A program made the translations under genes and the position numbers. Source: Hydrotalea sandarakina (GTDB lineage Bacteria > Bacteroidota > Bacteroidia > Chitinophagales > Chitinophagaceae). From it: a DNA stretch of 64,000 nucleotides. The stretch spans positions 124,001 to 188,000 of the forward strand of contig NZ_QKZV01000003.1 of assembly GCF_003254115.1 (NCBI RefSeq), written 5' to 3'. Shown piece by piece: positions 1-64,000 of this stretch. Below the pieces are notes generated by a model that was not told the origin of the DNA, searched no databases, and saw nothing but the letters and a program-made list of their open reading frames with translations. Within the stretch, counting starts at the first letter, position 1. Each line of letters opens with the position of its first letter.

Positions 1-594
1 TTAAGCGCATTTAAAAATGGTATTGCATTAAATGTTGCAGGTGGCACCCATCATGCTTTCAGCGATCATGGCGAAGGTTTTTGTTTGCTGAATGATTTTG
101 CAGTTGCAGCCAATTATTTATTATGGGAAAAGTTAGTCAATCAAATATTGATTATCGATGTTGATGTACACCAAGGTAATGGTACAGCTGCTATTTTTGA
201 ACATAATCCTAACGTATTTACATTTTGCATGCATGGTGCACATAATTATCCATTCCATAAAACCATTTCAAATATTGATGTTCCATTACCCGATGGTACG
301 GATGACTACACTTACTTAACACAATTACAAGAAGCCATTCAGTATTTATTACCTTTAGTAAAGCCCAATATTGTTTTTTATTTATCGGGAGTAGATGTTT
401 TACAAACCGATAAATATGGTAAGCTGAATATTTCGATGAATGGTTGTAAAAAGCGAGATGAAATAGTTTTTAAAGCATGCAAACAACAAGGCATACCCGT
501 TGTTGTAGCAATGGGTGGTGGCTATTCGCCCGATATTCGAACAATTATTGAAGCCCACTGCAATACTTTCAGAACCGCTTTACATTTGTACTGA
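1..594 (+). CDS. Histone deacetylase/AcuC-family deacetylase, 3' part
   Basis: The 5' end lies outside the window; the frame is open from base 1, so the gene does not start at the TTG near base 85. The visible part carries the class I/II deacetylase core: GGTHHAF, then GEGFCLLND, then DVDVHQGNGTA, whose Asp and His are zinc ligands in this fold, and a C-terminal GGGY that fits the catalytic Tyr loop. Members remove acetyl groups from lysine or small amines (acetoin-utilization AcuC, acetylpolyamine amidohydrolase). The natural substrate cannot be told from sequence. The last 15 bases overlap the 3' end of the convergent DUF5916 gene. The family call is firm, the substrate unknown. Confidence 0.9.
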   Translation, partial: LSAFKNGIALNVAGGTHHAFSDHGEGFCLLNDFAVAANYLLWEKLVNQILIIDVDVHQGNGTAAIFEHNPNVFTFCMHGAHNYPFHKTISNIDVPLPDGTDDYTYLTQLQEAIQYLLPLVKPNIVFYLSGVDVLQTDKYGKLNISMNGCKKRDEIVFKACKQQGIPVVVAMGGGYSPDIRTIIEAHCNTFRTALHLY

Positions 595-3042
595 TTTATT
601 TCTGCGAAGTTGGTTATAATCAATGAAATAAATAAACTTTGCTGAAATTTGATTACTTAAGGGAGAAGCAAATGCCTCAAACAAATTATCCATGTATTTT
701 TTGTATTGTTCCCCATTAATAGTAACATCGGGACCTATAGCGTTCTTCCAGGCAATAATCAACCTGCTTCCCAATCTAAAATCCCAGGTATAAAAAGCAT
801 CAACATTTAATGCATTAAAATTATTATCATAACCGGGAACAACAGGAATTTCAAGATTTTGAAAATTGCCTTCACTATCCACATGAAACATTTTTACATA
901 GTGCACTCTACTCCAATAATGCCTTACACGCAAAGTAACATTCATTCTTGCCTGAAAATTATATATAGCATTGAATACATTATCCATGCGAATTACTCTG
1001 CGTTGGCCAATAACAGGTACATTGGTACCCGATTCAAAAAATACCCAGCCGAATTCGCCGGCATCAAATTCTTTTTTACTATTTAAACTAACAGAAAATT
1101 GATTATTGAACCTAAATCTTATTCCTCCTGTGACTACTGAGTAAGGAATATGTTCACTGTAGTCATATGCAGTTGCATAACCTATTCCATAATTAAAAAA
1201 CAATTTTTTTCTACTATCTGAACTACCAAATACTCCGGAAAAAACATAAGGTACCCTTTTAAGTTTTGCACCGGGAGTTCTTAATTCAAAATAATCGTTA
1301 CTCCATACAGGGCTACCTTCAACAACTAATTTCGCATCGTAAAAGTTTTTAAACACCTTTAAAAAGGTAGTGTAATAATATAGGCTGCTAAATGAATAGG
1401 GTTTATATAAATTTTGATATTTTAAACTAAAACTGTATATTTTAAAATTATAATTTTTACCGGGTTTATATTGGTTATAAGATACGTTTGCAGTATAACT
1501 TACTTCATTTGGCGCTTTCAAATAGCCTAAATCATTAGGATCGTATTGATCGCTTTCAATATTGTTAGAAAAATTCCATTGCCACAAACCACTCACTTTT
1601 CCAAAACTATTCATTAGTTTAAATCCGTTATGTGCATAGGCCCCTCCTACTGTGCTATAAGCTGCTTTGCTTTGCAATGAATATTGGTTGGCTTTATCAA
1701 ACAAGCGTAAGTCAACTGCACTCACATTAGCCAATTGATCACCGCCACGTCTAATAACATTTGTGTTTGTAAATGAAATACTGCTTCTATTGGCCAAAGC
1801 TTGATCGAGTACAATGATATTGTAATTTGAAAGAGGTTCTGTTTCAATATGGTGCACACTACCCTTATTGTCGCGTACATCTGCAAACATTGGCGCGGTT
1901 ACTGCATTAAAAACACCTATTCCCAAATTATGCTTGGTACGACCTGAAAATTTAGTGGCATTATATAATTGTGTTAGGGAAGGATTTTGCAAAATAGTAT
2001 AACCACTATCAACTGCTAATTGATTAATACTGTCATATAAAGTTGGTGTTTTCCCTATACGTCTGGAATAAAAAATTCCGGCTTTATTAAACAATTCGGT
2101 TCCTTCGGTAAAAAAGGGCCTGTTTTCCGCAAATTGAACTTCATAAGGTGATAAGTTAAGAATTACATTATCACTCAATGTTTGTCCAAAATCAGGTACT
2201 AATGTCATATCCAACGTAAAACTTTCATTAATGCCATATTTTACATCCATACCGCCATTATGTAAAACATTTTTAATAGTTCCGGTAGCCGTAGGCACCG
2301 TACTATATCCTGCTGACACATAGGGCAAGAATGAAAGTCGCAAAGGAGGTTGTAAATTCTCTAAACCGCTTAAAACACCGAATTGATTTACCAAACCAGC
2401 AATATTGGGATTGACAGGATTCCAATAGCTTACTTCATTTAAGCGCCGGGTTGATCGATAAAAATTAACACCCCAATCTTGCACATTTTTTTGTGCAAAC
2501 CGAAGACTCATGTAAGGAATTTTTATTTCTACTATCCACCCATCATTCACTATATTCACATGGCTATCCCATACCGCATCCCAATTATAGTCAACGCCAT
2601 TATTCAAATTAAAATTCCCGGAAAGTTTTGCATCGCTTTGAACATTGGCTGCAGTTACCATAAACATGAAAGCATTTTGCCCATCATGATAAGTATCAAA
2701 TGCAACGCCAAAAACGTCTACATCTTGCCGCTGTTCACCATCGCGTAAGGTCATTTGTCTGCGAATTAAAGTGGGGTCATCATGCAAATAGGCGCTTACA
2801 TATATTGCATTATCATCATACAAAACTTTAACTTCCGTGCTTTGAGAAGCGGTTGCACCAAATTGAGGTTGATTTACAATAAAATTATTGGCAACTTCAG
2901 CTACTGCCCATTCATTTTCATTTAAAATTCCGTCTATTTTAACGGCATGTTGCGTACGAAATGCCTTGAAATGTTTTTGTTGGGCAAAAACCTGACAAGC
3001 CAATAAAATTAGCAAAAAAGATAATTTTAATTTATTATCCAT
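580..3042 (-). CDS. DUF5916 outer-membrane beta-barrel protein with CBM9-like N-terminal domain
   Basis: The 820-residue product begins with a signal peptide (Lys-rich start, hydrophobic stretch, AQQ cleavage region near residue 21). Residues of about 30-220 match the carbohydrate-binding-module-9-like domain that opens DUF5916 proteins (VKIDGILNENEWAVAE near the start). The rest is rich in aromatic alternating strands, as in a large outer-membrane barrel, with FAENRPFFTEGTELF typical of the family. DUF5916 proteins are common in Bacteroidota; their role is not established, though surface binding or transport of carbohydrate-like ligands is often suspected. It stands alone between convergent neighbours, and its 3' end overlaps the deacetylase gene by 15 bases. 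Confidence 0.88.
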   Translation of the reverse strand: MDNKLKLSFLLILLACQVFAQQKHFKAFRTQHAVKIDGILNENEWAVAEVANNFIVNQPQFGATASQSTEVKVLYDDNAIYVSAYLHDDPTLIRRQMTLRDGEQRQDVDVFGVAFDTYHDGQNAFMFMVTAANVQSDAKLSGNFNLNNGVDYNWDAVWDSHVNIVNDGWIVEIKIPYMSLRFAQKNVQDWGVNFYRSTRRLNEVSYWNPVNPNIAGLVNQFGVLSGLENLQPPLRLSFLPYVSAGYSTVPTATGTIKNVLHNGGMDVKYGINESFTLDMTLVPDFGQTLSDNVILNLSPYEVQFAENRPFFTEGTELFNKAGIFYSRRIGKTPTLYDSINQLAVDSGYTILQNPSLTQLYNATKFSGRTKHNLGIGVFNAVTAPMFADVRDNKGSVHHIETEPLSNYNIIVLDQALANRSSISFTNTNVIRRGGDQLANVSAVDLRLFDKANQYSLQSKAAYSTVGGAYAHNGFKLMNSFGKVSGLWQWNFSNNIESDQYDPNDLGYLKAPNEVSYTANVSYNQYKPGKNYNFKIYSFSLKYQNLYKPYSFSSLYYYTTFLKVFKNFYDAKLVVEGSPVWSNDYFELRTPGAKLKRVPYVFSGVFGSSDSRKKLFFNYGIGYATAYDYSEHIPYSVVTGGIRFRFNNQFSVSLNSKKEFDAGEFGWVFFESGTNVPVIGQRRVIRMDNVFNAIYNFQARMNVTLRVRHYWSRVHYVKMFHVDSEGNFQNLEIPVVPGYDNNFNALNVDAFYTWDFRLGSRLIIAWKNAIGPDVTINGEQYKKYMDNLFEAFASPLSNQISAKFIYFIDYNQLRRNKSVQM

Positions 3043-3132
3043 GGGTTACATGAGCTTCTTTCAAAACTACACGAAAACAAAATTTTGCAATAATGAAAAT
3101 AGGATGAATGGCAGAAATAAAGGGATGTAATG

Positions 3133-3161
3133 AAAAAAGCTGCTTGATAATGAGCAGCTTT
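3133..3161 (-). terminator. Intrinsic terminator of the XRE/S24 regulator gene
   Basis: A 9-bp stem (AAAGCTGCT at 3136-3144 with AGCAGCTTT at 3153-3161, 8-nt loop) is followed on the minus strand by a U run from the A tract at 3133-3138. It sits about 30 bases after the stop of the minus-strand regulator gene. Confidence 0.75.
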
Positions 3162-3190
3162 GAAAATTGGCAAAATTAGATGTGAATTGT

Positions 3191-3946
3191 TTAATTAAGT
3201 TTCTTTTTTAATGTGGAAACCTGTGCCTGCAAATTATTCACCATACCGGCTAATTGGTTTACATCCCAGCGTTGCACGGTATTGGCTTTTTGTAAAATGA
3301 AAACGGCTTTCCAAACTTCCAAAATATCATCAGTAGAAACCGAATAAGGTTCATAAACCGGATTATCACTTACCAAGGTTAATTTATTTTTAGCTCTGTT
3401 ATTTTTTAAAATGCGTTTGTAAACAATGCCGTCTTGCTTAGATAGCACAACATAGGTATTACTCGATTTAACTTCTTCAACATTTTCTACTTTTTCACCC
3501 ACAATTACGCTGCCACTTGGCGTAGGTAACATACTATCGCCAATAATTTCAAAAGCACGGTACTGACCGGGCGCTAACATGGGTAATGTAAAAGTGTTTA
3601 GCTCATCTAAAAATTCAGTATCGGCATAACCGGCTAAATAACCTGCAGCAGCTTTAACCGGAACAAAAGATATTAATGCAGTATTTTCGGAAGCCATCTT
3701 CAACTTCCTACGTTGTTCTATATAACTGGTGCCTTTTGCTGCCGATAAATCTTTCAGTAACAATTCATCTAAACTGAGTTTATACATTTGAGCCACATCT
3801 TCTAAAACTTCTAATTTAGGCTCTGCACGCTCTTCTTCATATGCACCAATTAAGGAACGTTTAATACCTAATTTTTGTGCAAATTCTTCTTGGGTATAAC
3901 CTCTTAATTTGCGTAAATAGCGTAAGTTTTTTCCAGCAAAACTCAT
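3191..3946 (-). CDS. XRE-family regulator with S24 (LexA-like) peptidase domain
   Basis: A 251-residue repressor. Residues 7-65 form a Cro/CI-type helix-turn-helix (YTQEEFAQKLGIKRSLIGAY is the recognition part). The C-terminal half is an S24 domain: Ser138 in GDSML and Lys177 in VYKRI are spaced as in the LexA Ser-Lys dyad, and Ala101-Gly102 lies about 36 residues before the Ser, where the self-cleavage bond is expected. So the protein could be a self-cleaving, stress-released repressor, although many chromosomal Bacteroidota homologues have no proven cleavage. It is monocistronic, with its own terminator. A palindrome (TACTAA-N5-TTAGTA, 3971-3987) just upstream of the start could be its operator. 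Targets are unknown. Confidence 0.88.
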   Translation of the reverse strand: MSFAGKNLRYLRKLRGYTQEEFAQKLGIKRSLIGAYEEERAEPKLEVLEDVAQMYKLSLDELLLKDLSAAKGTSYIEQRRKLKMASENTALISFVPVKAAAGYLAGYADTEFLDELNTFTLPMLAPGQYRAFEIIGDSMLPTPSGSVIVGEKVENVEEVKSSNTYVVLSKQDGIVYKRILKNNRAKNKLTLVSDNPVYEPYSVSTDDILEVWKAVFILQKANTVQRWDVNQLAGMVNNLQAQVSTLKKKLN

Positions 3947-3970
3947 AAACTAACGATTTTAGCGGCAATA

Positions 3971-3987
3971 TACTAATTTTTTTAGTA
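3971..3987. promoter_or_regulatory. Possible operator palindrome upstream of the XRE/S24 gene
   Basis: TACTAA and TTAGTA are separated by five T residues, about 25 bases upstream of the regulator start codon. Next to it, at 3965-3972, a minus-strand TATATTGC resembles a degenerate -7 element. The position suits autorepression; the assignment is inference only, because AT-rich palindromes arise easily in this genome. Confidence 0.35.
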
Positions 3988-3999
3988 AAAAAATATTTT

Positions 4000-4995
4000 T
4001 TACCAACTTGCCCTTGCAGAAGGTGAAATACTTAAGTCGGAGAATTGGTTTGCCCGGTATTTATAATATGCCGTAATAGCTATCATTGCTGCATTATCGG
4101 TACAATATTCAAAAGGAGGAATAAAAGTTTCCCAACCTTTTTCTTTTCCTAAGGTTTCAAAAGCATGCCGTAATCCTTTATTAGCACTTACACCGCCTGC
4201 AATACACAATCGTTTAACACCGGTTTGTTTTACTGCTAATTGTAATTTGTGCAACAACATGGTAATAATGGTGTATTGAATAGATGCACATAAATCATTC
4301 ATGTGAGCAGCAGCAAAATTTGGAGGTTGTTTTTGTAAGAAATATAAAACGGAAGTCTTTAATCCGCTGAATGAAAAATTTAATTCGGGCACTTGTGATT
4401 GGGCAAACTTAAAGGCATGAGGGTTACCTGACTGAGCATATTTGTCAACTAAAGGCCCACCCGGATAAGGCAATCCAAGCAATTTAGCCGTTTTATCAAA
4501 TGCTTCTCCGGCAGCATCATCAATTGTTTCGCCCAGCACTTCTAAGTTTAATGGGCTATGAGCTAAAACAATTTGTGTATGCCCCCCACTTACCGTTAAA
4601 CATAAAAATGGAAATTGAGGTGCCGGTTCTATAATTAAATTAGCTAAAACATGTGCTTGCATATGATGCACTGCGATTAAAGGTTTTGCCAATGCCAATG
4701 CTATTGATTTTGCAAATTGTGTTCCAACCAATAAACTACCTAACAAACCCGGGGCCTGTGTAAACGCAATGGCATTTACGTTAGCTAAACTAATATTTGC
4801 TTTTTTAATGGCAGTATCAACTACCGGTACAATATTTTGTATGTGTGCTCTGCTGGCTAATTCAGGTACTACGCCACCATACTCAGCATGTATGGCTTGC
4901 GTTGCAATAATATTTGAAAGAATTTTTCCATCTACACAAACTGCAGCAGACGTTTCATCACAAGAAGACTCAATTGCTAAAATAGATAATGACAC
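4000..4995 (-). CDS. tsaD: tRNA N6-adenosine threonylcarbamoyltransferase TsaD
   Basis: TsaD transfers the threonylcarbamoyl group to A37 of ANN-decoding tRNAs, working with TsaB and TsaE on the TsaC product. The 331 residues cover the full family length. It opens with the ASKHA nucleotide-binding signature (ILAIESSCDETSAA), followed by YGGVVPELASRAH; metal-binding histidines are in HHMQAH near residue 110, and the LTVSGGHTQ and SFSGLKTS motifs follow. Translation starts 23 bases downstream of the ABC-permease stop. A minus-strand TAccTTTG at 5007-5014 may give tsaD its own promoter with a very short leader. Confidence 0.97.
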   Translation of the reverse strand: MSLSILAIESSCDETSAAVCVDGKILSNIIATQAIHAEYGGVVPELASRAHIQNIVPVVDTAIKKANISLANVNAIAFTQAPGLLGSLLVGTQFAKSIALALAKPLIAVHHMQAHVLANLIIEPAPQFPFLCLTVSGGHTQIVLAHSPLNLEVLGETIDDAAGEAFDKTAKLLGLPYPGGPLVDKYAQSGNPHAFKFAQSQVPELNFSFSGLKTSVLYFLQKQPPNFAAAHMNDLCASIQYTIITMLLHKLQLAVKQTGVKRLCIAGGVSANKGLRHAFETLGKEKGWETFIPPFEYCTDNAAMIAITAYYKYRANQFSDLSISPSARASW

Positions 4996-5006
4996 AATTT
5001 TTTTAT

Positions 5007-5014
5007 CAAAGGTA
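5007..5014 (-). promoter_or_regulatory. Putative -7 element (TAccTTTG) of tsaD
   Basis: CAAAGGTA on the plus strand reads TACCTTTG on the minus strand, an exact match to the Bacteroidota TAnnTTTG box. It is identical to the box ahead of rpoC. No clear -33 TTTG is seen at 19-20 bp. The implied start of transcription is only about five bases before the tsaD ATG. Confidence 0.45.
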
Positions 5015-5018
5015 CATG

Positions 5019-6269
5019 CTATTTACTTCTAATAGCCACTACCGGATCCATTTTGGCAGCAATAGATGCGGGAATAATGCCTGATAAAATTCCTAAAACA
5101 ATACAAATACTTAATGCCAATAAAATGATATTAGGGGCAATAAATATTGGAAAGGGTAAAACCTTACTTAAAGCAAGTGTTAAAACCCAAACTAAGAATA
5201 ACCCTAACAAGCCGCCTATTACACATAAGAAGGCGCTTTCTAACAAAAACTCGGTTAATATGGTTCTTTTTTTAGCACCTATGGCTTTTTTTAAACCAAT
5301 TTGTGCGGTGCGCTCTCTTACTGTAACAAACATAATATTGGCTACGCCGAATGCACCTACCAATAAACTTAAACCGGCTATTGCCCATCCGCCTAAATTT
5401 AGCGACCCAAATAATCCATTCAATGAATTACCTAATAAGTTTACGTCGTTTAGAGCAAAATCATCGGCTTGTTGGGGGCTTAATTTACGAGCTTGCCGCA
5501 TTATTCCATCCAGCTCATCCGACAAACTGGTTGTGGCAATATTTTTTTTGGCCTGAACCATTATAAAAGGGCTACTTTGTTTTATGACATAAATGGAAGC
5601 AAAGTAGCGATAAGACAATAATATGCAATCGTCATAGTTAAACCCGCCTAATAAGCTGTTTCCTTGTTTTTCCAAAACCCCAACAACTATGGCTTTATGG
5701 TTATTAAAATCAAGCTGTTTACCAATTGCTTTGTCAGGATTACCGAATAATTCCTCAGCAACCTTATGTCCTATTACAGTTGAATTGGTGCCATATGTAA
5801 AGTCATAATCATTGATATAACGACCGGCAGCTAAATTAATAGATTGAATTTTCATGAAATTTTCCGTAATGCTATATATGTTCACATTGGTTAAGCTGTT
5901 ATCACCGTAAGAAACGGTAGCATTCCGCGAAGCAAAAAAAGCAACAGCATCGGATAACTCACTTTTTGACTCAATAAATTTCATTTCTTCATAGGTGGGT
6001 GTCGGTCTTTTTACAAACTTCCACCATGGGTAATTATCACCACCTCCACTATATTCCCATTTATCAATGTAAATTGTATTAGTTCCTAAAGTTTGTACTT
6101 CACCACTTACTTTTCTCTTTAAACTATCAACAGTAGCCAATACACCAATAATGCAAAATATTCCAATGGTAATACCAAACAATGATAAAAAAGTACGCAG
6201 CTTATTTACCCGTAATTCTTGCAGGGCCATTTTAAAACTGTTCCAAACAATGTTGAGCATTTTCAGCAT
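5019..6269 (-). CDS. ABC transporter permease, MacB/FtsX type
   Basis: The 416-residue inner-membrane permease has the MacB arrangement: a first transmembrane helix at about 25-47 (FLSLFGITIGIFCIIGV), a large periplasmic MacB_PCD-like domain (about 48-280), and three C-terminal helices from about residue 290, with the conserved VRERTAQIGLKKAIGA loop and ILTEFLLESAFL. Such permeases move lipoproteins, peptides or toxic compounds, or couple to envelope enzymes, together with an ATPase that is not adjacent here. In the chosen reading a second ATG three codons in (6260) is equally possible, and the predicted promoter box at 6274-6281 favours it. tsaD follows 23 bases downstream. Confidence 0.88.
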   Translation of the reverse strand: MLKMLNIVWNSFKMALQELRVNKLRTFLSLFGITIGIFCIIGVLATVDSLKRKVSGEVQTLGTNTIYIDKWEYSGGGDNYPWWKFVKRPTPTYEEMKFIESKSELSDAVAFFASRNATVSYGDNSLTNVNIYSITENFMKIQSINLAAGRYINDYDFTYGTNSTVIGHKVAEELFGNPDKAIGKQLDFNNHKAIVVGVLEKQGNSLLGGFNYDDCILLSYRYFASIYVIKQSSPFIMVQAKKNIATTSLSDELDGIMRQARKLSPQQADDFALNDVNLLGNSLNGLFGSLNLGGWAIAGLSLLVGAFGVANIMFVTVRERTAQIGLKKAIGAKKRTILTEFLLESAFLCVIGGLLGLFLVWVLTLALSKVLPFPIFIAPNIILLALSICIVLGILSGIIPASIAAKMDPVVAIRSK

Positions 6270-6273
6270 ATTC

Positions 6274-6281
6274 CAAAAATA
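6274..6281 (-). promoter_or_regulatory. Putative -7 element (TAttTTTG) of the ABC permease gene
   Basis: The plus-strand CAAAAATA reads TATTTTTG on the minus strand and matches TAnnTTTG exactly. It lies only about five bases before the annotated start codon, so transcription may begin inside the first codons and translation at the ATG at 6260. Confidence 0.4.
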
Positions 6282-6527
6282 GTATGTTATTTCTCAAAAT
6301 TTTAAAATAATGGTTCAATGATATAATTACGTGATGAACGCAAAAAATAAACCATGAGCAATTACATACCGATTCGAAAATTCAATGCAAAATTTCAAAT
6401 TATAAATATTTATAGTGGTTTTGTTATTAAAATATACTAAAAAACAGCGTTTCAACAGTAAAATTCAACAAAAATTTACAGCTACTGTTATATGTTTCAA
6501 ATACGTTCCAAAAAAATAAAAAAAGTA
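6282..6527. other. AT-rich divergent intergenic stretch without a gene
   Basis: This lies between the ABC-permease promoter box and the sdhC promoter. It is very AT-rich, and I see no convincing ORF, hairpin with a U run, repeat or RNA gene in it. Confidence 0.6.
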
Positions 6528-6561
6528 TTTGTCTATAACATTACATCGGTTTGTATTTTTG
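6528..6561 (+). promoter_or_regulatory. Putative sdhCAB promoter
   Basis: TAttTTTG at 6554-6561 is an exact -7 box, with TTTG at 6528-6531 as a possible -33 box; the 22-bp spacer is somewhat longer than the usual 19-20. Transcription would start near 6568. This rules out the long reading of sdhC from 6529 and supports the ATG at 6595. Confidence 0.55.
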
Positions 6562-6594
6562 CACAGATTTATTTATCAAATTCAATTTTGCTAT

Positions 6595-7281
6595 ATGACC
6601 TGGAAGCAAGCTTTTACCTCATCAGTAGGAAAGAAATTAGTAATGGGTTTAACTGGAATTTTCCTCATTTTATTTTTAATAGTACACGCCGGATTAAATG
6701 CCTGCATTTGGGCTAACGATGGTGGCGTTATGTTTAATCGTGCTGCTCATTTTATGGGTAGTAATGTAATTCCGAGAATATTAGAAATTGGGCTGTTTCT
6801 TTTCATTTTTATCCACATTATACAAGGTTATGTTTTAGAAGCCAGTAATCGTAGCAAAAGAAAAATCGGTTATGCGGTTTCGTATGGTAACAGAGGAAGT
6901 AAATGGTATAGCCGCAGCATGGCCATTTTAGGTACCATCTTACTTTTATTCTTTATTGTTCACTGGAAACAGTTTTGGATACCTTCACGTTTTACAGGTA
7001 TTGAAGAAACAACATTACCTAATGGTATTCAAGTACACAACTTATATGCCTTAATGCAAAGCACTTTCTCAGAGTTGTGGGTGGTTATTTTTTACATTAT
7101 TTGCTGTATTAGTTTAGGTTACCATTTAGCCCATGGCTTTCAAAGTGCATTTAAAACAATAGGTGTACATAACAAAAAATATCAGCAAGCGCTTAGCTCA
7201 TTTGGCTATGGTTTTGCAATTGTAATACCACTCATTTTTGCTTTAATGCCAATTAGTTTTTATTTCCATTGGATTAATTAA
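6595..7281 (+). CDS. sdhC: Succinate dehydrogenase/fumarate reductase cytochrome b subunit
   Basis: The membrane anchor of complex II: a 228-residue protein with about five transmembrane helices. Histidines that can ligate two b haems are present (HAGLN near residue 30, FIHIIQGY near 78, HWKQFW, HLAHGF). This is the single-subunit type B anchor found in Bacteroidota and epsilonproteobacteria, so no sdhD is expected. The start is placed at the ATG opening MTWKQAFTSSVGKK, because the upstream in-frame extension contains the promoter. sdhA follows after 96 bases and sdhB after that, one operon ended by a strong terminator. The protein passes electrons between the SdhB iron-sulfur clusters and menaquinone. 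Confidence 0.93.
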   Translation: MTWKQAFTSSVGKKLVMGLTGIFLILFLIVHAGLNACIWANDGGVMFNRAAHFMGSNVIPRILEIGLFLFIFIHIIQGYVLEASNRSKRKIGYAVSYGNRGSKWYSRSMAILGTILLLFFIVHWKQFWIPSRFTGIEETTLPNGIQVHNLYALMQSTFSELWVVIFYIICCISLGYHLAHGFQSAFKTIGVHNKKYQQALSSFGYGFAIVIPLIFALMPISFYFHWIN

Positions 7282-7377
7282 TACAACAAAAATTCTCTAA
7301 ATGAAAAAAACTTGGTTCAACAAAACAAGTTTAACGTTTAGAAAAACACCAACTTTAATCTACAAAAAAGTAGTACC

Positions 7378-9354
7378 ATGATACTAGATGCAAAAATTCC
7401 ATCAGGCCCTATTGAACAAAAATGGACCAATTATAAAGGCCATTGTAAATTGGTAAATCCGGCCAATAAGCGCAAGTTAGAAATAATTGTTGTAGGTACC
7501 GGATTAGCCGGAGCCAGTGCTGCTGCCAGTTTAGGCGAATTAGGTTATAAAGTAAAAGCATTTTGTTTTCAGGATAGTCCTCGCAGGGCACACTCCATTG
7601 CAGCACAAGGTGGAATTAATGCTGCTAAAAACTATCAAAATGATGGCGATAGCACTTTCAGATTATTTTATGATACAATAAAGGGTGGCGACTATCGAAG
7701 CAGAGAAGGTAACGTTTACCGCCTTGCCGAAAATAGTGCCAATATTATTGATCAATGCGTTGCGCAGGGTGTTCCCTTTGCCAGGGAATATGGTGGCGTT
7801 TTAAGCAACCGTTCTTTTGGTGGTGTACAAGTGCAACGTACTTTTTATGCTGCCGGACAAACAGGACAACAACTTTTAATAGGTGCTTACCAGGCATTAG
7901 AACGCCAAGTTGCATTAGGCAATGTAAAAATGTATGCTCGCCATGAAATGCAGGAATTGGTAATTATAGATGGAAAGGCACGAGGAATTATTGCCCGCGA
8001 TTTAGTTACCGGAAAATTAGAACGCCATTTCGGTCATGCGGTTTTACTATGCAGCGGTGGCTATGGCAACGTTTTCTATTTGTCAACCAATGCAATGGGC
8101 AGCAATGTTACTGCAGCATGGAAAGCACATAAAAATGGTGCTTTAATGGGTAATCCCTGCTTTACACAAATACACCCAACTTGTATTCCTGTTTCCGGTG
8201 ACCACCAAAGTAAATTAACCTTAATGAGTGAATCATTAAGAAATGATGGTAGAATTTGGGTACCTAAACAAAAAGGCGATACACGCAAACCCAATTTAAT
8301 TCCGGAAGATGAAAGAGATTATTATTTAGAAAGAAGATACCCCGCTTTTGGTAACCTGGTTCCACGCGATGTTGCCTCTAGAGCTGCAAAAGAAAGATGT
8401 GACGAAGGTTATGGGGTAGGTTCATCTAAACAAGCTGTTTATTTAGATTTATTTGATGCATTTGACAGATATGGCCACACAGAAGCCGTTAAAAAGGGTA
8501 TTGATAATCCAACTAAAGAACAAATCAGAGCATTAGGCGCTGAAGTAATAAAAGAAAAATATGGTAATTTATTCGATATGTATGAAAAAATTACCGGTGA
8601 AAATCCTTATGAAGTTCCCATGCGCATTTACCCAGCCGTTCACTATACAATGGGTGGTTTATGGGTTGACTATGAATTAATGACTACCATTAAAGGACTA
8701 TATGCATTGGGTGAAGCTAACTTCTCCGACCACGGTGCCAACCGTTTGGGTGCAAGTGCCTTAATGCAAGGATTATCAGATGGTTACTTTATTATACCCT
8801 ACACAATTGGTAATTACTTGGCAGATGAGATTTATAATAAACCAATTTCAACAGACCATGAAGCTTTTGCCCAAGCAGAGAAAAAAGTTCAAGAACGTTT
8901 AGAAAGCTTGTTAAGCATAAATGGCACCCAACCTGTTGAAAATTTCCACAGACGTTTAGGTAAAATTATGTGGGATAAATGTGGAATGGCCAGAAATGCC
9001 AATGGTTTACAGCAAGCCATTCAGGAAATTCAACAATTGAAAAAAGAATTTTGGACAGATGTTAAAGTACCCGGCGGTTTACATGAGTTAAATCCGGAAC
9101 TGGACAAAGCCGGACGGGTAGCAGATTTTATTGAATTAGGGGAGTTAATGTGTATTGACGCTTTACACCGCAATGAAAGCTGCGGCGGACATTTTAGAGA
9201 AGAATATCAAACACCTGATGGCGAAGCATTGCGTGATGATGTTAACTTTATGTACGTTGCTGCTTGGGAATATAAAGGCGAGCACCAATGGGAATTGCAT
9301 AAAGAGCCATTGCAATACGATGTAATTAAACCAACACAAAGAAATTACAAATAA
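7378..9354 (+). CDS. sdhA: Succinate dehydrogenase/fumarate reductase flavoprotein subunit
   Basis: The catalytic subunit of complex II oxidises succinate to fumarate, or the reverse. The 658-residue protein has the FAD dinucleotide motif [10 protein letters not shown] at residues 40-49 and the covalent-FAD histidine (His72 in [11 protein letters not shown]). The capping domain and substrate-binding region follow ([21 protein letters not shown]), then [18 protein letters not shown]. Length and C-terminal domain ([15 protein letters not shown]) match the Bacteroidota/epsilonproteobacterial type. It lies between sdhC and sdhB in the usual C-A-B order. Confidence 0.97.
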
Positions 9355-9401
9355 TTTAGTAAGGAATGATATTCAATTTTTAAAGATTTTAAATTTTTAC
9401 T

Positions 9402-10166
9402 ATGGAACACTATACCATGAATCTAAACTTAAAAGTTTGGAGACAAAGCAGCAAAGAGGCAAAGGGTAGTTTTAAAATGTACCGAGTTGAAAATATTTCA
9501 TCGGAAATGAGTTTTTTAGAAATGTTTGATGTATTAAATGAACAACTCATAAAAGCCGGTGAAGACCCTATTGCATTTGACCACGATTGCAGAGAAGGAA
9601 TTTGCGGTATGTGTTCTATGTACATTAATGGTAAACCGCATGGCCCTTGGCAAGCCAACACTACTTGCCAATTACACATGAGAGCCTTTAAAAATGAAGA
9701 TACCATAGTAGTTGAACCTTGGAGAGCCAATGCATTCCCTGTAATAAAAGATTTAGTTGTAGATCGTTCAGCGTTTGACCGAATTATTCAGGCCGGCGGA
9801 TATATTTCTGTAAATACCGGTAACGCTGTAGATGGAAACGCAATTTTAATTGACAAAGACGATGCAGATAAAGCTTTTGCCGCAGCCATGTGTATTGGTT
9901 GTGGTGCTTGTGTTGCTGCTTGTAAAAACAGCAGCGCAATGCTTTTTGTATCTGCCAAAGTTTCTCACTTAGCTTTATTACCACAAGGCCATCCCGAACG
10001 TCATACCCGTGTTTTAAATATGATTGCACAAATGGATAAAGAGGGTTTTGGTGCTTGTACTAATACCGGTGCCTGTGAAGCAGCTTGTCCTAAAGAAATT
10101 TCTTTAACAAACATTGCCCGCTTAAATAGTGAATATATAGCAGCAAGCTTAGTGGCAGAAAAGTAG
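9402..10166 (+). CDS. sdhB: Succinate dehydrogenase/fumarate reductase iron-sulfur subunit
   Basis: This 254-residue electron-transfer subunit carries the three clusters of complex II. Cys63, Cys68 and Cys71 (CREGICGMC) with a fourth Cys about 16 residues on bind the [2Fe-2S] cluster. [11 protein letters not shown] near residue 165 and [12 protein letters not shown] near 220 bind the [4Fe-4S] and [3Fe-4S] clusters. It links the SdhA flavin to the haems and quinone site in SdhC. A second in-frame ATG at codon 6 (9417) is an alternative start. It is the last gene of the sdhCAB operon, followed by an intrinsic terminator. Confidence 0.97.
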
Positions 10167-10189
10167 AAACTATATTATATCCCTACCAC

Positions 10190-10225
10190 ATCTCACCACT
10201 GACAAAGGGTGGTGAGATTTTTTTT
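10190..10225 (+). terminator. Intrinsic terminator of sdhCAB
   Basis: A 10-bp perfect stem (ATCTCACCAC at 10190-10199, GTGGTGAGAT at 10209-10218) with a 9-nt loop is followed by a run of eight T. It lies 24 bases after the sdhB stop. Confidence 0.9.
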
Positions 10226-10356
10226 GTAATTAATTATTACGTTAAGTTTTATTGTATATTGTATATTCGTATTATTCATTAAAATACATATTATGCTTGC
10301 CAGAAAAACGTAATCAACAGTTTACATAACCCCTTACCTATTCAGTTCAATTTTTT

Positions 10357-11076
10357 ATGCCTAACAGTTTTTTTGCTTTTAAACAGTTTACCATTCATCA
10401 GGATAAATGTGCAATGAAGGTTTGTACAGATGCCTGTCTTTTCGGTGCAATTTTGGCTAATTATCTTCAAAAACAAAAATTGAATAGTCTAGCAGACATA
10501 GGAACAGGAACAGGTTTATTAAGCTTAATGGTGGCACAGAAAAATAAATGTTTAATTGACGCATATGAAATAGATGAAAATGCCGCTTTACAAGCAGAAC
10601 AGAATTTTAATCGTTCACCATGGCATGCACAACTTCGCCTTATTAAAGGCAACATAAAAACACTGCACATTAATAAAAGCTATGATTGGATTATTTGCAA
10701 CCCACCTTTTTATGAAAACAGCCTGAAAAGCAATAACCAACATAAAAATATTGCCATGCACAGCCAGGAATTATTACTGGAAGATGTATTAAATATTTGC
10801 AATAAATGTTTAAATGAGCAAGGAAAATTTGCTGTTTTACTTCCCTACTTTCGAAGCACTGCTTTTATAAGCATGGCTCATCAAAAAAAATTTTTTCTTG
10901 AATACAAGATGGATGTTAAGCCAAGTCCTAAGCATCACTTTTTTAGAGCTATTTGTATTTTTTCTAAACAACCAACACCCTTGTTGGCTGATGATACCCT
11001 TACCATTCGTGAAGTCAATAACAATTACACTTTACCTTTTACCGAACTGCTAAAAGACTACTATCTCTTTTTGTAA
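10357..11076 (+). CDS. trmN6: tRNA1(Val) adenine-37 N6-methyltransferase-like (TrmN6/YfiC)
   Basis: A 239-residue class I SAM-dependent methyltransferase. The family N-terminus (FAFKQFTIHQDKCAMKVCTDACLFGA) is kept, followed by SAM motif I (LADIGTGTGLLSLM, about residues 46-59) and the adenine-N6 catalytic motif NPPFYENS near residue 112. In E. coli the orthologue methylates A37 of tRNA1-Val. The C-terminal part (RAICIFSK...) also fits YfiC. It is monocistronic and its 3' end faces the convergent dehydrogenase gene. Specificity is inferred from the family. Confidence 0.88.
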   Translation: MPNSFFAFKQFTIHQDKCAMKVCTDACLFGAILANYLQKQKLNSLADIGTGTGLLSLMVAQKNKCLIDAYEIDENAALQAEQNFNRSPWHAQLRLIKGNIKTLHINKSYDWIICNPPFYENSLKSNNQHKNIAMHSQELLLEDVLNICNKCLNEQGKFAVLLPYFRSTAFISMAHQKKFFLEYKMDVKPSPKHHFFRAICIFSKQPTPLLADDTLTIREVNNNYTLPFTELLKDYYLFL

Positions 11077-11087
11077 CAGCCTTACTT

Positions 11088-12284
11088 TTAGTGAGCTGCA
11101 TAATCAGCTAAATAATTAAAATGATTGGTTAATTGGCCTTGTTTTAATATGGTAGCCCGCTCTACCATATCATTACCGGAACCCAACAAATCGGGTAATA
11201 CATGTTTTATCAATTGTTCACCAAAATAACGACTGGCATCGCATGGCAACTCATTAGGTAAATTACCCACTGCAATTACATCAATACTGCCCGGTAAATA
11301 AGGAGCTGTTTTAGTAAAATTTTTTCTATCAACACCATAAACTGGGTCTTCAATAGTTTGGTCACCTAAGTTTATCGGAATTGAACCATGCGCATCATCA
11401 GTAATGTCAGAAATAGTTTGAATAGCAAAGTGTTCATCAATATCGGATAACTCAAATAACCGAGGCATATCTTCTGTCCAAAATATTCCATTCATTAAAA
11501 TGTCTGAACAATGGGCATAAGGCAAAAAACGACTTCTATAATCAGAAGGATTTGCATGAAAATGTTCTCGTTGATATGTTTTTAAGTGCTTATGGGTAAA
11601 TAAATCAGGCCCTTTCAATTGTACATAAACCGGATAGGTAAACTTTTTTTCCAAATATTCATCAGGTTCTACTTCTGTAATTCCCATTAAATTCATCACC
11701 TCTAAAATTCCATGTGCCACTCTTCCACTGCCGGTTACAACAATTTTTACGTTGGGTAATTTTAAACCAAAATATTGATGGATTAGTGAACGATAATCTT
11801 TCTCTTCATAAACTCTTCCCAGTTTATATAAACCCGTTCTGTTGCCATAACACATCATACCATTATGGGCACCTACAACACCTGCAAAAAAACCAAAGCC
11901 AATAACACGTTGCCCATCTTCATGTTCTAAGCATTCATAATCAATTAAAGTAATTTTTTTATCCATCATTGTATGAAATAATGCTTGATTATATGGTTGC
12001 TTTTTCCGAGTATGCGAGAAGAATAAATAAGTTTTGTTGGGAACCAGTGCATCTTTAGGTACTTCCTTAATGCCCATTAAAATATCGCAATCAGAAATAT
12101 CGTTCACTACAGCAATGCCGGCACGTTTGTATTCTTCATCACTAAAACAACGAGTATTTGATGATTCTACCACAATATTAATATCCTTAAAATGTTGCAT
12201 TATCCATTTGCATTGTGCAGGTATTAATGCTACTCGGCTATCGGAAGGAACCTTACCTTCTTTAATCAATCCAATCTTAATCAT
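11088..12284 (-). CDS. NAD(P)-dependent dehydrogenase, alanine dehydrogenase/saccharopine dehydrogenase-like
   Basis: The 398-residue protein has the N-terminal domain of the alanine dehydrogenase/PNT family (MIKIGLIKEGKVPSDSRVAL, about 1-130) and a Rossmann domain with VVTGSGRVAHGILEVMNLMG near residue 185. Homologues in Bacteroidota are annotated as alanine dehydrogenase, lysine-ketoglutarate reductase or saccharopine dehydrogenase (lysine-forming). The mid-protein section and C-terminus resemble the saccharopine/LKR branch more than true Ald, but substrate residues are not decisive by eye. It is a single gene, convergent with trmN6. The oxidoreductase call is sure, the substrate not. Confidence 0.8.
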   Translation of the reverse strand: MIKIGLIKEGKVPSDSRVALIPAQCKWIMQHFKDINIVVESSNTRCFSDEEYKRAGIAVVNDISDCDILMGIKEVPKDALVPNKTYLFFSHTRKKQPYNQALFHTMMDKKITLIDYECLEHEDGQRVIGFGFFAGVVGAHNGMMCYGNRTGLYKLGRVYEEKDYRSLIHQYFGLKLPNVKIVVTGSGRVAHGILEVMNLMGITEVEPDEYLEKKFTYPVYVQLKGPDLFTHKHLKTYQREHFHANPSDYRSRFLPYAHCSDILMNGIFWTEDMPRLFELSDIDEHFAIQTISDITDDAHGSIPINLGDQTIEDPVYGVDRKNFTKTAPYLPGSIDVIAVGNLPNELPCDASRYFGEQLIKHVLPDLLGSGNDMVERATILKQGQLTNHFNYLADYAAH

Positions 12285-12492
12285 ACAGCAAACTTTTACT
12301 GCCTAAAGTTATTTTATTCAATACAAATTGTAACAATTTAGGCATCTTTTAATACGAATTAGTTAGATGCATTAAAATAGTTGGAAGATAAGTTATTAAA
12401 ATAAATTGCATTATTTTAATTTATTGAAATAGGCAAACCTAACAAAAATCATTTTTTAAAATTTCCATCAAATGTTATTTTGCAAATAAAAC

Positions 12493-13779
12493 ATGCAAAC
12501 AATTGAGTATGTAACTGCAGCCAATGCATTATCCATTATACAAAGCAATCAAAGAGTATTTATACACGGCAGTGCCTGTACACCACTTTTTTTATTAAGA
12601 GAATTAGCCAAAGAAGCACCACGCTTACAAAATGTGGAAACTGTATTTATTACGGTACAAGGTGATATCGTAATTGATAAACCGGAATATCAAAACGCTT
12701 TTCACATTAACTGTTTGTTTGTATCTGCATCTGTTCGCGAAGCCGTAAACAGTGGTCGTGCCGATTTTATTCCCGCATTTTTAAGTGATATACCCGATTT
12801 GTTTAAAAAGAATGTGCTTCCCATTGATGTGGCCATTGTTCAAGTTTCACCACCCGATGAGCATGGCTATTGCACTTTAGGCTTATCGGTTGATATTGCT
12901 CGTACAGCTGTAAACACGGCTAAATATATTATTGCGCAAGTAAACCCCAATATGCCCCGAACACATGGAGACGGGTTGTTGCATGTTAGTCATATTACAA
13001 AAATGGTTTATCACGAAGAGGCTTTACCTGAATTAGATTATGCCAGTAAAACCGGTGCAGCCGAAATTCAAATTGGAAAATATATTGCTGAAATGATTGA
13101 TGACGGAAGCACACTTCAATTGGGAATCGGCACCATTCCAGATGCTGTTTTAAAATCATTACACAATCACAAAAACTTAGGTTTACATACCGAAATGTGT
13201 AGTGATGGTGTGATAGATTTAATGGAAAAGGATGTAATTAACAATAAGTTTAAAAAAATTCACCCCAATAAAAATGTTACCAGCTTTGCTTTTGGTACCA
13301 AACGATTGTATAGTTATGTAAATGATAACCCTGCTTTTGCTTTTTTAGATATTGATTATGTAAATGACCCTCATGTTATTAGAAGAAACAATAAGGTAAT
13401 TGCCATTAATAGTGCTATTGAGGTTGATATTACAGGGCAAATTTGTGCCGATAGCATTGGCACCTATCAATATAGCGGTATTGGTGGCCAAATGGATTTT
13501 ATGCGAGGTGCTGCTTTAAGTGAAGGAGGTAAACCCATTATTGCCTTAACAAGCAGAACTAAAAAAGGAATATCACGCATTACCCCACATTTAAAAGAAG
13601 GAGCCGGCGTTGTTACAACACGTGGCCACATTCATTATGTTGTTACAGAATTTGGAGTTGCTTATTTATATGGAAAAAATTTACGGCAACGTGCAAAAGC
13701 TTTAATAGCCATTGCTCACCCCGATGACAGAGAGACATTAGCCAAGAGTTGCTTTGAACGATTTAAAATTTTTGTTTAA
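12493..13779 (+). CDS. Acetyl-CoA hydrolase/4-hydroxybutyrate CoA-transferase family
   Basis: The 428-residue protein has both halves of the Cat1/Cat2 CoA-transferase fold. Visible marks are VSPPDEHGYCTLGLSVD, GSTLQLGIGTIPDAVL, LHTEMCSDGVIDL, the segment INSAIEVDITGQ holding the Glu that forms the CoA thioester intermediate, and YSGIGGQMDFMRGA near the C-terminus. These enzymes transfer CoA between acyl-CoA and acetate, succinate or 4-hydroxybutyrate. Linkage gives no hint as to the acyl group: the gene is monocistronic, with tRNA-Leu just downstream. Confidence 0.88.
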   Translation: MQTIEYVTAANALSIIQSNQRVFIHGSACTPLFLLRELAKEAPRLQNVETVFITVQGDIVIDKPEYQNAFHINCLFVSASVREAVNSGRADFIPAFLSDIPDLFKKNVLPIDVAIVQVSPPDEHGYCTLGLSVDIARTAVNTAKYIIAQVNPNMPRTHGDGLLHVSHITKMVYHEEALPELDYASKTGAAEIQIGKYIAEMIDDGSTLQLGIGTIPDAVLKSLHNHKNLGLHTEMCSDGVIDLMEKDVINNKFKKIHPNKNVTSFAFGTKRLYSYVNDNPAFAFLDIDYVNDPHVIRRNNKVIAINSAIEVDITGQICADSIGTYQYSGIGGQMDFMRGAALSEGGKPIIALTSRTKKGISRITPHLKEGAGVVTTRGHIHYVVTEFGVAYLYGKNLRQRAKALIAIAHPDDRETLAKSCFERFKIFV

Positions 13780-13842
13780 TCAATAAAATTATGGCACCGA
13801 ATTTTGTGTATTAAAGCATATAATGTAATATTGCAGCCCCAA

Positions 13843-13926
13843 GCCCAGATGGCGGAACTGGTAGACGCGCCAGACTCAAAATCTGGTTATCGCAAGGTAG
13901 TGCAGGTTCGATTCCTGTTCTGGGCA
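13843..13926 (+). tRNA. tRNA-Leu (anticodon CAA)
   Basis: The acceptor arms GCCCAGA (13843-13849) and TCTGGGC (13919-13925) pair fully, with discriminator A at 13926. The anticodon stem CCAGA/TCTGG encloses the loop CTCAAAA, giving anticodon CAA for UUG codons. There is a long variable arm, as in class II leucine tRNAs, and a standard T arm (GTTCGATTC). CCA is not encoded. Confidence 0.96.
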
Positions 13927-13927
13927 C

Positions 13928-13954
13928 AAAAGTGGTTGTAAAACCACTTTTTTT
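13928..13954 (+). terminator. Terminator of tRNA-Leu
   Basis: A 10-bp stem (AAAAGTGGTT at 13928-13937, AACCACTTTT at 13942-13951) with a 4-nt loop and T run starts two bases after the tRNA. Confidence 0.85.
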
Positions 13955-14076
13955 ATGCCCCATTGCTATTAAAACATAATAGATTGTACACACCAATGAT
14001 TCCTTATTTTTTGTTGTTACAATAACACAAACAAATGTTCATATTAATTATCTTTAGCCGCTAAAACCAGAGAAGC

Positions 14077-15054
14077 ATGTTGAAAGTAGGAGTATTTGGC
14101 GTTGGCCATTTGGGAAAATACCACTTAAATAATTGGAAAGAAATTGAGGGTGTTAAATTAGTTGGTTTTTTTGATCCGAATAATGAAGAAGCAAAATTGG
14201 TTGCTGAGCAATATGGCATAAAACGCTTTTTAGATGAAGAAAAGTTGATAGATGCTTGCGATATTATTGATGTTGTGGTGCCCACCGACAAACACTTTGA
14301 AATATGTATGTTAGCCATTCGAAAAGGCAAGCATGTATTTGTTGAAAAACCTTTTACCCATACCATACAGGAGGCCAAAAGCTTGGTAAACATGGTTAAA
14401 GAAGCGAACGTTAAATTACAGGTGGGTCATGTTGAACGCTTTAACCCGGCTTATTTAGCACTAAAAGATGTACAATTAAACCCCATGTTTATTGAAGTAC
14501 ATCGTTTGGCTCAATTCAACCCTAGAGGAACTGAAGTAAGTGTTATCCTTGACTTAATGATCCATGATATAGATATTATTTTAAGCTTAGTTAAAAGCGG
14601 GGTAAAAAATATTTATGCAAGTGGTGTTGCAGTTATGACAGAAACACCAGATATAGCCAATGTTCGTATAGAATTCAATAATGGTTGTGTTGCCAACTTA
14701 ACCAGTAGCCGTATAAGCATGAAAAAAATGCGTAAAATTCGTTTGTTTCAAAAAGATGCTTATTATGGCATTGACTTCTTAGAAAAGAAAACGGAAATAA
14801 TTACGCTAAAACAACCGCAAGACGACAATAGCTTTACGTTTGATATTGAAACACCACATGGAACCAAAACCATTGCTGTATCAAATCCTGAAATTCAACC
14901 GGCTAATGCTATTTTGTTAGAATTACAAAGTTTTGTTGATGCCATTAACAACAATACCCCCACGTTAGTTAGCGAAATAGATGGATTGTTGGCGCTTGAA
15001 GTAGCCCACCAAATTCTGCAGAAAATTAATAGCAATAATATTGCTATGTCATAA
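14077..15054 (+). CDS. Gfo/Idh/MocA-family NAD(P)-dependent oxidoreductase
   Basis: The 325-residue protein starts with a Rossmann motif (VGVFGVGHLGKYHLNNW). It has the family signature VEKPFTHTIQEAKSLV near residue 91, with the catalytic-type Lys-Pro, and VGHVERFNPAY near 116. Members oxidise or reduce sugars, often UDP-sugars in surface-polysaccharide synthesis. The next two genes, a sugar-phosphate transferase 9 bases downstream and a FemAB-like protein, form an operon with it and favour a polysaccharide role. TATCTTTA at 14049-14056 resembles a -7 box with one mismatch. Confidence 0.85.
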   Translation: MLKVGVFGVGHLGKYHLNNWKEIEGVKLVGFFDPNNEEAKLVAEQYGIKRFLDEEKLIDACDIIDVVVPTDKHFEICMLAIRKGKHVFVEKPFTHTIQEAKSLVNMVKEANVKLQVGHVERFNPAYLALKDVQLNPMFIEVHRLAQFNPRGTEVSVILDLMIHDIDIILSLVKSGVKNIYASGVAVMTETPDIANVRIEFNNGCVANLTSSRISMKKMRKIRLFQKDAYYGIDFLEKKTEIITLKQPQDDNSFTFDIETPHGTKTIAVSNPEIQPANAILLELQSFVDAINNNTPTLVSEIDGLLALEVAHQILQKINSNNIAMS

Positions 15055-15063
15055 CTTAATGCC

Positions 15064-15720
15064 ATGTTTTATAAAACTTTGGAAATAGAGTTAGCAGATA
15101 AAAAAGGTCAATGGCAGCCCATGCAAAACAAACATATTTTGTATGGAATAACTAAACGCGTTATTGATGTTTTATTTTCAATAACAGCAATTATTCTATT
15201 ACTTCCGCTGATTATTTTCATTGCTATTAAAACCAAATTTTCTTCACCGGGAAGTGTTTTTTATTCTCAACAACGTGTAGGATATAAAGGAGTGCCGTTT
15301 ACTATTTATAAATTTAGAAGTATGTACGCTGATGCGGAAGTAAATGGGCCTCAGCTATCAAGTGATACGGATGACCGTATTACCCCCTGGGGAAAAATTA
15401 TGCGGAAATGGCGGTTAGATGAAATACCACAATTATGGAATATTATTAAAGGGGATATGTCGCTGGTTGGACCAAGACCTGAAAGGCAGTTCTATACTAA
15501 TCAACTAATACAAATAGTACCCAACTATGCCTCACTGTTTCTGGTAAAACCGGGATTAACATCCTTAGGCATGATAGAGTTTGGATATGCATCAAACCTC
15601 AATGAATTAATAGAAAGAGCGGAATATGATTTGATTTATATTCAGAAAAGATCATTTTTATTAGACATGGCCATTATTTTAAAAACCTTCCTTATTATTT
15701 TATTAGGCAAAGGGAAATAA
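15064..15720 (+). CDS. Sugar-phosphate transferase (WbaP/PglC-like polyprenyl-phosphate transferase)
   Basis: A 218-residue bacterial sugar transferase. A hydrophobic segment (about 29-55, LFSITAIILLLPLIIFIAI) precedes the catalytic domain with GSVFYSQQRVGYKG, FTIYKFRSM, WGKIMRKWRLDEIPQLWN and DMSLVGPRPER, all hallmarks of monotopic phosphoglycosyl transferases. These load the first sugar-1-phosphate of a glycan onto undecaprenyl phosphate at the inner membrane. The short form without extra N-terminal helices resembles PglC more than WbaP. The sugar is unknown; the oxidoreductase gene upstream may help make it. Confidence 0.92.
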   Translation: MFYKTLEIELADKKGQWQPMQNKHILYGITKRVIDVLFSITAIILLLPLIIFIAIKTKFSSPGSVFYSQQRVGYKGVPFTIYKFRSMYADAEVNGPQLSSDTDDRITPWGKIMRKWRLDEIPQLWNIIKGDMSLVGPRPERQFYTNQLIQIVPNYASLFLVKPGLTSLGMIEFGYASNLNELIERAEYDLIYIQKRSFLLDMAIILKTFLIILLGKGK

Positions 15721-15726
15721 AGCGTT

Positions 15727-16647
15727 ATGCAGGATAGCAATTGGCAAATAATACCCGCATCCGCAATAGATGAAGTAAAATGGAACCATTGCATTAATCA
15801 ATCAATCCAACCAAGCATTTACGCCCAATCATTTTATTTAAATGCTTTATGCGCAAATTGGTTAGCATTTGTTTATAAAGATTATGAAGCTGTTATACCG
15901 GTTCCATTTAAAAAAAAATGGAGCTTTCAGTATTGTTATCAACCCCCATTTATACAACAATTGGGTTTATTTGCTGCTAATATTAATGAAGACTTACTAA
16001 AAGGAATTAATCATGTTATAAAACATTTCAACTACGGAGATTTATATATTCCGTACCCACAATTACCTAAAGAACTTAAAAAGTGCAAAGCGATATTAAA
16101 AGATAACTTTGAGTTACATCTACATAACGGCTATGCATTTATACAACAAAATTATTCTGGTGATTTAATTCGGAATTTAGAAAAAGCACAAAAGCATAAT
16201 TTAGTACTTGCGGAAGACCTTCATCCGCAGGTGGTATTAGAAGCATTTTATAGATTATATGGTAATACCATGAATTTATCCCGGCAACATACCAACACGT
16301 TTTTACAGCTTTTATTAAAAACAGAGATGCAAAATAAATTTTTGGTATTAGGAGTTCATAATACCAACCAAAGGCTTGTTTCGGGGGGCATTTTCTTAAT
16401 GCATGAAAGCAGCGTTTATAACATCATACATTTTGTGAATGAAGAAGGAAGAAAACAAAGTGCAGGTCATTTTTTAATTGATCAATGCATAAGAAAGGTT
16501 GCGGGTAATAGCAAAATTTTCGATTTTGAAGGCTCATCTTTGCCGGGCGTACAGTCGTTTTACAAAAACTTTCATCCAAAGCACAGTCCTTATTGGCATA
16601 TACACATTAATCAATTACCAATTCCATTGCGTTGGTTAAAACAATGA
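15727..16647 (+). CDS. FemAB/GNAT-like acyltransferase-fold protein
   Basis: The 306 residues fit the FemAB-related GNAT family by pattern: an N-terminal half with YAQSFYLNAL and VIPVPFKKKW, then a C-terminal GNAT core (LVSGGIFLMHESSVYNIIHF, AGHFLIDQCI, FDFEGSSLPGVQSFYKNF). Such proteins sit in exopolysaccharide and cell-wall gene clusters and may add aminoacyl or acyl groups. It follows the sugar transferase by 6 bases, so it very likely belongs to the same pathway. Its last 12 bases overlap the 3' end of ispD on the other strand. No precise function is assigned. Confidence 0.75.
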   Translation: MQDSNWQIIPASAIDEVKWNHCINQSIQPSIYAQSFYLNALCANWLAFVYKDYEAVIPVPFKKKWSFQYCYQPPFIQQLGLFAANINEDLLKGINHVIKHFNYGDLYIPYPQLPKELKKCKAILKDNFELHLHNGYAFIQQNYSGDLIRNLEKAQKHNLVLAEDLHPQVVLEAFYRLYGNTMNLSRQHTNTFLQLLLKTEMQNKFLVLGVHNTNQRLVSGGIFLMHESSVYNIIHFVNEEGRKQSAGHFLIDQCIRKVAGNSKIFDFEGSSLPGVQSFYKNFHPKHSPYWHIHINQLPIPLRWLKQ

Positions 16648-17319
16648 AGGATCATCAAGAAACTTTTCGGCTATCAGTAAGTCAATAGGGCGTGTAATTT
16701 TTATGTTTTGATGTTCACCTTCAATTAAGTGTATGGGGACACCACTATACTCAACCACAGTTGCTTCATCGGTAAATTCAGGTTGATGTTCTTGCTGAAA
16801 AGCAGACAACAAAATGTCACTTCTAAAGGTTTGTGGTGTTTGAACTAAAAATATTTCATCGCGATTTAAAGGCTTTGAAGTATCATTAATTGTTTGCCGA
16901 ATACTATCAGTAGCTTTAATGGCAGGTATTGCACTTCCCTTTTCCATGGCTTGCTGATAACATTGTTGAATAAGTTTTGTACTAATTAAACAACGCACTG
17001 CATCATGAACAAAAATAATAGCATTGGTTTGTGGTGGAATAACAGATAAACCGGCCTTTACCGAATGAAAACGTGTAACACCACCAGCAACAAGCCGTAT
17101 ACGTTGATGAAGCGGTATTTTTTCAATAAGTTCCATACCCATGTTTAAATAGGCATCCGGCAATACCAATATAATTTGTAAGTCAGGAAACGACAACAAA
17201 AAAGTTTCGAGGGTATATTGTAATACAGGCTTGTTTTTAAGCGGTAAAAACTGTTTAGGTAAGGCACTTCCCATTCTAACTCCGGAGCCACCGGCAACAA
17301 TTATCGCAATTTTTTGCAT
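16636..17319 (-). CDS. ispD: 2-C-methyl-D-erythritol 4-phosphate cytidylyltransferase
   Basis: IspD makes CDP-methylerythritol, the third step of the MEP isoprenoid pathway. The 227 residues begin MQKIAIIVAGGSGVRMG, the nucleotide-binding signature, with PKQFLPLKNKPVL next and VHDAVRCLIS near residue 104. TDEATVVEYSGVPIHLIEG and KITRPIDLLIAE close the protein, as in the family. An in-frame ATG eight codons upstream (17343) exists, but the chosen start puts the conserved AIIVAGGSG at the usual distance from the N-terminus. The 3' end overlaps the FemAB-like gene by 12 bases. Confidence 0.95.
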   Translation of the reverse strand: MQKIAIIVAGGSGVRMGSALPKQFLPLKNKPVLQYTLETFLLSFPDLQIILVLPDAYLNMGMELIEKIPLHQRIRLVAGGVTRFHSVKAGLSVIPPQTNAIIFVHDAVRCLISTKLIQQCYQQAMEKGSAIPAIKATDSIRQTINDTSKPLNRDEIFLVQTPQTFRSDILLSAFQQEHQPEFTDEATVVEYSGVPIHLIEGEHQNIKITRPIDLLIAEKFLDDPSLF

Positions 17320-17380
17320 GGAATGAATATTCGTTAATTGCAAAAGTAGCTGTAAATCTGAATTACAAAACTAGTAGCCG

Positions 17381-18343
17381 CTATTGTTCACCATATATAC
17401 CAATTTCGAATAAACCATTACTGGTTTTTGCAGCACGATACATACCGGCACTATTAAATACCATTGCAATATTTCCTTTCGCATCAACGCCAATCATACC
17501 TCCTTCCCCATTCATGGCAACTAATTTTTTATGTACCACTTCGTGCATAGCCTCTTGCAATGTAAAGCCTTTATATTCCATTAAGCAACTAACATCATGT
17601 GCTGCAACAGCTCTTAAAAACATTTCACCATGGCCGGTACAACTAATACCACAAGTTGCATTATTGGCATAAGTACCTGCACCGATTACGGGGCTGTCGC
17701 CAATGCGACCATATTTTTTATTAGTCATGCCACCTGTACTGGTTGCTGCGGCAATATTTCCATCTGCATCGCAAGCCACAGCACCAACGGTTCCAAATTT
17801 TTTATCACGGAGTAACTCTTCCAAATGGTGGTTGGTATGATCTAAAGAATAATTATCACTATCGCGAATCGCTTTCCATTGTTCATATCTGAAAGGCGAG
17901 AAAAAATATTCATCGGGTTCCAACTTAACTCCTTGTTTAATAGCAAAGTCATTAGCACCCTTGCCACTTAAAAAAACGTGATTACTATGCAGCATTACTT
18001 CAGTGGCCAATACAATGGGATTTCGAACATTACGAACACCGGCAACTGCACCGGCATTTAATGTATTACCATCCATAATAGCTGCATCCATTTCTTGAAC
18101 GCCTTTTTTTGTAAAAACAGCACCACGTCCTGCATTAAACAAAACATTATCTTCTAATACAACAATTGCTGCTTTAACTGCATTTATGGCACTTCCACCA
18201 TTTTCCAAAACTGCATATCCGGCTTGCAATGCAGCATTCAAACCTTGTTCATAAGCCTTTTCTAACTGTGGAGTCATATCTTCTTTTAAAATAGTGCCTG
18301 CTCCACCATGAATTACCAATGCGTATGTTGACATTCCTTTCAA
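17381..18343 (-). CDS. Isoaspartyl peptidase/L-asparaginase (plant-type, Ntn hydrolase)
   Basis: The 320-residue precursor of an N-terminal-nucleophile hydrolase. Opening motif VIHGGAGTI, then FNAGRGAVFTKKGVQEMDAAIMDG, and the autocleavage site KFGTVGAV near residue 185, where the Thr becomes the nucleophile of the beta chain. Substrate motifs GRIGDSPVIGAGTYA and TGHGEMFLRA follow. The enzyme cleaves beta-aspartyl dipeptides and asparagine in the cytoplasm; no signal peptide is visible. A second ATG at codon 4 (18334) may be the true start. Confidence 0.93.
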   Translation of the reverse strand: MKGMSTYALVIHGGAGTILKEDMTPQLEKAYEQGLNAALQAGYAVLENGGSAINAVKAAIVVLEDNVLFNAGRGAVFTKKGVQEMDAAIMDGNTLNAGAVAGVRNVRNPIVLATEVMLHSNHVFLSGKGANDFAIKQGVKLEPDEYFFSPFRYEQWKAIRDSDNYSLDHTNHHLEELLRDKKFGTVGAVACDADGNIAAATSTGGMTNKKYGRIGDSPVIGAGTYANNATCGISCTGHGEMFLRAVAAHDVSCLMEYKGFTLQEAMHEVVHKKLVAMNGEGGMIGVDAKGNIAMVFNSAGMYRAAKTSNGLFEIGIYGEQ

Positions 18344-18446
18344 AATTTCTTCCCCGAAATTAGAAAATGGAATGAAACAGAATTTTGAAATATATTGAAC
18401 GAATGCTGAACAACCTGCAATAAAAATGCGGAAATTTTAAACAAAG

Positions 18447-19433
18447 CTATGAAAGCAGTTTTTTACATTCATTTAAAAACTTTTGTTTTTGTATGGCTGC
18501 TGTTCCCACTTCTTCACAAACCAAACCACCGGCAATATTGGCCATTTCAGCTGCCAATTCAATTTTACCGGTAGTTGCATAAACCAATGATGCAACGGCA
18601 ATAACAGTATCGCCCGCCCCACTAACGTCAGCTATATTGCGTACATGTGTAGGAATTATTTTGGATTCATTGCCGTTTTGATAAAACACCCCTTTTTCAG
18701 AAAGTGTAATTAAGGATATACTATGCCCAAGTATTTGTTGTAATTGAATATGAATTTTTTGCAATACAGGAAGCGACACATCATCAATCAATAAATTCAA
18801 ACCATCTTTTACTTCTTTTAAATTCGGTTTAAAAATATCTACCGATTTAAATGACAAAAAGTTTTTGCGTTTTGGATCTACTGCAGTTAATACCCCATAT
18901 TTTTTACAAAGTGAAATTACCTCATTGATGACTGTAGCAGTTAACACACCTTTATTATAATCTTCAAAAATGAGTACGTGTGGTTGCTCTGTTTTAAAAT
19001 ATTCTTCAATTTTTTGAAGTAGTTGTTTTTCCGTATCTGCATTGATATCTGTTGTTACTTCACAATCTAACCGTAGCATTTGTTGATTACGGCTCATAAT
19101 ACGGGTTTTATTGGTAGTAACCCTATTGGGTGCAGTAACAATATATTTTGTACTAATGTTGTTTTGTTCTAATAAATTCACCAATTGTTTACCATCATTA
19201 TCATTGCCAATCACTGTTAAGATGGTGGTGGAAGCTCCTAATGATACGGTATTCAAGGCCACATTTCCAGCCCCGCCAATACGTACTTCCCTTTTATCGA
19301 ATGCTACTACCGGAACAGGTGCTTCGGGTGAAATTCTATCTACGTGTCCCCACCAATAAGTGTCCAACATTACATCGCCTAATACGGCAATTTTCATTTG
19401 GTTAAACTGCTGAAAAATAGATTCAAAATTCAT
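18447..19433 (-). CDS. rfaE1: D-glycero-beta-D-manno-heptose-7-phosphate kinase (RfaE domain I)
   Basis: A 328-residue PfkB-family kinase. VLGDVMLDTYWWGHVDRISP and PVPVV near the start are typical of the HldE/RfaE kinase domain. RIGGAGNVALN, DPKRKNF and the anion-hole/catalytic motif NIADVSGAGDTVIA near residue 265 complete the fold. It phosphorylates heptose-7-phosphate for ADP-heptose, the LPS core precursor. There is no C-terminal adenylyltransferase domain, so RfaE2 must be encoded elsewhere. The gene follows the amino-acid permease by 3 bases on the same strand, so the two are probably cotranscribed. Confidence 0.92.
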   Translation of the reverse strand: MNFESIFQQFNQMKIAVLGDVMLDTYWWGHVDRISPEAPVPVVAFDKREVRIGGAGNVALNTVSLGASTTILTVIGNDNDGKQLVNLLEQNNISTKYIVTAPNRVTTNKTRIMSRNQQMLRLDCEVTTDINADTEKQLLQKIEEYFKTEQPHVLIFEDYNKGVLTATVINEVISLCKKYGVLTAVDPKRKNFLSFKSVDIFKPNLKEVKDGLNLLIDDVSLPVLQKIHIQLQQILGHSISLITLSEKGVFYQNGNESKIIPTHVRNIADVSGAGDTVIAVASLVYATTGKIELAAEMANIAGGLVCEEVGTAAIQKQKFLNECKKLLS

Positions 19434-19436
19434 GAA

Positions 19437-20843
19437 TTAAGACTTTGACTTTGTTGCGAGTGCAAGATAATACAAAGGAATACCCAATAGTGCAAAAATT
19501 AATCCGTAAATGGTATAATCAGGTTTATAGATGATAAGCAACGTGCAAAATGCTAATCCCATTATAATGTATAATGCAGGTAGAATAGGATATCCAAATG
19601 CACGGTAAGGCCTTTCTGTATTAGGCATTTTTTTACGCAAAATAAAAATGCCAATAATTGTTAAAACATAAAAAATAACCACAACAAAAGAAACCATATC
19701 GAGCAAATCGCCATATTTGCCACTTAAACACAATAAACAAGCAACCAAACATTGAATCCATAATGCAAAAGCAGGTACCGCTTTTTTGTTAAGTTGGGCG
19801 GTTTTTTTAAAGAATAACCCATCATTGGCCATTGTATAATAAACTCGGGCTCCTGCTAAAATAAGCCCATTATTACAGCCAAAAGTTGAAATCATAATCA
19901 TAACTGCAATGATAATGGTACCAATATTCCCAAAAATTACGTGCGAGGCTGCTATGGCTACCCTATCATTTTCAGCCGAAGCAATGGCCTGCATGGGCAA
20001 TAAACCGGTATATACAAAGTTGGTAGAAACGTAAACGATAGTAACTAACAGTGTACCTAAAAACAAACTTAAACCAATATTACGTTTGGGGTTTTTAATT
20101 TCACCGGCAATAAATGTTACATTATTCCAGGCATCGCTGCTAAATATGGAACCAACCATTGCTGCAGCAATTGCGCCCATAGCAGCAGCTAATCCATACG
20201 ATTGAATGCTGCCATCTTTATTCAAATGCTGTAAACTCCAGGCATTTCCCGACCAGTTCTGATGCCATATTTGCGGTTGAAGGGCAATAAATCCAAATAT
20301 GATTAATCCAAATAAACTTAGCAATTTGGTTAAGGTAAATGTTGTTTGAATAATTTTACCGCTTTGAATACCCCGCGTATTAATATATGTTAAAAATATA
20401 ATAAGAATGATGGCTAAAATTTGTGCAGGTGAAATATGCAATGCGCCAATACTGAATAATGTAATTTCATCGCTTACCTGTGGAATTAAATAAGCAGTAA
20501 ATTTTGCAAAAGCAACCCCTACTGCAGCAATGGTACCGGTTTGAATAATGGCAAAAAAACTCCAACCGTATAAAAAGCCAACTAAGGGGTTATAAGCTTC
20601 TTTTAAATACACATACTGCCCACCGGCTTTAGGAAACATGCCGCTCAATTCTCCATAACTAACGGCAGCAATTAATGTCATTAAACCGGTTAATAACCAC
20701 ACAATAATTAGCCAACCGGCAGAACCTACATTTCTAGTTATATCGGCACTAACAATAAAAATACCGGATCCTATCATACTTCCGGCAACAATCATGGTGG
20801 CGTCTAATAAACCTAAGCTGGGTTTGAACGAGGGTGTATCCAT
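19437..20843 (-). CDS. APC-superfamily amino acid permease
   Basis: A 468-residue integral membrane protein with about 12 helices. The first helix has the APC substrate motif MIVAGSMIGSGIFIV, and helix 2-3 has YGELSGMFPKAGGQYVYLKE, typical of the LAT/amino-acid transporter families. A broken helix 6 region (MVGSIFSSDAWNNVTFIAGE) also fits. It likely imports or exchanges neutral amino acids; the substrate is not readable. It begins immediately after the ompH terminator, and rfaE1 follows 3 bases downstream. Confidence 0.9.
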   Translation of the reverse strand: MDTPSFKPSLGLLDATMIVAGSMIGSGIFIVSADITRNVGSAGWLIIVWLLTGLMTLIAAVSYGELSGMFPKAGGQYVYLKEAYNPLVGFLYGWSFFAIIQTGTIAAVGVAFAKFTAYLIPQVSDEITLFSIGALHISPAQILAIILIIFLTYINTRGIQSGKIIQTTFTLTKLLSLFGLIIFGFIALQPQIWHQNWSGNAWSLQHLNKDGSIQSYGLAAAMGAIAAAMVGSIFSSDAWNNVTFIAGEIKNPKRNIGLSLFLGTLLVTIVYVSTNFVYTGLLPMQAIASAENDRVAIAASHVIFGNIGTIIIAVMIMISTFGCNNGLILAGARVYYTMANDGLFFKKTAQLNKKAVPAFALWIQCLVACLLCLSGKYGDLLDMVSFVVVIFYVLTIIGIFILRKKMPNTERPYRAFGYPILPALYIIMGLAFCTLLIIYKPDYTIYGLIFALLGIPLYYLALATKSKS

Positions 20844-20875
20844 AAAAAAAGTCCCTTTATTGCATTTGGGACTTT
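20844..20875 (-). terminator. Terminator of the OmpH/Skp gene
   Basis: An 8-bp stem (AAAGTCCC at 20848-20855, GGGACTTT at 20868-20875) is followed on the minus strand by a U run from A residues 20844-20850. It abuts the start codon of the permease gene. Confidence 0.8.
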
Positions 20876-20900
20876 GAAGATAACGATTTGCTACAAATAA

Positions 20901-21494
20901 TTATTTTTTCTGTTTGTATTGTTCATTCAAGCCTTTCACGATATCAGCTGTAATGTTATATACAGTATCTTTGTAATACATCATATCGGGTACATTAGAA
21001 AAAATATAAGCGTACCCTTTGTCCTTATTATATTCTTTCAAATAGTCTTCAATTCTTTTTTTCACATCCTGCAGCTTTTTAAAACTTTCATCTTGCATTT
21101 CCTGTTCCATCATTTGGCGCTTATTTTTCAGGTTTTTATCCAAATCCATAATTTCCTGCTGACGATTGGCGATTTCTGCTTGGCTAAGTGAGTTGCCATT
21201 CTTTTGCAATTCCTGATATTTATTTCTTAAAGAATTTTCCATGTTCGATAATTCTTTACCCATTTCCTGATCTTTAGCCATTAAAGCAGTTCTTACTTCT
21301 TTTAATAAATTGTATTGATTTTGTAATGAATCCATTTCAAAATAAGCAATTTTAAAACCGTTGGCAGTTAATGCAGCATTGTTATTGGCAGCCGACATTA
21401 CTTTTTGAGGCCCTTTAAAATGTTCATATAATAAATAAGCAACGGCAATTACTAATAGGGCATTAACAATGAGTAAAACATTTTTCATATACAA
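20901..21494 (-). CDS. OmpH/Skp-family periplasmic protein
   Basis: The 197 residues begin with a hydrophobic signal or anchor segment (about 4-22). A stretch starting IAYFEMDSLQNQYNLLKE fits the Skp head, and a long highly charged coiled coil (about 70-155, QELQKNGNSLSQAEIANRQQ region) forms the tentacles. The C-terminal YIFSNVPDMMYYKD strand is typical. Skp-like chaperones guide outer-membrane proteins through the periplasm. The uncleaved-looking N-terminus suggests possible membrane anchoring. A second ATG at codon 3 (21488) is an alternative start. It has its own terminator. Confidence 0.87.
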   Translation of the reverse strand: MYMKNVLLIVNALLVIAVAYLLYEHFKGPQKVMSAANNNAALTANGFKIAYFEMDSLQNQYNLLKEVRTALMAKDQEMGKELSNMENSLRNKYQELQKNGNSLSQAEIANRQQEIMDLDKNLKNKRQMMEQEMQDESFKKLQDVKKRIEDYLKEYNKDKGYAYIFSNVPDMMYYKDTVYNITADIVKGLNEQYKQKK

Positions 21495-21637
21495 AATGAT
21501 GTTTAATTAAGTTTTATAAATGCTCCGATTTAAGTACAACAAACCGGTACATATTTTAAAAATGGGAACGAATATACAGGCAAATCATTCATTTAAAAAA
21601 TTAGCTTGCACTTTTAAATTTTAATTAGGATTTAATG

Positions 21638-21676
21638 AAAAAAAACCTGCAATATTTTTTTAAAAAATTGCAGGTT
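21638..21676 (-). terminator. Terminator of rpoC
   Basis: A 10-bp stem (AACCTGCAAT at 21644-21653, ATTGCAGGTT at 21667-21676) with an AT-only loop is followed on the minus strand by a U run from A residues 21638-21645. It lies about 30 bases past the rpoC stop. Confidence 0.85.
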
Positions 21677-21707
21677 ACATTTAAAAGCTCAGTAATTAAT
21701 TACTTCA

Positions 21708-24700
21708 CTATTCGTCTTCATCAAAGTTCATAGCCTCACGAGTGGTAGAAAGTACTTCAAAATCTTCTTTACTGCCAACAATTAAATTTTCGAAATCACG
21801 AAGGCCTGTACCGGCAGGTATTAAGTGTCCGGTAATAACGTTTTCTTTCAAGCCAATCATTTCATCGGTTTTACCTTGTATAGCTGCTTGGCTTAATACT
21901 TTGGTTGTTTCTTGGAATGAAGCGGCTGAAATCCAACTCTTCACACCTAAAGACGCTTTTGTAATACCTAATAAAACAGGTTTTGCCGTTGCAGGGCGTG
22001 CATCCCGAACTTCTACCAATTTTTTGTCCGCACGACGAAGGATTGAATTTTCTTCTCTCAGTTCGCGTAATGTTACAATTTGACCTGCACGTAACTTAGT
22101 ACTGTCACCGGGATTTGTAACTACTTTTTTATCGAATATTCTATCATTTTCTTCAATAAATTCAAACCTGTCTTCTAAATCTTCTTCCAGGAATTTAGTA
22201 TCACCCGCATCAACAATTTCTACTTTCTTCATCATCTGTCTTACAATCACCTCTATGTGTTTATCATTAATGTCAACACCTTGTAAACGATAAACTTCCT
22301 GAATTTCGTTTACTATGTATTCCTGAACAGCATAAGGACCTTTGATGGTTAGAATATCATAAGGTGCAATTTGCCCATCTGATAAAGGCGCACCGGCTTT
22401 CACGAAATCTCCATCTTGTACTAAAATTTGACGCGTTAATGGAACTAAATATTTCTTAATAACTCCATCTTTTGCTTCTACTACAATTTCGCGGTTACCA
22501 CGTTTTACATTACCGAAGGTTACTACACCGTCAATTTCGCAAACAATTGCAGGATTGGCCGGATTTCTTGCTTCGAATAATTCGGTTACACGTGGTAAAC
22601 CACCGGTAATATCGCGCAACTTACCTAATACACGAGGAATTTTAACCAATACCTGACCCGCTTTTACCTCTTCACCTTCCTCAATAGCAATATGGCTACC
22701 TACGGGTAAGTTATATTGTTTGGTTTCCTTACCTGCAACAATAATGGTAGGTATTTTGGTTTTATCTTTTGATTCAATTACTACCTTTTCACGGTGACCG
22801 GTTTGTTCATCGGCCTCATCACGATAGGTGTAACCGTCAATAATATTTTCAAATTTAATAACACCGTTTTGCTCGGCAACTATTACGTTATTGAATGGAT
22901 CCCATGTACAAATAACATCGCCTTTTTTCACCTGTTGGCCATCTTTTACCAATAAAGTAGAACCATAAGGTATATTGTTAGTTAATAAAAGGCGATCATT
23001 TTTTTCATCCATTAAACGCATTTCACCGGTACGACCAATAACAATGTTTACTTTATCACCTTCATTGTTTACATTCGATACAGTACGCAATCCATCGAAA
23101 CGAACGGTACCATCGAACTTAGCTGTTAATGATGATTCAATAGATGAGCTACCCGCAACACCACCTACGTGGAAGGTACGTAATGTTAACTGTGTACCGG
23201 GCTCACCAATTGACTGAGCGGCAATAATACCAACAGAGTCGCCGCGTTGTGCCATATAACCGGTGGCTAAATTTTTACCATAACATTTAACGCAAACTCC
23301 TTTTTTAGCTTCGCAAGTTAATACTGAACGAATTTCTACACTATCAATACCTGCTTCTTCAATACGTTTGGCAATGTCATAAGTAATTTCTTCGCCGGCT
23401 TTAATGATTAACTCATCTGTTACCGGATGTAAAACATCATGTAAAGAAGTTCTTCCTTCAATTCTGTCTGATAAAGGCTCTATGATGTCTTCGTTATCTT
23501 TTAATGCGCTTATTGAAATACCTCTTAAAGTACCACAATCATCTTCTGCAATTACAACATCCTGTGCCACGTCAACCAACCTACGGGTTAAGTAACCGGC
23601 ATCAGCAGTCTTCAAGGCCGTATCAGCCAAACCTTTACGAGCACCGTGGGTAGAAATGAAATAATCTAATACATTCAAGCCACCTTTAAAGTTAGACAGA
23701 ATGGGGTTTTCGATTACCTCACTGCCTGAACTTCCACTTTTTCTTGGTTTAGCCATCAATCCCCTAATACCCACCAATTGTTTTACCTGTGTTTTAGAAC
23801 CGCGAGCACCGGAATCCAGCATCATAAACACGGAATTGAATCCTTGCTTATCGCTAGCCATTTCACGGATTAAAGTTTCTGTTAAACGCATGTCCACTCT
23901 TCCCCAAATATCAATTACCTGGTTATAACGTTCATTATTGGTAATTAAACCCATGTTATAACTTTCGCGTACTTCATCAACTTCAGCTTTGGCATTTTCC
24001 AGTAATTCTTCACGAACATCGGGTACAATTAGGTCGTTAATGCTAAAGCTTAATCCGCCTTTAAAGGCCATTCTAAAACCTAAGGTTTTAATATCATCGA
24101 GGAATTTTGCAGTTTTAGGAACATTGGTAATTTTAATAATATTACCAATAATTTCCCTTAAACTTTTTTTGGTTAACAGGGTGTTGATGTAACCTACTTC
24201 CTCAGGAACATATTGGTTGAATAAAACTCGTCCAACGGTTGTTTCTATAATCTTCTTTTCTAAAACACCTTCTGCATTCCTAATTTTTGTTCTTAATTTG
24301 ATGTGTGCATGAAGATCAACGCGTTTTTCATTGTACGCAATGATAACTTCATCCATGCTGTAAAACACTTTTCCTTCACCTTTAACAGGTTCGGTTTCTG
24401 TGCTTTTCTTTCCTTTGGTAATATAGTACAGCCCAAGTACCATGTCTTGTGAAGGCAGCGTAATGGCGGTACCGTTTTGCGGGTTCAAAATGTTATGAGA
24501 AGACAACATTAACAATTGCGCTTCCAATATTGCGGCATTGCTTAGCGGTACGTGAACAGCCATTTGGTCACCATCAAAGTCGGCGTTGAAAGCAGAGGTT
24601 ACCAATGGGTGTAATTGAATGGCTTTACCTTCAACCAAGCGAGGTTGGAATGCTTGAATTGACAAGCGGTGTAATGTTGGGGCACGGTTTAGTAATACAG

Positions 24701-25994
24701 GATGACCTTTTAAAATATTTTCTAAAATATCCCAAATTACCGCTTCTTTTTTATCTACTAATTTTTTAGCAGACTTAACTGTTTTTACAATACCTCTTTC
24801 AATTAACTTACGAATGATAAATGGCTTGAATAATTCGGCAGCCATATCTTTAGGCAAACCACATTCATGCATTTTCAGTTCCGGGCCTACCACAATTACA
24901 GAACGACCGGAGTAATCAACCCTTTTACCCAATAAGTTTTGACGGAAACGACCTTGTTTACCTTTTAATACGTCGCTTAATGATTTTAAAGCTCTACCAC
25001 CTTCTGCTTTAACTGCATTCGATTTTCTACTATTATCAAATAGTGAATCGATGGCTTCTTGTAACATTCTTTTTTCGTTACGAAGAATTACTTCCGGTGC
25101 TTTAATTTCCAATAAACGTTTTAAACGGTTATTACGAATAATTACCCTGCGATAAAGGTCATTTAAGTCGGAAGATGCAAAACGACCACCATCTAGAGGC
25201 ACTAAAGGTCTTAATTCCGGTGGAATTACAGGTATATATTGCATTACCATCCATTCCGGACGGTTGCTAATTCTTGAATTGGCATCTCTAAATGCTTCTA
25301 CTACGCTTAAGCGTTTTAAGGCATCAGCTTTACGTTGCTGTGAAGTTTCATTTGCAGCAGCATTTCTTAATGAGAAGCTTAGTTCATCTAAGTCTAAACG
25401 GGCCAGTAAATCGCTAATGGCTTCAGCTCCCATTTTGGCAATAAACTTATTGGGATCTTCATCAGGAAGCATCTGATTTTCTTTTGGCAGAGCATCAATG
25501 ATATCTAAATATTCTTCTTCAGATAACAAATCGCCTGTTGCCAAATTTTCTTTAATACCGGCTTGTATTACAACATATCTTTCGTAGTAAACGATGCTTT
25601 CTAACTTTTTTGAGCTCATTCCCAACAAATAGCCAATTTTGTTAGGCAAGCTTTTAAAATACCATATATGTACTACGGGCACCACCAATTTAATGTGCCC
25701 CATTCTTTCACGACGAACTTTCTTTTCAGTTACTTCAACACCACATCGGTCGCACACAATGCCTTTATAGCGAATACGCTTGTATTTACCGCAGGCGCAC
25801 TCATAATCTTTTACCGGCCCAAAAATTCTTTCGCAAAACAAGCCATCTCTTTCAGGCTTATAGGTGCGATAGTTAATGGTTTCGGGCTTTAACACTTCTC
25901 CGAAACTTTTTTCCAAAATAGAGTCGGGAGAAGCCAAACTAATGGTGATGGTAGAAAAACTTGATTTTGGACGATTGTCTCTTTTAATGGCCAT
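21708..25994 (-). CDS. rpoC: RNA polymerase beta' subunit
   Basis: The 1428-residue largest subunit of RNA polymerase. The start is the ATG of [14 protein letters not shown], the usual Bacteroidota beginning; 24 in-frame codons upstream are non-coding leader. The zinc-binding cysteines in [20 protein letters not shown] lie near residues 65-85. The catalytic [12 protein letters not shown] with the three magnesium aspartates is near 470, and the second zinc site is [13 protein letters not shown]. The bridge and trigger-loop region ([19 protein letters not shown]) and C-terminal domains are intact. rpoB is not adjacent: its 3' end is 37 kb away on the same strand. rpoC has its own upstream -7 box and terminator. 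Confidence 0.98.
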
Positions 25995-26142
25995 AGTACA
26001 TTTTATTTGATTCCTGACCCGAAATACCCCATTCATTACAATAAAAAAAAGCGGACAATGCAGCATGCATACTGCATTTACCCACTATGGTATTAATTTT
26101 TTATATAAAATGTAATGGAATACTTCAAAATCATTAAGGGGG

Positions 26143-26150
26143 CAAAGGTA
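26143..26150 (-). promoter_or_regulatory. Putative -7 element (TAccTTTG) of rpoC
   Basis: Plus-strand CAAAGGTA reads TACCTTTG on the minus strand, an exact TAnnTTTG match. Transcription would start near 26136, giving a leader of about 140 bases. No clear -33 TTTG is present at the standard distance. The element matters because rpoC cannot be read from rpoB here. Confidence 0.55.
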
Positions 26151-26343
26151 AGGACTGGTTTTTAAATAGAAAAAAGAAACCCCAAAATTTTAAAGACACA
26201 CTTTATTATGATAATTGTCATTCTGTCAGGTCAAGGCAATTTTTACAGGATTATTAACATTACAAATGTATATGGAAATTTATATGTTCCCCACACTTCA
26301 ATAGAATATGATAAAAATCAGTGTTTAGGCCAATTAGCCCAAA

Positions 26344-26351
26344 TAATTTTG
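26344..26351 (+). promoter_or_regulatory. Putative -7 element (TAatTTTG) of the small conserved gene
   Basis: An exact TAnnTTTG match. Transcription would start near 26358, only 3 bases before the ATG at 26361 and 12 before the ATG at 26370. This argues that the long upstream frame from 26208 is not translated. Confidence 0.45.
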
Positions 26352-26360
26352 TTTAGAAGA

Positions 26361-26774
26361 ATGAATATTATGCAGATTATTATAGATGATACCAAAAATG
26401 TGCAAACCCTGCAATCGGAATTTAACCAAATGTTTCCTTACCTAAGATTATTACTGGTTAAGATGCAACCCGGACAGGAAAGTGGGAAAATTGGGCAAGA
26501 TCAACCTCAACCTACGCAGAATACAACTTTATTGGAATATAAAATAAATAATGATAAAACTCCCTTTTTCATTTACCCGGAAATGACGGTAGCAGAACTG
26601 GAGCAACAGTTTACTAAGCTTTATGGACTGGAACCGATTATTTTACGAAAATCGGGAAATGTATGGATAGAAACCTCTATTACAGATGATTGGACACTGG
26701 AAGAACAAAACACCCAAGGTGAACTAATTACTCAGCAAATCAACGAGCGGCAAAAGCCACCTAATATGGTTTAA
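26361..26774 (+). CDS. Small conserved hypothetical protein
   Basis: The start is set at the ATG of MNIMQIIIDD (137 residues), or three codons later, because a promoter box ends 10 bases upstream; the frame stays open to 26208. I do not recognise a characterised family. The C-terminal half (FFIYPEMTVAELEQQFTKLY, then RKSGNVWIETSITDDWTLEE) has the look of a small alpha/beta domain seen in many Bacteroidota hypothetical proteins; a polar linker (about 45-75) separates it from an N-terminal part. It has no signal peptide. Its stop codon overlaps the stop of the convergent response-regulator gene. Confidence 0.7.
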   Translation: MNIMQIIIDDTKNVQTLQSEFNQMFPYLRLLLVKMQPGQESGKIGQDQPQPTQNTTLLEYKINNDKTPFFIYPEMTVAELEQQFTKLYGLEPIILRKSGNVWIETSITDDWTLEEQNTQGELITQQINERQKPPNMV

Positions 26775-27838
26775 TTGCGTAATGCCGCTAATTTTTCATA
26801 ATTGATGATAGTTATTTTGCCGGATTGTATTTCAATCAATTTCTCATCCTTTAAATCGCTAAGTGTTCTAATAGTACTTTCAGTGGCAATACCTGCAATA
26901 TTGGCTAAATCTTCTCGTGAAATTTGCATACTAAAATTACCTTGTTTACCCTGTTGGAATTTATTGTGAAGGGTAATGAGAGCATCAGCTACTTTTTTGC
27001 GTGCTGAGTTATAGGCTAAGCGCAATAATTGCTCCTCACGTTGCTGAACCTGGTGCGATAACATTTGAATAAATTTCTTGGAAACCTCAGCATTTTTATA
27101 AATTAATTCAAAAAAATCGTTTTTGGGCATCATGCAAACCTGCGCGTCTTCTAAAACAACGGCACTCTCTTTATGTTTGGTATCTTCTAATAATGCTACA
27201 TAACCAAAATAATCACCTTCACTATACAAGCCTGTAATCAGCTCTTTACCATCTTCATTCGTTTTACAGGTTTTTACTTTTCCGCTTACCAATAAATAAA
27301 TTCCTTTAGGATAGCTGTCTTCTTTATAAATCTCTTCTTTTTTTCGATAATTTCTGAGTTCGTTTTCTTCGGAAATCTTTTTTAAAGTGTCAAATCCTTT
27401 AACGGTTTCAATAAATTGATTTAAGCCGCTAACATTATTGGCAAACTCTTGCCGCATAAGCTCGGACTTTTTTAAGCGACTTTCAATGGCATTTAGTAAT
27501 TCAATATCATCAAAGGGTTTGGTTAAATAATCATCTGCACCCATTTCCATGCCTTTTCTAAAATCAGAACGTTCAGCTTTAGCTGTTAAAAAAATAAACG
27601 GAATACCATTGGTGTTTTTATTCTTCGATAATAAATGCAATACCCCATAGCCATCTAATACCGGCATCATAATGTCGCAAATAATCAAATCAAAATGCTC
27701 TTTTTCGGCCATTGCAACGCCTTCTTTACCATTTTCAGCAGTTTTTACTTCATAATTGGCCAATTGCAATATTTCAGCGGTGTTTTCCCGCATATCTAAA
27801 TTATCTTCAATTAATAAAATTTTTTTACGCATTTTCAA
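26771..27838 (-). CDS. Response regulator fused to a Crp/Fnr-type cyclic-nucleotide-binding regulator
   Basis: The 355-residue protein combines two modules. Residues 4-125 form a receiver domain with the acidic pair Glu11/Asp12, phospho-acceptor Asp55 (DLIICDIMMP), Thr in FIFLTAKA and Lys in DDYLTKPFD. After a helical linker, residues of about 165-275 are a cNMP-binding beta-roll (GIYLLVSGKVK, EGDYFGYVALLED), and about 280-352 a Crp-type winged helix (SREDLANIAGIATESTIRTL). No Fnr-type N-terminal cysteine cluster is present. Overlap of 14 bases with the upstream histidine kinase indicates translational coupling and a cognate pair. A second ATG lies at codon 3. Confidence 0.92.
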   Translation of the reverse strand: MKMRKKILLIEDNLDMRENTAEILQLANYEVKTAENGKEGVAMAEKEHFDLIICDIMMPVLDGYGVLHLLSKNKNTNGIPFIFLTAKAERSDFRKGMEMGADDYLTKPFDDIELLNAIESRLKKSELMRQEFANNVSGLNQFIETVKGFDTLKKISEENELRNYRKKEEIYKEDSYPKGIYLLVSGKVKTCKTNEDGKELITGLYSEGDYFGYVALLEDTKHKESAVVLEDAQVCMMPKNDFFELIYKNAEVSKKFIQMLSHQVQQREEQLLRLAYNSARKKVADALITLHNKFQQGKQGNFSMQISREDLANIAGIATESTIRTLSDLKDEKLIEIQSGKITIINYEKLAALRN

Positions 27839-29042
27839 TGATATTTGGAATTACAATGGTAAATGTGGTGCCTTGTTCTAAACGACTTTCAAAGGTAATA
27901 TTCCCGTTTAATAATTCAACATAGCGAGCTATGATATTCAACCCCAAACCGGTGCCTTGTATATTGGTAACATTTTTTGCCCGGAAAAATCTATTGAACA
28001 AATTTGATTGATCTTCTTCCGGAATGCCCATGCCCTCATCTTTCACAACAATAGTCAATTGCTCATCTGTAATATTTAAATTCAAATAAATAGGTTTATT
28101 TACCGGTGAAAACTTTATTGCATTTGAAAGCAAATTAGTAACAATCGTAATAAATATATTGGGATCAATATAAGCCAACTCCTGACCGGCAGGATGAAAA
28201 TGAATGACTTGGCCAGCTTTTAATATGGGTTGAATTTCTTGTATTATGTTTTGTGAAAGCTGTACAACATTTACCCAATCTTTTTGAACAACAATTTTCC
28301 CTTCTTCAATTTTACTGATGGACAGCATATCGTTTAAAATATCAGTCATATGGTTAATGGCTGATTTGATGCGTAAAATATGCCTTTGCTGGTTTTCTCT
28401 ATCATTCAGTTCACCATACTTTTCTACTAAATTTAGTGATGATAAAATAGTAGCCAATGGTGTTCTAAATTCGTGTGAAGCCATTGAAACAAATCTTGAC
28501 TTTAACTCATTAACTTCTTTCTCTTTTTCCAATAGTTGGCTTAATTCTTCCCTTGAACGCTCCAATTCGTGCAATGCCTCTTCCAAAATGAGTGTACGAT
28601 GACGTACCCTTTTTTCTAATTCGCTATTCAACTTTTCTAATTCTTCTTTCTGCTTTAGCAAAGCACTTTCCGTTTGTTTACGAATAGTTATATCTATAAT
28701 AAAAGCAATAACAAAATTGCCTTCCGCTGTTTTAAAAGGACTTAAACTAACTTCAACCGGAAATTCAGTGCCATCTTTTCGCAATGCAAATAAATTCATA
28801 CCAATTCCCATAGAACGGGCATACGGCTGATGAGCATATTGATTGCGATATTGTTGATGCGATTTTGTAAAGCGTTTTGGAATCAGATTTTCTAACTGTA
28901 TGTTTAATAATTCACCTGATTCATATCCGAATAGCTTTTCGGCTGCAGGATTGGCCATGGTTAAATATCCCCTTTCATTTACTACAATAATTCCCTCAGT
29001 TGCATATGTAAACAACGCACTAAACCCCTCTTTATTAGGCAT
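27825..29042 (-). CDS. FixL-like PAS-domain sensor histidine kinase
   Basis: The 405-residue kinase has no transmembrane helix. Residues 7-120 are a PAS domain close in pattern to FixL (LIPKRFTKSHQQYRNQY; LRKDGTEFPVEVSL). His62 falls where FixL has its haem-ligand histidine, but the distal arginine position is Met82. A coiled coil (about 122-185) leads to HisKA with His190 in SMASHEFRTP, then HATPase_c with NLLSNAIKFSP, DEGMGIPEED and GTGLGLNI. It is therefore probably a cytoplasmic sensor of a small ligand or redox state. It lies 13 bases after the helical-repeat gene and overlaps the response-regulator gene. Confidence 0.9.
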   Translation of the reverse strand: MPNKEGFSALFTYATEGIIVVNERGYLTMANPAAEKLFGYESGELLNIQLENLIPKRFTKSHQQYRNQYAHQPYARSMGIGMNLFALRKDGTEFPVEVSLSPFKTAEGNFVIAFIIDITIRKQTESALLKQKEELEKLNSELEKRVRHRTLILEEALHELERSREELSQLLEKEKEVNELKSRFVSMASHEFRTPLATILSSLNLVEKYGELNDRENQQRHILRIKSAINHMTDILNDMLSISKIEEGKIVVQKDWVNVVQLSQNIIQEIQPILKAGQVIHFHPAGQELAYIDPNIFITIVTNLLSNAIKFSPVNKPIYLNLNITDEQLTIVVKDEGMGIPEEDQSNLFNRFFRAKNVTNIQGTGLGLNIIARYVELLNGNITFESRLEQGTTFTIVIPNIIENA

Positions 29043-29055
29043 TTTGCTTTATTAT

Positions 29056-30639
29056 TTATTTTTCAGAATTTACTTTTATTTTACCAACGGAACCGGATTT
29101 TCTTCCTTCCAAAAATTTTCTTCTTCGAACTTCTTGTACCGGTACTCCTTCAATTTTACTTTCTAACCATCCAATAATATCTAAGTACATGAATGAACGT
29201 GTTTCCAATGGTTCGCCTTGCAATTGCTCTAATTTTTCTTTTAAACTTTTGAAAGCCGGTAATAATTTTTTGGGTGAAAGATTAAATGATTTGCGTATAA
29301 ATTTAAAAATCTCTTCTTCCACAATACTTAAATTTTTCATTTTAGCCATAAACCGATATACAGATTTAATTAAGTATTCCAGTAAGTTGTCATTGCCTAA
29401 TTCATAATGAGCAATTAAGTGTAACAAGCGGGCATAACATTGTAAATCTGTACGTAAATCAACTTTCCAATTAATAATTTTATTTAAGTAATCAATTGCT
29501 TTTTCATTATCACCGCTGCCAAAATACAAACAGGCAATTTTATAATAAAATACCAACACCCTATGCCTATCTAAATGCAACTTATATTCATCCAAGTGTT
29601 TTTCAATTTCAGGTACCAATTGCAAACCTTCCGTAAATGTTCCCTCTAAAAAATGTTTATTAATTCTGGCAGTATTTAAATATACAAAAGTTTGTATGCG
29701 AATATTATCATTACTGTTGCCTAAATCTGATTGAGCAAAGGCTTCAAATTGCTGCAAGTATTCATTAAATTTATCAAAGTTATTTAAGTTGAACTGAGCC
29801 CCCAATAAATTGTGCATACCTCTAATGTATTGTCCGGTTTCAATGCGCATCATAATTTCATTTTCGTGAAATAACGAAACCCATTTTTGTGTGTACCGAT
29901 AATACATTAATAAATCTTGCAAAATAAATCCATACCAGCAGTAGGATTGATATAAATATAATTTTTCGTAAAAGCCCAATTCATCATAATGTATGGGTGG
30001 TAAATTCGATTCAAAAAAAACTTTAACGGCATGTACATCGCGTTTATCACGGGCATGCCCGTTTTGTATATACCAACTATATAATTCTAAGGCTAAATTG
30101 GACAGTTTATTGCTTAATGCTAATTGATGATAAATTTTTTCCGATTCTCCGCTCAATGTTTCCGCACGGTTTTCCATACTGCGCGTAATATGCATAGACT
30201 CAATTTTTTTCTCAAATTGAAGGGTTAGCAACGAATAAATATATTGATGTTGAGAATTGGCAACTTCTTTCAACTTATCAAGCAACTTTAAACTTTGCAA
30301 ATAAAGCCCTTTGTTGTATAAAATTCCGGCAAAGTCAAGTTGCTCATGGGCATAGCGAACTATATTATCCGATGGCTGAATTAGCCGCAAACTAGATAGC
30401 AATTCTTTATACAAATGGGCTTTCATATTGGAAAGCTGCTGCTTCTTTATGCTCGGATTTTTTTGTAATAATTGCACTTCATCATAATCTTTCATTTTAT
30501 CTAAGGCATCAAACAACTGTACAATTTTCAACTCTTCGCCTGATGCATTGCGTTTTACATACAGCTTAAAATTGCGTTTTTCACCCTTTTCAAGCGATTT
30601 TATGAGTTGAAACAACATATCGGTACTTCGGTTAGGCAT
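29056..30639 (-). CDS. Helical-repeat (TPR-like) protein of unknown function
   Basis: A 527-residue soluble protein without a signal peptide. From about residue 100 on it is almost entirely helical, with repeated patterns of aromatic and small residues as in TPR solenoids (LYNKGLYLQSLKLLDKLKEV; YFGSGDNEKAIDYLNKI). The N-terminus (MLFQLIKSLEKGEKRNFKLY) is conserved-looking, and the C-terminus is basic. I do not recognise a named family beyond this. It is the first gene of an operon with the PAS kinase and the REC-Crp regulator, so it may take part in, or be controlled by, that signalling path. Confidence 0.75.
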   Translation of the reverse strand: MPNRSTDMLFQLIKSLEKGEKRNFKLYVKRNASGEELKIVQLFDALDKMKDYDEVQLLQKNPSIKKQQLSNMKAHLYKELLSSLRLIQPSDNIVRYAHEQLDFAGILYNKGLYLQSLKLLDKLKEVANSQHQYIYSLLTLQFEKKIESMHITRSMENRAETLSGESEKIYHQLALSNKLSNLALELYSWYIQNGHARDKRDVHAVKVFFESNLPPIHYDELGFYEKLYLYQSYCWYGFILQDLLMYYRYTQKWVSLFHENEIMMRIETGQYIRGMHNLLGAQFNLNNFDKFNEYLQQFEAFAQSDLGNSNDNIRIQTFVYLNTARINKHFLEGTFTEGLQLVPEIEKHLDEYKLHLDRHRVLVFYYKIACLYFGSGDNEKAIDYLNKIINWKVDLRTDLQCYARLLHLIAHYELGNDNLLEYLIKSVYRFMAKMKNLSIVEEEIFKFIRKSFNLSPKKLLPAFKSLKEKLEQLQGEPLETRSFMYLDIIGWLESKIEGVPVQEVRRRKFLEGRKSGSVGKIKVNSEK

Positions 30640-30822
30640 CGTAATTCGTTTTATTTAAAATGCAGTACTGTAAAGGGTTTTAGTCAATTATATACCTTTT
30701 ATCCAGCGTAAAATACTAGTGAATTTAACGCATTCCAGCATTATTTATAAGCTACATTCGGTATCCCGTAAAATTACAAAGGGTTTTTGGTTTCATTAAT
30801 ATTAACGTTTAACCATTATTTC

Positions 30823-31983
30823 ATGAGTGAAAAAATATATATATTCGATACTACTTTACGCGATGGTGAACAAGTGCCCGGTTGCAAATTAAATACTTCA
30901 GAAAAAATTGAACTGGCGTTGGCACTGGAAGATTTGGGTGTAGATATTATTGAAGCAGGTTTCCCCATTTCTTCACCGGGCGATTTTCATTCCGTACAAG
31001 AAATTTCAAAAATTATTCAACACGCATCGGTATGTGGCCTTAGCAGAGCTGTAAAAAAAGATATTGAAGTTGCTGCCGAAGCCCTTAAATATGCCAAAAA
31101 ACCAAGAATACATACCGGCATTGGCACTTCTGATTATCATATTAAAGGAAAATTCAACTCAACAAGAGAAGAAATTTTGGAAAGGGCCGTACAATGTGTG
31201 CAATGGGCTAAAAATTTTGTAGATGATGTTGAATTTTATGCAGAAGATGCAGGCAGAACCGACAATGAATATTTGGCACGTGTAGTTGAAGCGGTAATTA
31301 AAGCCGGCGCAACCGTGATTAACATTCCCGACACAACCGGTTATTGTTTGCCTTCACAATATGGGGCCAAAATTGCATTTTTAAAAAATAATGTTCCCAA
31401 CATAGACAAAGCTATTCTTTCCTGCCATTGCCATAACGATTTAGGTTTAGCCACAGCTAATTCAATTGAGGGAATAATACATGGCGCCAGACAGATTGAA
31501 TGTACAATGAATGGCTTGGGTGAACGTGCAGGCAATACTTCGCTGGAAGAAGTGGTGATGATTATTCAACAACACAAGCATTTAGGCTTTCATACCAATA
31601 TTAAAACAACACAATTAAACCCTATGAGCCGGTTGGTTAGCGATACCATGCGTATGCCCGTTCAACCCAACAAAGCTATTGTGGGTGCAAATGCCTTCTC
31701 GCATTCTTCCGGTATTCATCAAGATGGATTTTTGAAAAGTGCTATTACCTATGAAATTATTAATCCAAAAGATGTGGGTGCCGATACCTCAAAAATTGTA
31801 TTAACTGCACGCAGTGGCAGAAGCGCATTGGCTTATCGATTAAAGAACTTAGGTTATGAATGTACCCGAAACGATATTGATACTTTGTATGAAAGATTTT
31901 TACAAATAGCCGATCAGAAGAAAGAAGTATGTGATGACGATTTGCATGCAATGGCTAAACAACACCAACGGATTGAAGCATAA
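30823..31983 (+). CDS. leuA: 2-Isopropylmalate synthase, short form
   Basis: LeuA condenses acetyl-CoA with 2-oxoisovalerate, the first committed leucine step. The start is the ATG of [20 protein letters not shown]; 12 upstream in-frame codons are not conserved. The TIM barrel is complete: [10 protein letters not shown], the metal-binding histidines in [20 protein letters not shown] and [11 protein letters not shown]. At 386 residues the C-terminal regulatory LeuA_dimer domain (about 120 residues) is missing, so leucine feedback of the usual kind is unlikely. A citramalate or homocitrate synthase role is possible but less likely, as leuB and ilv genes follow. The ATPase gene starts 3 bases downstream. 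Confidence 0.9.
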
Positions 31984-31986
31984 TGT

Positions 31987-33531
31987 ATGAATAACTTACC
32001 TGCAATACAAGTTACCCATTTAAATATACAACAATATGGCATTACCATTTTGCAGGATATAAGTTTCACCATTCAAAAAGGCGAACACTTGTTCGTAACC
32101 GGAATGGCGGGCAGTGGAAAAACCACATTGGGTAAGGCTTTGGCTGCTAAAATATTTTTTAAAGGAAAAATTGCTTTTCCTGCATTTGAAAACGCTAATC
32201 AATTACCCGGAATAGTTTATATTGAGGATACTCACCAATGGAAAAACCTTACCAACCTTTCCGATTTTTATTACCAACAACGATACAATAGTTGTGATGC
32301 TGATGATAGTGAAACCATAGTACAACATTTAGCACATTACACACAACAATTAAATAATAACGGCAAGGACACCGAAAATTATTATGAGCTGTGCCAAAAA
32401 TTCAATTTGCTGCATCGTTTAGATACTCCGCTTATCCAACTTTCCAACGGAGAACAAAAAAAATTACAAATTATAAAATGCTTATTGCATGACCCCGAAA
32501 TTTTAATTGTTGATAATATTTTAACCGGATTAGACAAAGCAGCACAAAATACTTTATTACAACTTTTAGAAAAATATGCAATTAACGGTGTTACTATTGT
32601 GTACATAGGGAATGATAATATTGTTCCTAACTTTATAACACATGTACTGGAATTAAATGCGCAGAAAACAAGTAGGTATTTTTCTAAAGAAATGTACTTG
32701 CCGCAAAATGAACATCAAATCTTACCTAACTTTAAAAAGCTTTTAATTGCTAATCAATTGCCAACAAGTGAAACGAGGGTAATTGAAATGCAGGACACAA
32801 CTGTTATCTACGGTGATAAAAAAATTTTAGACAACATAAATTGGAATGTACGTACAGGTGAAAAATGGTTAATAAAAGGACATAATGGCGCAGGTAAATC
32901 TACCCTACTCAGCTTAATCAACGGTGATAATCCACAAGCTTATGCTAACGTTATTAAAATTTTTGGAACAAAAAGAGGTGGTGGTGAAAGCATCTGGGAT
33001 ATTAAAAAAAGAATTGGGTACATATCGCCCGAATTGCATAAATACTTCGACAAACAACTGAGTGTTGAAAAAACTATTGCATCCGGTTTTTTTGATACGA
33101 TGGGTGTATATAAAAAACTGAATGAAGTGCAAATACAAACCCTTAACACCATCATTCAAGAATTTCAATTAGAAAATGTAATACATAAACAATTAAGAGC
33201 ACTATCGTTTGGTATGCAACGTTGGGTGTTATTGGCAAGAACATTGGTAAAAAATCCCCCCCTACTTATTTTCGACGAACCTTGTCAGGGATTAGATGCC
33301 ACTTTCACAAAATTATTTTTAAATACCATACAACAAATTGCCGCTCAACAACCTACTACTACGCTACTGTATGTAACACATGTAGATGATGAAATTCCTG
33401 ATTGTATAAACAAGGTATTAATCTTACAAAACGGGAAAGCAAAAATTGAAGAAGCAAAAAAAATTCAAAATATAGAAAATAAAAAAATAATACATAGCAA
33501 CAGTTATTGTGTACAACATTTAAATGCTTAA
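31987..33531 (+). CDS. Tandem ABC ATPase, ModF-like
   Basis: The 514 residues contain two ATPase domains and no membrane segments. Domain 1 has Walker A GMAGSGKTT and signature LSNGEQ, but its Walker B reads ILIVDN, with Asn in place of the catalytic Glu. Domain 2 has Walker A GHNGAGKST, an altered signature LSFGMQ and intact Walker B LLIFDEP. The layout resembles ModF/PhrA-type soluble tandem ATPases, whose role is unclear; a transporter partner is not adjacent. It sits between leuA and leuB with 3-base gaps on both sides, clearly cotranscribed and probably translationally coupled, where leuC and leuD are often found. Confidence 0.85.
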   Translation: MNNLPAIQVTHLNIQQYGITILQDISFTIQKGEHLFVTGMAGSGKTTLGKALAAKIFFKGKIAFPAFENANQLPGIVYIEDTHQWKNLTNLSDFYYQQRYNSCDADDSETIVQHLAHYTQQLNNNGKDTENYYELCQKFNLLHRLDTPLIQLSNGEQKKLQIIKCLLHDPEILIVDNILTGLDKAAQNTLLQLLEKYAINGVTIVYIGNDNIVPNFITHVLELNAQKTSRYFSKEMYLPQNEHQILPNFKKLLIANQLPTSETRVIEMQDTTVIYGDKKILDNINWNVRTGEKWLIKGHNGAGKSTLLSLINGDNPQAYANVIKIFGTKRGGGESIWDIKKRIGYISPELHKYFDKQLSVEKTIASGFFDTMGVYKKLNEVQIQTLNTIIQEFQLENVIHKQLRALSFGMQRWVLLARTLVKNPPLLIFDEPCQGLDATFTKLFLNTIQQIAAQQPTTTLLYVTHVDDEIPDCINKVLILQNGKAKIEEAKKIQNIENKKIIHSNSYCVQHLNA

Positions 33532-33534
33532 AGT

Positions 33535-34653
33535 ATGAAAAAAAATATTGCAGTAATACATGGTGATGGCATTGGACCGGAAGTAACTACACAGGCTACA
33601 AAAGTATTACATGCCATTGCAGAAAAATTTAATCATGAATGGCAATTTACTGATTGCTTAATGGGTGCAGTAGCCATTGACAAAACCGGGAACCCCTTGC
33701 CGGATGAAACAATTGAAGTTTGTTTAAACAGTGATGCTATTTTATTTGGTGCAATTGGCGATCCAAAATATGATAATGATCCTTCGGCTAAAGTTAGACC
33801 TGAACAAGGTTTATTGAAACTAAGAAAAGCCTTACAACTTTACGCAAATGTGCGACCGGTTACAACGTACCCGGCTTTACATCATTTATCTCCTTTAAAA
33901 GAAAAACAATTAAAAAACGTTGATTTTGTAATCTATCGAGAATTAACCGGAGGAATTTATTTTGGCAAAAAAGAACTAAGCAGTGATAAAACCCAAGCCA
34001 TTGATGAATGTATTTATAATACCAATGAAATAGAAAGAATTGCACATGCGGCTTTTAAAGCAGCCATGCAGCGAAAAAAACAATTAACCTTGGTTGACAA
34101 AGCCAATGTACTGGAAACATCACGTTTATGGCGTTCCGTTGTGCAGAATGTAGCTCAAAATTATACTGACGTAAAAGTGAGTTATTTATTTGTTGATAAT
34201 GCAGCCATGCAAATCATTCTTAATCCTGCTCAATTTGATGTAATACTTACGGAAAATATGTTTGGTGATATTTTAAGCGATGAAGCAAGTGTATTATCCG
34301 GTTCACTGGGCTTGCTGCCATCTGCATCATTTGGTATTAGTACCGCTTTATTTGAACCTATACATGGATCGTATCCACAAGCTGCCGGAAAAGATATTGC
34401 TAATCCACTGGGTGCCATTCTTTCCGCTGCCATGATGTTAGATTATTTTGGATTAAACACAGAAGCAGCCGTAGTAAAGGCAGCTGTAAACTGGACGTTG
34501 ACACACAAATTTGTTACGAAAGATATTGACCCCATTAATTTCTATTTCACCTCTACCATAGGTGAATTGATTTGCGATTTTATATCGGGCAATAACAATT
34601 TCGAAGACATTAATCATAAAAATATTGAGTTGAGAAAGTCAACCATTATTTAG
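33535..34653 (+). CDS. leuB: 3-Isopropylmalate dehydrogenase
   Basis: LeuB oxidises and decarboxylates 3-isopropylmalate to 2-oxoisocaproate with NAD. The 372-residue protein shows the family marks: AVIHGDGIGPEV at the start, GAIGDPKYDND, LRKALQLYANVRPV with substrate-binding arginines, YRELTGGIYFGKKE, DKANVLETSRLWR with the catalytic Lys-Asp region, and NMFGDILSDEASVLSGSLGLLPSAS. EPIHGSYPQAAGKDIANPLG marks the NAD site. It is the third gene of the leuA-ATPase-leuB operon. The ilv promoter follows directly, so the leu and ilv units may be partly separate. Confidence 0.96.
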   Translation: MKKNIAVIHGDGIGPEVTTQATKVLHAIAEKFNHEWQFTDCLMGAVAIDKTGNPLPDETIEVCLNSDAILFGAIGDPKYDNDPSAKVRPEQGLLKLRKALQLYANVRPVTTYPALHHLSPLKEKQLKNVDFVIYRELTGGIYFGKKELSSDKTQAIDECIYNTNEIERIAHAAFKAAMQRKKQLTLVDKANVLETSRLWRSVVQNVAQNYTDVKVSYLFVDNAAMQIILNPAQFDVILTENMFGDILSDEASVLSGSLGLLPSASFGISTALFEPIHGSYPQAAGKDIANPLGAILSAAMMLDYFGLNTEAAVVKAAVNWTLTHKFVTKDIDPINFYFTSTIGELICDFISGNNNFEDINHKNIELRKSTII

Positions 34654-34667
34654 CATATAAAAAGTTC

Positions 34668-34698
34668 TTTGTTCATTCAAATACAACAGGTATATTTG
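34668..34698 (+). promoter_or_regulatory. ilv operon promoter
   Basis: TTTG at 34668-34671 and TATATTTG at 34691-34698 are separated by exactly 19 bp, the best match to the Bacteroidota -33/-7 consensus in the window. Transcription would begin near 34705, 14 bases before the leader-peptide GTG. Confidence 0.75.
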
Positions 34699-34718
34699 TT
34701 CAATACAAAAAAATAACC

Positions 34719-34817
34719 GTGGCGAACAAATTACATAATGCAATTTTTAATAACAGCACTGCAATTATTGCTGTCATTATTATTGTCATTATTATACCTG
34801 TCTTCAGAGGAGGGTAG
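34719..34817 (+). CDS. Ile/Val-rich leader peptide of the ilv attenuator
   Basis: A 32-codon ORF with GTG start at 34719 and TAG stop at 34815-34817. Its second half encodes AIIAVIIIVIIIPVF, with eight Ile and three Val codons between 34764 and 34802. The stop codon overlaps the end of GAGGAGGGT (34807-34815), the presumed 5' arm of the antiterminator. A ribosome that reaches the stop would cover this arm; one stalled on the Ile/Val codons would leave it free. This is the classical geometry of amino-acid-controlled attenuators. The same DNA read from the ATG at 34738 gives a Leu-rich frame (11 Leu among the first 21 codons) that runs on to 34887. Confidence 0.8.
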   Translation: MANKLHNAIFNNSTAIIAVIIIVIIIPVFRGG

Positions 34818-34876
34818 TTTGTTTGTTTACAGCATTCATAAAACAATTCAACCCGCCTCAAAAAGGCGGGTTTTTT
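34807..34876 (+). promoter_or_regulatory. Transcription attenuator of the ilv operon (antiterminator/terminator)
   Basis: The terminator is a 9-bp stem (AACCCGCCT at 34850-34858, AGGCGGGTT at 34864-34872) with loop CAAAA and six T at 34871-34876. The competing antiterminator pairs GAGGAGGGT (34807-34815) with ACCCGCCTC (34851-34859): 8 of 9 positions pair, with one A/G mismatch. The two structures share the ACCCGCCT segment and exclude each other. A 6-bp stem ACAGCA/TGCTGT (34753-34758, 34769-34774) inside the leader could act as a pause hairpin. ilvE starts 24 bases after the T run. Confidence 0.8.
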
Positions 34877-34900
34877 ATTTCATATAAAACACAAAACACC

Positions 34901-35806
34901 ATGTATTATAACCAAAATACATTCATTTACTTCAATGGCAGCTACATAAAAGCGGCAGATGCAACTACTGATTTATATAGCCAAACCTTACATTATGGTT
35001 ATGGAGTTTTTGAGGGCATACGTTCTTATAAAACTGTAACCGGTCAAACTAAAATTTTTAAAGCTGAAGCTCATTTCGAAAGATTACGACAGTCGGCCTT
35101 AGCATTGAATTTACCTTATACTTACTCAGTTGAAGAATTAATTGAAGCCTCATACAAAGTACTAGCATTAAATGATTTACAAGATGCTTATATACGACCA
35201 TTGGTGTTTGCACCAGCTAATATGAGTTTTGCCAAAAATACTGTTTCACATATAGCTATTGAAGCATGGCGCATGGAGCCTTTCTTAGGTAACAAAATGT
35301 TGCGGGTAGTTACTTCGTCTTTTGAAAGACCTAATCCAAAAGCATTTCACATTCATGCAAAAGCAACAGGGCATTATGTTAATTCAATTTTAGCCAGCCA
35401 GGAAGCAAAACAAAAAGGGTTTGATGAAGCTTTATTGCTAGATATGCACGGTTACATTGCAGAAGCCCCGGGTGCCAATGTATTCTTCGAAAAAAATGGA
35501 ACACTCTTTACTCCCCAATTAGGAAATATATTACCCGGTATTACACGTGCCACAATTTTAGATTTATGCAGCGAATTAAACATTCCTGTTAAAGAAACCA
35601 AGCTGAAACTGGAAGATATATACCATGCTGATGCAGCTTTCTTTTGCGGCACTGCCGCTGAAGTAATTGGCATTGAATCTTTAGACAACAAGCCCTTTAC
35701 TAAGCCTTGGGCTGAAACCATTAGTAGACTGATTCAAACTTCTTACAAAAACTTAATTACCGAAAACCAAAAAACAATTTTAAACGAAGTATTAGGAACA
35801 GAATAA
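34901..35806 (+). CDS. ilvE: Branched-chain amino acid aminotransferase
   Basis: IlvE is a class IV PLP aminotransferase that makes Ile, Val and Leu from their 2-oxo acids with glutamate. The start is the ATG of MYYNQNTFIYFNGSYI (301 residues); the open frame upstream is the attenuator. Motifs: LHYGYGVFEGIRSYK, the PLP-lysine segment HAKATGHYVNS near residue 160, GFDEALLLDMHGYIAEAPGANVFF, and LPGITRATILDL. It is the first gene of ilvE-D-B-N-C-A, with 21 bases to ilvD. The glutamate it uses is made by GltBD, encoded further downstream. Confidence 0.94.
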   Translation: MYYNQNTFIYFNGSYIKAADATTDLYSQTLHYGYGVFEGIRSYKTVTGQTKIFKAEAHFERLRQSALALNLPYTYSVEELIEASYKVLALNDLQDAYIRPLVFAPANMSFAKNTVSHIAIEAWRMEPFLGNKMLRVVTSSFERPNPKAFHIHAKATGHYVNSILASQEAKQKGFDEALLLDMHGYIAEAPGANVFFEKNGTLFTPQLGNILPGITRATILDLCSELNIPVKETKLKLEDIYHADAAFFCGTAAEVIGIESLDNKPFTKPWAETISRLIQTSYKNLITENQKTILNEVLGTE

Positions 35807-35827
35807 AATTAATATAAAATAAATACT

Positions 35828-37522
35828 ATGCAAAAAGAATTAAACAAATACAGCAAAACGCTTACTCAAGATGAAACACAACCGGCAGCACAAGCAATGT
35901 ATTATGCACTTGGCCTTAAAGAAGAAGATTTAAAAAAAGCGCAGGTAGGCATTGCCAGTATGGGATGGGATGGGAACCCTTGTAATATGCACTTGAATGA
36001 TATGGCTACTGTGGTGAAGAAAAGTGTTGATAACACTGAAGGTTTATTGGGTTTACGTTTTTATACTATTGGTGTTAGTGATGGTATTAGCATGGGAACA
36101 GATGGCATGCGTTATTCATTAGTGAGTCGCGATTTAATTGCCGATAGCATAGAAACCAATGCTGCCGCACAATATTACGATGCATTAATTACTATACCCG
36201 GTTGCGATAAAAATATGCCGGGTTCCATTATGGCTATGAGCCGTTTAAACCGTCCAAGTTTAATGATTTACGGAGGTACCATTGCTGCAGGCCATTATAA
36301 AGGCGAAGATTTAAATATTGTTTCTGCATTTGAAGCATTAGGGCAAAAAATTGCAGGAAAATTAAGTGAAGGAGATTTTAAGGGTATCATTCAGCATGCT
36401 TGCCCGGGAGCGGGTGCTTGCGGTGGCATGTATACCGCTAATACCATGGCTTCGGCCATTGAAGCATTGGGCATGAGTTTACCTTACTCATCTACTAACC
36501 CTGCTTTGAGTAATGACAAACAAAAAGAGTGTGAAGCAGCTGGAAAGGCTATTAAGCTTTTAATGGAAAAAGACATTAAACCTAGCGACATTATGACCCG
36601 CGAAGCTTTTGAAAATGCTGTAACAATCGTAATGGCATTAGGTGGAAGTACCAACGCCGTATTGCATCTTATTGCAATGGCTAAAACCATTGGTGTGCCT
36701 TTTACTATTAACGATTTCCAAAAAATAAGTGATAAAGTTCCTGTATTAGCTGATTTTAAACCCAGCGGAAAATATTTAATGGAAGATTTACATCAACACG
36801 GAGGTTTACCGGCTGTAATGAAATACTTATTGAAAAAAGGTTTTCTGCACGGTCAATGCCTAACCGTTACGGGTAAAACAGTAGCAGAAAATGCTGAGGA
36901 AGCAAGAGATTTAGATTTTGAAAAACAACAAGTAATTAAACCCGTTGAAACCCCTATTAAAGCAACGGGACACTTACAAATTTTATTTGGCAATTTGGCA
37001 AGTGAAGGTGCAGTAGCTAAAATTACCGGCAAAGAGGGTACTCATTTCAAAGGCCCAGCTCGTGTATTTAATGGTGAACATGATTTTATTAAAGGAATTG
37101 AAAACAAAGTAATTAAACCCGGCGATGTGGTCGTTATCCGATACATTGGCCCTAAAGGTGCACCGGGCATGCCCGAAATGTTGAAACCTACCAGTGCCAT
37201 TGTAGGGGCCGGCTTAGGGAAAAGTGTGGCTTTAATTACCGATGGCAGATTTAGTGGTGGTACACATGGTTTTGTGGTTGGCCACATTACACCCGAGGCA
37301 TTTACAGGAGGCCTATTGGCGTTAGTAGAAAATGATGATATTATTGAAATTGATGCCATTAAAAACACCATCAATTTATTGGTAGACGAAAAAACCATTG
37401 AAAGCAGAAAACAACAATGGAAACGCCCCGAATTAAAAGCCACAAAAGGAGTACTGTATAAATATATTCAATTGGTAAAATCAGCGTCTGAGGGCTGTGT
37501 TACCGATGAGCAAACCTTTTAA
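35828..37522 (+). CDS. ilvD: Dihydroxy-acid dehydratase
   Basis: IlvD dehydrates 2,3-dihydroxy-3-methyl(butanoate/pentanoate) to the 2-oxo acids of Val and Ile. The 564-residue protein has the iron-sulfur cysteines in [16 protein letters not shown] and [16 protein letters not shown]. It also has the family motifs [29 protein letters not shown] and [20 protein letters not shown], and near the C-terminus [22 protein letters not shown]. The length is full. The next gene, ilvB, starts 20 bases after its stop. Confidence 0.97.
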
Positions 37523-37542
37523 TCACAATAAAATATTTAATA

Positions 37543-39288
37543 ATGGATACTGTAATCACTGCACCTAATAAAACAGCTACATCAACACCTAAACCAACTG
37601 TTTCCATTTCAGGATCACAAGCGGTGTTAGATGCGTTATTAGCTGAAAATGCAACTACCATTTTTGGATATCCCGGGGGTGCAATTATGCCGATATATGA
37701 TGCTTTATACGATTATACCAACCAAATAAAGCATATATTGGTTCGCCACGAACAAGGCGCCATTCATGCAGCACAGGGCTATGCCCGCAGTTCGGGTAAA
37801 ACCGGTGTAGTATTTGCAACCAGTGGTCCTGGTGCCACTAATCTTGTTACCGGTTTAGCAGATGCAATGATAGATAGTACTCCGTTAGTGTGCATCACAG
37901 GCCAGGTATTTGCACATTTATTAGGAACAGATGCATTTCAGGAAGTGGATGTAATCAACATTACAACCCCGGTAACCAAATGGAATTATCAAATTACAGA
38001 CGCAACTGAAATACCGCATGTTTTAGCGAAGGCATTTTTTATTGCCGGCACCGGAAGACCGGGCCCTGTTTTAATTGATATTACCAAAAATGCGCAACTG
38101 CAAAAGTTTGAATACAGTGGTTACGAAAAATGTAATCACATAAGAAGTTACAGGCCCAAACCTATCATTAGAAAAAGTTATATAGAAGAAGCTGCGAAAG
38201 TGATTAATGAAGCCAAAAAACCATTCGTAATTTTTGGACAGGGTGTTATTTTAGGAAAGGCAGAACAGGAACTAAAAGCATTTATTGAAAAAGGAAATTT
38301 TCCCGCTGCATGGACTGTATTAGGTTTAAGCGCTTTACCAACAGAGCATCCCTTAAACATGGGTATGTTAGGCATGCATGGCAACTATGGACCAAATGTT
38401 TTAACCAATGAATGCGATGTGTTAATTGCGGTAGGAATGCGCTTCGACGATCGTGTTACCGGACGTTTAGATAAATACGCCAAACAAGCTAAAGTTATTC
38501 ATTTAGATATTGATCCTGCAGAAATTGATAAAAACGTTCAAACCACAGTTCCTGTTTGGGGCGATTGTAAGGAAACACTTCCCATGTTAACCCAACTCAT
38601 TCAACCCAATAACCACACAGCATGGATTAATCGTTTTCGCGAATATGCACAGCAGGAATATGATGTAGTTATTCAAAACGAATTAAATCCAACATCGCCA
38701 ATTATGACAATGGGTGAAGTAATTAAAACCTTGAATGAATTGACCAACGGCGATGCCATTGTTGTAACTGATGTTGGGCAACACCAAATGGTTGCCTGCC
38801 GCTATGCAAAATTCAATCAATCAAAAAGCAATATCACATCCGGCGGAGCTGGAACTATGGGCTTTGGCTTACCGGCAGCAATTGGTGCAAAATTTGGTGC
38901 ACCAAACAGAACCGTAGTAGCAATTATTGGCGACGGAGGATTTCAAATGACTTTACAGGAATTAGGTACCATCATGCAATTTAATGTTGATGTAAAAATT
39001 TTAATATTAAATAATGAGTTCTTGGGTATGGTACGTCAATGGCAACAGTTATTCCACGATAAAAGATATTCGTTTGTAGATATTACCAGCCCCAATTTCG
39101 TGCAACTTGCCAAAGCCTATCATATTGAAGGCAATAGCATTAAAGATAGAAGCCAATTGAAAAATGCGTTACAAACCATGTTAAACCACAAAGGGAGTTA
39201 TTTATTAGAAGTTATGGTAGGAAAAGAAAATAATGTATTCCCCATGGTTCCGCAAGGCTGCAGCGTAGCTGAAATTAGATTACAGTAA
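37543..39288 (+). CDS. ilvB: Acetolactate synthase large subunit
   Basis: A thiamine-diphosphate enzyme that makes acetolactate or acetohydroxybutyrate from pyruvate (and 2-oxobutyrate). The 581 residues include a short variable N-terminus, the PYR domain with GYPGGAIMPIYDAL and the catalytic Glu in VRHEQGAIHAAQGYAR, and the FAD/central domain (GMLGMHGNYGPN). The ThDP motif is GDGGFQMTLQELGTIMQFNVDVKILILNN from about residue 466, with EFLGMVRQWQQLF following. The regulatory subunit gene ilvN starts 21 bases downstream. Confidence 0.97.
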   Translation: MDTVITAPNKTATSTPKPTVSISGSQAVLDALLAENATTIFGYPGGAIMPIYDALYDYTNQIKHILVRHEQGAIHAAQGYARSSGKTGVVFATSGPGATNLVTGLADAMIDSTPLVCITGQVFAHLLGTDAFQEVDVINITTPVTKWNYQITDATEIPHVLAKAFFIAGTGRPGPVLIDITKNAQLQKFEYSGYEKCNHIRSYRPKPIIRKSYIEEAAKVINEAKKPFVIFGQGVILGKAEQELKAFIEKGNFPAAWTVLGLSALPTEHPLNMGMLGMHGNYGPNVLTNECDVLIAVGMRFDDRVTGRLDKYAKQAKVIHLDIDPAEIDKNVQTTVPVWGDCKETLPMLTQLIQPNNHTAWINRFREYAQQEYDVVIQNELNPTSPIMTMGEVIKTLNELTNGDAIVVTDVGQHQMVACRYAKFNQSKSNITSGGAGTMGFGLPAAIGAKFGAPNRTVVAIIGDGGFQMTLQELGTIMQFNVDVKILILNNEFLGMVRQWQQLFHDKRYSFVDITSPNFVQLAKAYHIEGNSIKDRSQLKNALQTMLNHKGSYLLEVMVGKENNVFPMVPQGCSVAEIRLQ

Positions 39289-39309
39289 TTGCATTTTAAA
39301 AATACAAAT

Positions 39310-39897
39310 ATGAAAAAGGAATATACCATAACCGTTTATACCGAAAATCAAATTGGCTTATTGAATAGAATTGCCATCATTTTTTCGCGTAGAAAAATTA
39401 ATATAGAAAGCTTAAACACTTCACCCTCTGAATCGGAAGGCATTCATCGCTTTACAATTCTAATTAATGAAACAGAGGAAGTGGTAAGAAAACTCTGCAG
39501 GCAAATTGAAAAACAAGTTGAAGTTTTAAAAGCATATTACAATACTGAGGATGAAATTGTATGGCAAGAACTAGCCATGTATAAAGTATCAACCGACGCA
39601 ATAGCTGAAAAAGTAAAAGTTGAAAGGCTACTACGTGAATATGGAGCCCGTGCAGTTGTAATTAGAAAAGATTATACAGTTTTTGAAACATCAGGTCATC
39701 GCGAAGAAACCGACCGCTTAATAAAAGTGTTAGAGCCGCATGGCTTAATTGAATTTGTTAGAAGTGCAAGGGTAGCCATCATTAAATCAAGCAATGGCTT
39801 CCACGAAAAATTAAAACAATTTGAGCAATTAGAACCCGGTGAAGAGGTAATTGAAAATGAATACCTGAGTAAACAGGCTGAAGTATTTTCTATGTAA
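39310..39897 (+). CDS. ilvN: Acetolactate synthase small (regulatory) subunit
   Basis: The 195-residue regulatory subunit. The ATG start gives MKKEYTITVYTENQIGLLNR; a TTG seven codons upstream is not used in this call. Residues of about 4-75 form an ACT domain (NQIGLLNRIAIIFSRRKINIESL) that binds valine in the family. The C-terminal domain (from about 80) has VERLLREYGARAVVIRKDYT and FETSGHREETDRLIKVLEPHG. It activates IlvB and imposes feedback inhibition. It is intact and close to ilvB (21 bases) and ilvC (47 bases). Confidence 0.95.
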   Translation: MKKEYTITVYTENQIGLLNRIAIIFSRRKINIESLNTSPSESEGIHRFTILINETEEVVRKLCRQIEKQVEVLKAYYNTEDEIVWQELAMYKVSTDAIAEKVKVERLLREYGARAVVIRKDYTVFETSGHREETDRLIKVLEPHGLIEFVRSARVAIIKSSNGFHEKLKQFEQLEPGEEVIENEYLSKQAEVFSM

Positions 39898-39944
39898 TAA
39901 ACCATTATACAAACAACCAACATTAAAAACTAAAAATTAGCAAA

Positions 39945-40991
39945 ATGGCAAAACTGAATTTTGGCGGCGTTGAAGAAAATGTAGTAACCCGCGAAGAATT
40001 TCCTCTTTCAAAAGCACAGGATGTATTGAAAAATGAAATTGTGGCTGTAATAGGATATGGCGTTCAAGGTCCCGGACAGGCTTTGAATATGCGCGACAAT
40101 GGCATTAACGTTATTGTAGGCCAGCGCAAAAATTCGAAAACGTGGGATAAAGCCATTGCCGATGGTTTTGTTCCCGGACAAACTTTGTTTGAAATTGAAG
40201 AGGCTTTACAAAAAGGCACCATTATTTGTTACCTGCTCAGCGATGCTGCTCAAATTGCTTTATGGCCAACCGTAAAAAAACACTTAACACCGGGGAAAGC
40301 ATTGTATTTTTCGCACGGCTTTGGTATTACTTTTAATGATCAAACCGGTATTGTTCCTCCTAAAGATGTGGATGTATTTTTAGTTGCCCCAAAAGGTTCC
40401 GGAACTTCATTAAGAAGAATGTTTTTACAAGGACGTGGCCTAAACAGCAGTTTTGCCATATACCAAGATGCTACAGGAAAAGCTAAAGAAAGAGTAATTG
40501 CTTTAGGCATTGCCGTTGGTAGTGGTTATTTATTTGAAACTGATTTCAGAAAAGAAGTATACAGCGATTTAACCGGTGAAAGAGGCACATTAATGGGTGC
40601 CATACAAGGCATATTTGCTGCACAATACCAGGTATTGCGCGATAAAGGCCATTCACCCAGTGAAGCATTTAATGAAACTGTTGAAGAACTTACCCAAAGT
40701 TTAATGCCTTTAGTTGCAGAAAATGGCATGGATTGGATGTATGCCAACTGTTCAACTACTGCACAACGGGGAGCACTTGACTGGTGGAAAAAATTCAGGG
40801 ATGCTACCGCACCTGTTTTTAAGGAATTATATGAAAGCGTTGCCAGTGGGAAAGAATCACAACGCTCCATTGATTCCAACAGTCAGCCTGATTACAGAGA
40901 AAAATTAGAAAAAGAATTACAAGAATTACGCGATAGCGAAATGTGGCAGGCCGGAAAAACTGTACGCAGTTTAAGGCCTGAAAATCAGTAA
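39945..40991 (+). CDS. ilvC: Ketol-acid reductoisomerase
   Basis: IlvC isomerises and reduces acetolactate to dihydroxyisovalerate. The 348-residue protein carries a Rossmann motif (VAVIGYGVQGPGQALNMRDN) with GYGVQG near residue 37, QRKNSKTWDKA in the NADPH loop, and LFSHGFGIT-like catalytic surroundings (YFSHGFGITF). The magnesium-binding segment is TDFRKEVYSDLTGERG, and ANCSTTAQRGALDWW is near 260. The length places it in the short class I group. A strong hairpin sits between this gene and ilvA. Confidence 0.96.
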   Translation: MAKLNFGGVEENVVTREEFPLSKAQDVLKNEIVAVIGYGVQGPGQALNMRDNGINVIVGQRKNSKTWDKAIADGFVPGQTLFEIEEALQKGTIICYLLSDAAQIALWPTVKKHLTPGKALYFSHGFGITFNDQTGIVPPKDVDVFLVAPKGSGTSLRRMFLQGRGLNSSFAIYQDATGKAKERVIALGIAVGSGYLFETDFRKEVYSDLTGERGTLMGAIQGIFAAQYQVLRDKGHSPSEAFNETVEELTQSLMPLVAENGMDWMYANCSTTAQRGALDWWKKFRDATAPVFKELYESVASGKESQRSIDSNSQPDYREKLEKELQELRDSEMWQAGKTVRSLRPENQ

Positions 40992-41004
40992 TAAAATGTG
41001 TGTC

Positions 41005-41036
41005 AAGATGATGGTGTAGCGTTACACCATCATCTT
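41005..41036 (+). repeat. Strong hairpin between ilvC and ilvA
   Basis: A perfect 14-bp stem (AAGATGATGGTGTA at 41005-41018, TACACCATCATCTT at 41023-41036) with GCGT loop. Only three T follow before a run of A, so it is a poor intrinsic terminator. It could reduce read-through into ilvA or protect the ilvE-C message from 3' decay. Confidence 0.7.
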
Positions 41037-41053
41037 TAAAAAAAATTGTGGCA

Positions 41054-42307
41054 ATGCAGGTTCAGGAAAAAATAGAGGTATTCAATTTTCAAGAGGCTTA
41101 TCAAAAACTAAAGCAGGTAGTAGTAAAAACACCACTACAATACAATGAAGTTTTATCAAAACAATACCATTGCAAAATATTTCTTAAACGCGAAGATTTG
41201 CAAATCGTTCGTTCCTACAAAATTCGCGGCGCATATAATTTACTAAACAGCATTCCTACACAACAATTACAAAAAGGCGTTGTATGTGCAAGCGCCGGTA
41301 ACCACGCACAGGGCTTTGCGTATAGCTGCAAATACCTGGGCATTAAAGGTGTAATTTTTATGCCGATAATCACACCCAAACAAAAAATTAATCAAACTAA
41401 AATGTTTGGGGAGGATGCAATTGAAATTATTTTAACGGGTGATACTTTTGATGATTGTGCCGCAGCCGCACAAGAATATACCTTACAACACGGAATGACC
41501 TTCATTCCCCCATTCGATGATTTTAAAATTATTGAAGGACAAGCAACAGTGGGAATGGAAATTCTGGAGGAATTGCACTTAATTGATTATTTGTTTTTAC
41601 CCGTTGGGGGCGGTGGATTAGCCGCAGGTGTTGGCAGCTATTTCCAAAGGCAAGCACCTCAAACAAAAATTATAGGTGTTGAACCAGAAGGGGCTCCATC
41701 CATGACACGAGCTTTTGAATGCGGTTATCCGGTTGCCTTACCAACTATTGACCGATTTGTAGATGGTGCTGCCGTTAAAAAAGTGGGTAATCTTACCTAC
41801 CCCATTTGTAAATCAACACTTTCAGAACTATGCCTGGTTCCCGAAGGAAAAGTGTGTACCACAATTTTAAATTTATACAACCAAAACGCCATTGTTGCAG
41901 AACCCGCCGGCGCTTTAAGTATTGCTGCATTAGATGCATTTGCAGACCAAATTAAAAACAAAACCGTTGTTTGCATTATTAGCGGAGGCAACAATGATAT
42001 TGACCGAATGCCCGAAATAAAAGAAAGGGCTTTGCAATTTGAAGGTTTAAAACATTATTTCTTAATACAATTTGCACAACGTCCCGGTGCACTCAGAGAA
42101 TTTTTAAACGATGTGCTGGGTAAAAACGATGACATTACCCGCTTTGAATACATGCAAAAAACCAATAAAGAAAAAGGTCCTGCATTGGTAGGCATTGAAT
42201 TAAGTAATCGTAACGATTATACCGCACTTATTCAACGCATGCAACAACATCAAATAGATTTTACGGAAATTAATAAACAAAACACACTTTTTAGCTATCT
42301 TATCTAA
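41054..42307 (+). CDS. ilvA: Threonine dehydratase (biosynthetic)
   Basis: IlvA deaminates threonine to 2-oxobutyrate, the entry to isoleucine. The start is the ATG at 41054 (417 residues); a GTG two codons upstream is possible. The PLP-lysine motif is IVRSYKIRGAYNLL near residue 55, ASAGNHAQGFAYSCK follows, and the glycine-rich phosphate loop is LPVGGGGLAAGVG. The last 80-90 residues (KHYFLIQFAQRPGALREFL) form one ACT-like domain, as in the short biosynthetic type. It links ThrABC, 15 kb away in the same window, with the ilv pathway. Confidence 0.95.
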   Translation: MQVQEKIEVFNFQEAYQKLKQVVVKTPLQYNEVLSKQYHCKIFLKREDLQIVRSYKIRGAYNLLNSIPTQQLQKGVVCASAGNHAQGFAYSCKYLGIKGVIFMPIITPKQKINQTKMFGEDAIEIILTGDTFDDCAAAAQEYTLQHGMTFIPPFDDFKIIEGQATVGMEILEELHLIDYLFLPVGGGGLAAGVGSYFQRQAPQTKIIGVEPEGAPSMTRAFECGYPVALPTIDRFVDGAAVKKVGNLTYPICKSTLSELCLVPEGKVCTTILNLYNQNAIVAEPAGALSIAALDAFADQIKNKTVVCIISGGNNDIDRMPEIKERALQFEGLKHYFLIQFAQRPGALREFLNDVLGKNDDITRFEYMQKTNKEKGPALVGIELSNRNDYTALIQRMQQHQIDFTEINKQNTLFSYLI

Positions 42308-42358
42308 TTTTTTAAGCAAAAACTTAGATAATTTAAACAATTTTCCCAAAAAATTAAA

Positions 42359-42366
42359 TATATTTG
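42359..42366 (+). promoter_or_regulatory. Putative -7 element (TAtaTTTG) of gltBD
   Basis: An exact TAnnTTTG match 38 bases before the gltB ATG, with transcription start predicted near 42373. No exact TTTG lies at the -33 distance (a TTTA is at 42332-42335). Confidence 0.5.
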
Positions 42367-42404
42367 AACAATTACCGCCATTACATAAAATAATTCAAAC
42401 AACA

Positions 42405-45400
42405 ATGGTAAACTTTAACAACACAATGGCTGCAAACGAAGGTTTATACAACCCTGCTTTTGAACATGATGCTTGTGGTATTGGTTTCGTTGCCAATATT
42501 AAAGGCAATAAGTCGCATCAAAATGTATTAGATGCCCTTACCATTTTAGAAAACATGGAGCATAGAGGTGCCTGCGGATGCGAAAACAATACGGGCGATG
42601 GTGCGGGCATTATGATTCAACTACCCCATGAATTTTTCTTTGAAGAATGTGTAAAACTTGGGGTACATCTGCCCAGTTTTGGAAAATACGGAGTTGGCAT
42701 GATCTTCTTTCCAAAAGATATTCGATTAAAGGAAGAATGCCGCGATATATTTAACAGAGCTGCTGAAACACTCGGACTTGAAATTCTTGCCTATAGAAAA
42801 GTGCCTGTTAATCCTTCAAACATAGGTGCAACAGCTCTTTCAGTAGAACCTGAAATTGAACAAGTTTTTATAGCATGCCCCGATCATATTAACCATGCCG
42901 ATGCATTTGAAAGAAAATTATTTGTATTAAGAAACTATGCTACACATACAATTCAAAATACAGTAAAAAAAGATAATATTGGTTTTTACATTGCTTCACT
43001 TTCTTATAAAACAATTGTTTATAAAGGGCAATTAACCAGCATGCAGGTTCGCACTTATTTTCCCGATTTGCAAAATAAAAGAGTAGTAAGTGCATTTGGC
43101 TTGGTACACTCACGCTTTGCTACCAACACATTTCCTTCATGGAAATTAGCACAACCATTCCGTTACATTGCACACAATGGCGAAATCAATACATTACAAG
43201 GCAACTTAAACTGGTTAAAAACCAGTGAGAAAGGATTCACTACACCTTATTTTACTAAAGAAGAAATGGAAATGCTTTTGCCCATTGTTTCTGAAAACCA
43301 GTCTGATTCTGCTTGTTTAGATAACATGATTGAATTGCTAACCTTATCAGGTCGATCACTTCCGCATGTAATGATGATGCTGATTCCGGAAGCTTGGGAT
43401 GGTAATGAACAAATGGATCCGGTAAAAAAAGCGTTCTATGAGTTTCATGCGGCTTTTCAGGAACCTTGGGACGGGCCTGCTTCCATTTCATTTACCGATG
43501 GCAAAATAATTGGTGCCACTTTAGACAGAAATGGATTACGCCCATCACGTTACTGTGTAACAAAAGATGATAGAGTAATTATGGCTTCTGAAACCGGCGT
43601 ATTGCCCGTTGATCCTGAGCTAATAATTGAAAAAGGTCGCCTACAACCCGGCAAAATGTTTGTGGTTGATATGGAACAAGGTAGAATTATTAGTGATGAA
43701 GAATTGAAGAAAGATATTTGTTCCAGAAAGCCTTATGCAGAATGGTTAAACAAATATAAAATTCGTTTAGAAGAATTACCTGAACCCAGGGTAACGTTTA
43801 CCCATTTACATCACGATCAGGTATTCAAATACCAAAAAGCGTTTGGCTACACCACAGAAGATTTAGAAACCATTATTGCCCCTATGGCATTAGATGGCAA
43901 AGAACCCATCGGTTCAATGGGTACTGATACACCATTGGCCATTTTAAGTAATCAACCACAGCATTTAAGCCATTATTTTAAACAATTGTTTGCGCAGGTT
44001 ACTAATCCACCTATCGATCCTATTCGCGAAAAGATGGTGATGAGCCTTGCCACATTTGCAGGAAACAATGGAAATATATTGGTAGAAGATCCGCTTGATT
44101 GCCATAGTGTAGCACTGAAGCATCCAATTCTAAACAACCACGAACTAGAAAAAATTAGAAGTATTGATACCGGAATTTTTCAAGCAAAAACACTTCAAAC
44201 CTATTTCCGTGCTGATGGACAACCCGGTTCATTACAAAAAGGCATTGACCGACTTTGTCGTTATGCAGTTGATGCGGTTGAAGATGGCTTTGAAGTACTC
44301 ATCCTCTCCGATCGCGCAATTGACAGTGAACATGCACCTATTCCAACTTTATTAGCAACTGCTGCTGTACATCACCATTTAATTAGAAAAGGATATCGTG
44401 GGCAAGTAGGTATTATTGTTGAGGCAGGCGATGTTTGGGAAGTACACCATTTTGCCTGTTTAATTGGTTTTGGTGCAACTGCAATTAACCCATATTTAGC
44501 ATTGTCAACCATTCGCGATATGAAGATGAATGGACAATTAAAAACTGACCTGGATGTTGATCAGTTGAAGAAAAATTATATTAAAGCAGTTTGTGACGGG
44601 TTATTGAAAGTGTTTTCCAAAATGGGTATCTCAACCTTACAATCCTACCAGGGTGCGCAAATTTTTGAAATTGTGGGATTGAATCAATCCGTAGTTGATA
44701 AATATTTTACCGGTGCCACTTCCCGTATTCAAGGAATGGGGTTAGATGAAATTGCTCGTGAAGCTTTGGCAAAACACCAATTAGCTTTCAGCAAAAAAGA
44801 AGCACCTGTTCAGCGATTAGCAGTTGGTGGGTTATATCAATGGAAAAGAAAAGGAGAAGAACATTTGTTCAATCCTCAAACCATTCATTTATTGCAATAT
44901 GCTACGCGAATGAATGATTATAATACCTACAAAAAGTACGCAAAGCTTATTAATGAGCAGGGCGCAAAAGCATGCACTATTCGCAGTTTATTAGATTTTA
45001 AAAGAACAAGACAACCTATATCCATTGACGAAGTAGAACCTGCAGAAAATATTTACAAACGCTTTGCCACAGGCGCAATGAGTTTCGGCTCTATTTCCCA
45101 TGAAGCTCATAGTACATTGGCTATTGCCATGAATCGTCTTGGTGCAAAAAGCAATACCGGCGAAGGCGGCGAGGACGAAATAAGATACACGCCTTTACCC
45201 AACGGCGATAGTATGCGCAGTGCTATTAAACAAGTAGCCTCTGCACGCTTTGGTGTAACCAGTTTATATTTAACCGAAGCCGATGAATTGCAAATTAAAA
45301 TGGCACAAGGTGCAAAGCCCGGTGAAGGCGGACAATTACCCGGCCATAAAGTTGATGAATGGATTGGAAAAGTACGGCATGCAACGCCGGGTGTAGGATT

Positions 45401-46946
45401 AATTTCACCTCCGCCCCATCACGACATTTATTCAATTGAAGATTTAGCACAACTGATATACGATTTGAAGAATGCCAATAGAAAAGCACGCATTAGTGTT
45501 AAATTGGTTGCGAAAGCCGGCGTTGGAACCATTGCTGCCGGTGTTGCAAAAGCTAAAGCAGATGTAATTCTTATTTCAGGGTACGATGGGGGCACAGGCG
45601 CCTCACCCATTAGCTCCATTAAACATGCAGGTTTACCATGGGAATTAGGATTAGCAGAAGCGCACCAAACCTTAGTAAAAAATAAATTACGCAGCAGAGT
45701 GATTTTACAAGCTGATGGACAAATGAAAACCGGCAGAGACATTGCTATTGCCACTTTAATGGGTGCTGAAGAATGGGGCGTAGCAACTGCAGCATTAGTT
45801 GTAGAAGGCTGTATTATGATGCGTAAATGCCACCTCAATACTTGTCCGGTAGGTATTGCTACGCAAGATGAAACACTTAGAAAACAATTTACCGGCAATC
45901 CCGACCATGTAATTCATTTCTTCCAATTTATTGTACAGGAATTGCGTGAAATTATGGCCGAATTGGGTTTTAGAACTATTAACGAAATGGTAGGACAGGT
46001 TGATAATCTTACCGTTCGTGATAATATTCATCATTGGAAATATCAACACCTCGATCTTTCACCAATTTTATATAAGCAACCTGCTTCACCATATGTTGGT
46101 TTATACCAGCAGGAAATACAAGATCATGGATTAGACAATGTACTTGATTGGCAATTATTGGAAAAAGCAAAACCTGCTATAGAGGAAGCCAAAAAAGTAC
46201 AAGCACAATTCAAAATTAAAAACACAGACAGAACTGTTGGCGCTATTCTTTCAAATGAAATTACGAAACGATATCGTTCAAAAGGACTTCCTGAAAATAC
46301 CATACATTTTAAATTTTTGGGAACTGCCGGACAAAGTTTTGGCGCTTTCAACACAAATGGCATTACGTTAGAATTGGAAGGCGATGCCAATGATTATTTT
46401 GGAAAGGGTTTAAGCGGTGCTAAACTGATAGTTTATCCGCCCAAACAAGCTTCATTTGTGCCGGAAAACAATATCATAATCGGCAATGTAGCCCTGTATG
46501 GTGCTACTTCGGGCGAAGCATTTATTAGAGGAAAAGCAGGGGAACGTTTTGCCGTTAGAAATTCCGGCGCTATTGCGGTTACAGAAGGAGTTGGCGATCA
46601 TGGATGTGAATATATGACCGGTGGTAAAGTGGTAGTATTAGGTAATACAGGCCGAAACTTTGCTGCAGGCATGAGTGGCGGAATTGCCTATGTGTACGAT
46701 GTAAACAATAATTTCAAAACCAATTGCAATACTGAAATGGTTGATTTAGATCCATTAGATGAACAGGACAGCCTTGAATTATTTCAACTCATTCAGCAAC
46801 ACCATCAATATACCGGAAGTACCGTTGCCAAGTTTGTTTTAGATGATTTTGAAAATCAATTAAAAAACTTTATTAAAGTGTTCCCAAGAGATTATAAAAA
46901 GGTGTTACAAGAAAAAAACAAAGCAACCGTAACACAAAAAAAATAA
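42405..46946 (+). CDS. gltB: Glutamate synthase large subunit
   Basis: GltB uses ammonia from glutamine to convert 2-oxoglutarate to glutamate. The 1513-residue precursor begins with about 23 residues that are removed to expose Cys24 (HDACGIGFVA), the nucleophile of the class II amidotransferase domain (about 24-430). The central domain and the FMN synthase domain follow (GAMSFGSISHEAHSTLAIAM; PGEGGQLPGHKV; ISGYDGGTGASPISS). The [3Fe-4S] cysteines are in CIMMRKCHLNTCPVG near residue 1140. A C-terminal beta-helix (GDHGCEYMTGGKVVVLG) closes the protein. gltD follows after 44 bases. Confidence 0.97.
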   Translation: MVNFNNTMAANEGLYNPAFEHDACGIGFVANIKGNKSHQNVLDALTILENMEHRGACGCENNTGDGAGIMIQLPHEFFFEECVKLGVHLPSFGKYGVGMIFFPKDIRLKEECRDIFNRAAETLGLEILAYRKVPVNPSNIGATALSVEPEIEQVFIACPDHINHADAFERKLFVLRNYATHTIQNTVKKDNIGFYIASLSYKTIVYKGQLTSMQVRTYFPDLQNKRVVSAFGLVHSRFATNTFPSWKLAQPFRYIAHNGEINTLQGNLNWLKTSEKGFTTPYFTKEEMEMLLPIVSENQSDSACLDNMIELLTLSGRSLPHVMMMLIPEAWDGNEQMDPVKKAFYEFHAAFQEPWDGPASISFTDGKIIGATLDRNGLRPSRYCVTKDDRVIMASETGVLPVDPELIIEKGRLQPGKMFVVDMEQGRIISDEELKKDICSRKPYAEWLNKYKIRLEELPEPRVTFTHLHHDQVFKYQKAFGYTTEDLETIIAPMALDGKEPIGSMGTDTPLAILSNQPQHLSHYFKQLFAQVTNPPIDPIREKMVMSLATFAGNNGNILVEDPLDCHSVALKHPILNNHELEKIRSIDTGIFQAKTLQTYFRADGQPGSLQKGIDRLCRYAVDAVEDGFEVLILSDRAIDSEHAPIPTLLATAAVHHHLIRKGYRGQVGIIVEAGDVWEVHHFACLIGFGATAINPYLALSTIRDMKMNGQLKTDLDVDQLKKNYIKAVCDGLLKVFSKMGISTLQSYQGAQIFEIVGLNQSVVDKYFTGATSRIQGMGLDEIAREALAKHQLAFSKKEAPVQRLAVGGLYQWKRKGEEHLFNPQTIHLLQYATRMNDYNTYKKYAKLINEQGAKACTIRSLLDFKRTRQPISIDEVEPAENIYKRFATGAMSFGSISHEAHSTLAIAMNRLGAKSNTGEGGEDEIRYTPLPNGDSMRSAIKQVASARFGVTSLYLTEADELQIKMAQGAKPGEGGQLPGHKVDEWIGKVRHATPGVGLISPPPHHDIYSIEDLAQLIYDLKNANRKARISVKLVAKAGVGTIAAGVAKAKADVILISGYDGGTGASPISSIKHAGLPWELGLAEAHQTLVKNKLRSRVILQADGQMKTGRDIAIATLMGAEEWGVATAALVVEGCIMMRKCHLNTCPVGIATQDETLRKQFTGNPDHVIHFFQFIVQELREIMAELGFRTINEMVGQVDNLTVRDNIHHWKYQHLDLSPILYKQPASPYVGLYQQEIQDHGLDNVLDWQLLEKAKPAIEEAKKVQAQFKIKNTDRTVGAILSNEITKRYRSKGLPENTIHFKFLGTAGQSFGAFNTNGITLELEGDANDYFGKGLSGAKLIVYPPKQASFVPENNIIIGNVALYGATSGEAFIRGKAGERFAVRNSGAIAVTEGVGDHGCEYMTGGKVVVLGNTGRNFAAGMSGGIAYVYDVNNNFKTNCNTEMVDLDPLDEQDSLELFQLIQQHHQYTGSTVAKFVLDDFENQLKNFIKVFPRDYKKVLQEKNKATVTQKK

Positions 46947-46990
46947 CTCAACTTATTGCATCAACCCACATCATTTAAAAAAATTTCAAC

Positions 46991-48499
46991 ATGGGAAAAA
47001 CAACAGGATTTTTGGAATTTGAAAGGGAATTACCCAAAAAAAGGCCGGTTGAAGAACGTATTAACGACTACAAAGAATTTGTACTTCCTTTCACAGCAGA
47101 ACAATTACATCAACAATCTGCACGTTGCATGAATTGCGGAGTTCCTTTTTGCCACAATGGATGTCCGTTGGGAAATGTAATTCCTGAATTTAATGATGCA
47201 GTGTATAATGCCAACTGGCAGGAAGCATATGAAATTTTAATTTCAACCAATAATTTTCCGGAATTTACCGGACGCATTTGCCCGGCCCCTTGTGAAAGCG
47301 CATGCGTATTAGGCATAAATCGCCCCGCGGTTACCATTGAAGAAATAGAAAAACATATTATTGAAATTGCCTTTGAAAAAGGATTTGTACAACCAAGAAA
47401 ACCCAACATAAGTACCGGAAAAAAAGTTGCCATTATAGGTTCCGGTCCTGCCGGATTAGCGGCGGCGGCTCAACTAAATTATGCAGGCCATAGTGTTACC
47501 GTATTTGAACGCGATGATGCACCGGGCGGCTTATTAAGATATGGCATACCCGATTTTAAATTGGAAAAATCGGTATTGGATAGAAGAATTCAATTAATGG
47601 AGCAAGAAGGCATTGTATTTAAATGCAATGCCAATGTGGGCGTAAATGTGAGTATTAACGATTTACTGCGAGAATTTAATGCCATTATATTGGCGGGTGG
47701 TTCCACCAAGCCACGAGATTTACCTATACCCGGCAGAGAATTAGAAGGTGTTTATTTTGCCATGCAGTTTTTAAAACAAAATAATAAACGAGTGGCAGGT
47801 AAAGCACCTACAGCATCTACCGGTAATACCATAGAAAGCAATATGCTTGCTAATGAAATTATGGCCACTGACAAAAATGTAATTGTAATTGGCGGTGGTG
47901 ATACGGGAAGTGATTGTGTAGGTACTTCCAATCGTCATAAAGCTAAATCAGTCACTCAATTTGAATTATTACCCAAACCACCTGAAAGTCGTACACCATT
48001 CATGCCCTGGCCTACCTACCCCATGCTATTAAAAACAACTACTTCGCATGAAGAAGGGGGTAATCGCCATTGGGCTATTGTTACCAAAGCATTTTTAGGT
48101 GATGAAAATGGGAAATTAAAAGCAGTTAAAGTAGTTGATGTTGAATGGACGGTTAGTAATGATGGCAAGCCAACTCGGTTTGTAGAAATACCGGGTACAG
48201 AAAGAGATTTGCCTTGTGAATTAGCTTTATTAGCCATGGGTTTTGTACATCCGGAACATGCCGGTTTATTGGAGGAAATAGATGTGGAATTAGATGAAAG
48301 AGGCAATGTAAAAGCTTCTGAAAAAAATTACCAAACTAATATTACTAAAATATTTACAGCCGGTGATATGCGTCGCGGACAATCATTAGTAGTATGGGCA
48401 ATTAGTGAAGGCAGAGAATGTGCCCGTAAAGTGGATGAATTTTTAATGGGACAGTCAGTTTTAGAAACAAAAGATGCATCGCTCTGGGAAATTGCATAA
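46991..48499 (+). CDS. gltD: Glutamate synthase small subunit
   Basis: The 502-residue flavin and iron-sulfur subunit delivers NAD(P)H electrons to GltB. Near the N-terminus are the [4Fe-4S] cysteines (CMNCGVPFCHNGCPLGN and CPAPCESACVLG, about residues 47-110). The FAD-binding motif is VAIIGSGPAGLAAAAQL near 153, GGLLRYGIPDFKL follows, and the NAD(P)-binding motif is VIVIGGGDTGSDCVGTSNRH near 300. The C-terminal FTAGDMRRGQSLVVWAISEG is typical. An intrinsic terminator follows. Confidence 0.97.
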   Translation: MGKTTGFLEFERELPKKRPVEERINDYKEFVLPFTAEQLHQQSARCMNCGVPFCHNGCPLGNVIPEFNDAVYNANWQEAYEILISTNNFPEFTGRICPAPCESACVLGINRPAVTIEEIEKHIIEIAFEKGFVQPRKPNISTGKKVAIIGSGPAGLAAAAQLNYAGHSVTVFERDDAPGGLLRYGIPDFKLEKSVLDRRIQLMEQEGIVFKCNANVGVNVSINDLLREFNAIILAGGSTKPRDLPIPGRELEGVYFAMQFLKQNNKRVAGKAPTASTGNTIESNMLANEIMATDKNVIVIGGGDTGSDCVGTSNRHKAKSVTQFELLPKPPESRTPFMPWPTYPMLLKTTTSHEEGGNRHWAIVTKAFLGDENGKLKAVKVVDVEWTVSNDGKPTRFVEIPGTERDLPCELALLAMGFVHPEHAGLLEEIDVELDERGNVKASEKNYQTNITKIFTAGDMRRGQSLVVWAISEGRECARKVDEFLMGQSVLETKDASLWEIA

Positions 48500-48528
48500 A
48501 TTAATTATTTTTTAATACTTATAATTTT

Positions 48529-48552
48529 AGCCGCTACATGAGCGGCTTTTTT
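48529..48552 (+). terminator. Terminator of gltBD
   Basis: A 7-bp GC-rich stem (AGCCGCT at 48529-48535, AGCGGCT at 48541-48547) with a 5-nt loop and six T, 30 bases after the gltD stop. Confidence 0.85.
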
Positions 48553-48713
48553 ATTTTTTGAATAATAAGTACTGAAAATCAATTACTTAAGAAAATATCG
48601 CAGTTCTTGTTATTAATATTATATTTATTTACATTTGATAATTTATTTCATTTTTCTATTTTTTTTGTTATTTTAGCAAAATAAAATAAATATATTTATT
48701 TTTATAACATAAA

Positions 48714-50138
48714 ATGAGCATCATGGTGAACAAACTGTCATTTAAAACTATTGCCCCTTTTACTTTATTAGGCATTGTAGCAATTGCTGCATTATTCGTT
48801 CCAACTATCCCAGATTTTGCTGATTCGAAAGGACATTATAATACGGCAGATATTGCTTGGATTTTAGTTGCAACTGCATTGGTATTTTTAATGACACCCG
48901 GCTTAGCATTTTTTTATGGTGGCATGGTACATCGCAAAAATGTACTTTCAACTATGATTAAAAGTGTGGTTGCTGCCGGTATTGTAAGTATACTATGGAT
49001 TGTAGTGGGGTACAGCTTAGCTTTTGGCCAATCTATTGGCGGCTTTATCGGTAATCCTTCCACGCACTTTTTCTTTAAAAATGTAGCTTCCGGAGCACCA
49101 TGGGCAGGTGCACCTACCATTCCACTCACCTTATTCGCCTTATTTCAATTAATGTTTGCCATTATTACGCCCGGATTGGTGGTAGGTGCTGTTGCTGAAC
49201 GCATTCGGTTTACAGCCTATATTTTATTTATTGCTTTATTTAGCTTACTGGTTTATGCGCCAATTGCACATTGGACATGGCATCCCGATGGATTTTTAGC
49301 TAAAATGGGTGTTTTAGATTTTGCCGGTGGAACGGTTGTACACATATCAGCCGGTTGTGCAGCTTTAGCAGGTGCTTTGGTTTTAAAACGTAGAAAAGTT
49401 CATATTGAGCAACGCGAAATTCCACCCGCCAATATCCCCTATGTATTAATAGGCACCGGTTTATTATGGTTTGGTTGGTTTGGTTTTAATGCAGGCTCTG
49501 CATTAGCAGCTAACTCATTAGCGGTATCAGCATTTGCAACCACCAGTATTGCAGCCGCTGCTGCGGGTTGTGCCTGGATGTTTTTTGATGCCATGAAAGG
49601 CAAAAAACCTTCTGTTTTAGGATTTTGCATTGGGGCTGTGGTGGGTTTAGTAGCCATTACACCTGCCTCGGGTTTTATTGGTATTCCTCAAAGCATATTT
49701 GTGGGCGTAATTGCTGCAGTTATTTCGAACATTGCTGTTCACTATAAATCAAAATCGAAATTAGATGATACATTAGATGTATTCCCTTGTCATGGTTTGG
49801 GCGGCATTGTAGGCATGTTATTAACCGGGCTATTGGCTACCAAAGCAGTAAATGCTGCCGGGAACAATGGATGGTTGTATGGCAATGCTGCTTTATTCTT
49901 TACCCAAATGAAAGCCATGTTAATAGTTGTAGCCTACAGTTTCATTATGTCATTTGCTATTTTCAAGTTTATCAACTTCATTTTACCGCTGAGAGTTAGT
50001 TTGGCTGAAGAAGAAGTGGGATTGGATAAATCACAACACGATGAAAAATATGTACAAGGAACATTAATTGTAGAAAAAATTGAAGAAACAGAACCGGGAT
50101 TAATCACTCAAAAAGAAATTATCATGCATGCATCATAA
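48714..50138 (+). CDS. amt: Ammonium transporter (first copy)
   Basis: A 474-residue Amt protein with about 11-12 helices. The start is the ATG of MSIMVNKL; an N-terminal helix (about 15-30) precedes the core, which begins DIAWILVATALVFLMTPGLAFFYGGMV. Other marks: VGAVAERIRFTAYILF, the pore His in DFAGGTVVHISAGCAAL, GWFGFNAGSALAAN and FPCHGLGGIVGMLLTG with the second pore His. It carries ammonium across the inner membrane. TAttTTAG at 48669-48676 is a one-mismatch -7 box. A hairpin follows before the porin gene. No PII gene accompanies it. Confidence 0.95.
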   Translation: MSIMVNKLSFKTIAPFTLLGIVAIAALFVPTIPDFADSKGHYNTADIAWILVATALVFLMTPGLAFFYGGMVHRKNVLSTMIKSVVAAGIVSILWIVVGYSLAFGQSIGGFIGNPSTHFFFKNVASGAPWAGAPTIPLTLFALFQLMFAIITPGLVVGAVAERIRFTAYILFIALFSLLVYAPIAHWTWHPDGFLAKMGVLDFAGGTVVHISAGCAALAGALVLKRRKVHIEQREIPPANIPYVLIGTGLLWFGWFGFNAGSALAANSLAVSAFATTSIAAAAAGCAWMFFDAMKGKKPSVLGFCIGAVVGLVAITPASGFIGIPQSIFVGVIAAVISNIAVHYKSKSKLDDTLDVFPCHGLGGIVGMLLTGLLATKAVNAAGNNGWLYGNAALFFTQMKAMLIVVAYSFIMSFAIFKFINFILPLRVSLAEEEVGLDKSQHDEKYVQGTLIVEKIEETEPGLITQKEIIMHAS

Positions 50139-50147
50139 CACGAAAAA

Positions 50148-50197
50148 GGTACAGCAGGTAACAAGCTTCTGACCAAGCCTATTTGCTGTACCCTTTT
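50148..50197 (+). terminator. Hairpin/terminator between amt and the porin gene
   Basis: GGTACAGCA (50148-50156) pairs with TGCTGTACC (50184-50192); the 27-nt loop can itself form a small stem (GCTT/AAGC). TTTT follows after one C. The long loop and short U run suggest partial termination. The structure overlaps the spurious upstream start of the next gene. Confidence 0.55.
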
Positions 50198-50218
50198 ATT
50201 AACAAAAAACCAACCACA

Positions 50219-51262
50219 ATGTTAAAGAAAATTTGCCAACTAACTGCAATAAGTTTTGCAGCGGTCACTTCTATTGAAGCACAAACCGACACAACCAAAA
50301 AATTGGAAACGAGCTCTACCACTTTCACCTATTCAGTAGATGCTTATTACAGAACCGATTTTACAGACCCTGCTTCCGACAGCAAAACAAACAGCTTAAC
50401 CAGTTTTACCAATTCTAAAAATTCATTTGAATTGGGCATGGCTTCTGTGAGAGTAGATCAAACTTTTGGAAAAGTAGGAGCTACTGCTGATTTGGGTTTT
50501 GGACAACGTGCCGAAAGTTATTCTTATAACGATGTAGGAACCATGGCAGCTATTAAACAACTATTCCTCACCTATCACCCATTTAAAAACTTAACCTTCA
50601 CCGCCGGAAAATTTGGCACCTTCATTGGCTATGAAGTATTAGATGCTTACGCTAACAGAAACTACAGTATGAGTTATGGGTTTTCCTACGGCCCATTCTT
50701 TCATACCGGTATTAAAGCCGATATTTCTTTGGGGGGCAAAACCGCCATCATGGTAGGAATAGCCAATCCAACAGATTATACAACCACTTCCTCATCTAAC
50801 AAAGTGGCATTGGCGCAAATAAGCACAGGTACTAAAGATGATCATTTTAAAGCCTTCCTCAATTTCCAAGGTGGTACCGGTTTTAATCAATTCGACTTAG
50901 TATTGAATGCAACGTTATCAGATAAACTAAGCCTTGATTATGACGGGACTATTAAAACCGTGCATGAAAATGGAGTAAGTAATAACTGGACTAGCAATGC
51001 ATTGTACATTAATTACGACATCAACAAAACAGTGGGGTTCACTTTAAGGAATGAATATTTTAACGACAAAAAAAATGTAGCCGGTGTTGGTGCAGCCATT
51101 TTTGCCACAACACTTTCCGGAAATATTCACATTAATAATCTTACACTCATTCCGGAATTCAGAATAGATAATTCACAATCAGCCATTTTCTCTAAAAGCA
51201 GCTTATATAATTCCAGCAAAAATGATATCAGCTGCCTGCTTGCAGCCGTTTACAAATTCTAA
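50219..51262 (+). CDS. Outer-membrane beta-barrel porin
   Basis: The start is the ATG of MLKKICQLTAISFAAVT (347 residues), since the longer reading begins inside a hairpin. A signal peptide runs to about residue 22 (EAQ). The mature chain is made of alternating amphipathic strands (FTYSVDAYYRTDF at the start, ISCLLAAVYKF at the end, with terminal Phe typical of barrel proteins). It fits the putative beta-barrel porin-2 group. It lies between two ammonium transporters with 41 bases to the second, so a role in letting nitrogen compounds through the outer membrane is a reasonable inference. Confidence 0.82.
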   Translation: MLKKICQLTAISFAAVTSIEAQTDTTKKLETSSTTFTYSVDAYYRTDFTDPASDSKTNSLTSFTNSKNSFELGMASVRVDQTFGKVGATADLGFGQRAESYSYNDVGTMAAIKQLFLTYHPFKNLTFTAGKFGTFIGYEVLDAYANRNYSMSYGFSYGPFFHTGIKADISLGGKTAIMVGIANPTDYTTTSSSNKVALAQISTGTKDDHFKAFLNFQGGTGFNQFDLVLNATLSDKLSLDYDGTIKTVHENGVSNNWTSNALYINYDINKTVGFTLRNEYFNDKKNVAGVGAAIFATTLSGNIHINNLTLIPEFRIDNSQSAIFSKSSLYNSSKNDISCLLAAVYKF

Positions 51263-51303
51263 CCTACACCAAAACCAAACTAACTAAAAACAAACTTATT
51301 ATC

Positions 51304-52902
51304 ATGAAAAAATCAAAACCGTCCTTTTTAGGAAAAAAATATTTATATACACTAATATTGTTATTTGTATTTACGATAACATTTATACCATCACACAGTT
51401 TTGCACAAGACCCCACAGGAGCCAAAACCGGAACATTAGCGGATATTGATACATCTGCCGTTAAAACATTAGATACAATAAGCAAAGCAAAAGATAGTAG
51501 TACCGCAAAATTGGCTGAACATATTAGCCAATTAGCAAGCACAGTTCATAGTATTGGAGATGCAGATGGCCACAATAAAATTGCAATTAATATTATGTGG
51601 ACCTTAATTGCCGGTTTTTTGGTAATGTTTATGCAGGCAGGATTTGCCATGGTTGAAACAGGATTTACACAAAAGAAAAATGTGGCACATACCATGCTCA
51701 TGAATTTTTTAATTTATGCAATTGGCATGTTAGGATTTTGGATAGTTGGATTTGCTATTATGTTTGGCGGATCTCTAAATCCTGCAACATTGGGTGGTGC
51801 ACCGGGCGTTTCCAGTCATGAAGTAATCATTCATTTATTTGGTAAAGATTTTGGCATTGCCGGAACTGCTGCCTACTTTTTAAACAGTAAGGTTTATGAC
51901 GTAGGGGTATTTACGTTGTTTTTATTCCAAATGGTTTTCATGGATACAACTGCCACAATTCCTACCGGGTCAATGGCTGAACGTTGGACTTTAAAATCAT
52001 TTATTGTATATGGCTTTTTTATCTCCATGTTTGTTTACCCACTTTATGGAAATTGGGTATGGGGCGGTGGATGGCTTTCAGCTTTAGGCACCAATTTTGG
52101 TCTGGGACATGGTCATGTTGATTTTGCTGGCTCTTCTGTTGTTCATATGGTTGGCGGCGTTGCAGCTTTAGCCGGAGCAATAGTAATTGGTCCACGTTAT
52201 GGTAAATATGGGAAAGATGGATCAGTAAAAACAATTCCCGGACATAATATTCCAATGGCCATTATTGGTACGTTTATTTTAGCATTCGGTTGGTTTGGAT
52301 TTAATCCAGGATCAACATTAGCCGGTGGTGATTTACGTATTAGCATTGTTGCAGTAAATACAATGTTAGCCTCAGCAGCAGGTGCTATTGCAGCATTGTT
52401 TTACATGTACATTAAGGGCGGAAAAGCTGACCCAGGCATGGTTGCAAATGGAATGCTGGCGGGCTTAGTTGCCATAACAGCACCCTGTGCATTTGTTACA
52501 GCAACATCAGCAGTAATTATTGGTGCTATTTCAGGTATTCTGGTGATTTTAGTATACAATTTTGTAGATACCAAATTAAAAATTGATGACCCTGTTGGAG
52601 CATTTGCTGTACATGGCGCAAATGGAGCTTGGGGTGTGTTAGCACTTGGTCTATTTGCCGATGGATCGTATGGTGATGGTTGGAATGGCATTTCAGGCAC
52701 AGTAAAAGGTTTGTTTTATGGTGATTACAAACAATTTATTGCCCAATGCATTGGCACAATTACCTGTTTTGTTTTTGTATTTGTAGTGATGTATGTGTTT
52801 TTTAAACTACTTAACAAAGTAATTCCTTTAAGAACAAAAGAAGCCGATGAAATTGCCGGTTTAGATATTCCGGAGACCGGCGTGTTGGGATATGTTGATT
52901 AA
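51304..52902 (+). CDS. amt: Ammonium transporter (second copy, with signal peptide and N-terminal extension)
   Basis: This 532-residue Amt paralogue starts with a cleavable signal peptide (to about residue 35, SFAQ). A polar, helical extracytoplasmic stretch follows (about 36-92, KAKDSSTAKLAEHISQLAST). The Amt core starts near 95 (NIMWTLIAGFLVMFMQAGFAMVETGF), and pore motifs DFAGSSVVHMVGGVAALAG and VHGANGAWGVLALG carry the two conserved histidines. It is the longer Amt type, unlike the first copy, so the two probably differ in affinity or regulation. It is cotranscribed with the porin (41-base gap). Confidence 0.94.
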   Translation: MKKSKPSFLGKKYLYTLILLFVFTITFIPSHSFAQDPTGAKTGTLADIDTSAVKTLDTISKAKDSSTAKLAEHISQLASTVHSIGDADGHNKIAINIMWTLIAGFLVMFMQAGFAMVETGFTQKKNVAHTMLMNFLIYAIGMLGFWIVGFAIMFGGSLNPATLGGAPGVSSHEVIIHLFGKDFGIAGTAAYFLNSKVYDVGVFTLFLFQMVFMDTTATIPTGSMAERWTLKSFIVYGFFISMFVYPLYGNWVWGGGWLSALGTNFGLGHGHVDFAGSSVVHMVGGVAALAGAIVIGPRYGKYGKDGSVKTIPGHNIPMAIIGTFILAFGWFGFNPGSTLAGGDLRISIVAVNTMLASAAGAIAALFYMYIKGGKADPGMVANGMLAGLVAITAPCAFVTATSAVIIGAISGILVILVYNFVDTKLKIDDPVGAFAVHGANGAWGVLALGLFADGSYGDGWNGISGTVKGLFYGDYKQFIAQCIGTITCFVFVFVVMYVFFKLLNKVIPLRTKEADEIAGLDIPETGVLGYVD

Positions 52903-52952
52903 TTAATGATCAATAAAATGTTTTCATAAATAAACATGAGGAGGGATACACA

Positions 52953-52978
52953 GGGATGGGGTTGCATAACCCCTTCCC
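52953..52978 (+). repeat. Hairpin in the nhaA upstream region
   Basis: GGGA-t-GGGGTT (52953-52963) pairs with AACCCC-t-TCCC (52968-52978) around a GCAT loop, a 10-bp stem with one T/T mismatch. No strong U run follows (TTCTATCATT), so it may be a weak terminator for amt or a structured nhaA leader. nhaA starts 31 bases downstream. Confidence 0.6.
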
Positions 52979-53009
52979 TTCTATCATTATTAAATTAAAC
53001 ATTTACTAT

Positions 53010-54233
53010 ATGTATCCAAAAATTAAAAAAGCTATTCAACCATTTAGGTTACTATTAAACGATAGTAGGGTAACCGGAATTTTATTAATAACATGCACAT
53101 TGGTATCAATAGTGCTTTCAAATGCAACATCTACGCACAACTATCTTTTATTTTGGCATAAAAGCATTCTAAAAACCGATGCTGAAATTTTTCCTAACAC
53201 CCCTTTAAGCTTCGTTAATACGGCACTCATGTCATTCTTTTTTCTTTTAGCCGGAACTGAAATAAAACGAGAATTGAGCAATGGTGAATTATCTGCTTTC
53301 AAAAAGGCAATACTACCTTTTGGAGCAGCTTTAGGTGGCATGGTTGTACCTGCATTATTATATTTTTTATTCAACCGAACCTCAGGTCATTTATCCGGAT
53401 GGGGTATTCCAACTGCAACAGATATAGCATTTTCATTGGGCATTGCTTCTATCATAGGCAAAAGATTCCCCGTTTCCCTAAAAATATTTTTAATGGCTTT
53501 AGCTATTATTGATGATTTGGGTGCAATTATTATCGTAACTTTTTTTTATGGTGGTGCTATTGATTTCAATTATTTTATTGCTGCAGTAGTTTTATACGGC
53601 ATCCTATTGCTGATGAATTTTACTAAAACAAAAAATTCAGCACTATACATTATCATATCTATTGCGTTATGGTATTGTCTTTATCAATCAGGTATAGAAG
53701 CTGCAATAACCGGTGTATTAGTAGCATTAGCACTACCTATTAGCAGTTTAAACAAACTAGAGAAAATAATTCATACTCCTGTCAACTTCATCATTCTACC
53801 TTTATTTGCATTAGCCAATACGGCAATAATCTTACCCAACAATATATGGCAAAATATATTTACGCCCATTAGTATGGGCATTCTTTTAGGTTTAGTAGTT
53901 GGTAAACCAATTGGCATCTTTTTATTTAGTCGGATATTAGTATATTTAAAAATTGCACATTTACCCGCTAAAACATCTTGGATTCAATTTATAGGTATGG
54001 GAACATTAGCCGGCATAGGTTTTACCATGTCCATTTTTACAACAACACTGGCATTTGATCATTCTATCCTAAAAGAACAAGCAACGGTGGCCATTTTATT
54101 AGCCATGTGCTTATCATTTGCCATTAGCAGTATTTACTTTTTTATATTAGATATAAAACAAATAAAAATAGCTCGTTCACAACAAATGCTAAAGACCAAC
54201 CAAGCCAACAACTGGGTTATTCACCAAAACTAA
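53010..54233 (+). CDS. nhaA: Na+/H+ antiporter NhaA
   Basis: NhaA expels sodium in exchange for protons. The start is the ATG of MYPKIKKAIQPF (407 residues); an open frame from 52956 runs through the leader hairpin and is not conserved-looking. Conserved marks: FFFLLAGTEIKRELSNGEL, GMVVPALLYF, WGIPTATDIAFSLG, and the ion-binding double aspartate in ALAIIDDLGAIIIV near residue 165. Near the C-terminus is GMGTLAGIGFTMSIF. There are about 12 helices. It has no functional link with its nitrogen-metabolism neighbours. Confidence 0.95.
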   Translation: MYPKIKKAIQPFRLLLNDSRVTGILLITCTLVSIVLSNATSTHNYLLFWHKSILKTDAEIFPNTPLSFVNTALMSFFFLLAGTEIKRELSNGELSAFKKAILPFGAALGGMVVPALLYFLFNRTSGHLSGWGIPTATDIAFSLGIASIIGKRFPVSLKIFLMALAIIDDLGAIIIVTFFYGGAIDFNYFIAAVVLYGILLLMNFTKTKNSALYIIISIALWYCLYQSGIEAAITGVLVALALPISSLNKLEKIIHTPVNFIILPLFALANTAIILPNNIWQNIFTPISMGILLGLVVGKPIGIFLFSRILVYLKIAHLPAKTSWIQFIGMGTLAGIGFTMSIFTTTLAFDHSILKEQATVAILLAMCLSFAISSIYFFILDIKQIKIARSQQMLKTNQANNWVIHQN

Positions 54234-54253
54234 CCACCTATTAAGTTGTGAGC

Positions 54254-54301
54254 ACTTTCTTATAAAAGAAAGTAAAAGGCCTTCTATATAAAGAAGGCCT
54301 T
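54254..54301. terminator. Two hairpins between the convergent nhaA and ppc genes
   Basis: The first is ACTTTCTT/AAGAAAGT (54254-54261, 54266-54273). The second is AAGGCCTTCT/AGAAGGCCTT (54276-54285, 54292-54301), a 10-bp stem flanked by A residues on the left and T on the right. The second can serve as a terminator in both directions. Confidence 0.7.
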
Positions 54302-54312
54302 ATTTAAATAGT

Positions 54313-56886
54313 TTATGCAGAATTCCTCCCTGCATTAATAATTCCAAACGAGCATCGCATGGCCAGCTTTTCGTAAATATTTTTCAACGGTTCTTTTGAG
54401 GGTATATTTTCTAGTTCTCTAATTTTGGTAATTGCATATTGCTGAATAGTAACCAATGGCAATACTATTCTCTCACGCATTTGAATAGATAAATGATCAA
54501 CCGGATAATCGGCCATTAAAGTAGTTTTACCATTTAGCAATAAAACATATTTTTTTGTTAGCTCATATTCATGAAACAACATATTCCAAATATCGCTGTA
54601 TTTTTCATCGTTCGCTAAAAAAGCAGTTAATGGGAAGAAGCATTTCTGCATGGCCATTTCACAATTATCAATCAGTGTTTTGAAAAATAAAGAATGTTGA
54701 TACATGGCTTTTATATCATTCCATTTGCCTTGCTTTTCGGCAGTTTGCAAAGCAGTACCTACACCAAAATAACCGGTTACATTAATCTTAATTTGACTCC
54801 ATGAACCTACAAATGGAATGGCACGCAAATCGTTTAACGTTAGTTTGGTTGAGCTACCTCGTTTGGTAGGCCTACTGCCTATATTGGTTTCAGAATACAA
54901 TTTTAAAGGACTAACATGCACTAAGAAATCAATGAAATAGGGATGATTTTTCAATTGCAGAAAAGCATCATAGCTGATTGAAGCAATTTCACTCATTAAC
55001 GCTTCTTCTTTTTCAGTAAAAGTGATAGCATTATTTGAAAATATTTCATTATACATACCTGCATGTATCAGTTGCTCAATATTGTATTGGGCAGAATCAA
55101 CAGTTCCAAAATTAGAACTTACAGTTTGACCTTGTATGGTTAATTGTATTTCTTTATTGGAAATATTCTTACCCATTGAAGCATAAAACTGGTGGGTTTT
55201 ACCGCCACCACGTGCAGGAGGACCACCCCTACCATCAAAGAATACAACGTCAATGCCATATTGTTGTGAAATAGCAGTTAAAGCTTCTTTAGTTTTATAG
55301 ATACTCCAATTGGCCATTAAATAACCCCCATCTTTGGTACCATCACTAAAGCCTAACATAATGGTTTGTTTGTTATTCCGATATTTTAAATGAGCACGAT
55401 ACACCTTATGTTGGTACAAAGTTTCCATAATATGTGCTGCATTTTGCAAATCGTCAATAGTTTCAAAAAGGGGAACAATATCAATTGACATTTTTTCTTT
55501 TGGCCACCCCATCATTAAAAACATACCAAACACTTCCATTACATTCACAGCACTAAAGCAATGGCTAATGATATAACGATTACAACCGGCTTCACCATTT
55601 AACTGTTGAATTTGACGGATAGCACCAACAATTTCCAACGTATCTTTTTGCACTGCATCGGCGAACAAATTAGTATCTATAACAGTTGAAATATTAGCAA
55701 GTAAATTCAATTGCTCATTCTCAGATACATCATTAAAGTTTTTGGGCAAAATAGCGTTGTTAGCAATAATCGTTTCGTAAATTTTTCCGTGAATACTACT
55801 ATCCTGCCTTATATCTAAGGTTGCAAAATGTAAACCAAACAACTCTACTTTATTAATTAATGAATCAACTAAACCTACAAATAGTTGGTTATACTCATAA
55901 ATTAACTGATGCTTAATTTTTTCGAGTGCGTCTAATATTTCAGCTTTAGTTAAATCGAATGCATGACCAGGAACAAACAAGTTATCATACAATCTTTTTT
56001 CCAAATTAGTTAAGGCTGCATCTACACCTTTAAAAGTTAGCCTACGTTTTAATTTACGTACTTCAGTATAATATGATTTTACAATACTTTCTCGCAATGA
56101 GTTAGCCACTTTTACTGAAATATCTTTCGTAACAAATGGATTTCCATCACGGTCGCCACCCGGCCAAAAACCCATTCGCAAAATGGTATGATGCGGCTGC
56201 AATAAATCGGGCATATTTTCTTTCATGTAAGAAATAATTTTCCCGGCAGCATGGTAAAAAACATTTTCTAAATACCAAATTAAACTTACTGCTTCATCGT
56301 AAGGAGTAGGTTTTTGTTGTTGAAAAAAAGGAGTACGACCCAGTTGTTGTAAATAAGTATAAATCTGTTTTTCATTATTGGCATTAATAGCACTCGATAA
56401 ATCGTGAATGATTCCCAAAACAGCACCTCTATAAAATTGAGTTGGATGTGCCGTTAATACCAATTGAATATGAAAATCATTCATTCGTTTTTTTAAAACT
56501 TCTAACAATTGCTTTTGTTCTGCTTCAATTAACAACTGCTTCACTGTACCTTTTCCTTGCATATCATTCACTTCACGAAAAGCAGCATCTTCCAATGCAT
56601 CAAACAAAACAACTTGTCGTTCAACATATTGAACAAATCGAAATAACAAATCAATTTTTTCTTGTTCGTTTAATATTTCTGTTTGTGTTTGAAAAAAATG
56701 TTCAATAATTTCCGAAGGTGCCTGCTTTTTCTTATATCCTTCTTCACAATGCAATAATAACATTGACACCAATATTCCGGTTTTTTCAATTTTATGGAAG
56801 GGAAGAGATGTAAAAAGACTATTATATAATTGAAATTTAATAGCTACCTGACTTTGGAATACGGATAAATTTGCAGAACCAGACAT
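54313..56886 (-). CDS. ppc: Phosphoenolpyruvate carboxylase
   Basis: Ppc fixes bicarbonate onto PEP to give oxaloacetate, the precursor of aspartate and hence of threonine and isoleucine. The 857 residues carry the catalytic motifs LTAHPTQ near 158 (catalytic His), GGDRDGNPFVT near 240, GFSDGTKDGGYL near 515, and FFDGRGGPPARGGGKTH with the mobile glycine loop near 555. The C-terminus reads NAGRNSA, where many PPCs end in a form of GMRNTG; this part contacts the aspartate effector, so inhibition may differ. It is monocistronic and divergent from thrABC. Confidence 0.95.
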   Translation of the reverse strand: MSGSANLSVFQSQVAIKFQLYNSLFTSLPFHKIEKTGILVSMLLLHCEEGYKKKQAPSEIIEHFFQTQTEILNEQEKIDLLFRFVQYVERQVVLFDALEDAAFREVNDMQGKGTVKQLLIEAEQKQLLEVLKKRMNDFHIQLVLTAHPTQFYRGAVLGIIHDLSSAINANNEKQIYTYLQQLGRTPFFQQQKPTPYDEAVSLIWYLENVFYHAAGKIISYMKENMPDLLQPHHTILRMGFWPGGDRDGNPFVTKDISVKVANSLRESIVKSYYTEVRKLKRRLTFKGVDAALTNLEKRLYDNLFVPGHAFDLTKAEILDALEKIKHQLIYEYNQLFVGLVDSLINKVELFGLHFATLDIRQDSSIHGKIYETIIANNAILPKNFNDVSENEQLNLLANISTVIDTNLFADAVQKDTLEIVGAIRQIQQLNGEAGCNRYIISHCFSAVNVMEVFGMFLMMGWPKEKMSIDIVPLFETIDDLQNAAHIMETLYQHKVYRAHLKYRNNKQTIMLGFSDGTKDGGYLMANWSIYKTKEALTAISQQYGIDVVFFDGRGGPPARGGGKTHQFYASMGKNISNKEIQLTIQGQTVSSNFGTVDSAQYNIEQLIHAGMYNEIFSNNAITFTEKEEALMSEIASISYDAFLQLKNHPYFIDFLVHVSPLKLYSETNIGSRPTKRGSSTKLTLNDLRAIPFVGSWSQIKINVTGYFGVGTALQTAEKQGKWNDIKAMYQHSLFFKTLIDNCEMAMQKCFFPLTAFLANDEKYSDIWNMLFHEYELTKKYVLLLNGKTTLMADYPVDHLSIQMRERIVLPLVTIQQYAITKIRELENIPSKEPLKNIYEKLAMRCSFGIINAGRNSA

Positions 56887-56955
56887 AATAAACTTTATAT
56901 TTTAAACGAATGATACAAATTCTTAGATATTTCAGGCTTGAAAATTAATAAATAT

Positions 56956-56988
56956 TTTGGTAGAATTATTGAATTTTATTTATCTTAG
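56956..56988 (+). promoter_or_regulatory. Possible thr operon promoter
   Basis: TTTG at 56956-56959 and TAtcTTAG at 56981-56988 (one mismatch to TAnnTTTG) lie 21 bp apart. Transcription would start near 56995, about 40 bases before the Thr-rich leader ORF. The same TTAG variant occurs ahead of the first amt gene. Confidence 0.4.
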
Positions 56989-57033
56989 CAACCGAAATTG
57001 TAAATATCGTCAATTCAACACGCATTATTAGCA

Positions 57034-57093
57034 ATGTTGTACACAACTTTAAACATACTTGCTATTACAACCACCACCACAACTACCCTGTAA
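57034..57093 (+). CDS. Threonine/isoleucine-rich leader peptide of the thr operon
   Basis: A 19-codon ORF, ATG to TAA, encoding MLYTTLNILAITTTTTTTL. It has nine Thr codons, seven of them in a row at 57067-57087, and two Ile codons, as in the thrL peptide of enteric bacteria. The last Thr codon and stop lie in a 6-bp hairpin (TACCCT 57084-57089, AGGGTA 57094-57099). Downstream, TAGTT-CCTGA-AACTA (57141-57155) and AAACTA/TAGTTT (57150-57155, 57166-57171, then AATTTTT) exclude each other and could be antiterminator and terminator, but both stems are short and AT-rich. The coding pattern is clear; the switch is not proven. Confidence 0.7.
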   Translation: MLYTTLNILAITTTTTTTL

Positions 57094-57204
57094 AGGGTAA
57101 TACTACATTTATATAATACTCCGGGCAATTTTGCTGATTTTAGTTCCTGAAACTAGTATGCACTTTAGTTTAATTTTTACATTTTAAATAGTATAAATTT
57201 TATA

Positions 57205-57220
57205 TAAAATAATTATTTTA
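57205..57220. repeat. Perfect AT palindrome just before thrA
   Basis: TAAAATAATTATTTTA is a 16-base perfect palindrome ending at the first base of the thrA start codon. It has no loop, so it would act as a DNA site rather than an RNA hairpin. It may be chance in such AT-rich DNA. Confidence 0.3.
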
Positions 57221-59658
57221 TGATAGTAATGAAATTCGGCGGTTCGTCAGTAGCCAACGCAGATAACATTAAAAAGGTAGGTGAAATTGTAGCTAAGCAA
57301 CAAAATGAACGTTGTTTAGTTGTTGTTTCAGCACTGGGCGGCGTTACCGATGCTTTAATTCAAGCAGGCCAAACAGCATCTAAAGGCAATGAAAATTACA
57401 AACAATCGTTAGGTAATTTAGAAGCAAGACACTTAGATACTATTAAAAACTTATTGCCTATTACTGCTCAAAGTAGTTGTCTGAGTAATGTGAAACAAAA
57501 GTTTAATGAATTGGAAGATATTTGCGAAGGGGTATTCAGATTAGGGGAACTTTCAAAGCGTACATTAGACAGAATTATTAGTTACGGTGAACTTCTTTCG
57601 TCCGTAATTATTTCCAGCTATTTCAATGCCATTGAAATAAAAAACGTTTGGATAGATAGTCGAAAACTTATCATTACCAACAGCAACTTTGGATTTGCAC
57701 AAGTAAATTTTGTTGAAACCAACAAAAACATTCAAGCATTTATCAACAATAGCAATGCGAATCTATTTGTAGCTCCTGGTTTCATTGCTTCAAATGAAAC
57801 AGGACTAACAACCACTTTAGGCAGAGGGGGTTCTGATTATACAGCAGCTATTTTTGCAGCAGCTATTCATGCCAATGCTTTAGAAATATGGACTGATGTT
57901 ACAGGCATGATGACAGCTGACCCGCGTTGGGTAAGTAATGCAAAAACCATTCCTTCTACTTCATATAAAGAAGCCATGGAATTATCGCACTTTGGTGCAA
58001 AAGTAATTTATCCTCCTACTATACAACCTGCCATGCAACAGCTTATTCCGATTTGGATAAAAAACACTTTTGAACCACAACAACCCGGTACCGTTATTGA
58101 AAACATTTCTAAAAAAGAAAATGAAATAATTACCGGTATTTCAAGTATCAACGCTATTAGCTTATTAAGTTTAGAAGGAAGCGGCATGGTGGGAATACCC
58201 GGTTTTTCTAAACGCTTATTTGAGGCATTATCTTCTGCAAACATCAATGTAATTCTAATTACTCAAAGTTCTTCTGAACACTCAATATGCGTAGCAGTAA
58301 ATACTGCAGATGCAATTATTGCTCAGCAAGTTGTTGATGAGCATTTTACACACGAAATTAATACCGGAAAATTAGAGCCATTGAAATTAGAACACGATTT
58401 ATCAATAGTAGCATTGGTTGGTGACAAAATGAAGAGCCATCCGGGTATTGCCGGTAAAATGTTTGCTGCATTAGGAAGAAACGGCATTAATATAAGAGCT
58501 ATTGCACAAGGATCATCAGAACGAAATATTTCTGCAGTAGTAGCTAATAAAGATGTAAAAAAAGCAGTGAATGTTTTACATGAAGCTTTCTTTGAATCAT
58601 CCTACAAGCAATTAAATCTATTTATTGTTGGAACCGGTAATGTTGGCAGTAAATTAATAGAACAAATTAATCAACAACAAAAATATTTATTAGAAAATTT
58701 AAATATTCAAATTCGAATAACCGGAATTGGAAATAGCAGGCACATGTTGTTTAATGACGAAGGTATTGATTTATCAAAATGGCATCAGTTAATAAACGAG
58801 GCACCGGCTATGCATTTACATTCATTTGTGAAAAGCATTATTACAAAAAATTTACGTAACAGTGTTTTGGTAGATGTTACAGCAAATGAACAAGTAGCTG
58901 AAACATATGCCGAACTTTTAGCCAACTCCATAGCAGTTGTAGCTTGTAATAAAATTGCAGCTGCATCAACTTATAACAATTATAAAAAATTAAAAAACTT
59001 ATCGCGAGAATATAATGCTCCTTATTTTTTTGAAACCAATGTGGGTGCCGGATTACCCATAATTGGAACTTTAAACGATTTAATGAAAAGTGGTGATACC
59101 ATTCATTCAATACAAGCCGTTTTATCAGGTACTTTAAACTATGTATTTAATCACTATGATGGTAAGGAACCCTTTGCGGCGATAGTAAAACGCGCACAAA
59201 ATGAGGGCTACACAGAACCTGACCCGCGATTAGACTTAGGTGGAACTGATGTAATGCGCAAGATTTTAATATTGGCACGTGAAGCCGGCACAACAATGGA
59301 AATTGAAGAAGTTGAGAATCATAGCTTTCTTCCCGCCTCATGCATGGAAGGAACAGTTGAAGACTTTTACAATGAATTAGCAGCTCATGAATTACACTTT
59401 AAAGCATTATACGAGAATGCACAAAAAAATAATTGCAAATTAAAATTTGTGGCAGAGTTTAAAAATGGAAAAGCAGAGGTTGGATTAAGAGCTATTCCAT
59501 CTAATTCAGATTTTTATCATTTATATGGAAAAGACAATATTGTGCTCTTCTATACCAAACGTTATCCGGAACAACCTTTAGTAGTAAAAGGTGCCGGTGC
59601 CGGTGCAGACGTTACCGCATCAGGTGTTTTTGCCGACATAATTAGAGTAGCACAATAA
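57220..59658 (+). CDS. thrA: Bifunctional aspartate kinase/homoserine dehydrogenase
   Basis: The 812-residue fusion catalyses the first and third steps from aspartate to threonine. The aspartokinase domain (about 1-295) has MKFGGSSVAN, LGRGGSDYTAA and TDVTGMMTADPRW. Two ACT domains (about 310-455) follow with LEGSGMVGIPGFSKRLFEAL and GRNGINIRAIAQGSSERNIS. The homoserine dehydrogenase domain (about 465-812) has the NAD motif FIVGTGNVGSKLI, NVGAGLPIIGTL and LDLGGTDVMRKILILAREAG, and ends VKGAGAGADVTASGVFADI. A second ATG at codon 4 (57229) is possible. The gene lies 126 bases after the leader stop and 27 before thrB. Confidence 0.97.
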   Translation: MIVMKFGGSSVANADNIKKVGEIVAKQQNERCLVVVSALGGVTDALIQAGQTASKGNENYKQSLGNLEARHLDTIKNLLPITAQSSCLSNVKQKFNELEDICEGVFRLGELSKRTLDRIISYGELLSSVIISSYFNAIEIKNVWIDSRKLIITNSNFGFAQVNFVETNKNIQAFINNSNANLFVAPGFIASNETGLTTTLGRGGSDYTAAIFAAAIHANALEIWTDVTGMMTADPRWVSNAKTIPSTSYKEAMELSHFGAKVIYPPTIQPAMQQLIPIWIKNTFEPQQPGTVIENISKKENEIITGISSINAISLLSLEGSGMVGIPGFSKRLFEALSSANINVILITQSSSEHSICVAVNTADAIIAQQVVDEHFTHEINTGKLEPLKLEHDLSIVALVGDKMKSHPGIAGKMFAALGRNGINIRAIAQGSSERNISAVVANKDVKKAVNVLHEAFFESSYKQLNLFIVGTGNVGSKLIEQINQQQKYLLENLNIQIRITGIGNSRHMLFNDEGIDLSKWHQLINEAPAMHLHSFVKSIITKNLRNSVLVDVTANEQVAETYAELLANSIAVVACNKIAAASTYNNYKKLKNLSREYNAPYFFETNVGAGLPIIGTLNDLMKSGDTIHSIQAVLSGTLNYVFNHYDGKEPFAAIVKRAQNEGYTEPDPRLDLGGTDVMRKILILAREAGTTMEIEEVENHSFLPASCMEGTVEDFYNELAAHELHFKALYENAQKNNCKLKFVAEFKNGKAEVGLRAIPSNSDFYHLYGKDNIVLFYTKRYPEQPLVVKGAGAGADVTASGVFADIIRVAQ

Positions 59659-59685
59659 TTTTAAGCCACCTGACACACTTAGAAA

Positions 59686-60627
59686 ATGATAACAATTAAA
59701 CATCAAAGCATTACCGTTAGTAGTCCGGCAACCGTTGCCAATATGGTTTGCGGTTTTGACATTTTAGGCTTTGCATTACAGGCACCTTATGATATTTATA
59801 CCTTAACAATCAGCAATGAAAAAGGCATAAAAATTATTCAGGAGGATGCTTTTGATTTACCTGCAAACCCTGAAGAAAATGTTTCAGGTGCCGCACTATT
59901 AGCATTTTTGGAAGCAGTTCCTGAAATACCGGGATTAATATTACACAGTAAAAAAAACATTAAACCCGGAAGTGGCATTGGCTCAAGTGCTGCAAGTGCT
60001 GCCGGCGTAGTGGTTGCAGCAAACCATTTAATCAATAATTATTTTCCTAAAGAAGAACTGGTGCGGTTTGCTATGTTTGGTGAAAAAGTAGCCAGTGGCG
60101 TTAAGCATGCCGATAATATTGCCCCTGCTATATATGGCGGCGTAACCTTAATTCGTTCTATTTTCCCCTTAGATATTATTCCAATTCAAGCCCCGGATTT
60201 GTACGTAACAATTGTACATCCACAAATTGAAATTCGTACAGCTGATGCCAGGCAAATTTTAAAACAGAATATTTTATTAAAAGATGCCATTAAACAATGG
60301 GGAAATATTGCAGGCTTGGTAGCAGGCTTAATACATCACGATTACGATTTAATTGGCAGAAGTTTGGAAGATGTAATTATTGAGCCCGTTAGAAGTATAC
60401 TTATACCAGGATTTAATGAAATTAAAATTAAATGCAAAGAAGCAGGCGCATTAGGAGGTGGTATATCAGGCTCAGGCCCATCTATTTTTATGCTAAGCAC
60501 CACATTACAAATAGCCAATTCAGTTGAACAAATTATGCAAGAAGTTTATAACCAAATTGGATTGGCATATAACACCTATGTTACCACCATTAACCATGAA
60601 GGTGTAAAAATATTGGATTCAAAATAA
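59686..60627 (+). CDS. thrB: Homoserine kinase
   Basis: A GHMP-family kinase that phosphorylates homoserine. The 313 residues include ATVANMVCGFDILGFAL near residue 15, the phosphate loop KPGSGIGSSAASAAG near 97, and the C-terminal GALGGGISGSGPSIFML near 258. The N-terminus with its substrate-binding Asn and Asp is typical of ThrB. It lies 27 bases after thrA and 37 before thrC, in the standard order. Confidence 0.96.
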   Translation: MITIKHQSITVSSPATVANMVCGFDILGFALQAPYDIYTLTISNEKGIKIIQEDAFDLPANPEENVSGAALLAFLEAVPEIPGLILHSKKNIKPGSGIGSSAASAAGVVVAANHLINNYFPKEELVRFAMFGEKVASGVKHADNIAPAIYGGVTLIRSIFPLDIIPIQAPDLYVTIVHPQIEIRTADARQILKQNILLKDAIKQWGNIAGLVAGLIHHDYDLIGRSLEDVIIEPVRSILIPGFNEIKIKCKEAGALGGGISGSGPSIFMLSTTLQIANSVEQIMQEVYNQIGLAYNTYVTTINHEGVKILDSK

Positions 60628-60664
60628 AATGAACAACAACGCTACAAACAGAAAAGTTTGAACA

Positions 60665-61963
60665 ATGAAATACTATAGTTTAAATAAACAATCACCGGTA
60701 GTTGATTTTGCACAAGCTACAATTCAAGGACAAGCACCTGACAAGGGTTTATATTTCCCTGAAACCATTCCTACTTTACCAAAAGGATTTATTGATAATA
60801 TTCATCAATACAATAAAATTGAAATTGGCATTACGGTTATGTTACCGTATATAGGCAACAGCATGCCACTTCAACAATTGGAAAAAATTATTGAAGAAAC
60901 CATCAACTTTCCATTTCCATTAATATCTATTACACCTTCCATACATGCTTTAGAATTGTTTCATGGACCAACATTGGCTTTTAAAGATGTTGGTGCCAGA
61001 TTTATGAGTAGAAGCTTAGGTTACTTTAACAGGAATAATTCCAAACCGGTAACCGTTTTAGTAGCAACATCGGGTGATACAGGTGGTGCAGTTGCAAATG
61101 GTTTTTTAGGAGTACAAGGTGTTGAAGTAATTATTTTATTTCCTAAAAATAAAGTAAGTAAGGTGCAGGAATTACAACTCACTACACAAGGTAATAATAT
61201 TACTGCCTTGGAGATTGAAGGTAACTTTGATGATTGCCAAGCAATGGTAAAAGATGCTTTTATAGATAAGGATTTACAGCAACATTATACACTCACATCT
61301 GCCAATTCGATTAATGTAGCAAGATGGTTACCACAGCAACTTTATTATTTTTACGCATACCAACAATGGCAGCAGCAATTGCCCCCCGTTATATCTGTAC
61401 CAAGCGGCAATTTCGGGAATATTTGTGCAGCTATACTTGCCCATGAATCAGGCTTACCCGTACAACATTTCATAGCAGCATGTAATTCCAATAAAGTTGT
61501 AACCGATTATTTAAGCAATGGTGTTTATCAACCACAAAAAGCTATTCCAACATTTTCAAATGCAATGGACGTGGGCAATCCCAGCAATTTTATTCGAATA
61601 CTAGAAATTTTTCATCAATCGTTTCAAACACTAAAAAATAAAATAAGCAGTTATAGCATTAATGACGATACAACTTTACAAACCATACAAGAAGTCTATC
61701 AACAACATCATTATTTACTTGACCCGCATGCTGCAGTGGCTTTTGCTGCAATCAATCAATATTTACAGCAACATCCTAATTTAAAAGGATATATAGCTGC
61801 AACTGCCCATCCTGTAAAATTTCCGGATGTTGTTAAAAAGGCTACTCAAATAGAGGTACCTATTCCCGAGAGCATTCAAGATTTATTTAGTAAACCACAA
61901 AACAGTACAGTATTGCCTGCACATTTCTCAGCGTTAAAAGAGTTTTTATTGAACAGGAAATAA
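60665..61963 (+). CDS. thrC: Threonine synthase
   Basis: ThrC, a PLP enzyme, converts O-phosphohomoserine to threonine. The 432 residues start with the ThrC N-terminal domain (YYSLNKQSPVVDFAQAT, then DKGLYFPE). The PLP-lysine motif is LAFKDVGARFMSR near residue 105, ATSGDTGGAVANGF follows, and then SVPSGNFGNICAA, typical of the bacterial class. The last 18 bases overlap the 3' end of the convergent lactonase-like gene, and no terminator hairpin is visible between them. Confidence 0.96.
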   Translation: MKYYSLNKQSPVVDFAQATIQGQAPDKGLYFPETIPTLPKGFIDNIHQYNKIEIGITVMLPYIGNSMPLQQLEKIIEETINFPFPLISITPSIHALELFHGPTLAFKDVGARFMSRSLGYFNRNNSKPVTVLVATSGDTGGAVANGFLGVQGVEVIILFPKNKVSKVQELQLTTQGNNITALEIEGNFDDCQAMVKDAFIDKDLQQHYTLTSANSINVARWLPQQLYYFYAYQQWQQQLPPVISVPSGNFGNICAAILAHESGLPVQHFIAACNSNKVVTDYLSNGVYQPQKAIPTFSNAMDVGNPSNFIRILEIFHQSFQTLKNKISSYSINDDTTLQTIQEVYQQHHYLLDPHAAVAFAAINQYLQQHPNLKGYIAATAHPVKFPDVVKKATQIEVPIPESIQDLFSKPQNSTVLPAHFSALKEFLLNRK

Positions 61964-63067
61964 TTTAATACACACAGGCTTTTCTGTTTTTATTTGAACA
62001 CCGGTTGGCATAAGCATTCCGGTGCTTTTATATATTGAAAATACAACAATGTTGTTCGTATCGCGATTGGCTACTAATAAAAATTTTCCTGTTGGGTCAA
62101 TGGCAAAATTGCGTGGATGTACGCCTAGGCTTGATTGATGTCCCAATTCTGTTAGTGTTCCATTTGCAGCAATTCTGTAAATAGTAATATCATTTGCCTT
62201 TCCTCTGTTTGAAGTATATAAATATTTACCATCGGGAGTAATGTGTATATCAGCACTACCTCTATCATTAGGGTCACCAACGGTGCAGGAATTGACGGTT
62301 TGTATAGCATGCAAACGGCCTGTTGTACTATCGTAATCAAAACAAATAACTTTACCAGCTAATTCAGTAATTAAGTAAGCAAATTTTCTATTAGGACTAA
62401 ACGTTAAGTGCCTAGGGCCATAACCATCCGGAACATCAAACAGTGCCGTATCTGTTTCCGATAAGGGTGCTGCACTGTTACTTGGGTTAAACTTATATTG
62501 ATATACTTTATCAGTACCTAAATCATCAACAAATAAATATTTATTATCGGGTGAAAAAATGGTACAATGTACATGTGCTTGTTCCTGACGTGTAACATTT
62601 ACGCTATAACCATGGTGTTCAATATTCTGGGCAAGTGGTTGTAAAGATCCATCTGCATTTATTTTTAACATAGACAAACTACCACTGCTATAATTAGCAA
62701 CTGCAGCCCATGTATTTGTAGCATCTACATCAATATAACAGGGATCATCGCCCCCACTTGGGGTAGAGTTGAGTAATTGTAATGTGCCATTTTTTTTATT
62801 AAATGAAAAAGCGCTTACGCCACCCGGTACCTCTTTATGATTTTCGTTAACTGCATAAACATATTGTCCATTATGGGTTACAGTTAAATAAGATGGATTT
62901 GAAGTACCGTTAAAAGTACTTACCAATTTAGCCTCACCATTGGTAGCATTAAATTTATACACTTCAATGTGATTGGTATAGCTACCTACCAACATGTAAT
63001 ATTGATTAGGCTGACTAATACCGAAAATACTAATACAAAAAAAACAAAGGGTTACCAACAAACGCAT
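61946..63067 (-). CDS. Lactonase-family beta-propeller (6-phosphogluconolactonase-like)
   Basis: The start is the ATG of MRLLVTLCFFCISIFG (373 residues); an in-frame ATG seven codons upstream would disrupt the signal peptide less neatly. After the signal peptide (to about residue 19) come repeated propeller blades with YMLVGSYTNHIEVYKFN, NPSYLTVTHNGQYVYAVNE, VHCTIFSPDNKYLFVDDLG, PRHLTFSPNRKFAYLITEL and PRNFAIDPTGKFLLVANRD, the seven-bladed lactonase pattern. Cytoplasmic YbhE homologues hydrolyse 6-phosphogluconolactone; the signal peptide here makes that substrate doubtful. The function is left open. Confidence 0.87.
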   Translation of the reverse strand: MRLLVTLCFFCISIFGISQPNQYYMLVGSYTNHIEVYKFNATNGEAKLVSTFNGTSNPSYLTVTHNGQYVYAVNENHKEVPGGVSAFSFNKKNGTLQLLNSTPSGGDDPCYIDVDATNTWAAVANYSSGSLSMLKINADGSLQPLAQNIEHHGYSVNVTRQEQAHVHCTIFSPDNKYLFVDDLGTDKVYQYKFNPSNSAAPLSETDTALFDVPDGYGPRHLTFSPNRKFAYLITELAGKVICFDYDSTTGRLHAIQTVNSCTVGDPNDRGSADIHITPDGKYLYTSNRGKANDITIYRIAANGTLTELGHQSSLGVHPRNFAIDPTGKFLLVANRDTNNIVVFSIYKSTGMLMPTGVQIKTEKPVCIKLFPVQ

Positions 63068-63177
63068 AAAAATAGTTTTATAGTACAAGATAAATATTTT
63101 GCTACGAAACAGTTAGTTAAAAACCAATGAATGGAAGTTTTTGATATTTGCTAATTGTGCATTAAATGCATGCGAAT

Positions 63178-63213
63178 AAAAAAAGCCATTTGAAAAAAAA
63201 TCAAATGGCTTTT
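63178..63213 (-). terminator. Terminator of rpoB
   Basis: A 13-bp stem (AAAAGCCATTTGA at 63181-63193, TCAAATGGCTTTT at 63201-63213) is followed on the minus strand by seven U (A at 63178-63184). It begins 22 bases past the rpoB stop. Transcripts of rpoB would thus normally end here and not reach rpoC. Confidence 0.9.
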
Positions 63214-63234
63214 ATGATTAAACTTTCAGGCAGA

Positions 63235-64000
<766 letters not shown>

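Follow-up and report, generated by a model that had tools for sequence, protein, structure and literature searches.

The intergenic stretch between leuB and ilvE in the window (the whole 64-kb stretch of DNA that was analysed) very probably carries a ribosome-mediated transcription attenuator of ilvEDBNCA, which would read the supply of charged isoleucine and valine tRNA; this reading relies on sequence comparison and on predicted folding. An earlier note, made from the letters of the window, had proposed a switch of this kind, and the parts that it named (promoter, leader ORF, arm and terminator) all lie where it placed them, correct to the base. Its interpretation is now supported by the conservation of the leader codons, by both stems, by the promoter boxes, and by ilvE or ilvD as the next gene in 106 of 107 related loci.

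Parts of the probable switch, its promoter and its relatives

According to NCBIfam matches, the genes follow each other in the order leuA (30787), an ABC ATPase gene, leuB (33535), ilvE, ilvD, ilvB, ilvN, ilvC, and ilvA, of which the last six would constitute one operon (Table 1). The ABC ATPase is a two-domain protein encoded at 31987-33531, between leuA and leuB, with ModF as its best NCBIfam match, below the cut-off; a homologue is also found upstream of leuB in two other genomes (G064 and G178).

Table 1. Features of the putative attenuator and of the genes that follow it (positions in the window).
Feature	Position	Strand	Basis
-33 promoter box, TTTG	34668-34671	+	sequence; box kept in relatives
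-7 promoter box, TATATTTG, TAnnTTTG type	34691-34698	+	sequence; box kept in relatives
Leader peptide ORF, GTG start, 32 codons and TAG, MANKLHNAIFNNSTAIIAVIIIVIIIPVFRGG	34719-34817	+	sequence; equivalent ORF in 107/107 model matches
Regulatory Ile/Val codon block, 8 Ile and 3 Val	34764-34802	+	sequence; consensus in 107 genomes
ACCTGTCTT, possible outer antiterminator helix with terminator 3' arm	34796-34804	+	minimum-energy fold of 34777-34872
Antiterminator 5' arm, GAGGAGGGT	34807-34815	+	pairs with 34851-34859; arm/terminator covariation in 107 genomes
Terminator 5' arm, AACCCGCCT, shared with antiterminator (34851-34859)	34850-34858	+	predicted fold; compensatory changes
ACCCGCCTC, partner segment of the arm GAGGAGGGT	34851-34859	+	sequence
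Terminator 3' arm, AGGCGGGTT, and T tract	34864-34876	+	predicted fold; T tract 34871-34876
ilvE, first gene 3' of the switch	34901-35806	+	NCBIfam matches; ATG start at 34901
ilvD, ilvB, ilvN, ilvC, ilvA, collinear	35828-42307	+	NCBIfam matches

In the proposed mechanism, transcription would begin about 15 nt upstream of the leader ORF, a start suggested by the promoter boxes, which would leave a leader 5' UTR of about 12-15 nt. When isoleucine and valine are plentiful, the ribosome would reach the leader stop codon and cover the GGAGG-type arm; the RNA at 34850-34872 would then fold as a terminator, RNA polymerase would halt, and the 3' end of the transcript is expected near 34876. When Ile-tRNA or Val-tRNA is short, the ribosome would wait in the run of Ile and Val codons, the arm would be free to pair with the 5' half of the terminator, and polymerase would read through into ilvE.

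A first comparison of ilvE neighbourhoods covered 24 loci, 11 of which (the window's included) show the same attenuator plan. Among these 24, the attenuator is absent from ten Sphingobacterium loci and from L047, and leuB abuts ilvE in two others (L004 and L036). The family is taken as Chitinophagaceae-like from a single named relative, L036, with 66% IlvE identity. In a Cyclobacteriaceae MAG (L037) and a Bacteroidia MAG (L049), the stem sequences differ and still pair when matched by eye. A covariance model of 129 positions (R1), built from 11 loci, was run against 195 genomes of the family to which the window belongs. Some match is found in 146 of them at E <= 0.01, and one strong match each in 107, the window's genome included, at E <= 6.8e-7. 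The strong match in the window's genome is the window's own locus (E 3.6e-23), and 36 weaker ones, of at most 28.7 bits, appear there at E up to 10.

The two promoter boxes are separated by 19 bases, as the earlier note had described. An exact 6/6 match to the TAnnTTTG box occurs in 40 of the 107 genomes, compared with about 6 in shuffles, with the consensus TATATT(T/C)G and TATATTCG as a common variant among relatives. In 86 of the 105 genomes with a box matching at least 5/6, it starts 23-29 nt before the leader start (for G061, the automatic start codon lay too far upstream and the homologous TTG was taken for the promoter analysis). Exact TTTG is located 17-22 nt before the second box in 65/107 genomes, versus about 4 in shuffles. 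A scan for sigma-70 type promoters does not list the attenuator promoter, as expected of a promoter of another type; the boxes kept in relatives agree with the TAnnTTTG -7 box reported for Flavobacterium psychrophilum (PMC9723704).

Two predicted exclusive stems and the untranslated state

The predicted terminator, which spans 34850-34872 between the leader and ilvE, is a perfect 9-bp stem (-15.5 kcal/mol, z -5.2) that runs into six T, as previously claimed, and the region 34690-34900 folds with a z of -4.96. In the alignment of 11 loci, 96% of the cells are paired and seven of the nine pairs have changed on both sides, and none of 500 shuffles reaches either value; since the window's own sequence served to draw the structure, the comparison with slid controls is biased in part by construction.

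The antiterminator relies on the arm GAGGAGGGT, whose last T is the first base of the leader stop codon (a one-base overlap), and on the matching segment ACCCGCCTC, shared with the terminator. Both had been pointed out from the window's sequence, and eight of their nine positions pair, with one A/G mismatch. This pairing was examined in the 107 genomes by swapping: each leader end was paired as well as possible with the terminator 5' half of its own genome, and the score was compared with those obtained for the 5' halves of other genomes. The sum over own pairs is 2191.5, against a permuted mean of 2062 (sd 18, maximum 2130.5), and none of 2000 permutations is as high; on the 10-nt core of the arm, the values are 2076.5 against 1963 (sd 13; 0/2000). 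In single genomes, the effect is small (the own terminator scores above the mean of the swaps in 78/107, with a median rank of 59 of 107, ties counted against), because most genomes share GGAGGTGG with CCGCCTCC. The signal comes from altered pairs, for instance GGAAGTGG with CCACTTCC (G018 and G116) or GGAGGTG with CACCTCC (G172). As the arms were assigned automatically, the GGAGG arm was missed in a few genomes (e.g., G112); beyond the 107, re-matched arms were recognised by eye at L037 and L049, and in G030, G054, and G124. Conservation of GGAGG for contact with the anti-Shine-Dalgarno sequence of the ribosome was also considered, an explanation weakened by joint changes in arm and terminator (GGAAG with CTTCC).

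The position of the arm is also preserved. The last Ile/Val codon lies 11-12 nt before it in 69/107 genomes (range 2-22), which is about what the footprint of a ribosome stalled on the last codon of the block would leave free. In the window, the last Ile codon of the block (34794-34796), after which come a Pro codon and one Val codon, ends 10 nt before the arm. The distance from the start of the arm to the stop codon is 0-24 nt in the 107 genomes, short enough for a ribosome terminating there to cover the arm wholly or for the most part. The arm is placed where a ribosome at the stop codon would cover it and a ribosome stalled in the block would not. An outer helix of the antiterminator, between ACCTGTCTT and the 3' arm of the terminator, is suggested by the predicted fold; its pairing (CCTGC with GCGGG) exceeds that of shuffled segments (12.5 versus 11.0, in 75/107), and no covariation was detected for it across the 107 genomes (z 0.54).

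Equilibrium folding of the window RNA gives a terminator probability of 0.96 with the ribosome at the stop codon and of 0.01 with the ribosome in the middle of the block, and in 101/107 genomes the value for the stalled ribosome is below that for the ribosome at the stop. Nevertheless, the stalled-state mean over the 107 genomes is 0.64, and no more than 38 of them have a value under 0.5. On equilibrium folding alone, many relatives would have a weak switch, and kinetic trapping must be assumed for these.

Enteric attenuators possess a protector stem, and super-attenuation by this stem is a trait of enteric leaders. A variant compatible with the attenuator described here would comprise three hairpins, with a true protector (1:2) stem causing termination whenever the leader is left untranslated. 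This variant deserves consideration but is on balance doubtful. It is favoured by the behaviour of the untranslated leader, which prefers the terminator at equilibrium (P 0.96 in the window, mean 0.89 in the 107 genomes), and does so slightly more than codon-shuffled versions (0.891 versus 0.872, greater in 83/107; Wilcoxon p 6e-8). However, no covariation is seen between the arm and the preceding 42 nt (1205 versus 1211, sd 15, with 1345 of 2000 permutations at least as high), their pairing is no stronger than with shuffled sequence (11.26 versus 11.75), and the probability that the arm pairs with the leader is 0.795, against 0.783 after codon shuffling (higher in 67/107). A dedicated protector stem is, therefore, unsupported by covariation; from these comparisons, a weak and diffuse protector may exist.

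The leader and its gene neighbourhood in the family

The 32-codon leader had been singled out for its block of eight Ile and three Val codons, which is present as described, with one further Ile before it. A segment so dense in Ile and Val is unique in the window on both strands (10 or more Ile/Val per 12 codons, among stop-to-stop frames of 12-75 aa), and none of 20,000 mononucleotide shuffles of 34700-34900 contains an equally dense one. All 107 model matches encode an Ile/Val-rich leader, scoring at least 8 in the best 12-codon window (Ile and Val counted as 1, Leu as 0.5), although the covariance model was trained on the leader, so that the leader content of its matches is not independent evidence, whereas gene context and arm swapping are. 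A typical leader reads xIIIVVVIIIPALHGGG, with a block consensus of roughly IIIVVVIII, and the 16 codons preceding the arm region comprise 39% Ile, 27% Val, and 6% Leu over the 107 genomes. The median length is 33 aa, and the start chosen automatically is ATG in 103/107; a non-ATG start (TTG) occupies the same place in G143, which belongs to the same genus as the window, and in L033 and L034. Within the window's leader, a 24-nt imperfect inverted repeat (75% complementary) at 34735-34792 extends over the codon block; it could form a pause hairpin, in which the arm is not involved.

The block is maintained as codons rather than as mere sequence. In the last ten codons of the block, 0.84 of the codon differences involve position 3, 0.65 position 1, and only 0.19 position 2, those at position 1 being exchanges between Ile and Val. 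Over the last 20 codons before the arm, the Ile/Val frame is free of stops in 107/107 genomes, while a stop occurs in frame +1 in 94 and in frame +2 in 75; the absence of stops is partly due to construction, as the frame was picked for its Ile/Val content, which affects the contrast between codon positions less. The earlier note had looked to relatives for Ile/Val codons kept as codons and for covariation in both stems, and had taken relatives devoid of the leader codons or of both stems as evidence against its reading. Both expectations are borne out: the codon differences fall mostly at positions 3 and 1, the leader is found in 107/107 matches, and compensatory change appears in the terminator (by alignment) and in the antiterminator (by swapping).

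Once the matches are oriented, ilvE is the next gene in 70 of the 107 genomes, and ilvD in 36. The sole exception (L124, in G004) precedes a lone gene for a 98-aa ACT-domain protein (Pfam ACT_5), presumably of the type that acetolactate synthase small subunits contain; ilvE and ilvD are located elsewhere in that genome. ilvD was detected in 130 of the 195 family genomes (E <= 1e-100), and the switch is present in 103 of these, compared with 4 of the 65 in which ilvD was not detected. In these four, ilvD was probably cut off, because the match precedes ilvE within 1.2 kb of a contig end. Among the 27 genomes with ilvD and no strong match, about 2.6 kb upstream of ilvD was inspected in 20, and seven were left out. 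Divergent attenuators were found in three of the 20 (G030, G054, and G124), with re-matched arms such as GGGAAAA with TTTTCCC. No attenuator was recognised in the other 17, several of which have leuB directly before ilvD or ilvE; the switch is, thus, dispensable.

Another reading holds that the hairpin merely serves the leu genes before it as their 3' terminator, and that the short ORF arose by chance. leuB indeed lies upstream of 86 of the 107 matches (and leuA of one), and a terminator after leuB would be plausible. However, the promoter boxes sit between leuB and the terminator, neither leu gene was detected in the upstream flank examined at 20 of the 107 matches, and chance explains neither the conservation of the leader codons nor the covariation between arm and terminator, which makes this reading highly improbable.

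It is just as hard to believe that the operative leader is a second, Leu-rich ORF (ATG 34738, LLLSLLLSLLYL), which overlaps the Ile/Val leader in another frame and would make the switch a sensor of leucine. In the one genome of the window, this ORF starts with ATG and contains a stretch of 14 codons, 10 of which are for Leu. Its frame is interrupted in 94/107 genomes, against none for the Ile/Val frame, and its stop codon in the window's genome lies beyond the terminator stem, a geometry unfit for attenuation. The Leu-rich frame was, therefore, rejected as the leader, and its interruption in relatives indicates a by-product.

Finally, a ligand riboswitch or a T-box in place of a translated leader, which the length of the structured region and the status of BCAA operons as T-box targets in Firmicutes might suggest, has almost nothing left to recommend it, given that conservation is codon-like, that Rfam, at gathering scores, matches nothing in the window but a tRNA elsewhere, and that the 31 Rfam matches at E up to 10 include Phe, Trp, Leu, and Thr leaders far below cut-off and no T-box. 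None of the Rfam leader families (Leu_leader, Thr_leader, Trp_leader, and Phe_leader) attains the gathering score, the best being Phe_leader, with 25.8 bits for a cut-off of 55.

Related leaders in Bacteroidota and known systems

The attenuator model also detects loci outside the family. In a set of 296 genomes spread over the phylum, 63 match at E <= 0.001, six of them in the window's own family, and the best matches of 24 of the 57 other matching genomes were classified. Sixteen of these 24 loci precede BCAA genes (ilvE in nine, ilvD in one, genes resembling the acetolactate synthase small subunit in four, and ilvA in two), four precede hisG and contain runs of His codons, and one, with a Met-rich leader, precedes a Cys/Met PLP enzyme. 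The remaining three (L208, L212, and L219) have no amino-acid gene and are probably false matches. Ile-rich leaders before acetolactate synthase small-subunit-like genes or ilvA occur in other Bacteroidota families (L196, L200, L203, L209, L211, and L213), so one genome may hold several BCAA attenuators.

The four hisG-type loci encode a relative (56-64% identity) of the HisG of the window's own genome; the Pfam model misses three of these four short HisG fragments and scores the fourth below cut-off. Within the window's family, the 450 nt that precede the match to the HisG domain contain a His-rich short ORF at 25 of 30 hisG loci, a count obtained with a loose threshold (4 of 10 codons) and no background control; one of the five loci that lack it had only 48 nt to scan. 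A terminator-like hairpin follows the His-rich ORF in 25/25. The window's genome itself has such a locus (L227, G000:C1 near 375231), where the His leader MKLTHSHIHHHSMPSR precedes hisG and the arm GGTAAGC matches the terminator sequence GCTTACC. The same uncontrolled scan finds a Met-rich leader at 7 of 23 loci of metY (the O-acetylhomoserine sulfhydrylase gene) in another Bacteroidota family (f16), namely L250 (the same place as L217), L253, L257, L264, L265, L266, and L269, several of them also with Cys (e.g., MNKIKNIMPVNIMMCMCMMMRMSAHKRGGPV); no terminator was recognised for two of the seven. These metY leaders possibly constitute a sulphur-amino-acid attenuator.

The anatomy of the window's switch can be compared with that of the enterobacterial ilv, leu, thr, his, and trp attenuators, some of which are represented in Rfam (Leu_leader, RF00512; Thr_leader, RF00506; Trp_leader, RF00513). 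Common to both are a short leader with codons for the end product, a terminator before the first gene, and a mutually exclusive antiterminator. Unlike the enterobacterial leaders, the window's has a TTTG / TAnnTTTG promoter, few Leu codons before the arm, no conserved protector stem that could be found, and no covariance relation with them above threshold.

Attenuators before ilv genes are also described in Actinobacteria. That of Corynebacterium glutamicum ilvBNC likewise comprises a leader before ilv genes, a terminator, and an antiterminator, but its three hairpins (terminator, antiterminator, and anti-antiterminator) are supported by mutations, whereas the third lacks covariation support in the window (PMC11857589). 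Actinobacterial ilvB leaders also offer runs of Ile and Val codons before ilv genes with a terminator, to which Leu codons are added; their leader ORF overlaps the terminator, in a mode called unclear (PMC1262725), while here it ends at the arm, 13-39 nt before the terminator stem. Proteobacteria and Actinobacteria account for most documented cases of leader-peptide attenuation. A survey of 2010 states that, to its knowledge, such systems had not been shown outside these two phyla, the atypical ermC leader aside, before the survey itself added Bacilli (PMC2965389).

In Bacteroidota, the scarcity of described cases that the earlier note had suspected fits the literature searched, which contains two hints. 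The transcriptome of F. psychrophilum gave 'strong clues' for leader-peptide attenuation before amino-acid operons, with a structured 5' element named before hisG and no ilv case in the main text (PMC9723704). In Bacteroides thetaiotaomicron, of the same phylum too, short ORFs in long 5' UTRs are 'reminiscent of leader peptides', the example given preceding a hypothetical protein, with no mention of ilv found in the text available (PMC7366714). A search of a paper on runaway transcription yielded nothing on Bacteroidota or attenuation (PMC13323073). No description of an ilv leader in Bacteroidota was found in the openly accessible main texts searched. The work of Lopatovskaya (2010) reportedly may cover Bacteroidetes, and no priority is, therefore, claimed for the class. 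The window's attenuator is very probably a switch of classical type, common to most relatives with ilv genes and little described in Bacteroidota, with hints of precedent in Flavobacterium (PMC9723704).

A broader reading can be put forward tentatively, with belief and doubt almost in balance and doubt slightly ahead: Bacteroidota would run attenuators phylum-wide, with Ile/Val leaders before ilvE, ilvD, ilvA, and acetolactate synthase small-subunit genes, His leaders before hisG, and Met-rich leaders, often with Cys, before metY. Those of the window's family would use a strong Shine-Dalgarno-like GGAGG sequence as the arm and dispense with a dedicated protector hairpin. Bacteroidota mRNAs are reported to lack Shine-Dalgarno sequences (PMC6847099); as they do not rely on this signal, the phylum would be free to use a GGAGG arm. 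If this broader reading is true, Bacteroidota must keep a close coupling between ribosomes and RNA polymerase.

A single switch is, in any case, conserved in a large share of the genomes of one Bacteroidota family. Because RNA polymerase has to be paced by the ribosome in the proposed mechanism, transcription-translation coupling becomes testable in this phylum, and the set of switches would provide natural amino-acid reporters in bacteria whose mRNAs have no Shine-Dalgarno sequences.
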